Shown piece after piece: positions 1-33,048 of a stretch of 33,048 bases of DNA. The position numbers and the translations under genes were made by a program. The first letter of the stretch is position 1. Each line of letters opens with the position of its first letter. The notes beneath the pieces are model-generated. The model was given only the letters and a program-made list of their open reading frames with translations, was not told where the DNA came from and did not search any database. This DNA is from a virus, in IMG/VR virus record IMGVR_UViG_3300009149_000153, positions 1-33,048 of that record; one strand, 5' to 3'.

Positions 1-37
1 TCTCGGCTTTCTCGCAAAGTGTTGATTTTGGTACGGA

Positions 38-85
38 TTCCCGTGGGGCTTTCCCGTGGGGCATAAATGGGGTAAAATTTTCCCA
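38..85. repeat. Direct repeats and palindrome upstream of the small terminase gene
   Basis: The 12-mer TTCCCGTGGGGC occurs at 38-49 and again at 51-62, so the two copies are 13 bp apart. It is followed by an interrupted palindrome at 68-85, in which GGG and CCC arms flank AAAATTTT. Repeats just upstream of a small terminase gene are where cos or pac recognition elements lie in lambda-like phages. That link is by position only. The TAAAAT at 73-78 could also be a -10 element, but no convincing -35 precedes it. A frame open from the left edge to the TAA at 64-66 is too short to call as the end of a gene. Confidence 0.4.
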
Positions 86-108
86 CAGAAACAACCAGGG
101 CTAACAAC

Positions 109-798
109 ATGAGCAAGCAACGCCTAGTCGGCAGACTTGAGCTGTCGCGCAGGCTCACAGGGGCGACCAAATCCACGGTGTACCGCCAGTGTGAGAAGGG
201 GGGGAAACTGCACGCCGCCATGGTAGGGGACAAGATCGACCTTGAGCACAAAAACGCAAAAATGTACTGTGCCGAGTTCGGGTACGTCGAGCCGGACATC
301 GTGGCGGAGCGGGCAAAGGCGGCAAAGGCGGCCACGGCTAAAGCCAAGAGCATGCCGCAGTACGACACGGCCCCACCGGCGCACGACACTATCGCACCAG
401 ACCACGACGGCGACGACGAAGACCTCGACGCGCTGGGCTTCATGGGCCTGCCGCTGCGGGAGATCGTCAAGCGGTACGGGAGGCAGGCACAGTTCAAGGA
501 GTACGTGGCCGCCTACAAAATCCTAGTGCAGACACAGGCGGCCGAGGAGAAGATGGCCCGCGACCGCAAAGAGTACGCGCACTTTTCGCACATCGAGCGG
601 CTGGCTATGCACATCGACGGCCTGCACAAAATGCTGCTGACCGACGCGGCGAAGAACATCGCCGACACTTCAAAAACACTGACGGCCGCGGGCGCAAGCG
701 ACGTCGAGGTGCGCAAGGCCGTCACCAAAGTGCTGGAGCAAGTCATAAAAATGGCCAAGGCCAACTCAGACAGGATCATACGCAGTGCAAAGTCATAA
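109..798 (+). CDS. terS: Terminase small subunit, DNA-recognition component (putative)
   Basis: This 229-aa protein sits directly before the large terminase, where lambda-like phages keep the small subunit. The first ~45 residues look like the winged-helix DNA-binding domain of Nu1-type proteins: LVGRLELSRRLTGATKSTVY followed by a basic, lysine-containing wing. A low-complexity Ala/Lys and Asp-rich linker (about 65-110) leads to a helical, probably oligomerising and TerL-binding C-terminal half. The role would be to recognise the packaging site and load the large subunit. The ATG has an AGGG ribosome binding site eight bases upstream. The end overlaps the large-subunit start by 14 bases. Fold and position support the call; no signature motif is decisive. 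Confidence 0.75.
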   Translation: MSKQRLVGRLELSRRLTGATKSTVYRQCEKGGKLHAAMVGDKIDLEHKNAKMYCAEFGYVEPDIVAERAKAAKAATAKAKSMPQYDTAPPAHDTIAPDHDGDDEDLDALGFMGLPLREIVKRYGRQAQFKEYVAAYKILVQTQAAEEKMARDRKEYAHFSHIERLAMHIDGLHKMLLTDAAKNIADTSKTLTAAGASDVEVRKAVTKVLEQVIKMAKANSDRIIRSAKS

Positions 799-2791
799 CG
801 ATTATTTTCACGACACCGCCAACCGCGTGGCCGACTTACTAGCCGCCACGGCAGAGCGTCACGTCCTGCTGTCCCCGAGCGAATGGGCAGAGACTCGGCG
901 CTACCTCCCGAGCCAAACCACCGCACGCCCTGGGCCGTTTAGCTGGGACCCGACGCCGTATTGGCGCGAGCCGCTGGACTGCATGAGCCAGGAAAGCGGC
1001 GTCCATTTCGTCGCGATTCAAAAGGGCGCACAGGTGGCCGCAACGGTCGGTGTGCTCGAGAACGTGATCGGGTATTACGCAGAGCACGTGCGCACCATGC
1101 CGGTGTTGTTCTTCACGGCGGACGACGGGCTGGCGAAACTGCGCATGGACGTCAACATCGTGCCCATGTTCCAAAGCTCGGGTTTTGACGACATCATCCA
1201 GTCGAATGACACGATGCGAAAGGGCAAGCAGGGCCTAACGAATACGAAGATCGAGTGGGCGGGCGGCGGATACCTGATCCCCCTTGGCGCGATTAACGAG
1301 GCGAAACAGCGGTCGTTGTCTGCCCCCATCCTGCTGCGAGACGAGGCAAGCGGCTGGCCGCTGGTGGTCGGACGTGACGGCGACCCGATGAAGACGACCG
1401 AGACGCGGACGAACTCATACGAACTGACACGCAAGATCCTCGACCTGTCGACCCCGACCATCGTCGGCACCGACGTGATCTCCAAACGGTTCGCGCTGGG
1501 CGATCAGCGGTACTACTTCGTGCCGTGTATTCACTGCGGCGAAAAGCAGGTCCTACGCTTTCGCGGCACGAACAAAGAGACGGGCTTGATCTACGGGCTA
1601 AACTGGGAGACAGAGCAAACCGAGACAGGGCGCACCGTGGTGTCCGGGTCCGTGCGGTACACGTGCAAGCACTGCGCGGGTGACATGGTGAACGAGCACA
1701 AGGCGCTGATCATGCCGCAGGGGGAGTGGCGCCCGACGGCCAGACCATCCCAGCCCGATTTCAGGTCGTACCACATCTCGGCACTGTATGCGCCGTCCTT
1801 CGCCCGCACATGGGAGGCAATCGCCCGCGCATGGGTGGAGGCATGGGACGACGAGGAGAACCGCCACAAAGACATCGAAAAATTGCAGGTATTTTATAAC
1901 AACGACCTTGGGGAGCCCTTCGAGGCCCGCACCGATAAACTAAAAGCGCACCAGGTCAGCCCGCACAAACGCGCGGCATACCGAAGCGGCGAGCTGCCAA
2001 TGGCGCACGCTATGGAACGCGCAGGCGGACCGATTGAGATCATCACCATGGCGGTGGACGTCCAGGAGAAGTGGCTCGCGGTCAAAGTCATGGCCTGGGC
2101 CCCGAGTGCAGACAGCGCAGGGTACAACGCGTACATGGTCGAGTACATCGTCATCGAGGGCGACTGCACGTCGCCAGACTCGCAGGCGTGGGAAGACCTG
2201 GCCGAGTTGATCGACGCGAAGACGTACTCGGCGGGCGGGCGTGACTTCCGCATCGCGATTACAATGGTCGACGCGTCGTACTTGTCCGACACGGTGTACT
2301 CGTTCTGCGGTCAGTGGGATGCGGGCGTTTACCCCCTGCGCGGCCGAGACAAACCGCTGAAAGGGTCACGCATTAAAGAATTTGACATGCTGCAAAACGC
2401 CACGGGCGTGAGATATTGCGCGGTCACGGTGGACCTGTACAAAGACCGATGGTCGCACGCGTTGGCACGACAGTGGAACGGGTTAGGCACCCTGCCCCGC
2501 AACACGTGGTCAGCCCCGATAGACATCGAAGACAAGACGCTAAACCACTTGACCGTCGAGTACAAGTGCCAGCAAAAGGACCCCAAATCGGGCAAAGTGC
2601 TCGGCACATATTGGCACCGCCCGAACAACGCAAGGCAGGAGCTGTGGGACTTGCTCATGTACAACACGGCAGCGCTGGAAATGGTCGCGTATGACGTGTG
2701 CGAGCAGATGGCGGGCATCGACGCGCTAGTCTGGCCCGAGTTTTGGGCGTTGGCTAAGGAGGGCTTGTACTGGACGCCGTCCGCTCAGTAA
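785..2791 (+). CDS. terL: Terminase large subunit, lambda gpA family
   Basis: A 668-aa packaging ATPase-nuclease of the gpA family, close to the usual ~640 aa. After an N-terminal region with the family's WDPTPYWREPLDCM-type sequence comes a P-loop-like QKGAQVAATVG at 79-89. This is a deviant Walker A, as is normal in gpA. Two cysteine pairs, C248/C251 and C294/C297, resemble the zinc-binding insertion of this family. AVDVQ around D425 begins the nuclease half and is a candidate metal-ligand site. The protein would translocate DNA through the portal and cut it at cos or pac. The start is GTG inside the end of the small-subunit gene; no ATG with a better ribosome binding site lies nearby. Translation is probably coupled to terS. 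Confidence 0.95.
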   Translation: MQSHNDYFHDTANRVADLLAATAERHVLLSPSEWAETRRYLPSQTTARPGPFSWDPTPYWREPLDCMSQESGVHFVAIQKGAQVAATVGVLENVIGYYAEHVRTMPVLFFTADDGLAKLRMDVNIVPMFQSSGFDDIIQSNDTMRKGKQGLTNTKIEWAGGGYLIPLGAINEAKQRSLSAPILLRDEASGWPLVVGRDGDPMKTTETRTNSYELTRKILDLSTPTIVGTDVISKRFALGDQRYYFVPCIHCGEKQVLRFRGTNKETGLIYGLNWETEQTETGRTVVSGSVRYTCKHCAGDMVNEHKALIMPQGEWRPTARPSQPDFRSYHISALYAPSFARTWEAIARAWVEAWDDEENRHKDIEKLQVFYNNDLGEPFEARTDKLKAHQVSPHKRAAYRSGELPMAHAMERAGGPIEIITMAVDVQEKWLAVKVMAWAPSADSAGYNAYMVEYIVIEGDCTSPDSQAWEDLAELIDAKTYSAGGRDFRIAITMVDASYLSDTVYSFCGQWDAGVYPLRGRDKPLKGSRIKEFDMLQNATGVRYCAVTVDLYKDRWSHALARQWNGLGTLPRNTWSAPIDIEDKTLNHLTVEYKCQQKDPKSGKVLGTYWHRPNNARQELWDLLMYNTAALEMVAYDVCEQMAGIDALVWPEFWALAKEGLYWTPSAQ

Positions 2792-2825
2792 AGTGAGGTA
2801 TTGCAAAGGGCGCGCGCGGTCGCAG

Positions 2826-2854
2826 TTGACGCGCAGCCCTGCGGGGTTTATCAT
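2826..2854 (+). promoter_or_regulatory. Sigma70-like promoter before the gpW-like and portal genes
   Basis: TTGACG (2826-2831) and TATCAT (2849-2854) are separated by 17 bases. Each hexamer differs from consensus at one position. The spacer holds the inverted repeat CGCAG-CC-CTGCG (2832-2843), a possible operator. It lies in the 91-base gap between the large terminase and the next gene, so the head operon could be transcribed separately from the terminase genes. Not tested; sequence match only. Confidence 0.55.
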
Positions 2855-2882
2855 TGAATTAATTTTACTCGGAGGCGTTTCG

Positions 2883-3161
2883 ATGTCTTGCACTCAATTT
2901 GAACTAGACCACATTGCAAAACTGCAGGCACTGCTGACCGCCTACCTCGACGCAATAACGGCCCTTTTGGTCGGCGGCGTGCGCGAGTACCGCCTCAGCA
3001 CCGGCCAAGGCGACCAGATGGTCAAGCGCGAGGACGTCAACACCTTGCAGGAGACGTACGGCCTCGTGTGGCAGCAGTATGACGCCCTGTGCGCGCGCTG
3101 CGCCAACGGTGGCGCCGTCCAGCAAGTACCGTGGGGGGCAGCGCCGTGGCTTCGATTCTAG
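2883..3161 (+). CDS. gpW-like head-tail joining protein (putative)
   Basis: A 92-aa protein between the large terminase and the portal, exactly where lambda places gpW (68 aa). The sequence has an N-terminal helix, then a basic beta-hairpin-like stretch (GGVREYRLSTGQ, with D and V spacing resembling gpW), then a second helix ending near ETYGLVWQQYDAL. A gpW-like protein would close the filled head beneath the portal. The ATG at 2883 was chosen because GGAGG sits at 2871-2875. A longer frame open upstream has no ribosome binding site and overlaps the promoter. The last 16 bases overlap the portal start. Assignment rests mainly on position; a different small head protein is possible. Confidence 0.55.
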   Translation: MSCTQFELDHIAKLQALLTAYLDAITALLVGGVREYRLSTGQGDQMVKREDVNTLQETYGLVWQQYDALCARCANGGAVQQVPWGAAPWLRF

Positions 3162-4846
3162 ACCGTTTTAAGCGCAAGCCGACAGCCGTGCCGCAAACCG
3201 CGGTCGAGCCTACGAGCTACGGGTTTTCACACACCGCGGTCGAGTACAACGCCGCACCGGTGGAAGCCTACGCGCCTGAGGGGTACGGGTACTCGGGGTC
3301 ATATTTCAACGTCAACGACGGTGAGAAGTACGCAGGGGGCCTCGGCCCCGTGCCGATCACCGTCACTGACTACTGGGCGCTGCGTGAGCGTTCCGCGTCG
3401 TTTTTCAAAACCAATCTTTACGCGCGCGGCATTATCCGCAGATTCGTAACCAACGTAATCAACACCGGCTTGTCCCTAGAAGCGGACCCAATCGAGAACC
3501 TGATCCCCAACGTCGCGGACGACAGTCTGTCGGAGTGGGCGATCGATGTCGAGGACAAGTTCAGCGCGTGGGCCTCCTTGTCAGACGTCTGCCACTTCAG
3601 CGGGCAGCACACGTTTGGCGAGATCGAGCGCTACGCGTACCGCGAGGCCCTTATCGAGGGCGACGTGCTGGTGGTCGAGCACCACAACGCCAAGACCCAA
3701 CTGCCAAGTTACGAACTGATCAAGGGCAACCTGGTGCAGTCCCCGCTCGGCTCGCTTGGGGAAGGGCTAGGGCTGGCCAAGGGCAACACAATCGAACACG
3801 GCGTCGAGCTAGACGCCAACCGCAGACCCGTCGCATATTGGGTCGTACAGCGAGACTTTAAGCACAAGCGCATCCCCGCCCGCGGCAGTCGCGGCAGGCT
3901 GGTGTCGTGGTTGTATTTTGCCACAGACAAACGCCACGACGACGTCCGCGGCGAGCCCCTGGTGTCCTTGTGTATGCAATCCGTCGGCGAGATCGACAAG
4001 TACCGCGACAGCACGCAGCGCAAAGCGACACTAAACGCCATGCTCGCGATGTTCTTCTACCAATCGCCCGAGAGCAAAGTGCCAAACAGCCGCCCGATCA
4101 CCGCTGGTGCAAACCGACGGGTGCAGGGTAGCACGCAGTTAGCAGACGGCAGCGAGTACAAGCTCAATATTGCCAGCTCTACACCAGGCATCGTATACGA
4201 GTCACTGCCGCCGGGCATGGAGCCAAAGGGCTTCACGAGCGACGGCACCGACGAGAAGTTCGGCGACTTTGAGGACGCGGTCATCAACGGCATAGCGTGG
4301 GGGCTCGGGATACCTAAGTCCGTGTTGACTATGATGTTTAGCAATTCATACAGCGCAAGCCGAGGCGAGATCAAAGAATTTAACATGACGCTGGGCGTCG
4401 AGCGTAACCGATTCGCGGACACGTTCACGCGCCTGGTGTACCGCTCGTGGCTCGTGGCCATGACGCTGACGCGCCGCATAGACGCGCCGGGCATGTTGGA
4501 GGCGTACCGCGACCCGATGAAGTTCGACACGTACGCAGCGTGGACCAATTCCAATTGGTTCGGCGCGGTTAAAGAGGCGGTCGACCTACCGAAGGAAGTC
4601 AAAGGGCTGGAGATGATGGCCGCGAACGGGTACTCGACCAACAGCATGAACAGCCGCCAGCTAACCAATACCCGATTTACAACAAACATTAAACGCGTGG
4701 CACGTGAGAACAAACTCAAAGCGGACGCCATGCGCCCAACACTCGAACTAGAGAAAGAGTACGGCGCGGAGCAAGTGGCCGCCGTCGGGGCTAAACTCCA
4801 ACTGGTCGCAAACTCAGGAGACGAAGACGCATGGCTAGAACAGTGA
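3146..4846 (+). CDS. Portal protein, lambda gpB family
   Basis: A 566-aa portal of the lambda family (gpB is 533 aa). It forms the dodecameric ring at the head vertex through which DNA enters and leaves, and it nucleates procapsid assembly. Family features are the N-terminal FFKTNLYARGIIRRFVTNVI helix region, a DVLVVEH-containing clip and wing region, and a conserved IPKSVLTMMFSNSYSASRGE segment in the crown-proximal part. The GTG at 3146 is preferred over an in-frame start 57 bases upstream because the G-rich TGGGGGG precedes it at the right distance and the resulting N-terminus begins ASILDRFKRKP. It overlaps the joiner gene by 16 bases and the next gene by 16 bases. Confidence 0.94.
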   Translation: MASILDRFKRKPTAVPQTAVEPTSYGFSHTAVEYNAAPVEAYAPEGYGYSGSYFNVNDGEKYAGGLGPVPITVTDYWALRERSASFFKTNLYARGIIRRFVTNVINTGLSLEADPIENLIPNVADDSLSEWAIDVEDKFSAWASLSDVCHFSGQHTFGEIERYAYREALIEGDVLVVEHHNAKTQLPSYELIKGNLVQSPLGSLGEGLGLAKGNTIEHGVELDANRRPVAYWVVQRDFKHKRIPARGSRGRLVSWLYFATDKRHDDVRGEPLVSLCMQSVGEIDKYRDSTQRKATLNAMLAMFFYQSPESKVPNSRPITAGANRRVQGSTQLADGSEYKLNIASSTPGIVYESLPPGMEPKGFTSDGTDEKFGDFEDAVINGIAWGLGIPKSVLTMMFSNSYSASRGEIKEFNMTLGVERNRFADTFTRLVYRSWLVAMTLTRRIDAPGMLEAYRDPMKFDTYAAWTNSNWFGAVKEAVDLPKEVKGLEMMAANGYSTNSMNSRQLTNTRFTTNIKRVARENKLKADAMRPTLELEKEYGAEQVAAVGAKLQLVANSGDEDAWLEQ

Positions 4847-5073
4847 TCACATTAACGGACGCCTGGCAGCAGGTGGCGGCGGGGGCATGTGTTTTGCGCG
4901 TGGCGTCGACAGGGGGCCGCGCGCTGGCCAAGATAAGCCTAAACCAGACGGCCAGCGACGTTGCAGCAACGGAGGACTTGATGTCCCCCGGTGCGCAGTA
5001 CGCCCAGAACGAGGCAAAGCCCGTTTTTGCCAAGGGTGCGGACGTGATTGTAGTCGTCGACACGGCGGGGTAA
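4831..5073 (+). CDS. Small virion-region protein of unknown function
   Basis: An 80-aa protein not recognised by family. It starts with ATG after a clear AGGAG, inside the last codons of the portal gene, so it is co-translated with the portal. The composition suggests a compact beta-rich fold (alternating hydrophobics at ITLTDAWQQV, CVLRVAS and DVIVVVDTAG) with a single Cys in the middle and no membrane segment. Lambda has no gene at this place, but many other phages carry small beta proteins between portal and protease. A head accessory or decoration role is a guess from location. Confidence 0.7.
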   Translation: MARTVITLTDAWQQVAAGACVLRVASTGGRALAKISLNQTASDVAATEDLMSPGAQYAQNEAKPVFAKGADVIVVVDTAG

Positions 5074-5077
5074 AGAC

Positions 5078-5647
5078 ATGATTCTCAAGCTTGATAAAAT
5101 CAACGCCATTCTAGGCGGACTTCTCGGCGCCGGCCAAGCGTCCGCGCCCTTCAACGGCACCCCCGCAAACGTGCTCGTGTCAAACGGCAACGTCGCGGGC
5201 ACGGTGGTCACTGCGGGCACTAACGTATTTGTGATCGCTAACCTAACTAACGACCTATTACCACCCGCACCCGGGTACGACGCGTACTTCGACTCGGCCG
5301 CGGCAGGCAAGGCCATGATTAAGTGCATAGCGCCGACAACGCAATCGTACCGCATCGACTTTAGCGGGACAGTTGTCGCAGCTAACCCTGCGACTGTTGA
5401 CGGGGCGCTAGTCGTTAATATTGAAAGTAGCTTAGGATTGGGCAATGTGTTCACCGGCGGGACTAAGCCTTACCCGCTCGGTCCCGGTCGAGGGCCTACC
5501 CCGTCGTCGACTGGCATTTCGGTAACGGTTTACGGGTCAATACAGAACGGTGAGGTGTTGTTCTTTAGGTTATCATCGAACAGGGCGGACACGCTAACGC
5601 TAACCGACCTGATAGTTATCGCCACGGTGATCAAGCCGGCGGCGTAA
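5078..5647 (+). CDS. Hypothetical head-module protein, possible accessory structural protein
   Basis: A 189-aa protein, not recognised. The N-terminal 20 residues form an amphipathic helix (MILKLDKINAILGGLLG). The rest is rich in Gly, Thr, Val and Asn with many short beta-like stretches, plus a flexible Gly/Pro/Ser loop near residue 135. This profile fits a secreted-type or virion-surface beta-sandwich rather than an enzyme. It begins four bases after the preceding stop and is followed by a strong AAGGAGG before the protease gene, so it belongs to the head operon. An accessory head fibre or decoration function is possible but unproven. Confidence 0.65.
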   Translation: MILKLDKINAILGGLLGAGQASAPFNGTPANVLVSNGNVAGTVVTAGTNVFVIANLTNDLLPPAPGYDAYFDSAAAGKAMIKCIAPTTQSYRIDFSGTVVAANPATVDGALVVNIESSLGLGNVFTGGTKPYPLGPGRGPTPSSTGISVTVYGSIQNGEVLFFRLSSNRADTLTLTDLIVIATVIKPAA

Positions 5648-5677
5648 AACCACACATCAAATTAAGGAGGCCCGGCA

Positions 5678-6835
5678 ATGCCTTGGCTATTAGACCCAAC
5701 TGTGCAACAAGCACTAGAAGCGGCCCAACCGCTAACACAGGCGCAGATCGACACGGCCATGGCTGCACTGGGCGGCCCAAGTGGTAACGCTGACCGCGTG
5801 CTAGTGACGTCCGGCGACTCCGCGACTATCAGCATTACAGGCGTGATGACCTCGCGCCCGTCGTGGATGGCGTTCTACTTCGGCGGGGGTAACACCCTCT
5901 ACGGCGACTTAGCAGCGGCGATCAACACAGTCGAAATGGACCCGAACATTAAGTCGGTGGACTTCCTCGTCAACTCAGGCGGGGGCGAAGCGCAACCGGC
6001 TGTCGACCTGGGAGACATGATCGCAGGCATGAAGAAACCGACACGCGCCCTAGTGCAAACGGCGGCGAGTGCGGCATACTGGGCGGCGTCACAGGCGGAC
6101 ACCGTCGTGGCGCTTAGTCGCGCGAGTCGCGTCGGCTCAATCGGGGCGGCGACAATGGCATACAAGCCGAGCGCGCAGTCCGTGGTCGACATCGCCAGCA
6201 CGAACGCCCCAAACAAGCGCCCAGACCCAGAAACAGCGGAAGGCCTCGCGGTCATACGCGCGGAGCTGGACGAGTTCCACGACCTTTTTGCCACGGCGGT
6301 GGCGGTAGGGCGTGACAAATCAATCGAAACGGTTAATAATACATTCGGACGCGGCGGCATGATGCTGGCGCAGAAAGCCCTCGAGGCCGGGATGATCGAC
6401 TCGATATGCATTCAAGAATCAAAACCCAAGGCGAAAGCCTCAGCAACAGGAGCCATGACAATGGATCTAGCAACACTACAGGCCCAGCACCCGGCGCTTC
6501 ACGCCCAGGTATTAGCGGAAGGCCACAAGCAGGGCGTGGCGGCAGAGCTAGACCGCGCCAAGTTCCACGCAAAGATGGGCACTAAAACCGGTGCAGTCGC
6601 AGTCGCGATGGCAGCTATCGCCGCGGGCACCGCAAAAGACGACGGCGAAACGATGGCGGAGTACCTAACGTGCAACGCTAACAACGCCGATTTAGCAGGC
6701 CGCCTGGCTGACGAGCAAGCGCTCGCAGGCAACGCCCCCGCAGCGGAAGACGAAGGCGTCAAGCAGAAGTTAGTCGCAGACGCTGCGACCAACGCCGCAT
6801 TGGCTGCCCTTGGCTTAGAACCGGTAGGAGCGTAA
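5678..6835 (+). CDS. Head maturation protease, S49 (SppA/gpC-like), with C-terminal scaffold region
   Basis: A 385-aa protein with an S49 peptidase domain at about 40-250 and a scaffold-like C-terminal extension. The oxyanion-region SGGG lies at 100-103. The probable nucleophile is Ser131 in TAASAAYWAA, matching the AS-GG-Y type motif of SppA and lambda gpC. VGSIGA (152-157) follows as usual. Lys180 in APNKRPDP is the best candidate for the general base. The protease would cleave scaffold and portal-associated proteins during procapsid maturation. Residues 262-385 are Ala/Gln/Glu-rich and helical and can also be made alone from an internal start, as in lambda C/Nu3. The strong AAGGAGG at 5664-5670 fixes the ATG. 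The decoration gene follows at once. Confidence 0.92.
   Translation: MPWLLDPTVQQALEAAQPLTQAQIDTAMAALGGPSGNADRVLVTSGDSATISITGVMTSRPSWMAFYFGGGNTLYGDLAAAINTVEMDPNIKSVDFLVNSGGGEAQPAVDLGDMIAGMKKPTRALVQTAASAAYWAASQADTVVALSRASRVGSIGAATMAYKPSAQSVVDIASTNAPNKRPDPETAEGLAVIRAELDEFHDLFATAVAVGRDKSIETVNNTFGRGGMMLAQKALEAGMIDSICIQESKPKAKASATGAMTMDLATLQAQHPALHAQVLAEGHKQGVAAELDRAKFHAKMGTKTGAVAVAMAAIAAGTAKDDGETMAEYLTCNANNADLAGRLADEQALAGNAPAAEDEGVKQKLVADAATNAALAALGLEPVGA
6461..6835 (+). CDS. Nested scaffold protein, internal in-frame start of the protease gene
   Basis: An ATG at codon 262 of the protease gene is preceded by AGGAG at 6448-6452, eight bases away. Initiation there would give a 124-aa protein that is the protease's C-terminal part. 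It begins MDLATLQAQHPALHAQVL and is charged, Ala-rich and probably alpha-helical. In lambda, Nu3 scaffold is made in exactly this way from the 3' end of gene C. Another ATG two bases after the AGGAG is too close to be favoured. The ribosome binding site and the precedent support the call; independent expression is inferred. Confidence 0.65.
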   Translation: MDLATLQAQHPALHAQVLAEGHKQGVAAELDRAKFHAKMGTKTGAVAVAMAAIAAGTAKDDGETMAEYLTCNANNADLAGRLADEQALAGNAPAAEDEGVKQKLVADAATNAALAALGLEPVGA

Positions 6836-6838
6836 ATC

Positions 6839-7228
6839 ATGGCTAATATCAACATTTCAAACCGCAAACTAAACGGCGTCGTCATCCTCGGCCCCGTGTT
6901 TGCAGACGCGACGCTGACTGCAGCGGGCGCAGGGACCTGGCCCGCGGGCGCAGTCCTTGGCAAAGTTACCGCCACAGGCAAGTATGTGCGATACACCACG
7001 GGCGCGGCTGACGGTTCGGAAGTACCAAAAGCGGTACTGACGCAGGCCGTAGAGTTCACCGCAGCGGGCGACCGCTCAGAACGCCCAGCGATCAGCGGCC
7101 AAGTTCGACGCGGCGACCCAGTCGACGGCGCAGGCGCGGCACTAACGGACGCGGCAATCGACCAGCTTCGCGACTTCACCATCATTGCACTGACTACGCA
7201 CCAGCAGTCAGCCCAAGATAACCAATAA
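6839..7228 (+). CDS. Head decoration protein, lambda gpD family
   Basis: A 129-aa protein (lambda gpD is 110 aa) between protease/scaffold and major capsid, the same order as lambda. The sequence follows the gpD pattern: a variable Asn-rich N-terminus, a beta-rich core with PAGAVLGKVTATGKYVRYT, and a C-terminal part containing AILTQAVEF-like text (here AVLTQAVEFTAAG) and a helix (DAAIDQLRDF). gpD trimers sit on the local three-fold axes of the expanded shell and stabilise it against internal DNA pressure. GTAGGAG lies just upstream of the ATG. The C-terminal Gln-rich tail (HQQSAQDNQ) is probably disordered. Confidence 0.88.
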   Translation: MANINISNRKLNGVVILGPVFADATLTAAGAGTWPAGAVLGKVTATGKYVRYTTGAADGSEVPKAVLTQAVEFTAAGDRSERPAISGQVRRGDPVDGAGAALTDAAIDQLRDFTIIALTTHQQSAQDNQ

Positions 7229-7242
7229 GGGAGGGCGCCCAA

Positions 7243-8325
7243 ATGCCTAATATTTTCGCAACAGGCTGGATGATGTTGTTCCAGCAAATGCGCCGCCCGA
7301 CGGGTGCGCTTCAAGCACTGTTTACGGTCAAGCCTGGCAACGTCTACGACGGCGACAAGGTCGAGATCGACATTCAGCGTTTTGGCGAAAAGGTAGCGGT
7401 GGCATTACGTCGCGGCACCGGTTCTAACCTGAACGACGCGGACATCGTGACGACTAAAGAGTTTACGCCCCCAACATACGGCGAAGCCTTCCCTGCAGAT
7501 GTTGCCGACCTGGTGAACCGTACCGCGGGTGTTGACCCGTACACGGACGGGTACGCAGGATACATGGGCAAGTTGATGGGCAAGCTGATGACGTATTTCA
7601 TGCTGTCTATGGACATGGTCACCCGTGGCGTCGAATTGCAGGCGTCGCAGATCCTGCAGACGGGCAAGTTAGTGTTAACCGGCTACGACGGCAACACGGT
7701 GTACGAGCTTGACTTCAAGCCAAAGGCGACGCACTTCCCTACCACGGGCACGGCGTGGTCGGCAGCAGGTAGCGACAAGCTGGGCGACTTAGAAGCCCTA
7801 GGCGACGTTATTCGCGCAGACGGCAAAGTCAATCCGACAGACCTATGGTTCGGCGCGACAGCCATGCGATTGTTTAAAGCTGACGAAGAAGTGCAGAAGC
7901 AGTTAGACAACCGCCGCATGTCCATCGGTGAAATCATGCCACGCCAAATGAACACGGGCGCAGTATACCAGGGCACGGTATGGATCGGCTCGTACGAGTA
8001 CCGCATGTGGACGTACCCGGAAGGCTACGAGAACCCGCAGACGGGCACGTACACGAAGTACATTGCAGACGACAAGGTGATCATGACGTCAGACCAGACA
8101 CGCTTTGACCGCACGTCGGCACGCATCCCGCTACCGCTTGGGCCTGACCCACGCCTAGCGAGTTTGGTGCCAGGCCGTATGACGGACCGCAGCATGGACT
8201 TAGACGTCACGCCAAACTTGTGGTGTACACCTAGCGGCGAACAGATCATGACGGACCTCAAGTCCCGCGTGCTCCTTGTTCCTGTTCAGATCGACGGCTT
8301 CGGCTGTTTAGACACCAACCCATAA
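7243..8325 (+). CDS. Major capsid protein, lambda gpE family (HK97 fold)
   Basis: A 360-aa major head protein (gpE is 341 aa). Features of the family are the TGALQALFTVKPG start, the spine and E-loop region with TTKEFTPPTYGEAFPADVAD, and the C-terminal part with SDQTRFDRTSARIPLPLGPD and the PVQIDGFGCLD ending. There is no N-terminal scaffold domain, which agrees with a separate scaffold. The ATG is preceded by GGGAGGG. A GC-rich hairpin follows the stop at 8333-8356, which may set the mRNA level relative to the genes downstream. Confidence 0.93.
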   Translation: MPNIFATGWMMLFQQMRRPTGALQALFTVKPGNVYDGDKVEIDIQRFGEKVAVALRRGTGSNLNDADIVTTKEFTPPTYGEAFPADVADLVNRTAGVDPYTDGYAGYMGKLMGKLMTYFMLSMDMVTRGVELQASQILQTGKLVLTGYDGNTVYELDFKPKATHFPTTGTAWSAAGSDKLGDLEALGDVIRADGKVNPTDLWFGATAMRLFKADEEVQKQLDNRRMSIGEIMPRQMNTGAVYQGTVWIGSYEYRMWTYPEGYENPQTGTYTKYIADDKVIMTSDQTRFDRTSARIPLPLGPDPRLASLVPGRMTDRSMDLDVTPNLWCTPSGEQIMTDLKSRVLLVPVQIDGFGCLDTNP

Positions 8326-8332
8326 ACCATAG

Positions 8333-8356
8333 GCGGCCCGCTCCCACAGGGGCCGC
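8333..8356 (+). other. GC-rich stem-loop after the major capsid gene
   Basis: GCGGCCC (8333-8339) can pair perfectly with GGGCCGC (8350-8356) around a 10-base loop. The direct repeat ACCATAGG flanks it (8326-8333 and 8360-8367). There is no T-run, so this is not a standard rho-independent terminator. It could be an mRNA-stabilising hairpin or a weak attenuator after the most highly expressed gene. Confidence 0.4.
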
Positions 8357-8377
8357 GATACCATAGGGGCTAGACCG

Positions 8378-8746
8378 ATGGCAAGTAACAAAGAACTAAT
8401 CGCGAACATCTTGGCGATCAACCCGTCCGCAGTCACGGAAGGGCTAACCAACGCACAGTTGTCTGAAATGGTCAAGGGGCTTAAGGGCTCCGACGCAGCA
8501 GCGGCGCAAGCCGATGAAGACGCAGCCGCACAGGCACTGGCAGACGCAGCAGCGGCGCAAGCCGATGAAGACGCAGCCGCACAGGCACTGGCAGACGCGG
8601 AAAAGCCGTACACGGTGGCGAAGGGCAAGGCGATCACGTCAAAACGCGGCATTTTGTCAGACGGCGACGAGGTTCGCGCGTCGGACTTCGCAGGCGGTGA
8701 CGAAGCGTTCGCGGCGTTGTGCAAAAAAGGCCACATCGTCCGATGA
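8378..8746 (+). CDS. gpFI-like head protein with internal tandem repeat (putative)
   Basis: A 122-aa protein after the capsid gene, where lambda has FI (132 aa), a protein that helps bring DNA-terminase complexes to proheads. The N-terminal 35 residues form a small helical domain (ASNKELIANILAINPSAV). The middle is an acidic Ala/Gln/Asp/Glu stretch made of two identical 17-residue units. The last 45 residues look like a small basic/beta domain (KPYTVAKGKAITSKRG) ending in CKKGHIVR. FI has a similar layout of an N-terminal helical part, an Ala-rich middle and a C-terminal domain, but sequence similarity could not be measured. The stop overlaps the next start as ATGA. Confidence 0.6.
   Translation: MASNKELIANILAINPSAVTEGLTNAQLSEMVKGLKGSDAAAAQADEDAAAQALADAAAAQADEDAAAQALADAEKPYTVAKGKAITSKRGILSDGDEVRASDFAGGDEAFAALCKKGHIVR
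8492..8593 (+). repeat. Perfect 51-bp tandem duplication within the FI-like gene
   Basis: Bases 8492-8542 are repeated without mismatch at 8543-8593. Each copy encodes 17 residues of an acidic, Ala-rich linker, so the reading frame is kept. Perfect identity suggests a recent duplication or ongoing length variation. Confidence 0.9.
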
Positions 8747-9126
8747 ACCTGCGACAGCTAGCCGAGCAAGACCTGGCCGTCACGCTAGAGGATAGCGTGT
8801 TCGGTTTCGGCTGGCCTGTTACGTTAACCGATCCGCAAGGCGTGTCGGCTAACCTAACGGGACAAGCGCATGACATTAGCCAGATCATCGACCCAGACAC
8901 GGGCACCGCGGTCAGCGGGCGTTCGTGTGCGTTCGTTATCAGACAGTCGAGCCTCGCAGCCACCGGCCTGGGGGACCCTTACGGCGTCCCCGACAGCAAC
9001 TCGCTGCCGTGGCTCGTGTCGTTTGAAAGCATCAACGGCGCGCCGTACACTTTCAAAGTCGAGGACTCAGACGCGGACCGCGTTCTGGGGACACGCACGC
9101 TAGTCTTGGGGGTGTGGAATGGCTAA
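8743..9126 (+). CDS. Head-tail connector or completion protein (putative)
   Basis: A 127-aa protein starting in the ATGA overlap with the preceding gene. An in-frame ATG-less extension upstream is unlikely. The sequence is mostly beta (FGWPVTLTDPQG, CAFVIRQSS, LPWLVSFES, YTFKVEDSD, TRTLVLGVWNG). This resembles the beta-barrel head-tail connectors such as lambda gpFII, which is of similar size (117 aa) and sits at the same place. It would attach beneath the gpW-like protein and form the docking surface for the tail. It overlaps the next gene by eight bases. Function is assigned by position and secondary structure only. Confidence 0.6.
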   Translation: MNLRQLAEQDLAVTLEDSVFGFGWPVTLTDPQGVSANLTGQAHDISQIIDPDTGTAVSGRSCAFVIRQSSLAATGLGDPYGVPDSNSLPWLVSFESINGAPYTFKVEDSDADRVLGTRTLVLGVWNG

Positions 9127-9781
9127 CATAACGCAGCTAATAGACAAGCAGGACGTTTTCGAGGTAGTCCGCGACAAGATAGCGGTGATCCTCGCTGACG
9201 AATCGGCCATGCAAGTGCAACTTGCGACGGCTGCCGGAAAGCCAGACCCCAGCCTGTGGGCGCTTAAAGTCTATACAGAGCGGGCGTCCCCTTGGGACGA
9301 CGCGGCGGACGGGGACATTATCGTTAACGTGTGGTTTGACACGGCTTCGGTCGACGAGGCGGCGTCCAACACCGTGCGCAACCAAACGATGCGCGGGACG
9401 TTCAACATCGATGTGATCGGCTTCGGTAACTCCAAGCCTAACGGCACCGGAGGCCACCGGCCAGGCGACGAAGTTGCGGCGCTTAATGCCCAGCGCGGCC
9501 TGCGTCTGGTGCGCAACATCATCATGGCTAGCAGCTACACGTATTTAGGCCTGCGCACAATCGTCGGTCAACGGATGCCGCAGTCTATTACCTCGTTTCA
9601 GCCGCAGTTGAACAGTACGCCCGCGGATCACGTCGTTGGCGCCCGACTGGCGCTCGGGGTACGATATGAAGAATTTTCGCCCCAGTTCGAGCCCGCAATA
9701 CTGCAAGAGCTGGGCGTCAGAGTAGAACGGGCAGAGGACGGGCAAGTCCTGGCCCAATTAGATTACGACTATACACCATAA
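9119..9781 (+). CDS. Tail terminator or tail completion protein (putative)
   Basis: A 220-aa protein between the connector and the tail sheath, the usual place for the protein that caps the tail tube and joins it to the head (lambda gpU/gpZ; Mu gp37 region). The N-terminal region is an amphipathic helix (DVFEVVRDKIAVILADESA). The body mixes beta strands (GDIIVNVWFD, RGTFNIDVIGFGN) with a long helix (DEVAALNAQRGLRLVRNIIM). This is the alpha/beta pattern typical of tail terminators, and the YEEFSP segment near the end is common in such proteins. It starts in an eight-base overlap with the previous gene. The family is inferred. Confidence 0.6.
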   Translation: MANITQLIDKQDVFEVVRDKIAVILADESAMQVQLATAAGKPDPSLWALKVYTERASPWDDAADGDIIVNVWFDTASVDEAASNTVRNQTMRGTFNIDVIGFGNSKPNGTGGHRPGDEVAALNAQRGLRLVRNIIMASSYTYLGLRTIVGQRMPQSITSFQPQLNSTPADHVVGARLALGVRYEEFSPQFEPAILQELGVRVERAEDGQVLAQLDYDYTP

Positions 9782-9793
9782 GGAGGCCTGCAA

Positions 9794-11287
9794 ATGGCTA
9801 TCAGTACCGCCGTACCCCTAGGCGCCGTTGCGCGCGTAGTAGGCATAAAAACGCAATTTGTAAAAACTAATGTCGGCGGTTTGATCAACCTGCCCCAGCG
9901 CGTCGCGTTGGTCGGGCAAGGGGCCTCTTCTGCGACATACTCCCTAGACAAACGACGGGTCACCAGCGCGCTAGAAGCGGGCACAGTGTATGGCTTCGGC
10001 TCACCCATCCACCTTGCGGCGCTGCAACTACTGCCCGCGAATGGCGACGGCCTCGGGTCAATCCCGCTGACCGTGTACCCGCTAGAAGATGCACTCACGG
10101 GCGTAACGGCGGCGGGAGACATTACACCGGTCGGCGCAGGCACCAAGGCGGGCGCGTTCACGGTCCGCATCAACGGGGTGACGTCCTCGCAGTTTGTCGT
10201 GGCCGTTGGCGACACCGTGGCGACACTGGTCGCCAAGATGGAAACGGCGGTCAATGGCGTGTTAGGCATGCCGATGGTCGCCACAGACGACACCATCGCG
10301 TTGGACTTAGAGGCCAAATGGGCGGGCGCAAGCGGCAACGCGTTGTCAATCACCGTTGACGGTCCAACCGACACCGGATTCACATTCACAATTACACAAC
10401 CGACGGGCGGCCTAGTTAACCCACCGGTCACGGGCGCACTGGCACAAGTTGGCAACGTGTGGGAGACCATGGTCCTAAACTGCCTGGACGTAGCGGACAG
10501 CACGACGCTGGACGAGTTCGAGACGTTCGGCGAAGGGCGTTGGGGTCCACTCGTACGCAAGCCGCTGGTAGTGTTCACGGGTCACGCGCTCGACGCTAAC
10601 GGCATTGTAGCGATCACCGACACGCGCAAAACGGACCGCGTTAACTCGTTCTTACCTAACCCCGGCTCGGTTAACTTGCCGTTTGTATCTGCGGCGGGCC
10701 TACTCGCACGCATAGCGGTGACGGCCAACAACAATCCGGCGCGGGACTACGGCCGACAGGTCGCCAAGTATATCGCACCTGGTGCAGACGGCGTGCAATG
10801 GAATTATGCGCAGCGGGACCTAGCGGTTACGAGCGGCGCAAGCACGGTCGAAGTGCGCGACGGTGAAGTCACTATGTCGGACACGGTCACAGCGTACCAC
10901 CCAGACGGGGACGAAAACCCGGCGTACCGCTTCGTGAAAGACATCGTCAAGTTGCAAAATGTTATTTTTAACGTTGACTTGATCTTCAACACCCCCGCGT
11001 GGGACGGGGCGCCACTAATCCCGGATGACCAGCCAACGGTCAACCCAGACGCCAAGAAGCCTAAGAACGCGATCGCGGTGTTGAGCACGTTAGCGGACAA
11101 CCTCGGCCTAGCTGCGCTGATCTCCGAAGTGCCCTACACTAAGGCGAACCTACAGTCAGAAATCGACAGCCAGAATCCCAATAGACTTAACACGGTTTTC
11201 CCTGTTAAACTGTCAGGTAACGTGAACATTAACAGCATCGACCTAAACTTCGGTTTTTTCTTCGGTGCCTCTGCAGTAATTAACTAG
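9794..11287 (+). CDS. Contractile tail sheath protein, Mu gpL-like
   Basis: A 497-aa sheath subunit (Mu gpL is 495 aa). It is recognised by the N-terminal RVALVGQGASSAT region, the family's PLTVYPLEDA stretch, the inserted Ig-like or variable domain around 130-215 (GAFTVRINGVTSSQFVVAVG...), and the conserved C-terminal part that binds the tube (NPARDYGRQVAKYIAPG and the final LDNLGLAALISEVPYT-type region with SIDLNFGFFFGASA). Sheath contraction drives the tube through the envelope. A strong AAGGAGG precedes the ATG. Presence of this gene is the direct proof of myovirus morphology. The tube gene follows 11 bases later. Confidence 0.94.
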   Translation: MAISTAVPLGAVARVVGIKTQFVKTNVGGLINLPQRVALVGQGASSATYSLDKRRVTSALEAGTVYGFGSPIHLAALQLLPANGDGLGSIPLTVYPLEDALTGVTAAGDITPVGAGTKAGAFTVRINGVTSSQFVVAVGDTVATLVAKMETAVNGVLGMPMVATDDTIALDLEAKWAGASGNALSITVDGPTDTGFTFTITQPTGGLVNPPVTGALAQVGNVWETMVLNCLDVADSTTLDEFETFGEGRWGPLVRKPLVVFTGHALDANGIVAITDTRKTDRVNSFLPNPGSVNLPFVSAAGLLARIAVTANNNPARDYGRQVAKYIAPGADGVQWNYAQRDLAVTSGASTVEVRDGEVTMSDTVTAYHPDGDENPAYRFVKDIVKLQNVIFNVDLIFNTPAWDGAPLIPDDQPTVNPDAKKPKNAIAVLSTLADNLGLAALISEVPYTKANLQSEIDSQNPNRLNTVFPVKLSGNVNINSIDLNFGFFFGASAVIN

Positions 11288-11298
11288 GAGACTGACCC

Positions 11299-11679
11299 AT
11301 GGCTACAGGTGGATCAATTGAAGAAGTAGGCATCGACGGTCGAAACTTCCCCGTTGCTGCGGACGCAGACAGCAACCGCAAGATGGGTGGGTGGAATAAT
11401 GAATTTTCACCCAACGGCAACGGCACGGGGCGCTTGTTAAAGACCCGCGAAGGCTGGATGTTGGACGGGCTGGCGTTGGCTATCGACGATTTACGCGGGG
11501 ACCAGGAGTTCTTGCAGGACGTCGCAGACAGTAACGACTACGTGACGATCAGCATCACGTACGCCAGCGGCGCAGTATATCAAGGCCAAGGCCAGATCAC
11601 GGGCGACATGCAGTCTAGCAGCGCAACGACTACGGCACCCTTGACCCTAAGCGGTCCGGGCCGCCTAACTAAGCAATAG
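11299..11679 (+). CDS. Tail tube protein, Mu gpM-like
   Basis: A 126-aa protein following the sheath gene, as in Mu (gpM, 118 aa). It has the tail-tube family pattern: the N-terminal ATGGSIEEVGIDGRNFPVAA, GWNNEFSPNGNGTGRL in the first third, and a beta-rich C-terminal half (YVTISITYASGAVYQGQGQI). Hexameric rings of this protein stack on the tape measure to form the tube inside the sheath. GGAG precedes the ATG by eight bases. An 81-base structured gap separates it from the chaperone gene, which may lower expression downstream of this abundant virion protein. Confidence 0.92.
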   Translation: MATGGSIEEVGIDGRNFPVAADADSNRKMGGWNNEFSPNGNGTGRLLKTREGWMLDGLALAIDDLRGDQEFLQDVADSNDYVTISITYASGAVYQGQGQITGDMQSSSATTTAPLTLSGPGRLTKQ

Positions 11680-11685
11680 GGCATT

Positions 11686-11756
11686 GTCGGGGGTGGGTGT
11701 TGTTAGCCCTGCACCGTAGCGCGACAGCGTCACCTCCGACCCTCACATAGGGCTAA
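11686..11756 (+). promoter_or_regulatory. Possible H-type pseudoknot covering the chaperone ribosome binding site
   Basis: Two strong helices can form and their pairings cross. Stem 1 joins 11686-11695 with 11731-11740 (10 bp, one G-U). Stem 2 joins TTAGCCCT (11703-11710) with AGGGCTAA (11749-11756), 8 bp and perfect. Stem 2 includes AGGG at 11749-11752, the ribosome binding site eight bases before the ATG at 11761. Formation would block initiation, which could keep the chaperone level low. The pairing is directly visible; folding and function are inferred. Confidence 0.5.
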
Positions 11757-11760
11757 AACT

Positions 11761-12162
11761 ATGAACAAGATCGACAAAGAGTCCGCCGAGGCGGAGTTCA
11801 GCAACATGTGCGAGTTTTTCGACATCGACACGGACACGTCAGACCTAGACGGCGACGAGCTCGAGATGTTCGAGAGCTTAAAGGGAAAGGTGGTCAAGGC
11901 TATCTGCCGCGGCGACTTGACCATCGGCACAGGCGGCCAGCCAACGTACACCACCAAAGCGGGCACCGCGATGACGTTCAAGCAGCCAACGGGCGCCATT
12001 TTGTTGGCGGACGTTAAAGGCAAGGACGACGGCGGCCAGCGCAAAATGTTTGCTATGGTGTGCGAGTTGACGGGCGGCGTGTCTACACCAGGCAAGTGGA
12101 CGATCCGCGACACTGGCGTGCTAACGTCTATCGTCAATCTTTTTTTAGCAGAGTTGCAGTAA
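11761..12162 (+). CDS. Tail assembly chaperone, short form (gpG analogue)
   Basis: A 133-aa acidic protein located between tube and tape measure, the universal place of the tail assembly chaperones. It is not recognised from sequence alone, but the genetic context is diagnostic. Near its 3' end the zero frame reads CTT TTT TTA, giving the slippery heptamer TTTTTTA (12141-12147). The -1 frame stays open to 12335, so a longer form is made, as lambda gpG/gpGT. The chaperone coats the tape measure and guides tube assembly; it is absent from the finished virion. The start has an AGGG site that may be hidden in RNA structure. The N-terminus is rich in Asp/Glu (DIDTDTSDLDGDELEMFESL). Confidence 0.85.
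   Translation: MNKIDKESAEAEFSNMCEFFDIDTDTSDLDGDELEMFESLKGKVVKAICRGDLTIGTGGQPTYTTKAGTAMTFKQPTGAILLADVKGKDDGGQRKMFAMVCELTGGVSTPGKWTIRDTGVLTSIVNLFLAELQ
12141..12147 (+). promoter_or_regulatory. Canonical -1 ribosomal frameshift heptamer TTTTTTA
   Basis: The bases are in the correct phase: T TTT TTA relative to the chaperone frame. Fifteen bases later the zero frame ends (TAA 12160-12162). A stem with one bulged A can form downstream from GGGC-A-GGAGGA (12177-12187) and TCCTCCGCCC (12204-12213). It lies about 30 bases from the slip site, so its help is uncertain. Confidence 0.85.
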
Positions 12163-12335
12163 CGCTAGTCGAGCACGGGCAGGAGGAGCTCAAGCGCGGC
12201 CTTTCCTCCGCCCGCGTTCAGTTGCTGCAGTGCTGCAGGGATTACCCCGGCATACCCGACGTCCGGGAGCTAACCATACCGCAGCTCGGGGTGTTTTACG
12301 CGGGATTAATACCGGAGCTAAAGCGCCATGGGTAA
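12147..12335 (+). CDS. Frameshift extension of the tail assembly chaperone (gpT analogue)
   Basis: After a -1 slip on the heptamer ending at 12147, reading continues SRVAVTLVEHGQEELKRGLS and ends at TAA 12333-12335. This adds 62 residues, for a fused product of about 191 aa. The region has no start codon with a ribosome binding site of its own and only makes sense as an extension. It is helical with a Cys pair (LQCCRDYPGIPD) and an LGVFYAGL motif. In lambda the T domain contacts tube subunits while the G domain binds the tape measure. The end overlaps the tape-measure start by eight bases. Confidence 0.85.
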   Translation, partial: SRVAVTLVEHGQEELKRGLSSARVQLLQCCRDYPGIPDVRELTIPQLGVFYAGLIPELKRHG

Positions 12336-14070
12336 AAAATTTCAAGTTTCTACAATCTTTAAGGGCATCGACCAGATGTCCGCCCCCATTTCTCGCATAC
12401 AGTCACGCATTGGATCAATGACCCGCAGCGTCGACAGAAACCTGCGTAAAGTCCAGCGCACCACAGGCAAAGTGGTCGACGGGATGTCGAACATCGCCAA
12501 GAAAGCACTAATCGTCGGGACCATCGCCGCGGCGGGTCTAGGCCAAGCCGCCGCTGCCGGTATCAACTTCGAGCAGTCCATCGTCAACGCGTCCGCAAAA
12601 ATGGGGGACAGCGCAAAGCGCGGCACCGTATCGTTCGGCTTGCTGGAGGCGTCAGCCAAGCGGACGGGGGCAACCACAGAGTTCACCGCAACACAATCGG
12701 CCGAGGCGCTTAACTTCCTAGCCATGGCCGGCTTTAGTGCCGAGCAGGCAGTGTCCGCCCTCCCTGGCGTTGTAAACCTAGCGACGGCCGCACAGGTCGA
12801 CCTTGCACGGGCGACAGACATCGCCACCGACTCGCTGGGGGTCTTTGGCCTAGAGACTAAAGACGCCGCGCAGTTGGGAAAGAACCTAGCGCGCGTCAAC
12901 GACGTGATCGCCAAAACGTCAAGCTCCGCAAACACCGACATCTCGCAGATGTTCGAAGCTATGAAAAAAGGGGGGCCTATTGCCACCACAGCGGGCGTAG
13001 AGATAGAGACCGTGGCCGCAATGATAGGCGTGATGGCCGGCGCGGGCGTTAAGGCAGAGGTGGCGGGCACGTCCGTGGCTAACGCCTTCCTGAACTTAGC
13101 CTCGCCCGCGGGTGCCGCGGAGAAGGTGATCAGGCGCTTAGGCATCCAGATCAAAGACACCGCGACCGGCGAGCTAAAAGACATGCCGGACATTCTCGAC
13201 GAGCTTAACCGCAAAACCGCCAACCTAACCAAGACCCAACGCCTAGCGGCCCTCGCGGCCATCTTCGGCCGTGAAGGGCTGGCGGGCACATCGAAGGTCG
13301 TCAGCCAGGGCGGCGAAGCGCTCAGAGTGTACCGCGAGCGCCTGCGCAACGCGGACGGCGCAGCGGCAGACATGGCCAAGACCATGCGAGACACGACGCG
13401 CGGGTCGCTCAATAGCTTAAACTCGGCCATCGAAGGGGTGTCGATCACATTGTTCGAGACAAACCGCGGGCCAATGAGACAGGCCATCGACCTGGCGACC
13501 CAGTGGGTAAGGGCAAACGGCGACATCATAGCGCAGAACATTGGCGGATTTTTCCTCAACGCCGCGCAGAACATAGACACGTACGTCGAGACGGGCAAAA
13601 CTATTGCCACCGTCGTGGCGGTGGTGTGGGGCCTTAACGCTGCGCTTAAAGCCGTGGCAGTAGCGACGGGGGTCGTCAACCTTGCGATGTCGGTCAACCC
13701 GTTTGTGTTGCTCGTGGGTACGTTTTCCGCGTTAGTGGCGCTTTCTGACACGTTCGCCAAGAACTTGCGAGAGTTGCCCCAGCTAATACAAAGGGCTTTC
13801 AACAATTCGATGTTGGGGTCGCTGGCACAAGGGCTGCAGATCACCAAGGCAATGCTGCCGGACTTTAGCCCGACCGCACTGTTCGACATGGGGCAAGAGG
13901 CAGTCATGCCCAACATATCGAGCCCGCAAGAGCGCACCGCTAAGTCTGTGAGCGAGTCGATCACAAGCAGCACGAACGAAGTAATCATTAGAGACGAGAC
14001 GGGGCGGGCCGCAATTCAAAACATACGCGGACCGCAGACGCTCAAAGTCGCAGAGACAGGGGGCTTTTAA
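12328..14070 (+). CDS. Tail tape measure protein
   Basis: A 580-aa protein that sets tail length and later passes into the host envelope. The N-terminal 75 residues are basic and coiled-coil-like, followed by a hydrophobic segment (ALIVGTIAAAGLGQAAAAG). The conserved tape-measure core runs from ~80 to 330 (NFEQSIVNASAKMG, FTATQSAEALNFLAMAGFSA, LARATDIATDSLGVFGL, AFLNLASPAGAAEKVIRRLG, LAALAAIFGREGL). Hydrophobic helices at about 425-475 are typical and probably membrane-active. The protein is short for a tape measure, which suggests a tail somewhat under 100 nm by the usual ~0.15 nm per residue rule (estimate). The ATG has GGAG upstream, and the stop overlaps the next start (TAATG). Confidence 0.93.
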   Translation: MGKKFQVSTIFKGIDQMSAPISRIQSRIGSMTRSVDRNLRKVQRTTGKVVDGMSNIAKKALIVGTIAAAGLGQAAAAGINFEQSIVNASAKMGDSAKRGTVSFGLLEASAKRTGATTEFTATQSAEALNFLAMAGFSAEQAVSALPGVVNLATAAQVDLARATDIATDSLGVFGLETKDAAQLGKNLARVNDVIAKTSSSANTDISQMFEAMKKGGPIATTAGVEIETVAAMIGVMAGAGVKAEVAGTSVANAFLNLASPAGAAEKVIRRLGIQIKDTATGELKDMPDILDELNRKTANLTKTQRLAALAAIFGREGLAGTSKVVSQGGEALRVYRERLRNADGAAADMAKTMRDTTRGSLNSLNSAIEGVSITLFETNRGPMRQAIDLATQWVRANGDIIAQNIGGFFLNAAQNIDTYVETGKTIATVVAVVWGLNAALKAVAVATGVVNLAMSVNPFVLLVGTFSALVALSDTFAKNLRELPQLIQRAFNNSMLGSLAQGLQITKAMLPDFSPTALFDMGQEAVMPNISSPQERTAKSVSESITSSTNEVIIRDETGRAAIQNIRGPQTLKVAETGGF

Positions 14071-15290
14071 TGAGCTGGCAGGACAGACTTAGACAGGCGG
14101 CATACACTAGCCCAAGCGGCACGCGCCTGACATTCGACTACGAGCAGACGTCCGAGGCGTTCGACAAGAAGGCGACCGCCTACGAGTTCGCAGACGCGGA
14201 CGGGACCTTCGTTCAAGACCTCGGCCGCACGGGCAGACGGTACGCGCTGCGCGTCATCGTATGGGGCGACTCGTACGACATACAGGCAAACGGCTGGATG
14301 GCTGCACTAGCAGAGCGCGGACAGGGCATACTCGAACACCCAGTGTACGGGCGCGTCGACGTCGTACCAGTCGGCACCGTCCGCAGACGGGACGACCTAG
14401 TGGTGCGCGCTAACCAAGCAGTGATCGAGGTTGAGTTCTTCGAGACTATCGGCCTCGTGTATCCAACCAGCACGGGCGACGCCGTCGGCCAGATAAACGC
14501 GCTAGTCGAAGCCGCCGGGGCCGCACAGGCCGCACAGCTTGCGGAGTCCAACGTGCTAGACACCGCGACAGACCGCGCCGGCTTCTTGAGCCGGTACAAT
14601 GCGGCGCTTGACCAAGTCACCAGCACACTGGGGCCGATCACCGAGGGCGTGGCGTCAACGCAGCGCCAATTTGACGCGATCCAAAAGTCAATAAACCGAG
14701 GTATTGACGTCCTTATCCGCGACCCGCTAACGCTGGCTTTTCAGACCCAGCAGCTGATCAACACCCCAGCCCGTATCGCGGGGCAAGTGTCGGGGCGCGC
14801 TGACGCGTACTTCGACTTGTTCACAAGGCTGGTAGGCCCGACCGTCGAGCGGGACACCCAGTTATACAACACCGACATGTATGCCAGCGGCGTGGCCACT
14901 GCGTCCGCGTTGGCGCTGTCGACCACGGCATACACTCGACGCCCTGACGCCATTCTCGCCGCCGAGGGCATCCTCGCACAGGGTGAGGCGCTGGCGCAGT
15001 GGCGCGACGACAACTACGCAGCGCTAGGACAGGTCGACCAGGGCGGGAGCTGGCAAGCAACGCAAGCGCTAATCGCCACCACGGCCGGCGCGCTCGTCGA
15101 CCTATCCTTCGGCCTCGCACAAGAGCGGCGCGTTGTTCTCGGGTCCGCTCGGTCTATTGTCGACCTGACTTACGAGCTATACGGCACCGTTGACAGCAAG
15201 CTGGACGACTTGATCAACGACAACGACTTGAGCGGAGACGAGGTCATCGAGCTGCCACAGGGTCGCGAGGTGGTATACTATGTCGCGTAA
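14070..15290 (+). CDS. Baseplate hub/tail protein, Mu gpN-like (DNA circularisation N-terminal family)
   Basis: A 406-aa protein with the N-terminal domain named after the supposed Mu DNA circulation protein. The stretch MSWQDRLRQAAYTSPSGTRL, the ATAYEFADADGTFVQDLG region and EVEFFETIGLVYP at about 130 are characteristic. In contractile-tail phages this protein is now understood as a hub or tube-initiation component rather than a DNA enzyme. The C-terminal two thirds are helical and Ala-rich and less conserved. It lies between tape measure and the LysM/gpP-like hub protein, as in Mu. It starts within the tape-measure stop and overlaps the next gene by 11 bases. Confidence 0.88.
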   Translation: MSWQDRLRQAAYTSPSGTRLTFDYEQTSEAFDKKATAYEFADADGTFVQDLGRTGRRYALRVIVWGDSYDIQANGWMAALAERGQGILEHPVYGRVDVVPVGTVRRRDDLVVRANQAVIEVEFFETIGLVYPTSTGDAVGQINALVEAAGAAQAAQLAESNVLDTATDRAGFLSRYNAALDQVTSTLGPITEGVASTQRQFDAIQKSINRGIDVLIRDPLTLAFQTQQLINTPARIAGQVSGRADAYFDLFTRLVGPTVERDTQLYNTDMYASGVATASALALSTTAYTRRPDAILAAEGILAQGEALAQWRDDNYAALGQVDQGGSWQATQALIATTAGALVDLSFGLAQERRVVLGSARSIVDLTYELYGTVDSKLDDLINDNDLSGDEVIELPQGREVVYYVA

Positions 15291-16512
15291 ATATGTCATT
15301 CAACCTGGCGACACTTTCGACACCGTCGCCCGCAAGCAGTACGGCGACGATCAGAAAGCCCCACTAATACAGCAGGCCAACCCCGGCGCACCCGTGCCGC
15401 TAATCGCAGGGCAATCGCTGGTTATACCTGCCGACCCCGACGCACAAGCGACCGCCACGGGGAACGCAGCCGCAAGCAGCCCGAACGAAGTGTCGGTCAG
15501 CATCGAGGGTGAACGCTTCCGCTTTTGGTCCGAGGTCTCGATCACCCGGACGCTGGACGCCGTCTCGACGGCCCAGTTCGACGCACCGTTCACCCCCGAC
15601 GACCCGTCATTCCGCGAGCGCTTCCGCCCGTTTAGTTTTTACGACGTAGACATTAACATAGGCGGCACCCGGCTATTCACCGGCACAATGGTGGCACCCG
15701 TGCCTGTTCTAACGCCACAGGCCCGCACGGTCAGCGTGGCGTGCTACGCTAGGCCGGGAGTGATGGGCGACTGCACCGCGCCGGCAAGTGCGTACCCGTT
15801 GCAATGGGACGAGTCAACACTGGCGACCATCGCAAGCAAGTGTGCGTCATTCTTCGGCCTTGGCGTGCAGTTCGACGCAGACACCGGCCCCACTTTCTTG
15901 CGGGTCATGGCGCAACCGTCCGAGCGAATGCTGCCATTTTTGGCGGGGTTATCTGCCCAGCGCGGGCTAGTAATGAGTGACACGCCAGACGGCAAGGTGT
16001 TGTTCCGTAAGGCGCTAGAGTCGGGGGCACCGGTGGCGAATCTCACGGAGGGGGCCAGCCCACTGCAGGACGTTTCCCCCAGGTTTCAACCTCAAGAGTA
16101 TTTCAGCCACGTGACCGGCATCGGCCCGACCGTCATCGGTTTGCCTGGCCAACCGTACACGGTCAAAAACGCGCAGCTTGGCGACGTGGTCCGCCCGTAC
16201 ACGTTCAGCAGCCCAGACACGCCCGACGCAAGTGTCCAGCAGTCCACCGAGACAAAGGCGGGGCGCATGTTCGCCAACGCCGTGGCGTATGAGGTCACGC
16301 TGTCCACATGGCGCGACCCCGCGGGCAACCTATGGGAGCCTAACACGCTGATCACACTTCTGGCAGAGGGTGCGATGATATTCAGCCGATCGACTTTTCT
16401 CGTTCGCTCGGTTACACTTACGAAAACCCCAAAGAGCGAGACCGCCGTGTTAACTTTAATTTTACCCGGAGCACTGTCGGGCAAGATACCGGAGACGCTG
16501 CCATGGGCATGA
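15280..16512 (+). CDS. Baseplate hub protein, Mu gpP (gp44)-like with N-terminal LysM
   Basis: A 410-aa hub protein. Residues 4-52 form a LysM-type module (KYVIQPGDTFDTVARKQYG to AGQSLVIPADPDA), which may hold the protein to peptidoglycan or, as in other hubs, simply contact the tube. The rest matches the gpP/gp27-like hub arrangement: EVSVSIEGERFRFWSEVSIT at the start of the first barrel, a middle domain with PLQWDESTLATIASKCASFF, and a C-terminal part with VAYEVTLSTWRDPAGNLWEPN, which is very characteristic. It forms the trimeric hub onto which the spike docks. Mu gpP is 379 aa, so the LysM accounts for most of the extra length. Confidence 0.9.
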   Translation: MSRKYVIQPGDTFDTVARKQYGDDQKAPLIQQANPGAPVPLIAGQSLVIPADPDAQATATGNAAASSPNEVSVSIEGERFRFWSEVSITRTLDAVSTAQFDAPFTPDDPSFRERFRPFSFYDVDINIGGTRLFTGTMVAPVPVLTPQARTVSVACYARPGVMGDCTAPASAYPLQWDESTLATIASKCASFFGLGVQFDADTGPTFLRVMAQPSERMLPFLAGLSAQRGLVMSDTPDGKVLFRKALESGAPVANLTEGASPLQDVSPRFQPQEYFSHVTGIGPTVIGLPGQPYTVKNAQLGDVVRPYTFSSPDTPDASVQQSTETKAGRMFANAVAYEVTLSTWRDPAGNLWEPNTLITLLAEGAMIFSRSTFLVRSVTLTKTPKSETAVLTLILPGALSGKIPETLPWA

Positions 16513-17060
16513 TCGGCGTCGTGCTCGAGTTCACCCGCACCGAACGCAACGGCGCGAAGGTGTCGGACGTCAAGGCAAACCCAGGAGGGGGCGCCCTGCT
16601 AACGTCTGACCACTTCCAACCGTCTGGCGTAGACGCGCACCCCTTGCCTGGGGACTACACCATACTGGGCGAGGTGCAAGGCACTGGCCGGTACTCGGCC
16701 GTGGGGTACGTGGACCCCAAGAACCAACAGACCAGCCAGCCCGGCGAGTGGAGGGCGTACTCCAGAGACGCAGCCGGCGAACAGGTCGCACAGGTGTGGG
16801 TCATGAACGACGGCGCGGTACTCACAGAGAACGCCAACGGGTCGCACATGCTATTCCCTAGCGGCGCGCAGACCATGCAGAACGCTAACGGGTACATAAA
16901 GCTGCTAGGCAACGGCGTGGTCGACATTAACGGGTACATCATCGGAACGAACGGCAACGGCACGACGGCAAACGGCATTGGCCAGGACGACCACACCCAC
17001 GCGCAAGGGCCGGACAGCGCGGGCAACACTCAAGCAGAGACAGAGGCGCCAACAGTATGA
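16503..17060 (+). CDS. Baseplate spike / assembly protein V, Mu gp45-like
   Basis: A 185-aa membrane-piercing spike. The N-terminal half is an OB-fold-like domain (VLEFTRTERNGAKVSDVKAN to AVGYVDPKNQQ). The C-terminal half has the repetitive Asn/Gly pattern of a trimeric beta-helix (MNDGAVLTENANGSHMLFPS to YIIGTNGNGTTANG). It ends with H164-T165-H166 in GQDDHTHAQG. In P2 gpV, Mu gp45 and phi92 gp138 an H-x-H motif from three chains binds iron at the needle tip. The last ~18 residues form an apex tail. The gene overlaps both neighbours. The call is firm from the order and the HxH. Confidence 0.92.
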   Translation: MGMIGVVLEFTRTERNGAKVSDVKANPGGGALLTSDHFQPSGVDAHPLPGDYTILGEVQGTGRYSAVGYVDPKNQQTSQPGEWRAYSRDAAGEQVAQVWVMNDGAVLTENANGSHMLFPSGAQTMQNANGYIKLLGNGVVDINGYIIGTNGNGTTANGIGQDDHTHAQGPDSAGNTQAETEAPTV

Positions 17061-17464
17061 CGGACGTATTGCTTTACCAGACACTAGACGACGGCGACGT
17101 CACCATCGACGGCGGGCAGGTCCAACTGACCGACGGGCTAGAGACCGCGGTGTACCTGTCGCTGTTCGGGGGTAACGAGGCCGACGACGGTCTGCCCGAC
17201 AACCCGTACGGGTGGTGGGGCAACGAAGGCGAAGACGGCGACACGCGCATGGTGTCCCGCCTGCAGAACCTAATGGACAGCGTCCCCGCGACCTCGGCCA
17301 ACCTAAAGCGATTGAACGACGCCGCTCGTGCAGACCTCGCGTGGCTGCCTGCGCGCTATGCCGTCGACGTTTCCGCTAGCATTCCGGGCATAAATAAAGT
17401 TAAAATGACGGTCAGCATCGACGACCAAACATTTGAGTTTACCGAGGAGTGGGCCAGACTATGA
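17057..17464 (+). CDS. Baseplate wedge protein gp46-like (Mu gp46 / gpW-gp25 type)
   Basis: A 135-aa protein of the Phage GP46 family, which corresponds to the T4 gp25 / P2 gpW sheath-initiator wedge component. Characteristic features are the GLETAVYLSLFGGNEADDGL stretch followed by YGWWGNEG and a predicted acidic loop. After them come the helical SRLQNLMDSVPATSANLKRL and the beta end (KVKMTVSIDDQTFEFTEEW). It starts in a four-base overlap (ATGA) with the spike gene and ends in an ATGA overlap with the next gene, so synthesis is coupled. Confidence 0.92.
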   Translation: MTDVLLYQTLDDGDVTIDGGQVQLTDGLETAVYLSLFGGNEADDGLPDNPYGWWGNEGEDGDTRMVSRLQNLMDSVPATSANLKRLNDAARADLAWLPARYAVDVSASIPGINKVKMTVSIDDQTFEFTEEWARL

Positions 17465-18651
17465 GCGCGCCAGGTACCCCAACCACAAAGCAAGTGGCTG
17501 ACAATATTGTCGCGCAGATAGAAGCGCAGATCAGCCAGACCGTGCCCCTGTTTCCTAAAGCGTTCATCAGAGTTATGGCCAAAGCCATGGCGGCGGTGTA
17601 CGTAATTCTTTACAAATACGGCGGGTTTATTTTCCTGCAGATGTTCGTCAGCACGGCCAGCGACAAACCGACCACGATCAACGGGCGTATTATCACCCCG
17701 TTGAGGGAGTGGGGGCGACTGGTGGGCATACCGGACCCCAAAGCCGCAACGCAGGCGGAACTGACCGTCACCGTCGCTGTGACCAACCAAACCGGGTTTT
17801 TACGCTCAGGATCTCAACTACTCGGCCAGACTAACGGGGTCACGTACTTGACCAGCGGCGACGTGTTGCTCGACGCACCCACGGTCAACGTGGTGGTGCG
17901 GGCGGCCGGCGACCAGCAAGGGGGCGACGGGTCCGGCACAATCGGCAACCTAAGCGCAGGGGCGGTCATGTCCTTCGCCAACCCATTGCCGAACGTAGCG
18001 CGTGACGCCGTCGTGCTTAACGCGGTGACTACGGGCGCGGACGCAGAGACCACGGCGGCATACCGCCAGCGCATCCTTGACCGCTTCCAAAAGCGACCAC
18101 AGGGCGGCGCATACGCGGACTATGAGCAATGGGGCGAGGAGGCGGAAGGCGTCGCGAACGTGTACCCCTACACCAGCCAGTATCCGGGGCAGGTCGACGT
18201 GTACGTCGAATCGGCCACCGAGCCCGACGGCATCCCGACCACTGCACAACTGCAGGCCGTGCTCGACATAATCAACCTAGACCAGAACGGCCTCGCCACG
18301 CGCAGGCCTGCCACCGCACTGGTGAACACCTTCCCGATCACCCGCCCGCCCTTTGACGTGCAGGTCGCGGGGATCAGCGTCCCCGGTAGTCTGGCCGCGG
18401 TGCAGGCGCAGGTAACAGAAGCGACGACAGAATACTTTTTAAGCCGTGCACCGTATATCGTCGGGTTAGACGTGGGGGTGAGAGTAGACATTATTACGCA
18501 GACGGAGCTCGGGGGCGTGGTCAGTGACATCGTCAGCGCGGCGGGTGGTTTCTTCTCGTCGGTAGCGATTAGAAAAGCAGGCCTCCCCGTGTCGCTCTAC
18601 GTCCTAGGTGTGGGCGAAAAGGCCAAGCTGGGGGCAATATCGTATGTTTAA
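17461..18651 (+). CDS. Baseplate J-like protein, Mu gp47-like
   Basis: A 396-aa wedge protein of the baseplate J family (P2 gpJ, T4 gp6 C-terminal core). Recognised by the N-terminal MSAPGTPTTKQVADNIVAQI and helical IRVMAKAMAAVYVILYKYGG, the PLREWGRLVGI-type stretch, the central ADAETTAAYRQRILDRFQ with GGAYADYEQWGEEAEGV, which is highly typical, and the C-terminal wedge domain. The dimer forms the iris-like ring of the baseplate that opens on contraction. The ATG at 17461 lies in an ATGA overlap with the gp46-like gene and is better than an in-frame GTG 12 bases upstream. Confidence 0.94.
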   Translation: MSAPGTPTTKQVADNIVAQIEAQISQTVPLFPKAFIRVMAKAMAAVYVILYKYGGFIFLQMFVSTASDKPTTINGRIITPLREWGRLVGIPDPKAATQAELTVTVAVTNQTGFLRSGSQLLGQTNGVTYLTSGDVLLDAPTVNVVVRAAGDQQGGDGSGTIGNLSAGAVMSFANPLPNVARDAVVLNAVTTGADAETTAAYRQRILDRFQKRPQGGAYADYEQWGEEAEGVANVYPYTSQYPGQVDVYVESATEPDGIPTTAQLQAVLDIINLDQNGLATRRPATALVNTFPITRPPFDVQVAGISVPGSLAAVQAQVTEATTEYFLSRAPYIVGLDVGVRVDIITQTELGGVVSDIVSAAGGFFSSVAIRKAGLPVSLYVLGVGEKAKLGAISYV

Positions 18652-19453
18652 AGTCTTTCAGCACGTACTGCCGAACGCGAGAGCGTGGCGGCTGACAATC
18701 GACAAGAAGCTGCGCCAGTTGTTCGCCGGTCTCGGGGCAGCGGCGCAGGATGTCCGCGACTTTTTCGACTCCGTGCTCGACGACCTTTACCCCCAGACAA
18801 CCCGCGCCCTAGACGAGTGGGAGGCGCAGTTCGGCCTGCCTGCCACCGTCCTGACGGAGCAACAGCGGCGCGACCGGCTAGACGCTACCTGGAAGGCCCT
18901 AGGAGGGCAGGACCCTGGGTACATACAGGCCACACTGCGCCCCAACGGTTTCGACGTGTACGTGCACGAGTGGTGGGAACCCGGCACAGAACCACCCGTC
19001 GGCGTGAAAGCCTGCGTGACCCCCCGCAACCCGCTGGTGTACATACGCCGGAGCACCGCACCCCGCGTGCAGTTGGCGGCCTGCGGGTATGCAACGACGA
19101 CGTGCGGCAATTTGCCAGCAATCTGCGGCAACGGCGTCGAACCCGTGGGGTATCCGCTAGTAAACAAGGTGCAAACCAGCCGCAAGACTTACAGCGCAAG
19201 CTGTGGTAATCTGACGACAACGTGCGGCAACACGGTGGCGGCGTGCGGAAACTTCAACGGGTACAGGCTCGACACGCTCGACTACCTTGTCCCGCTGGAC
19301 CCTAGCAAGTGGCCGTACTTTCTTTACATCGGCGGACAAACGTTCCCTGGCGTAGCGCAGGTCGACACCGACCGCCGTAACGAGTTCGAGGCCTTGTGCC
19401 TCAAAATATGCCCGACGCAGGCTTGGATCGGCGTCCTTGTTCAATATACATAA
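18644..19453 (+). CDS. Tail protein, Mu gp48-like (DUF2313), with heptad Cys-Gly repeats
   Basis: A 269-aa wedge or fibre-network protein of the Mu gp48 family (Mu gp48 is shorter, about 190-200 aa). The start FKVFQHVLPNARAWRL and the helical middle (DVRDFFDSVLDDLYPQTTRA, then LDEWEAQFGLP) are typical, as is RRDRLDATWKALGGQDPGYI. Residues 147-203 carry two blocks of three cysteines at exact seven-residue spacing: C147/C154/C161 and C187/C194/C201, each in the form CGxxTTTCGNxxxxCGN. After them a normal C-terminal domain resumes. The ATG at 18644 overlaps the previous gene by eight bases and is preferred to an upstream GTG. The protein probably links the wedge to the tail fibre encoded next. 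Confidence 0.9.
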   Translation: MFKVFQHVLPNARAWRLTIDKKLRQLFAGLGAAAQDVRDFFDSVLDDLYPQTTRALDEWEAQFGLPATVLTEQQRRDRLDATWKALGGQDPGYIQATLRPNGFDVYVHEWWEPGTEPPVGVKACVTPRNPLVYIRRSTAPRVQLAACGYATTTCGNLPAICGNGVEPVGYPLVNKVQTSRKTYSASCGNLTTTCGNTVAACGNFNGYRLDTLDYLVPLDPSKWPYFLYIGGQTFPGVAQVDTDRRNEFEALCLKICPTQAWIGVLVQYT

Positions 19454-19468
19454 TTGGAGGTTAGCGCC

Positions 19469-20665
19469 ATGCTAAACCCTAGCACAGACCCAGATTACAC
19501 CGGGAAGGTAAACTCGCCGGACCTCGACTACCCCAACGGCAGCGCGCGCGACGCCCTGATAGAAAATGACCCTAACGCCACCCCGCTGCTGGCTAAAAAA
19601 TTCAACGACGATTGGGGGTTCGACGCGGCGTTACTTGCCGAAGCGGGCCTGACCGCCAGCGGAAGCCCTGACACCGCGCTGGCGTCTGAGCGCTTGGCCG
19701 CCCTGAATGCCTTGTACCCCCAGTCACCGTTCAACCCGTCAAAAAAGCACGTAATAACATGTATACCTCGGGTTCTTGGTGACGGCTCGGTGTCTTTCGT
19801 TGATGACTCCGACCACGAGACGCTGGGGTTCAGTGGGGTCTCAAAAGTTGGCGACTTCATCATGCGTCTAAGCTACGTCGAGACTTACGCACAGGTCAAC
19901 AACCTGTCGATAACAGTGGACGACGAGCTGTGCAAATACGGTGTAGTCACTGGTGGATCAGTAGGAGTCGCTCACACCGACTTTACCGCGTATGCGCAAT
20001 TAAGCGGTCTAGTTGACACAACAGCTATGACATTCACCGGCTCTGGGCTATTCCCCGACGGCAACGCTGTTTCAGTAAGCTATGTCGACGATGTATTAAT
20101 TATCGATCACGACAACCACGCGTTTGCACAGGACAGCGTTGTCGTAAATCAGGTGTATGGCCTGTCTTTTATGACAAAATTCGGAGTTAGCCAAAATGCA
20201 AGCCAGATTAATATTATACCGTGGACGGAGTTCGAGGGGTCATTGAAATATGATGGTGCAAATTTCATACTAGACCCCGCAAAACCTAGCCCGATTAGCC
20301 CAACACAGGCGGGGATCACGTACGCATGGGACGGCACAGTTAACGCGTTAAAGATAACGCACCCCCTAGCGGTGGGCTCTGTCGTTAACATACAGGCCGA
20401 GTTAGGCGGCTACACTGAGTGTAACGTCGAGGTCAACTCCCTGTCGTCGTTCCGGGTCTACTTCTTCGACTCGGCCGGTAACCAGATACTTGCACCCAAC
20501 ACTAACATGAAGTTGATGTTTAGCAGGCCAAGCTGCCAGGTTCGTGGAAAAATCCCAACAGGGTCCAAGTTCCACATCCGGGCTGGCATGACCCCCATCC
20601 GATCCGCAAACCTAGGAGGCGCGGCGGGCAATAACTTCTGGGTGAGCGGCGTCATGCAATTCTAG
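19469..20665 (+). CDS. Tail fibre / receptor-binding protein (putative)
   Basis: A 398-aa protein ending the tail operon. The N-terminal ~85 residues contain the pattern DYPNGSARDALIENDPNATPLLAKKFNDDWGFDAALLAEAGLT (split here: the N-terminal part is Asn/Asp-rich, then WGF followed by a helix and an SGSPDTA turn). This resembles tail-fibre attachment domains that follow gp48-like genes. The remainder is beta-rich with no recognisable enzyme and would carry the receptor-binding tip. Part of the gene (about 20090-20260) looks more A+T-rich than its neighbours, which is usual for exchanged fibre segments. GGAGG lies eight bases before the ATG. No fibre chaperone gene follows. Its stop shares CTAG with the stop of the opposing endolysin gene. 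Confidence 0.75.
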   Translation: MLNPSTDPDYTGKVNSPDLDYPNGSARDALIENDPNATPLLAKKFNDDWGFDAALLAEAGLTASGSPDTALASERLAALNALYPQSPFNPSKKHVITCIPRVLGDGSVSFVDDSDHETLGFSGVSKVGDFIMRLSYVETYAQVNNLSITVDDELCKYGVVTGGSVGVAHTDFTAYAQLSGLVDTTAMTFTGSGLFPDGNAVSVSYVDDVLIIDHDNHAFAQDSVVVNQVYGLSFMTKFGVSQNASQINIIPWTEFEGSLKYDGANFILDPAKPSPISPTQAGITYAWDGTVNALKITHPLAVGSVVNIQAELGGYTECNVEVNSLSSFRVYFFDSAGNQILAPNTNMKLMFSRPSCQVRGKIPTGSKFHIRAGMTPIRSANLGGAAGNNFWVSGVMQF

Positions 20666-21168
20666 CGCATGATGCTCACGGCCTCGTCAACTGTAATCTG
20701 ACCGGTGCACAGCTTATACTCTAGCTGGCGCCGGTTTTTTATGCCTCCGCAAAAGCTGCGGTTTTCGTCTAAGAAGCAATCACGGCCCGCGACAAACCGC
20801 CAGCGGAGGATCTGCTCGCAGGCCTCACGGGTGCGCCCCTGTTGCAGTAACTTGTACCCCGTGGACCCTTGGCACTTCGGCACGCCGATGTTGTAGCAGA
20901 AGTCCGCCCACGCAACGATCACATGGTCCGGCAGGGGGTGCGGGATCCGTTCGATAGGCTTGGCGTGTTCTATCAATTCGCGCATTAGCAACGACTCACA
21001 CTCGGCAGGCGTCGCAGTGTCGCCGGGCTTGACGCCCTTTGTGCTGCCGTTGCAGATGGTCCACACGCCGCCGCTGTCCTGGTATGCGGTGTACTTTATG
21101 CCCTCATTCACGCCGACCAAGGCTAGCGCGGCCACCAGTAAACCACCTGCAAGTTTATTATTGTTCAT
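20662..21168 (-). CDS. Endolysin: GH24 lysozyme with signal-anchor-release N-terminus
   Basis: A 168-aa T4/P21-type lysozyme that cuts peptidoglycan glycan chains. The N-terminal ~18 residues (KLAGGLLVAALALVGV) are hydrophobic and rich in Gly/Ala with no cleavage site, as in signal-anchor-release lysozymes. These are exported by the Sec system and freed when the membrane is depolarised. The catalytic triad E22-x8-D31-x5-T37 (NEGIKYTAYQDSGGVWT) is intact. The ATG at 21168 has GAGGG at a good distance; a TTG six bases upstream does not. It is the only lysis gene on the minus strand, converges on the tail fibre and carries the late terminator within its 3' third. Confidence 0.93.
   Translation of the reverse strand: MNNNKLAGGLLVAALALVGVNEGIKYTAYQDSGGVWTICNGSTKGVKPGDTATPAECESLLMRELIEHAKPIERIPHPLPDHVIVAWADFCYNIGVPKCQGSTGYKLLQQGRTREACEQILRWRFVAGRDCFLDENRSFCGGIKNRRQLEYKLCTGQITVDEAVSIMR
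20702..20740 (+). terminator. Rho-independent terminator of the rightward late operon
   Basis: CCGGTGC (20702-20708) pairs with GCGCCGG (20728-20734), with one G-U. CAGCT (20710-20714) pairs with AGCTG (20723-20727), leaving a bulged A and an 8-base loop. TTTTTT follows at 20735-20740. It begins 37 bases after the tail-fibre stop and lies inside the endolysin coding sequence on the other strand. Confidence 0.8.
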
Positions 21169-21186
21169 TGTCAAGCCCTCTTTACG

Positions 21187-21192
21187 TATAAT
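21187..21192 (+). promoter_or_regulatory. Possible -10 element for the spanin/holin genes
   Basis: A perfect TATAAT lies in the 53-base gap between the divergent endolysin and spanin genes, 30 bases before the spanin ATG. No good -35 hexamer is seen at 16-18 bases (TTCATT is the best at 17). This may be an activator-dependent late promoter. The gap must also hold the endolysin promoter if that gene has its own. Confidence 0.35.
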
Positions 21193-21221
21193 TAAACCGA
21201 TATTAGCACAAGGGGCAAAAC

Positions 21222-21551
21222 ATGCCGATCACCTTCTACGTGAAAACCGCCGCCGCACTGTTCCTCGCTGGCCTGTTAGCGTGGGCGGCCCAAACGCTCT
21301 ACGCCGCGGGTTACGACAGCGCACTGGCCGACCAACTGAAGACCCAGCAGTCCCGCGAGGCGCAGATCGCCGCTAAGTTCGTGCAGGCCATCGCCGCGTC
21401 CGAACGCCAACGCCGTGACGCCTTATCCCAGTTAGACCAAATCAGGAGCCGACCGCCGGTCGTGATAACCGATGTCCAGACAGAAATTATTGAGCGTAAC
21501 GTGTGCCGCCGCTTTGACCGTGAGTTTATCGGCCTGCTCGACGCTACCTAG
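21222..21551 (+). CDS. Inner-membrane spanin, Rz-like
   Basis: A 109-aa protein. One N-terminal transmembrane helix (AAALFLAGLLAWAAQTLYAA) is followed by a periplasmic, charged alpha-helical stretch (DQLKTQQSREAQIAAKFVQA through ERQRRDALSQ) suited to a coiled coil. This is the i-spanin layout. Rz pairs with the outer-membrane lipoprotein Rz1 and fuses the two membranes in the last step of lysis. The Rz1-like gene starts inside this one in another frame, the classical arrangement. AAGGGG precedes the ATG. Confidence 0.85.
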   Translation: MPITFYVKTAAALFLAGLLAWAAQTLYAAGYDSALADQLKTQQSREAQIAAKFVQAIAASERQRRDALSQLDQIRSRPPVVITDVQTEIIERNVCRRFDREFIGLLDAT

Positions 21552-21852
21552 CCCGCAGCAGTGCCCCACGGCAGAACGGGCGGTCGAATACCTCAAGCGC
21601 CAGGTGCCTGACGCCCTGCTCGTGCGGTGCTTGCCTCGGGTGTTACAAAAAGGCACGAACCCGTCGGGCGACCCACGCACTGCGGTGGTGGTAATCCGTA
21701 CAAATAATGGTAGACTTGACGAGTGCGCAAAGTTGCACGAATTACTTATAAACCATTTACTAAGAGAGCACACCATGCCAGACGACACCAAGCCAGACAT
21801 CAAGACCAAACCACAGCAAACCCCACCAGCCGAAGAACAGAAGGCCGAATGA
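21472..21852 (+). CDS. Outer-membrane lipoprotein spanin, Rz1-like (long form)
   Basis: A 126-aa lipoprotein starting 80 bases before the end of Rz in a different frame. Residues 1-21 are a signal sequence (KLLSVTCAAALTVSL) and LSAC at 19-22 is a lipobox, with Cys22 as the lipidated residue. Rz1 proteins are usually 40-90 aa and Pro-rich. This one is longer, with a Cys-containing globular middle (CLPRVLQKG, then TAVVVIRTNNGRLDEC) and a Pro/Lys/Gln-rich end (KPDIKTKPQQTPPAEEQ). The ribosome binding site is weak, suggesting translational coupling with Rz. Its TGA overlaps the next ATG. Confidence 0.82.
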   Translation: MSRQKLLSVTCAAALTVSLSACSTLPSPQQCPTAERAVEYLKRQVPDALLVRCLPRVLQKGTNPSGDPRTAVVVIRTNNGRLDECAKLHELLINHLLREHTMPDDTKPDIKTKPQQTPPAEEQKAE

Positions 21853-22291
21853 TGTACCACGCCGGACTGCTAGCGCTTTTCGTCACCTTAGCGGCATACA
21901 AGCCCCACCGAACGTGTGGGTCGTGGTCGCGTTTGTAACGGCAACTGTTTTGTGCTCGCGTCTGGCGTTTGGTCATAACGACGCCGAGCTGTACGTCATA
22001 CGCTCGACTGCGGCCCTGTTGGGCGGCATCGCGCTGTGCAAGGTCGGGTCGCGACTAGCGTTGTATCACGCGGGCGTGTATGCCGTGACGCTTTTCGCAT
22101 ACCTGGCCCTAGCCGTTGACGTAGCCCTCGGCCGTCATTTTCTGATCTATAACTATTACGAGGCATTCATCTATGGATTGGTTGCTTGCCAGCTCCTTGG
22201 CGTTTTTCCAACAGTACGGGCTTGCCTTGTTTTTCGCGGTCCAATTCGCCCGCCTAGCGTGGGACATATTCAGGGGGGTGTCGAGAAATGA
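21849..22291 (+). pseudogene. Membrane protein gene with a frame break near 21903 (or two overlapping small genes)
   Basis: An ATG overlapping the Rz1 stop (ATGA) and preceded by AAGG opens a frame encoding MMYHAGLLALFVTLAAYKP. That frame ends at 21938 after 29 codons. A second frame, one base back, is open across the same place and runs to a TGA that overlaps the holin start (ATGA, 22288-22291). Joining the two at CCCC (21903-21906) by a -1 shift gives a continuous ~147-aa polytopic membrane protein with coupled start and stop. The second frame alone would have to begin at GTG 21914 with no ribosome binding site and inside a hydrophobic helix. Explanations are a mutation, a sequencing error or a frameshift. 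A lysis or holin-partner role is inferred from context only. Confidence 0.5.
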
Positions 22292-22388
22292 AAGGGCACG
22301 CAGATGTAGGCAGTGCGGGGATCTACGGTTCAGTGACCGTCGGAGCAAGCACCACGGCGATGACGTGGGCCGAGGTGATAAACACTAA
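22173..22388 (+). CDS. Possible overlapping small membrane protein
   Basis: A 71-aa frame with GAGG nine bases before its ATG. It starts MDWLLASSLAFFQQYGLALF and has one or two hydrophobic helices in the first 35 residues, then a basic, Cys/Arg/His-rich tail. It overlaps the preceding membrane-protein frame by 119 bases and the holin-like gene by 101 bases. The ribosome binding site and the membrane helix favour it. The tail reads like an off-frame shadow of the holin gene, which speaks against it. If real, it could be a small lysis regulator. Confidence 0.35.
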   Translation: MDWLLASSLAFFQQYGLALFFAVQFARLAWDIFRGVSRNERARRCRQCGDLRFSDRRSKHHGDDVGRGDKH

Positions 22389-22566
22389 CGCCATGGCGAT
22401 TGGCATCATACTGACGGCGTTATCGCTGGTCGTCGGTATTGTGTTCAAGGTGGTTCAAATGTCGAGGGAAGAACGCCACCATCGTGAAGAAATGGCGGCG
22501 ATACGGGAGTCGAACGCGCTGCAGACCGAAGCGCTACGCGCCGAGATCAGAGGCTTGAAGGGTTAA
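22288..22566 (+). CDS. Holin-like membrane protein (putative)
   Basis: A 92-aa protein. After a ~25-residue N-terminus lies a hydrophobic region (AMAIGIILTALSLVVGIVFKVV) and then a highly charged cytoplasmic tail (MSREERHHREEMAAIRES). Size, layout and location next to spanins fit a phage holin. Holins make the hole or depolarise the membrane, here releasing the signal-anchor lysozyme. The start overlaps the previous frame's stop (ATGA). Its TAA overlaps the TAA of the opposing zinc-finger gene in the palindrome TTAA. It may have one or two membrane spans; the first third (YGSVTVGASTTAMTWAEVI) is only weakly hydrophobic. Confidence 0.7.
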   Translation: MKGHADVGSAGIYGSVTVGASTTAMTWAEVINTNAMAIGIILTALSLVVGIVFKVVQMSREERHHREEMAAIRESNALQTEALRAEIRGLKG

Positions 22567-22763
22567 CCCCGCGCCTCCTTCCGGCTTGCACAGTCCACGC
22601 ACAAGACGCACCCCGGCAGCGCCAGGCGTCTGGCCTCCGGTATTGGTTCGCCGCACGTCTCGCACTCGTGCGCGCTGAACCCTTGATATTTTACGCGGTT
22701 TGCTACCGCGGCCCCTAAGATCTCCGCCTCGCAGCTCACAGTCGTGTCGATAACATCAGACAT
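22563..22763 (-). CDS. TraR/DksA-type zinc finger protein
   Basis: A 66-aa protein with the C4 zinc finger of the TraR/DksA family: C34-x2-C37, 17 residues, C55-x2-C58 (ECETCGEPIPEARRLALPG... CVDC). It is about the length of phage and plasmid TraR proteins (~70 aa). TraR binds in the RNA polymerase secondary channel and changes transcription without ppGpp. The short N-terminal helix with acidic residues (MSDVIDTTVSCEAEIL) would insert into the channel. It is last in a four-gene operon, overlaps the preceding gene by eight bases and has GGAG before its ATG. Family call is firm; the target promoters are unknown. Confidence 0.88.
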   Translation of the reverse strand: MSDVIDTTVSCEAEILGAAVANRVKYQGFSAHECETCGEPIPEARRLALPGCVLCVDCASRKEARG

Positions 22764-22935
22764 TCTTTACTCCGGTTATTACGTTCTCAAAATACCCCAG
22801 CCCCTTGCCGCCGTTCTCGGCTTTCAGCAAGTAAGGCGTGCGGCCGTTGTCCATCTCGTGCAGTATGACGCGGTGCGCCTCCCACAGTGCCGCCTCAAGC
22901 TCAGAGACGCGCGCAACTAACTGCCCCGTGGTCAT
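22756..22935 (-). CDS. Small unknown protein (59 aa)
   Basis: A 59-aa protein in a coupled operon. Its ATG lies in an ATGA overlap with the upstream gene's stop, and its end overlaps the zinc-finger start by eight bases. GAGG sits 11 bases upstream. The N-terminal half is an amphipathic helix or coiled coil (QLVARVSELEAALWEAHRVI). The C-terminal half is Gly-rich and polar (KAENGGKGLGYFENV). No membrane segment and no known family recognised. The overlap pattern is strong evidence that it is a real gene. Confidence 0.75.
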   Translation of the reverse strand: MTTGQLVARVSELEAALWEAHRVILHEMDNGRTPYLLKAENGGKGLGYFENVITGVKNV

Positions 22936-23273
22936 AACTTGCAGTCCTCACCCAATTGGCGCACACACTCGTGGCGGGCCTCGTTGTCGGGCACGCTGTC
23001 CAACACGGTGAGGGACAGGCACACCACCGCCAGCGCAATAATGGCGACCCACACCCACGTTACAATGGCCGCGTGGCGGTCTTCCTGTACGGCAGGCCGT
23101 GCCGATATGAGCAGGACACCGCGCCACACGACCACCTGAAATTTGCGACGACTCCGTCGGCTTACGTGCGCATCCCACAAGTCGAGGACCTGCGCTGCCT
23201 CCCAATGGGGGCCGATTATATAGCGGCCCGTCTCGCCCGCCTTTAATGTTTGGATCAGTTGCTGTTCGTTCAT
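22932..23273 (-). CDS. Unknown single-pass membrane protein
   Basis: A 113-aa protein. A soluble N-terminal ~70 residues with a basic patch (DAHVSRRSRRKFQVVVWRG) is followed by one transmembrane helix (IVTWVWVAIIALAVVCLSLTV) and a short C-terminal tail with two Cys. The start at 23273 is chosen because its ATG forms an ATGA overlap with the upstream gene. The frame is open far upstream, but that part is a basic, off-frame-like sequence. It belongs to the last minus-strand operon with another membrane-tailed protein before it. No family recognised. Confidence 0.72.
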   Translation of the reverse strand: MNEQQLIQTLKAGETGRYIIGPHWEAAQVLDLWDAHVSRRSRRKFQVVVWRGVLLISARPAVQEDRHAAIVTWVWVAIIALAVVCLSLTVLDSVPDNEARHECVRQLGEDCKL

Positions 23274-23665
23274 AATATTGCCCACCATAAAATTGACGCA
23301 GCAGTCGCGTTCAGAAGCCCGACCGCGAGTAGCGACGGCACGCCGCGGGCGGGTGTTTTCTCCGCTTCCTCCCGCAAAGCTTCGAGTTCGGCGCGCAGTC
23401 GGCCCGCCTCGCTGACGTAGTTTTCCGACACGGCATGCCACCCCCTTGACGCGCCGCGCATGGCCTCCAGCTCTTTGCTAACCTCCTCGCTGACAAAGGC
23501 CCCCACGTCGCCCACTTCAAGCGCGACGCGTTTGTATTCGCCCGGCATTAACGGGTGCGGCATGGAGACCACCACCGCGCCTGCGTTGAACTTGCGCAAG
23601 TCCTCGCGCATGTTGTCGTACTCTTTGCGGTCAAGTGTGACCGTGTTTACCTGTTGTGGTGTCAT
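23270..23665 (-). CDS. Unknown protein with coiled coil and C-terminal membrane anchor
   Basis: A 131-aa protein, first gene of its operon, 34 bases from a promoter-like element. The N-terminal ~50 residues form a mixed alpha/beta domain (VTLDRKEYDNMREDLRKFNA). A long helix or coiled coil follows (EEVSKELEAMRG through AGRLRAELEALREEAEKT). A hydrophobic tail (SLLAVGLLNATAASILWWAI) is suited to anchoring in the inner membrane. This layout recalls phage proteins that act at the membrane, such as superinfection or replication-site proteins, but no family was recognised. GAGG lies nine bases before the ATG. Confidence 0.75.
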   Translation of the reverse strand: MTPQQVNTVTLDRKEYDNMREDLRKFNAGAVVVSMPHPLMPGEYKRVALEVGDVGAFVSEEVSKELEAMRGASRGWHAVSENYVSEAGRLRAELEALREEAEKTPARGVPSLLAVGLLNATAASILWWAIL

Positions 23666-23690
23666 GTTGTTTGCCTCGTGCCCTGTTAAA

Positions 23691-23727
23691 GTTACATAAC
23701 ATTAGCCCACGGAGGTGGGCCTGTCAA
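23691..23727 (-). promoter_or_regulatory. Promoter with palindromic spacer and GTTAYRTAAC element (membrane/zinc-finger operon)
   Basis: On the minus strand TTGACA (23727-23722), a perfect -35, is followed by 17 bases and TAATGTTATGTAAC (23704-23691). The spacer is an inverted repeat, GCCCAC-CTCC-GTGGGC (23720-23705). The same TTGAC-N17-TAAKGTTAYRTAAC layout recurs before the clamp-like gene. The -10 (TAATGT) is weak, suggesting control by a protein that binds the palindromes. Confidence 0.55.
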
Positions 23728-23738
23728 CTAATTATTTT

Positions 23739-23933
23739 CTAATAGCCCTCGACTATGCCCTCGACCTCTTGGTCGGACAACAGGCCCCTGTCCGCTAGGT
23801 GGGCTAGGAGCCTGCACAGGACCGCACGGTTTTCGTCTACCCGCTGCGACTGGTCCGCGGTGTCGGAGCGGCTGCGATCATAATCGCGCTTTCCTATTAG
23901 GTCTGCGAGTTGGTCTTCAGTGTATCGTGTCAT
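23739..23933 (-). CDS. Small unknown protein downstream of the polymerase
   Basis: A 64-aa acidic, mostly helical protein (TRYTEDQLADLIGKRDYDRS at the start, LLAHLADRGLLSDQEVEGIV near the end). It begins five bases after the polymerase stop and uses AAGGA within that stop region as its ribosome binding site, so it is the last gene of the replication operon. The C-terminal helix-turn pattern with LLSDQEVEGI is seen in many small phage proteins and is not diagnostic. No family recognised. Confidence 0.7.
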   Translation of the reverse strand: MTRYTEDQLADLIGKRDYDRSRSDTADQSQRVDENRAVLCRLLAHLADRGLLSDQEVEGIVEGY

Positions 23934-23938
23934 ATTCG

Positions 23939-26671
23939 TTAATCCTTCTGATAACGTTTATGTCGCCAGCCTGCGGCCTTGAGCGGCCACCAGCTAGCCC
24001 ATGTGGGCGACTGCCCAAGTATTGCGCACATCTCGTCAACTGACCCGACACCCTCGGGCACTTCGCAACACAGCTCGTCGTGTGTGTGCATAACGACGGG
24101 GTAGCCCGCCGCCTCTGCCCTGAGTATGGCCTCGGCCTGGATGTCGGCGCAAACGGCCTGTGTGACGTTCTCCGCTAGCCTGCCGCCGTAGGTCTCCATG
24201 CGCCCCCACCCCCGTGCCCCGTTCTTCGGGTTCGAGTTAAAGCCCATGAAGGTGAGCGAGTAGCTTGCGGGCTTGCCCCACTTGCCCGCGACCTCGACCA
24301 ACTGCGGGTCGTGGTATGCCAACAAGCGGCCGGACGGCAGGCGACAATACAGTACGCGATTGTGCACGCCGTAGCATATATCGTTAGCCCAGAACTGTTG
24401 GCCAGGGTGCAGGACGGCTTGAACCGCTGCGCCTTCTAGGCCGAAGTATTCCGGGTGCCCGTCTGATAGGCGCGGGCCTGTCTGCCTAAACTGGCCTCCC
24501 CAAAACTCGACGATCTCCGGGCTTTCTGCGCGCCAGGCTAAAACGTTCTTTTTAATCTCGGCCTCGTCCATGAACTGATCCGCGCCGAACGCACACCACG
24601 CACCGACCCAGCCGCCGTACCCTGACGCCAGCTCTGCAACTTTGCCGATCGTCTTCCTTGTGGGGTGGTGCATGCGGGTGTCTTTCTTGTACTGCATCAT
24701 GTCTTCAAACGGCACGCCGGTGATCTTACTAGCGGACATCTCGTAGATCTTGCCGTGGGTCTTGAATACGTCGATGCGCCACTGGCAGCGCGACAGGCAG
24801 GCGAGGGCGACAGCCTCGACCGCTGAGAAGTCGCAGCATATAAAGTCGTGCCCCGGTTTGGCGACGAACAGCCCGCGCAAGCAGCCGCAAAGTAGGTCGA
24901 CCGGGCTGCCCCAACGGTGCATCACGGTGGCGAAGTCGTGGCGGATAATGTCCTGTACTGCGTATTCGACGGCCCCGACGGTCCACTCGCGGCGGTCGTG
25001 GCAGAGGAACGACCCACACTCGGGGCAATCTGCCAAGCACGCGCCAAAGATGCGCCCGCACGCTTCACACTCGCGGGTCTTGGGCCCTTTGGCCGTGATG
25101 TTCTGCAACTGGCTGTTGCTGGCGTTATCGTCGGCCGCGGCGCTTGACCATCGGCCTGTACGTTCTGCCCCGCAGTACATGTACTGGTTGCGCAAACGTC
25201 CGTCGCTGTTTAGCTGGTGGCGTAACTTGGCCAGCTTCTTGACATTGGCCGAGGATAGTGCCTGCCTGGTCTGCAACACCCGCACGCAGTCCGCTGGCCC
25301 TGCGGTCAACAGCCCCAGCGCTTCGTCTACACTTTCCGACGTCATGTCGCGCATACGGACGCCGCGGCTCCCGAGCCATGCGATCATCTTGGCCACTTCG
25401 CTGGCGGTGCTCACCTCGCCGTTAGTGATTTGGCGCAGCTCCGCGGTGAAGTGGGCGGTTGTTTCTTGTAGCAGGCGCAGGCAAGCCTCAAGGGCGGGGA
25501 CGTCGACAAGTACACCCCGCGCGTTGATCCGCTGGTCCGCAAGCCACACGGCGCGCTCGTAGTCTGTCAAGTCGGGGATCATGGCTGCGACATCGTCCTC
25601 GGCCTCGACGTCCTGGTCACAGTAGCTAAACAGGCCCTGGAACAGCGGCCAGTCGGTTGGCATGGTGCGGCGCACGTTCTTGCGGGTCTTGGTGACGGTG
25701 TTCGGTCTGCACAGCTTGCCGATAAGCTGGCCGCCCTCTTTGTCCTTGCCCTTGGTGCCCAGTGCTTTCGATACGTTCGCCAGGCTGCCCGGTAAGCCCC
25801 AACGCCGCGCCATTGACATAACGCAATATGTTTGCTCGACTGCCAGCACGGGCCACCCATAAAGGCGGGTACAGACAAAGTTCCATATAAAAAATTCAAA
25901 GGTGCTGTTAAACGCCTCAATGTCGCCGCCGCCCGCAATGTGGGTCAGCAGGTCAACCGGTTGCGGCATTCCTGGCCACCAGCCCCGACGGCCTTTGCCG
26001 TCTTTCAAATCGTAGAACAGGCACAACACCTCGGTGCTCGGGTGCTCGGCGTAGACGCCTGTGCCGACTAAGCCCAGCCCGTTGGTGCTGCCGCCGCCTG
26101 CGCCCTTGACCTTGCCGTCCTCGGTGATCACGAAGCCTGCCTCGCTGTACGTCTCGAAGTCCATGGACGGACGGACGGTCGAGCGGTACGTGCCGACGTT
26201 CTCGATCACCGTGCCCGCTAGCAGGTCAGACAGCGCGACGGGGTCGCAGCCCTCCTCCCAGTCTGACGCCGCCCAGAACACGGAGTCCGACGCGTCGTGC
26301 GCCCACAGGCGAGACACTGGCAGGACGTACTCGACGCGGTGGACGTGCACGGGCTTGCCCAGTGACTGCATGTACTCGATCATGTGGCGTGTGCCCGAGC
26401 TCTGACCGTCCCACACCGCGAGGAGGGCGTCGGCTTCGTGGGCCATGTCCTCGTTGCGTGCGAAACCTGCGCTTTTACCTAAAGGCCCGTCCCAGTCCGC
26501 CGGGTGACTGCTTACCGGTAGGCCGAAGTGTTGGGCGTACTCACGGCCGTGGGTGTCAGGCCCTCGGGCCTCGCCGCACACCACCGCGGTGATCTTCCAC
26601 GGACACGCATTGACGGCCGCCGCGGTGTCTTGTTGGGTCAGGGTCCGCGTGCCTGCAATGATTGTTTTCAT
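23939..26671 (-). CDS. DUF2493 (SLOG)-exonuclease-family A DNA polymerase fusion
   Basis: A 910-aa replicative polymerase. Residues 1-112 form a DUF2493/SLOG domain (KTIIAGTRTLT, GEARGPDTHG, KSAGFARNEDM, DGQSSGTRHMI). Such domains bind nucleotides or nucleotide-derived signals. The proofreading domain has D171/E173 (SMDFET), N255 and E258 (FNSTFE) and Y350-x3-D354. The polymerase domain has RTGRW at 504-508, motif A D614 (CDFSAVE), an O-helix R672..K677..L681..Y685, and motif C H864-D865-E866. Leu681 occupies the place of Phe762 in E. coli Pol I. Between RTGRW and motif A lies a zinc-ribbon-like insertion (C535xxC538, C549xxC552). The ATG at 26671 overlaps the upstream stop as ATGA; an in-frame ATG 12 bases earlier is possible. 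Confidence 0.93.
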   Translation of the reverse strand: MKTIIAGTRTLTQQDTAAAVNACPWKITAVVCGEARGPDTHGREYAQHFGLPVSSHPADWDGPLGKSAGFARNEDMAHEADALLAVWDGQSSGTRHMIEYMQSLGKPVHVHRVEYVLPVSRLWAHDASDSVFWAASDWEEGCDPVALSDLLAGTVIENVGTYRSTVRPSMDFETYSEAGFVITEDGKVKGAGGGSTNGLGLVGTGVYAEHPSTEVLCLFYDLKDGKGRRGWWPGMPQPVDLLTHIAGGGDIEAFNSTFEFFIWNFVCTRLYGWPVLAVEQTYCVMSMARRWGLPGSLANVSKALGTKGKDKEGGQLIGKLCRPNTVTKTRKNVRRTMPTDWPLFQGLFSYCDQDVEAEDDVAAMIPDLTDYERAVWLADQRINARGVLVDVPALEACLRLLQETTAHFTAELRQITNGEVSTASEVAKMIAWLGSRGVRMRDMTSESVDEALGLLTAGPADCVRVLQTRQALSSANVKKLAKLRHQLNSDGRLRNQYMYCGAERTGRWSSAAADDNASNSQLQNITAKGPKTRECEACGRIFGACLADCPECGSFLCHDRREWTVGAVEYAVQDIIRHDFATVMHRWGSPVDLLCGCLRGLFVAKPGHDFICCDFSAVEAVALACLSRCQWRIDVFKTHGKIYEMSASKITGVPFEDMMQYKKDTRMHHPTRKTIGKVAELASGYGGWVGAWCAFGADQFMDEAEIKKNVLAWRAESPEIVEFWGGQFRQTGPRLSDGHPEYFGLEGAAVQAVLHPGQQFWANDICYGVHNRVLYCRLPSGRLLAYHDPQLVEVAGKWGKPASYSLTFMGFNSNPKNGARGWGRMETYGGRLAENVTQAVCADIQAEAILRAEAAGYPVVMHTHDELCCEVPEGVGSVDEMCAILGQSPTWASWWPLKAAGWRHKRYQKD

Positions 26672-27084
26672 AGGTCCACCCATGTGTATTTGTCGTGAAC
26701 GGCGTGCCGGCCCAAGTCGGCCCCGTGCTCCGCGTCAAGTACGAGGTCCTCCAACGCCTTCGACCTCAAGAATGCCAGCGCCTGCGTGTTGCGGGCAACC
26801 TGCAGCTCTAAGTGGCGCGCTTGGCTCACTTTTCGTTTGCGGTACGCACGCAGCGCCGAGAGCCTGTCGACGTGGCAAAACGACCGCTCTGCGCCTTTCT
26901 TGACTTTCTTGATCATCCCCGCGTCGACGTACCTCGCGAACTCATCTTTTTTAAGCGGCGCGTACCCAACGAGGGAAACCCAGCAAAAATGGGAGGTCTC
27001 CGACACGACACGGAACGACCTGAGCACGAGGTGCACGGACTTGTGGTCGATGGCGTCCTCGTACCGGTACATGTACTTGGCCAT
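26668..27084 (-). CDS. Unknown protein of the replication operon
   Basis: A 138-aa protein directly upstream of and overlapping the polymerase gene. The N-terminal half is mixed (YMYRYEDAIDHKSVHLVLRS, then SHFCWVSLVGYAPLKKDEFA). The middle has a winged-helix-like or basic helical section (RYVDAGMIKKVKKGAERSF). The C-terminal half is helical and Arg/Ala-rich (SALRAYRKRKVSQARHLELQ), ending in an acidic/His stretch. It may bind DNA or the polymerase, but no known family was recognised. GGGGG lies eight bases before the ATG. Coupling to the polymerase start is the main clue to its role. Confidence 0.72.
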   Translation of the reverse strand: MAKYMYRYEDAIDHKSVHLVLRSFRVVSETSHFCWVSLVGYAPLKKDEFARYVDAGMIKKVKKGAERSFCHVDRLSALRAYRKRKVSQARHLELQVARNTQALAFLRSKALEDLVLDAEHGADLGRHAVHDKYTWVDL

Positions 27085-27087
27085 ATG

Positions 27088-27294
27088 TCACCCCCAGATC
27101 CAGTTTAGCGCAATAGTAGACGCGCGGACTTTGCCCATAAAGCCACGACCGCGCAGCATGACAAAATTCGCGTTACCCACTTCGGTGGGCCCTGCGGACG
27201 AGCTGGTGGTCGTCACTAACTGGGCGTTTTTGCTTAGTATTAAGTTGCCGCTGGCGTCTAACTGCGTCTTGCCTTTTTTCTTAAAGTAGTGCAT
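27088..27294 (-). CDS. Small unknown basic protein
   Basis: A 68-aa protein with AAGGA nine bases upstream, three bases before the next gene. The N-terminus is strongly basic (MHYFKKKGKTQLDASGN). The middle is Ser/Thr/Asn-rich (LVTTTSSSAGPTEVG) and the C-terminus hydrophobic and beta-like (ANFVMLRGRGFMGKVRAS), ending in NWIWG. No family recognised. Its place between the clamp-like protein and the polymerase suggests a replication accessory role, which is inference. Confidence 0.65.
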   Translation of the reverse strand: MHYFKKKGKTQLDASGNLILSKNAQLVTTTSSSAGPTEVGNANFVMLRGRGFMGKVRASTIALNWIWG

Positions 27295-27306
27295 GGCGTG
27301 GCGTCC

Positions 27307-27855
27307 TTATAGTCTGCAAGCGAGCACATACACGTTCACCGGCCCGCGGGTGAGGCGGACCCCCGCGTCATACAGGTTGAACTCCGCGGCGGGGAATTTG
27401 GCGTCCACACCCACGGCCGCCATCGCGTTGCACGCCTGCGCCGCTAGTTTAACGTTAAGCCCTAATGTGCACACGGGGGTGTTAGGGGGGCGCATGGTAC
27501 TCGTTGCCCGTGTTAGGTCCGGGTATCGGCCGTCGACCGTGGCTACCGGCACGGCCTGCCCGAGCTCGCGCCCCCCGTCCATTTGTTGCAGAAGGGCGCC
27601 TCCTTCCGGCAGCACTCGCAGCTCAATGTCACTTTTTGCGGTAAACATTTTTAACTTTACCGCCAGGTCCTGCCGGCAGAGTAGGACTTCCGCCACCCCC
27701 GCAGGCATTTTCGTGTCGGTGTCGACCTGCATGCCGAGGTGGCCGTCCGACGCTTGCATGCGCGTGGCCGTGACGTGAACCGCGTTTAAGTAAAACCGGT
27801 TGTCCTGTTTCGCGGCGACAGTTAGAAGCCCTTTTAATGTGGTAAACGTGTTCAT
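27307..27855 (-). CDS. DnaN-like sliding clamp-type protein (tentative)
   Basis: A 182-aa protein, first gene of the polymerase operon. The segments RFYLNAVHVTATRMQASDGH and PVATVDGRYPDLTRAT resemble parts of beta-clamp repeats: a residue-of-interest D-G-H after strand pairs, and a G-x-YPD-type turn. The rest is a run of alternating hydrophobic strands (SDIELRVLPEGGALLQQ, NVKLAAQACNAMAAV). Full-length bacterial beta is ~370 aa, so this would be a half-size clamp subunit or a divergent homologue. GGGAG precedes the ATG. Without a structural comparison the call is tentative; a different beta-rich DNA-binding protein remains possible. Confidence 0.45.
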   Translation of the reverse strand: MNTFTTLKGLLTVAAKQDNRFYLNAVHVTATRMQASDGHLGMQVDTDTKMPAGVAEVLLCRQDLAVKLKMFTAKSDIELRVLPEGGALLQQMDGGRELGQAVPVATVDGRYPDLTRATSTMRPPNTPVCTLGLNVKLAAQACNAMAAVGVDAKFPAAEFNLYDAGVRLTRGPVNVYVLACRL

Positions 27856-27877
27856 CTTTTTTGCTCCCGTTGTTGGT

Positions 27878-27914
27878 GTTATGTAACCTTAACCCTTCCC
27901 GTGTAGGGCGTCAA
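27878..27914 (-). promoter_or_regulatory. Promoter with GTTAYRTAAC element (clamp-polymerase operon)
   Basis: On the minus strand TTGACG (27914-27909) is followed by 17 bases and TAAGGTTACATAAC (27891-27878). The palindrome GTTACATAAC overlaps and follows the -10. It lies just after the terminator of the upstream operon and 23 bases before the clamp-like start. The layout matches the promoter at 23691-23727 base for base outside the spacer and three variable positions. Confidence 0.55.
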
Positions 27915-27925
27915 GGTGTACCTAT

Positions 27926-27951
27926 AAAAAAAAGGCCGCCCGAGGGCAGCC
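27926..27951 (-). terminator. Rho-independent terminator after the ssDNA-binding protein gene
   Basis: On the minus strand GGCTGCC pairs with GGCGGCC (one G-U) around the loop CTCG, followed by eight T residues. It lies 16 bases after the stop of the ssDNA-binding protein gene and before the promoter of the clamp-polymerase operon. Confidence 0.88.
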
Positions 27952-27967
27952 AGTCGAGCGGGTCGGC

Positions 27968-28789
27968 CTACTGTTGAGGCATCCAGCTAGCGTTTTGCTG
28001 AGGGGCTGGCGCTTGCTGTGGCTGTTGGCCCCATGCTTGCTGCGGTTGGCCTTGGGCAGGTGCCGCTTGCTGTGGCTGTTGGCCCCATGCTTGCTGCGGT
28101 TGGCCTTGGGCAGGTGCCGCTTGCTGTGGCTGTTGGCCCCATGCTTGCTGCGGTTGGCCTTGAGCGGGTGCCGCTTGCTGTGGCGGTTGGCCCCATGCTT
28201 GCTGCGGTTGGCCTTGAGCGGATGCCGCTTGCTGTGGCTGACCGCCCCACACTTTGGTGGTGTCGAACGTACCGCCGCCGCCAATGTCTAAGCGTGGCGC
28301 GTTTTCGCTGGTCAAAATGCGGATAGCGTCCAGGCGAGTGGCCACGCCTTTTGACACGTTGTTGTAAGTGTTGCAGTGCAAGATCACATCGACGCGCTGG
28401 CCGTTGTAGATCAGCGGGCCGTACTCATGCGGCTGCAGCGTGTTGCCGTTCTCGCCGACAACTTGAGGCTGGCGGAACGTCGACACGTTGATCACTGCAT
28501 GGCCGGGGAACATGCCTTTAAATTCGTCATTACCTACGTTACCGATCGGCATGTTGCCGCCGCGGGGTAGATTGCCCTTGAACTCACCCTCGAACAGTTC
28601 GCGCTGGGCCAACTGGTCAAGGACTGGCAAGTCTGGGTTATTCGGCTCAAGCACGATCTTAAGATTCCACTTCATGCCGGGCGCTTTGCCGTCTTTAGCT
28701 TCTAAGGCTTCCGGGCGGGTGATACCGTCCCACACTACGATACCGCGGCAGACGACCATGTTCTTTGGGCTTTCGTTTAATAACGGCAT
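27968..28789 (-). CDS. DUF2815-like single-stranded DNA-binding protein with Gln/Pro repeat tail
   Basis: A 273-aa protein. Residues 1-~180 match the DUF2815 layout of phage ssDNA-binding proteins with an OB fold: WDGITRPEALEAKDGK near the start, KWNLKIVLEPNNPD, PGHAVINVSTFRQPQVV, and YNGQRVDVILHCNTYNN before SKGVATRLDAIRIL. Residues ~182-273 are a disordered tail of four near-identical 18-residue units rich in Gln, Pro, Ala and Trp (APAQGQPQQAWGQQPQQA). It lacks the acidic tip found in bacterial SSB proteins, ending instead in NASWMPQQ. It would protect and organise single-stranded DNA during replication. GGAG overlaps the end of the DUF2800 gene just upstream. Confidence 0.85.
   Translation of the reverse strand: MPLLNESPKNMVVCRGIVVWDGITRPEALEAKDGKAPGMKWNLKIVLEPNNPDLPVLDQLAQRELFEGEFKGNLPRGGNMPIGNVGNDEFKGMFPGHAVINVSTFRQPQVVGENGNTLQPHEYGPLIYNGQRVDVILHCNTYNNVSKGVATRLDAIRILTSENAPRLDIGGGGTFDTTKVWGGQPQQAASAQGQPQQAWGQPPQQAAPAQGQPQQAWGQQPQQAAPAQGQPQQAWGQQPQQAAPAQGQPQQAWGQQPQQAPAPQQNASWMPQQ
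28022..28237 (-). repeat. Four 54-bp tandem repeats in the ssDNA-binding protein tail
   Basis: Units begin at 28022, 28076, 28130 and 28184 and differ by a few bases. Each encodes 18 residues, so the frame is preserved. The first two units are the most alike; the last two carry point changes. This is a coding minisatellite, not a CRISPR array. Confidence 0.92.
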
Positions 28790-28794
28790 TGTGT

Positions 28795-29988
28795 TTACTC
28801 TCCAGTTGTTTGCTTTTTACCGAACGCTCTCGCGACATACGAGTCCGTGCGGTCAATTAGTTGTGTTTTCATTTTTCTAACGGTTAAGCCGGTGACGATT
28901 GCCGCCCCTATGGCCTTTAAGTCTTTTGGTACTTTTTGCAGCGCTTGCGTTGGCGTCAAGGGCTGAGTTTTTGCAATATCGATGCCGATTGATTTAAACG
29001 CGGCAATAGCTGCGGCGTCCTTACCTTCGACCCACTTCGCGGGCCCTTGCGTGGCCTCGAACACTTTCACGTCGCACGGCTTGCCCGACATCATCGCGGA
29101 TTGTAGGTCGTCGGTCAGAGCCTCACGGCGCGACTTGATCACAGACTCCGCAGCGCTTAGGAAGTCGATCTCCTTGGCCTTGTCGTCCTCGGTCATGCGG
29201 TCCATCTCGTACGGCATGTCGGCGATCGAGCTCCACAAGCGTGTGTACATTCTGGCGGCGGAGCAATCCAAACGTCCCGGACAGTAGCGGCAGTGCTTGC
29301 CCGCTGTCAGCTTCGGGTCGGTGTCCGCTTCGTGCGCCTTGGCCTTAAGCTGGGCGAACAGAGGGAACAAGTCCGACAACGTGCCGACCCACTCGTCCAC
29401 AGGGCCCCAGGGGGCGTATGCGAACGGCTGGACAATGCGGAGGCGGACCTCGGTCCCTGGTGGTATGGCAAAAGACTCGTAAAGCCCCTCGACGTAGTCC
29501 ACCAGTTGAAGGTTGCCTTTTGCCCGCACTAGGCTGTGGCCGTGCTTGTAGTCCCAGACTACTAGCAGCCCTTGCCCATTGTTGTGGGTCGGGTTGTAGT
29601 AGCCTAGGTCAAGCGTCCCCCAGTTGTCCGTTGGGTGGATCTGCGTCATTGCGACACGCTGCTCGATCAACAAATACCGATACCCGCCGAACTTGGTAAC
29701 CGTAAACAGCATGTCGTCGAGGATGACCTGCGCCCCTTCGGCGATCTCGTCAGTGATGACGGTCCCGTCGGGGTCAACCCGCCCTACCCATAGTGAGCAG
29801 AACAGATCGGCCTCCACTTCGGAGCTGCGCCAGTTGCGCGCGCATTGCTCCATGACCCAGTGCGCCGCCGTCCCTTGAACCGTGCGGGCGTTCGTTTTGT
29901 CCTGACGCCCCGCGCTGGCCGCTATTGCGCCGGAGCATTCGCCCCAGTTAGGTGCAAAGCTGGGGGCTTTTGGCGCGTGTGCACTCAT
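28795..29988 (-). CDS. DUF2800 family PD-(D/E)XK nuclease with iron-sulfur cysteines
   Basis: A 397-aa protein of the DUF2800 family, RecB/Cas4-like nucleases common in phage replication modules. The fold's motifs are visible: GTAAHWVME (H43, E47), E109, D127 in GTLDLGY, and D146-x-K148 in VVWDYKHG. Four cysteines are placed as in Cas4/AddB-type [4Fe-4S] nucleases: C18 near the N-terminus and C233, C236 and C242 in HCRYCPGRLDC. It would process DNA ends for recombination or replication alongside the ssDNA-binding protein. The start overlaps the upstream stop (ATGA). The C-terminal 100 residues are helical and of unknown role. Confidence 0.9.
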   Translation of the reverse strand: MSAHAPKAPSFAPNWGECSGAIAASAGRQDKTNARTVQGTAAHWVMEQCARNWRSSEVEADLFCSLWVGRVDPDGTVITDEIAEGAQVILDDMLFTVTKFGGYRYLLIEQRVAMTQIHPTDNWGTLDLGYYNPTHNNGQGLLVVWDYKHGHSLVRAKGNLQLVDYVEGLYESFAIPPGTEVRLRIVQPFAYAPWGPVDEWVGTLSDLFPLFAQLKAKAHEADTDPKLTAGKHCRYCPGRLDCSAARMYTRLWSSIADMPYEMDRMTEDDKAKEIDFLSAAESVIKSRREALTDDLQSAMMSGKPCDVKVFEATQGPAKWVEGKDAAAIAAFKSIGIDIAKTQPLTPTQALQKVPKDLKAIGAAIVTGLTVRKMKTQLIDRTDSYVARAFGKKQTTGE

Positions 29989-30671
29989 GCGTTAGCCTTA
30001 ATTGCTAGGGTGTCATATAGCGCCTCAACCATTAGCGCCTGCGTGGCCGGGTCAGCGGTCCACAGTTGCGATCCGCTCAGGTTGTTGGCAGGGTACGCCG
30101 CGTCGACATCGAACTGCGTCAGACGGCCGCCGGCCTGCATTTCAGAGATCCACGCGAACAGCTCGCCGGGGTTGGTGGGCGCTTTCGGGCCAGCGTTAGC
30201 GGGTGCAGCGGCCGCGCTCCACACTTTCGACACGTCCACGTCTGCTTGTGCTGTGTCGGCATTAGTGACCGTTGTCACAGCGGCAAGGGCTGCGGCGTAC
30301 CAGGCGTCATACTCGGCCTCAGTTGGGCCGTTTTCGCCGCCCTTCTTCTTCCATTGGCCCTTGGTCTTACCGCTGGCATAAAAAGATTTTGCTGCATTGG
30401 CGCACATCTGTGGGTTGTATGCCACGCCCTTCTCGTCCACGCGGCTAGAGTCGCCCGCCGTTGGTGCCACGTCTTTGTCGCCTTCGTCATCACTGCCCGC
30501 GACAGGTTCCGCCTGCTGACTGCCTACTGGCGCAATAATCTGGGGCGGTACGCCCGCTGGCGCGGGTGCTGGGGTGTTTGCTAGCGCATCGCCTTGGCCT
30601 ATTGCTGTCAACGCTTGGCCTATTGCCAGTGCGATGTCTTTGCGGTCGGATGGAAATTCGATTTTAATCAT
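29985..30671 (-). CDS. Unknown protein of the recombination/ssDNA operon
   Basis: A 228-aa protein, first in an operon with the DUF2800 nuclease and the ssDNA-binding protein. After a short N-terminal domain (MIKIEFPSDRKDIALAIGQA) comes a Pro/Ala-rich and then acidic linker (30-80). A helical central part follows with GVAYNPQMCANAAKSFYASG and QWKKKGGENGPTEAEYDAWY, then an Ala-rich linker. It ends in a compact domain (NPGELFAWISEMQAGGRLTQ, with a DVDAAYPAN turn). Proteins of this modular type often accompany DUF2815 genes, but the role is unknown. The strong promoter at 30714-30743 lies 43 bases upstream; AAGG precedes the ATG. Confidence 0.75.
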   Translation of the reverse strand: MIKIEFPSDRKDIALAIGQALTAIGQGDALANTPAPAPAGVPPQIIAPVGSQQAEPVAGSDDEGDKDVAPTAGDSSRVDEKGVAYNPQMCANAAKSFYASGKTKGQWKKKGGENGPTEAEYDAWYAAALAAVTTVTNADTAQADVDVSKVWSAAAAPANAGPKAPTNPGELFAWISEMQAGGRLTQFDVDAAYPANNLSGSQLWTADPATQALMVEALYDTLAIKANA

Positions 30672-30713
30672 TTTGCCTTGTTCCTTGTTTCAGTTTGTTG
30701 GTTTACGGTTTAA

Positions 30714-30752
30714 AGTATATCTGTTAATTTTCGCAATAGTCAATAACTATTT
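30714..30752 (-). promoter_or_regulatory. Sigma70 promoter with palindromic operator over the -35 (ssDNA-binding operon)
   Basis: On the minus strand TTGACT (30743-30738), 18 bases and TATACT (30719-30714): both hexamers differ from consensus at one position. The inverted repeat ATAGT-TATTG-ACTAT (30750-30736) covers the -35. The 17-mer at 30736-30752 is repeated exactly at 32376-32392. It directly follows the stop of a 45-aa gene. Confidence 0.75.
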
Positions 30753-30753
30753 T

Positions 30754-30891
30754 CTAAAAGGTAAATAAGAATGTTAATGACTTCGCGCCCCCATCGTCAT
30801 GCCCCATCTCGACTTCAAGGTCTCCGTCTGGGTCGAACTTTGACCCGACGAACAGGTGGCGCCGGTTGTTTGTTGTAGACGTTATTCTCAT
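30754..30891 (-). CDS. Very small unknown protein (45 aa)
   Basis: A 45-aa protein starting ATG after AGGTAAAAGG, 11 bases beyond the upstream gene's stop. It reads MRITSTTNNRRHLFVGSKFD and continues with an acidic middle (DGDLEVEMGHDDGG) and a hydrophobic beta-like end (SLTFLFTF). This suggests a small beta-hairpin protein. It is the last gene before the promoter of the ssDNA-binding operon. Support comes from the ribosome binding site, tight packing and a start and stop that fill the gap exactly; there is no family match. Confidence 0.55.
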   Translation of the reverse strand: MRITSTTNNRRHLFVGSKFDPDGDLEVEMGHDDGGAKSLTFLFTF

Positions 30892-30902
30892 GGCCTTTTA
30901 CC

Positions 30903-31157
30903 TCACTTTTCTGAGCGCTTGGCCCAGTCGATTTCTTTGATTTTCTCGACGGTGTCGGCTGCTTGTTCCAGTACGCCGAGTGCCCGTTGGACGTTCTTGT
31001 CTAACTCGCCGTTGACCACCGCAGCGTCGGCCACCCTTTGCCCGCGGACGAGGTGGCCCTCGAGTGCTGCCCGTATACCTTCGGACCGGATGCTGGTTAG
31101 CGAAAGCAACAGGGCGACGCGTTCGGCCGATTCGTGGCCAGCTAACAGCCTGCGCAT
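30903..31157 (-). CDS. Small helical unknown protein (84 aa)
   Basis: An 84-aa protein, almost entirely helical (MRRLLAGHESAERVALLLSL, then GIRAALEGHLVRGQRVADAA and ALGVLEQAADTVEKIKEIDW). The ATG at 31157 shares a base with the stop of the upstream zinc-finger gene (TAATG) and follows a GGGGG. A longer frame open upstream overlaps that gene and is not needed. The composition suggests a small dimeric helical regulator or scaffold. No family recognised. Confidence 0.68.
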   Translation of the reverse strand: MRRLLAGHESAERVALLLSLTSIRSEGIRAALEGHLVRGQRVADAAVVNGELDKNVQRALGVLEQAADTVEKIKEIDWAKRSEK

Positions 31158-31312
31158 TACTTGCGCCCCCGCAGCTTGACCGGGACGCGCGCTGTTGACA
31201 ACGCGGTACACGGTGGCGGCTCCGGGTCGTTGACGTCACAGGTCTTGCCGCAGTGACTGCAGTGCATCTCGTCGCTGTGCTGCCTTGCGTTCTTATGTTC
31301 TGGCTGGGTCAT
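31157..31312 (-). CDS. Small zinc-ribbon-like protein (51 aa)
   Basis: A 51-aa protein with cysteines placed for metal binding: MHCSHCGKTCDVNDPEPPPC at 16-35, that is C18xxC21, C25 and C35, with His17 and His20 nearby. The C-terminal end is basic (VPVKLRGRK). The ATG lies in an ATGA overlap with the methyltransferase stop. The stop overlaps the next start (TAATG), so it is translationally coupled on both sides. It may be a small nucleic-acid- or protein-binding zinc protein. The coupling and the Cys pattern make it a convincing gene despite its size. Confidence 0.75.
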   Translation of the reverse strand: MTQPEHKNARQHSDEMHCSHCGKTCDVNDPEPPPCTALSTARVPVKLRGRK

Positions 31313-32028
31313 ACCCGTATGCGCTCCTTTGCTGCGTTAAAGTAATCGGGGTCTAGTTCTATGCCGACAAAGTTGCGGCCCAGTTCTTTGGCCGCGACCC
31401 CCGTAGTCCCCACGCCCATGAACGGGTCCAGCACAGTGTCGCCGGCTTTTGTGAAGTTTGCGATCACCTGTTTGGCCAGCGCTACAGGGAAGGTGGCCCC
31501 GTGGTCTTTGTGCGCCTTCGGGCCCCGCTTTATGGACCAATGGTTCGCCAGCGTCCCGCGTTCGAACTGCGCGGACTGAAACGACCGGCTTTCGGGGGCA
31601 GAGCTCTGAAAGACGATCAGCACTTCAAACTGCGAGTTTAGCACGCCCTCACCTATTGCCGGCTGCGCGTTCACTTTGTCCCAGATAATAAACTCCTTTA
31701 CCTTGTCGTGGAACTCGCCCAACAGGCGGAACACCGCGGGTTTGTTGCCGGTGAGAAACTGCACGTTATAAAACACTAAGTCCGACACGCGCAAAAGTTG
31801 CGTCACTACCTCCTTGTTAAACTCGAAGTATTCCTCCATTGGCAAGTTGTCGTCGTACGCTTTGTACTTCGTTGACAGCTCCTTGACGATCTGCCGGGAG
31901 AGATACCGGCCGTTGCGAATGCGCAGGTTCATGTTGTACGGCGGGGACGTCAGGACGAGGTCGACGCTTTTCGACGGCAGCGTGGCGAGGACCTGCCGGC
32001 AGTCTCCCAATATCTCCGTGCTGGTCAC
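31309..32028 (-). CDS. DNA methyltransferase, N6-adenine/N4-cytosine type (beta class)
   Basis: A 239-aa methyltransferase. The catalytic motif IV TSPPYN lies at 27-32 and the S-adenosylmethionine site at the C-terminus (TVLDPFMGVGTTGVAAKELG, then FVGIELDPDYFNAA). Motif IV before the target-recognition region and motif I last is the beta arrangement. S/DPPY chemistry transfers a methyl group to an exocyclic amino group of A or C. It may protect phage DNA from host restriction or mark it for regulation. The GTG at 32028 overlaps the upstream stop (GTGA) and has GAGGG upstream; the longer open frame is basic and off-frame-like. No restriction endonuclease gene is next to it. Confidence 0.92.
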   Translation of the reverse strand: MTSTEILGDCRQVLATLPSKSVDLVLTSPPYNMNLRIRNGRYLSRQIVKELSTKYKAYDDNLPMEEYFEFNKEVVTQLLRVSDLVFYNVQFLTGNKPAVFRLLGEFHDKVKEFIIWDKVNAQPAIGEGVLNSQFEVLIVFQSSAPESRSFQSAQFERGTLANHWSIKRGPKAHKDHGATFPVALAKQVIANFTKAGDTVLDPFMGVGTTGVAAKELGRNFVGIELDPDYFNAAKERIRV

Positions 32029-32324
32029 AGTGCGGCCCTCGCTCGGGCCTGCAACTCCGGCGGCGCTTTGAGGGCGTGCTCGTCGCGGTTGGCCATGCCC
32101 TGGGCGATCACCGGCAGGCACTCGCACTCGATGGCCTTGCGCATGAGGTCCCGACGCAATGCGGCCATTGTGCCGATGTGATGTTGGATAGCTTGGGGCG
32201 TTACGTTGACGAGCGTGGCGACAGCCTCACGGGTCACGCGGGTGTATCCGTGGGTTACGGCTAGCGCCAACGCCACGGACATGATCTCGTCGCGGCGGTC
32301 TTTGGCTAGTTTACGTTTGTTCAT
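32025..32324 (-). CDS. Small TetR-like helix-turn-helix regulator
   Basis: A 99-aa protein matching only the DNA-binding part of TetR/AcrR regulators. RRDEIMSVALALAVTHGYTR is the first helix region and VTREAVATLVNVTPQAIQHH the helix-turn-helix, followed by IGTMAALRRDLMRKAI, which replaces the usual F-x-x-K segment. The ligand and dimerisation domain (~120 aa) is missing, so the ~45 residues after it (LPVIAQGMANRDEHALKAPP) must dimerise or the protein acts without a ligand. It is the first gene after the promoter at 32355-32383, whose palindrome is a natural candidate for its operator. AGGA precedes the ATG. Confidence 0.78.
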   Translation of the reverse strand: MNKRKLAKDRRDEIMSVALALAVTHGYTRVTREAVATLVNVTPQAIQHHIGTMAALRRDLMRKAIECECLPVIAQGMANRDEHALKAPPELQARARAAL

Positions 32325-32354
32325 TTGTTGTTTTCCTAATGGTAAATAAGGGAC

Positions 32355-32392
32355 ATCATGCCCCCTATTTTCCCTATAGTCAATAACTATTT
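32355..32392 (-). promoter_or_regulatory. Promoter with palindromic operator over the -35 (regulator-methyltransferase operon)
   Basis: On the minus strand TTGACT (32383-32378), 17 bases and CATGAT (32360-32355). The inverted repeat ATAGT-TATTG-ACTAT (32390-32376) covers the -35 and is identical to that of the promoter at 30714-30743. The -10 is weaker (four of six). It lies just after the stop of the 67-aa gene and 31 bases before the TetR-like start. Confidence 0.6.
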
Positions 32393-32594
32393 AGGCGACC
32401 GCGTAATCGGTGATCGCCACACGGTTGCCCTCGCCGACGTCAAACACTAGCATGCGCTTGCGGTCGATGACCGGTGTCGTCCCTGAGAACATCATGCTGC
32501 CCGCCGCTTTAATGTTTGCCGCCTGCATTGGCGTGGACGGCGTGGACGGCCGCCCGCTCGGGACAGTGTACGGCGTTATGTAGACTGTTTGCAT
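32391..32594 (-). CDS. Small unknown protein (67 aa)
   Basis: A 67-aa protein with GAGGAGG well placed before the ATG at 32594; an in-frame upstream extension lies inside the methyltransferase gene. The N-terminal part is Thr/Pro/Ser-rich (YITPYTVPSGRPSTPSTPMQ). The rest is beta-like (AAGSMMFSGTTPVIDRKRML, then VFDVGEGNRVAITDYAV). Its start overlaps the end of methyltransferase 2 by 19 bases, so the two are co-expressed. No family recognised. Confidence 0.7.
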   Translation of the reverse strand: MQTVYITPYTVPSGRPSTPSTPMQAANIKAAGSMMFSGTTPVIDRKRMLVFDVGEGNRVAITDYAVA

Positions 32595-33048
32595 TTTGCT
32601 GCCTCCTCTCGGGCTCTGGCGATCTCTGCATACTCTGGCGACATCTCGCACCCCACGGCGTTGAAGCCCTCGAGCGCGGCGGCTTTAAGTGTTGACCCTG
32701 ACCCACAGAACGGGTCGAGTAATGTGCCACCTGGCGGCGTGATCAATCGGCACAACCACTGCATAACGGCGGTCGGCTTGACGGTCGGATGGGAGTTGCC
32801 CCGCTCGCCCGACTGTATGCCCGCCCTGGGGCTATCTTGCCCCGCGCTGCCCTCTTTACGCCCGGTTATCTCGTGCGCCTGTGTCCGCGCAAAGTCTTCG
32901 AGACCTTCCTCGCGGTCCTGCTTGCTGGCCTTGGCGTGGTAGAAATAACGGTCCATAGGCTCGGGCAGGCAGCCGTCGTGCAGCACGTTGCCGGGCCAAC
33001 GCCCCTGGGAGGGTTCGGCGGCAACTCTGCCGTAGTTGCCGCCGGCCA
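32576..33048 (-). CDS. DNA methyltransferase 2, C-terminal part (cut by the window end)
   Basis: The gene runs off the right edge; 157 codons are visible. The visible part has SQGRWPGNVLHDGC, a stretch typical of phage and restriction-type N4/N6 methyltransferases after the catalytic domain. HPTVKPTAVMQWLCRLITPP and the S-adenosylmethionine motif GGTLLDPFCGSGSTLKAA, with VGCEMSPEYAEIA, follow. The catalytic (D/S)PPY motif should lie just outside the window. It is a second enzyme, distinct from the one at 31309-32028. Whether they share a target cannot be read here. A GTG at 32986 could start a shorter product, but the homologous sequence continues upstream of it. Confidence 0.88.
   Translation of the reverse strand, partial: AGGNYGRVAAEPSQGRWPGNVLHDGCLPEPMDRYFYHAKASKQDREEGLEDFARTQAHEITGRKEGSAGQDSPRAGIQSGERGNSHPTVKPTAVMQWLCRLITPPGGTLLDPFCGSGSTLKAAALEGFNAVGCEMSPEYAEIARAREEAAKCKQST

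Follow-up and report, generated by a model that had tools for sequence, protein, structure and literature searches.

What is a nucleotide-binding type of domain doing at the front of a phage replicase? The question is raised by a locus in the window, the whole stretch of 33,048 nucleotides analysed here, a 33-kb IMG/VR virus contig, where a YAcAr/DUF2493 SLOG domain appears to be fused to a proofreading family A DNA polymerase. The fusion proves to be real.

A single reading frame joins the SLOG domain and the polymerase

The fusion gene runs on the minus strand from an ATG at 26671 to a stop codon at 23939-23941 (Table 1). The original prediction had the interval right and its strand is corrected here to minus, a plus-strand reading being ruled out by many stops. 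Its claim that both parts lie in one frame holds, as the frame is open from 26671 to 23939 with no stop between them. The start codon is preceded by a Shine-Dalgarno-like GGGUGGA (-5.8 kcal/mol) and overlaps the stop of the upstream 138-aa ORF in an ATGA, which implies translational coupling. A search for a SLOG-less polymerase made from an internal start revealed no start codon that was both consistently placed and preceded by a strong ribosome-binding site.

Table 1. Features of the fusion locus and its upstream neighbours.
Feature	Coordinates	Strand	Basis or remark
SLOG-exonuclease-polymerase fusion protein P0001, 910 aa	23939..26671	-	Open frame; recurs in 8 more phages
YAcAr/DUF2493 SLOG domain, residues 1-112	26336..26671	-	phrog_289; PF10686 in homologues; AF2 model
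Linker, residues 113-167	26171..26335	-	Aligns with N-terminal extension of unfused polymerases
DEDDy-type 3'-5' exonuclease domain (predicted), residues 168-366	25574..26170	-	Exo motifs; Glu259 in Exo II
Family A polymerase domain, residues 367-910	23942..25573	-	PF00476; phrog_17; fold
CxxC...CxxC insert, putative zinc ribbon, residues 535-552	25016..25069	-	Alignment
138-aa ORF, phrog_13631 (unknown function)	26668..27084	-	Stop overlaps fusion ATG
Conserved 68-aa gene	27088..27294	-	Directly before polymerase in unfused SFCi1 and AeroV_348

The 68-aa gene lies one ORF further upstream of the polymerase in the window than in SFCi1, with the 138-aa ORF between; no homologue of the latter was seen at the SFCi1 locus. 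Beyond these genes, a 182-aa protein (27307-27855, minus strand) matches phrog_3007 ('RusA-like'), while its homologue in the IMG/VR contig L014 also matches a 'DNA polymerase' PHROG; it may in truth be clamp-like, the RusA label being a misannotation. A gene at 27968-28789 (minus strand) encodes a single-stranded DNA-binding protein of Enc34/Gp2.5-like type with a C-terminal tail of Q/P/A-rich repeats (QGQPQQAWGQ...).

The exonuclease-polymerase body is of the Leu762 type

Residues 169-874 match phrog_17 (DNA polymerase, E=2e-91), PF00476 is matched above its cut-off (E=3.7e-9), and the model of the polymerase part adopts the Bst/Klenow fold (Z 29). The polymerase motifs A, B and C that had been claimed are all in place (D614/E619, K677/L681/Y685 and H864-D865-E866, respectively), with D614, E619, K677, D865 and E866 invariant in 57 alignment rows. 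Leu681 in motif B occupies the position of E. coli residue 762 and assigns the enzyme to the Leu762 polymerases, a major virioplankton type (PMC6302109). The exonuclease motifs had been described as complete; this is true of Exo I (D171/E173) and Exo III (Y350-x3-D354), both canonical, but not of Exo II (N255-x2-F258-E259), in which Glu259 replaces the Asp and is invariant in the family. On these motifs, 3'-5' exonuclease activity is predicted.

The four-cysteine insert, flanked by the RTGRW region on one side and the palm on the other, is unusual for family A; each Cys is kept in 51-53 of the 57 rows, and 4-5 rows are gapped. Two distinct conserved sites of the polymerase carry intein-like insertions: one follows RLAEN in SFCi1 (L001, ORF 5992-9318), and the other lies within motif B (ELA|...HNSGYGGW) in 97.13 and L014 (L003, 5896-9471; L014, 4270-7890). 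A DpoZ/Z-genome polymerase was also considered and rejected, as no PurZ/PF00709 was found in the 12 relatives scanned, of which some may be fragments; against the DpoZ NCBIfam model, the fusion of contig L080 scored 15 bits (cut-off 500), and the other fusions scanned gave no match.

The N-terminal domain is a SLOG domain with a conserved putative ligand pocket

The assignment of residues 1-112 to DUF2493/SLOG is supported by a match to phrog_289 (E=4.8e-25) and by the motifs IIAGxR, GxAxGxD, W60, AGxxRNxxM and WDGxSxGT. Its own match to PF10686 (YAcAr, formerly DUF2493) falls short of the curated cut-off, both for the whole protein (E=0.0047) and for the domain alone (E=2.1e-4); all 71 close homologues match this family (best 1.2e-19), and 33 of the 71 match the DprA Pfam family.

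The AlphaFold (AF2) model of the domain is a SLOG fold of high confidence (pLDDT 96.5), Rossmannoid with a five-stranded core (predicted elements E2-7, H13-21, E29-32, H38-49, E53-55, H65-79, E82-87, H92-103 and E108-112). SLOG proteins head the list of structural matches with Z-scores of 8.8-11.7, the best solved neighbours being a Moco carrier protein (11.7), DprA (11.5), YpsA (11.3), ShosA (11.2) and the SLOG domain of ThsA (10.0); absence of other SLOG clades from this list does not exclude those clades. Searching the PDB by sequence with the domain gave no convincing match.

The putative ligand pocket is highly conserved. G37-x-D39, corresponding to the GxD/E ligand-binding motif described for the YpsA-like clade (PMC6459960), is invariant in the 71 homologues; the binding-loop residues I4, A6, G7, R9, G33, G37, D39, A68, R72, N73, M76, S91 and G93 are invariant too. 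The catalytic Glu by which LOG-type phosphoribohydrolases (PGGxGTxxE) are recognized is missing: residue 96, at its position, is His in 52 homologues, Asn in 9, Asp in 7, Met in 2 and Ser in 1, and Glu in 0 of 71. Since the catalytic residue is missing while the binding loops are invariant, ligand binding is likelier than cleavage.

Recurrent gain and loss of the SLOG domain at one site

A survey by tblastn and pattern scans, bearing on how often the two domains are joined, found the full fusion in nine phages: the window, five other IMG/VR contigs (L014, L080, L081, L096 and L217) and the isolates PY6, 97.13 and 367.14. These nine independent genomes, with a single annotated CDS in isolate PY6, rule out an assembly chimera, a sequencing error or chance. 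The majority of the polymerase relatives are unfused, and SLOG domains of this kind are, as first stated, usually free-standing in phages: 589 phage records contain SLOG matches, most fetched homologues are genes of 110-140 aa, and a free SLOG occurs at 95 fetched loci, some of which overlap. Among 14 relatives in bacterial genomes, none had a match reaching residues 1-112.

In a tree of 49 polymerases, built by a quick method with SH-aLRT support only, the fused state has to change six times, and branches with good support force every one of these changes. A single clade of fused SLOGs is rejected (AU p=0.036), a result of modest weight given the few columns. The SLOG of the window clusters with the L014 and L080 SLOGs (100/98), whereas the L080 polymerase falls with PD0307 and with the pair 97.13/367.14. 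These differing groupings indicate that the SLOG domain has probably been transferred between polymerase backbones.

Close pairs show the event itself. The polymerases of L080 (fused) and PD0307 (unfused) are 95.2% identical and their flanking DNA 88-89%, and the two differ by an in-frame SLOG insertion of about 360 bp at the start codon. At the same start-codon site, L081 (fused) has a short ORF and a SLOG that AeroV_348 (unfused) lacks, their polymerases being 97.5% identical. The SFCi1 polymerase, 80% identical to that of the window, lacks the SLOG and directly follows the 68-aa gene. The whole genomes of SFCi1, AeroV_348 and PD0307 were searched and contain no SLOG, ruling out that these sisters carry the domain unfused. 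In two further metagenomic contigs a separate SLOG gene precedes the polymerase gene, immediately in L218 and by about 0.9 kb in L204; in both, the polymerase frame is itself split. The SLOG domain has thus been joined to or lost from the polymerase repeatedly, in the same slot, with at least six state changes.

The interruption in the L218 polymerase gene (4342-7710) is a DNA methyltransferase ORF (5183-6193). A different domain, with an ASDGHRAH-type motif, is also associated with the polymerase N-terminus: it is fused in CKB-S1, in VP16C it lies on an N-terminal frame that overlaps that of the polymerase, and SppYZU01 has it as a separate gene immediately upstream (coordinates 5485-6000 in L005, 5455-6000 in L012 and 5264-5872 in L011). 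By eye this domain is faintly sliding-clamp-like; it has no convincing Pfam match.

A predicted flexible linker separates the two parts

In the alignment, the linker carries a GTG-coded Val where the SFCi1 polymerase has its start ATG. The full-length model is confident for the SLOG and polymerase parts, and pLDDT falls below 50 at residues 114-120 and 138-143 of the linker, which is accordingly predicted to be disordered and flexible. In a comparison of the window with L014, the SLOG has a dN/dS of about 0.10, the exonuclease 0.13 and the linker about 0.5, rough values given fairly divergent synonymous sites. The SLOG domain is under strong purifying selection, and the linker is relaxed.

Possible functions of the fused SLOG domain

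We favour, at a probability of roughly 0.4, the view that the SLOG domain is an accessory module binding a ligand, probably of NAD+/ADP-ribose type, and that it either modulates the replicase or keeps the ligand sequestered; we infer the binding, the identity of the ligand and the effect on the polymerase alike. A Leu762-type family A replicase gene would have gained a YAcAr-type SLOG at its 5' end. Flexibly tethered to the polymerase as an optional accessory, the domain would most likely offer a non-catalytic pocket to a ligand derived from a nucleotide, probably one related to NAD+ or ADP-ribose. Its likeliest use would be to let replication respond to the ligand during infection, for instance when host immune signals arise or the nucleotide state shifts, and its second likeliest to sequester the ligand. 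Gating of the polymerase by a ligand through the SLOG domain, as first proposed, is possible but, with a linker predicted to be disordered, uncertain; the domain is nevertheless an accessory and not an obligatory gate, because polymerases 95-97.5% identical do without it.

The ADP-ribose-type assignment is probable by analogy with free-standing relatives. A close homologue in phiEco32 adjoins a macro-domain gene, and another in the early region of KP8 lies among DUF4326 and an ADP-ribosylglycohydrolase-annotated gene. These neighbourhoods match the NAD+/ADPr counter-immune network proposed in PMC9503650, which also suggests, for other phage fusions, that the SLOG senses NAD+/ADPr derivatives. 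In Vibrio phage H188, another close free-standing homologue belongs to a replication module, with a Cas4-like exonuclease on one side and a helicase on the other. Macro, NADAR and DUF4326 domains were sought in the fused phages, several of whose records may be fragments, and none was found, so the ADPr link rests on the free-standing relatives. A more specific version, in which a plug-in SLOG lets the replicase directly detect a nucleotide of host immunity or metabolism (such as a cADPR isomer or the NAD+ state) so that defence signalling switches replication, is a conceivable but unlikely extension.

Among the alternatives, the SLOG domain might be a counter-defence sponge that sequesters a host immune nucleotide, fused for expression only and leaving the polymerase unregulated. 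Its presence or absence amid DNA about 90% identical resembles anti-defence cargo, the predicted flexible linker and the early ADPr-related neighbours of the KP8 homologue fit, and known sponges, Tad1 for one, act by sequestration (PMC12043709). However, recurrent in-frame joining to a polymerase specifically needs a reason beyond expression, PADLOC returned no match, and the fused phages yielded none of the ADPr-related domains named above. A pure sponge is rather unlikely.

A DNA-binding or processivity module, in which a DprA-like domain holds single-stranded DNA or the primer-template for the polymerase, is suggested by the nature of the partner, by DprA being among the closest solved folds and by the homologues that match its Pfam family. 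Charge points the other way: eight of the nine fused SLOGs have a pI of 5.0-6.7, whereas the free-standing ones are basic, with a median of 8.8. Near-identical polymerases also lack the SLOG, and we consider such a module improbable. Equally hard to credit is a neutral joining, in which loss of a stop codon merged a small neighbouring gene, with a function of its own, into the polymerase gene, leaving a fusion that itself means nothing. The free SLOG gene abutting the polymerase gene in L218, the separate folding of the two parts and the relaxed linker would agree with it; against it stand the six or more changes of fused state, the nine fused genomes versus two distinct contigs with separate but nearby genes, and the unfused sisters, which lack any SLOG instead of carrying it unfused. 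Enzymatic clean-up, the other half of the original proposal, by which the SLOG would hydrolyse a nucleotide glycosidic bond near the polymerase (LOG or deoxyribosyltransferase type), is very improbable: the superfamily does include LOG N-glycosidases, according to PMC9503650, and there is a weak structural likeness to DNPH1/deoxyribosyltransferases, but its Z of about 7 lies inside the unrelated background of the search and the Glu of the LOG GT-x-E motif is missing in all 71 homologues.

Comparison with known SLOG systems

The fusion has partial parallels in several known systems. Sporadic phage SLOG fusions are treated as 'SLOG sensor-activated systems' in section 3.7.4 and Fig. 5i of PMC9503650, with HTH, HNH, 3'-5' exonuclease, SF1 helicase and guanylate kinase partners; the likeness lies in the coupling of a SLOG with a phage enzyme of nucleic-acid metabolism, and the difference in that the partner here is a complete exonuclease-polymerase and the joining is recurrent. 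The text of PMC9503650 names no DNA polymerase as a SLOG partner, although the '3'-5' exonuclease' of its figure might include one, and our literature search found no report of a SLOG-DNA polymerase fusion. Free phage YAcAr/DUF2493 proteins (phrog_289; phiEco32 gp35, KP8 gp14) are about 45-46% identical to the fused domain over 107-110 residues but are small, mostly basic and carry no polymerase. Conversely, SFCi1/PD0307/AeroV_348/VP16-type polymerases share the Leu762 exonuclease-polymerase body, about 45-80% identical to that of the window, without the SLOG, while CKB-S1 has its different N-terminal extension.

ThsA of the Thoeris system (SIR2-SLOG) likewise carries the SLOG fold (Z 8.8-10.0) on an enzymatic domain. 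Its SLOG binds cADPR isomers, and the structures matched include forms with gcADPR/cADPR. However, identity is about 10%, and ThsA is an NADase effector of bacterial defence, not a phage replicase. DprA/Smf and ShosA share the fold and are top structural matches to the fused SLOG; in contrast, fused SLOGs are mostly not basic.

YAcAr/SLOG proteins abound in phages, and they are proposed to act against NAD+/ADP-ribose immune signals. Here the domain is attached to an enzyme with an easily measured activity, and natural pairs with and without it, at 95-97.5% polymerase identity, make its role in replication testable. Ligand, allostery, DNA binding and anti-defence effects are each directly testable and would inform hundreds of free-standing homologues. 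Two other kinds of SLOG fusion were noted among the loci, one in L182 (3959-4720) with a C-terminal FGSNLxGxHGAGAA domain, possibly macro-like by eye, and one in L063 (5998-7107) with a region that is possibly ASCH-like, again by eye.
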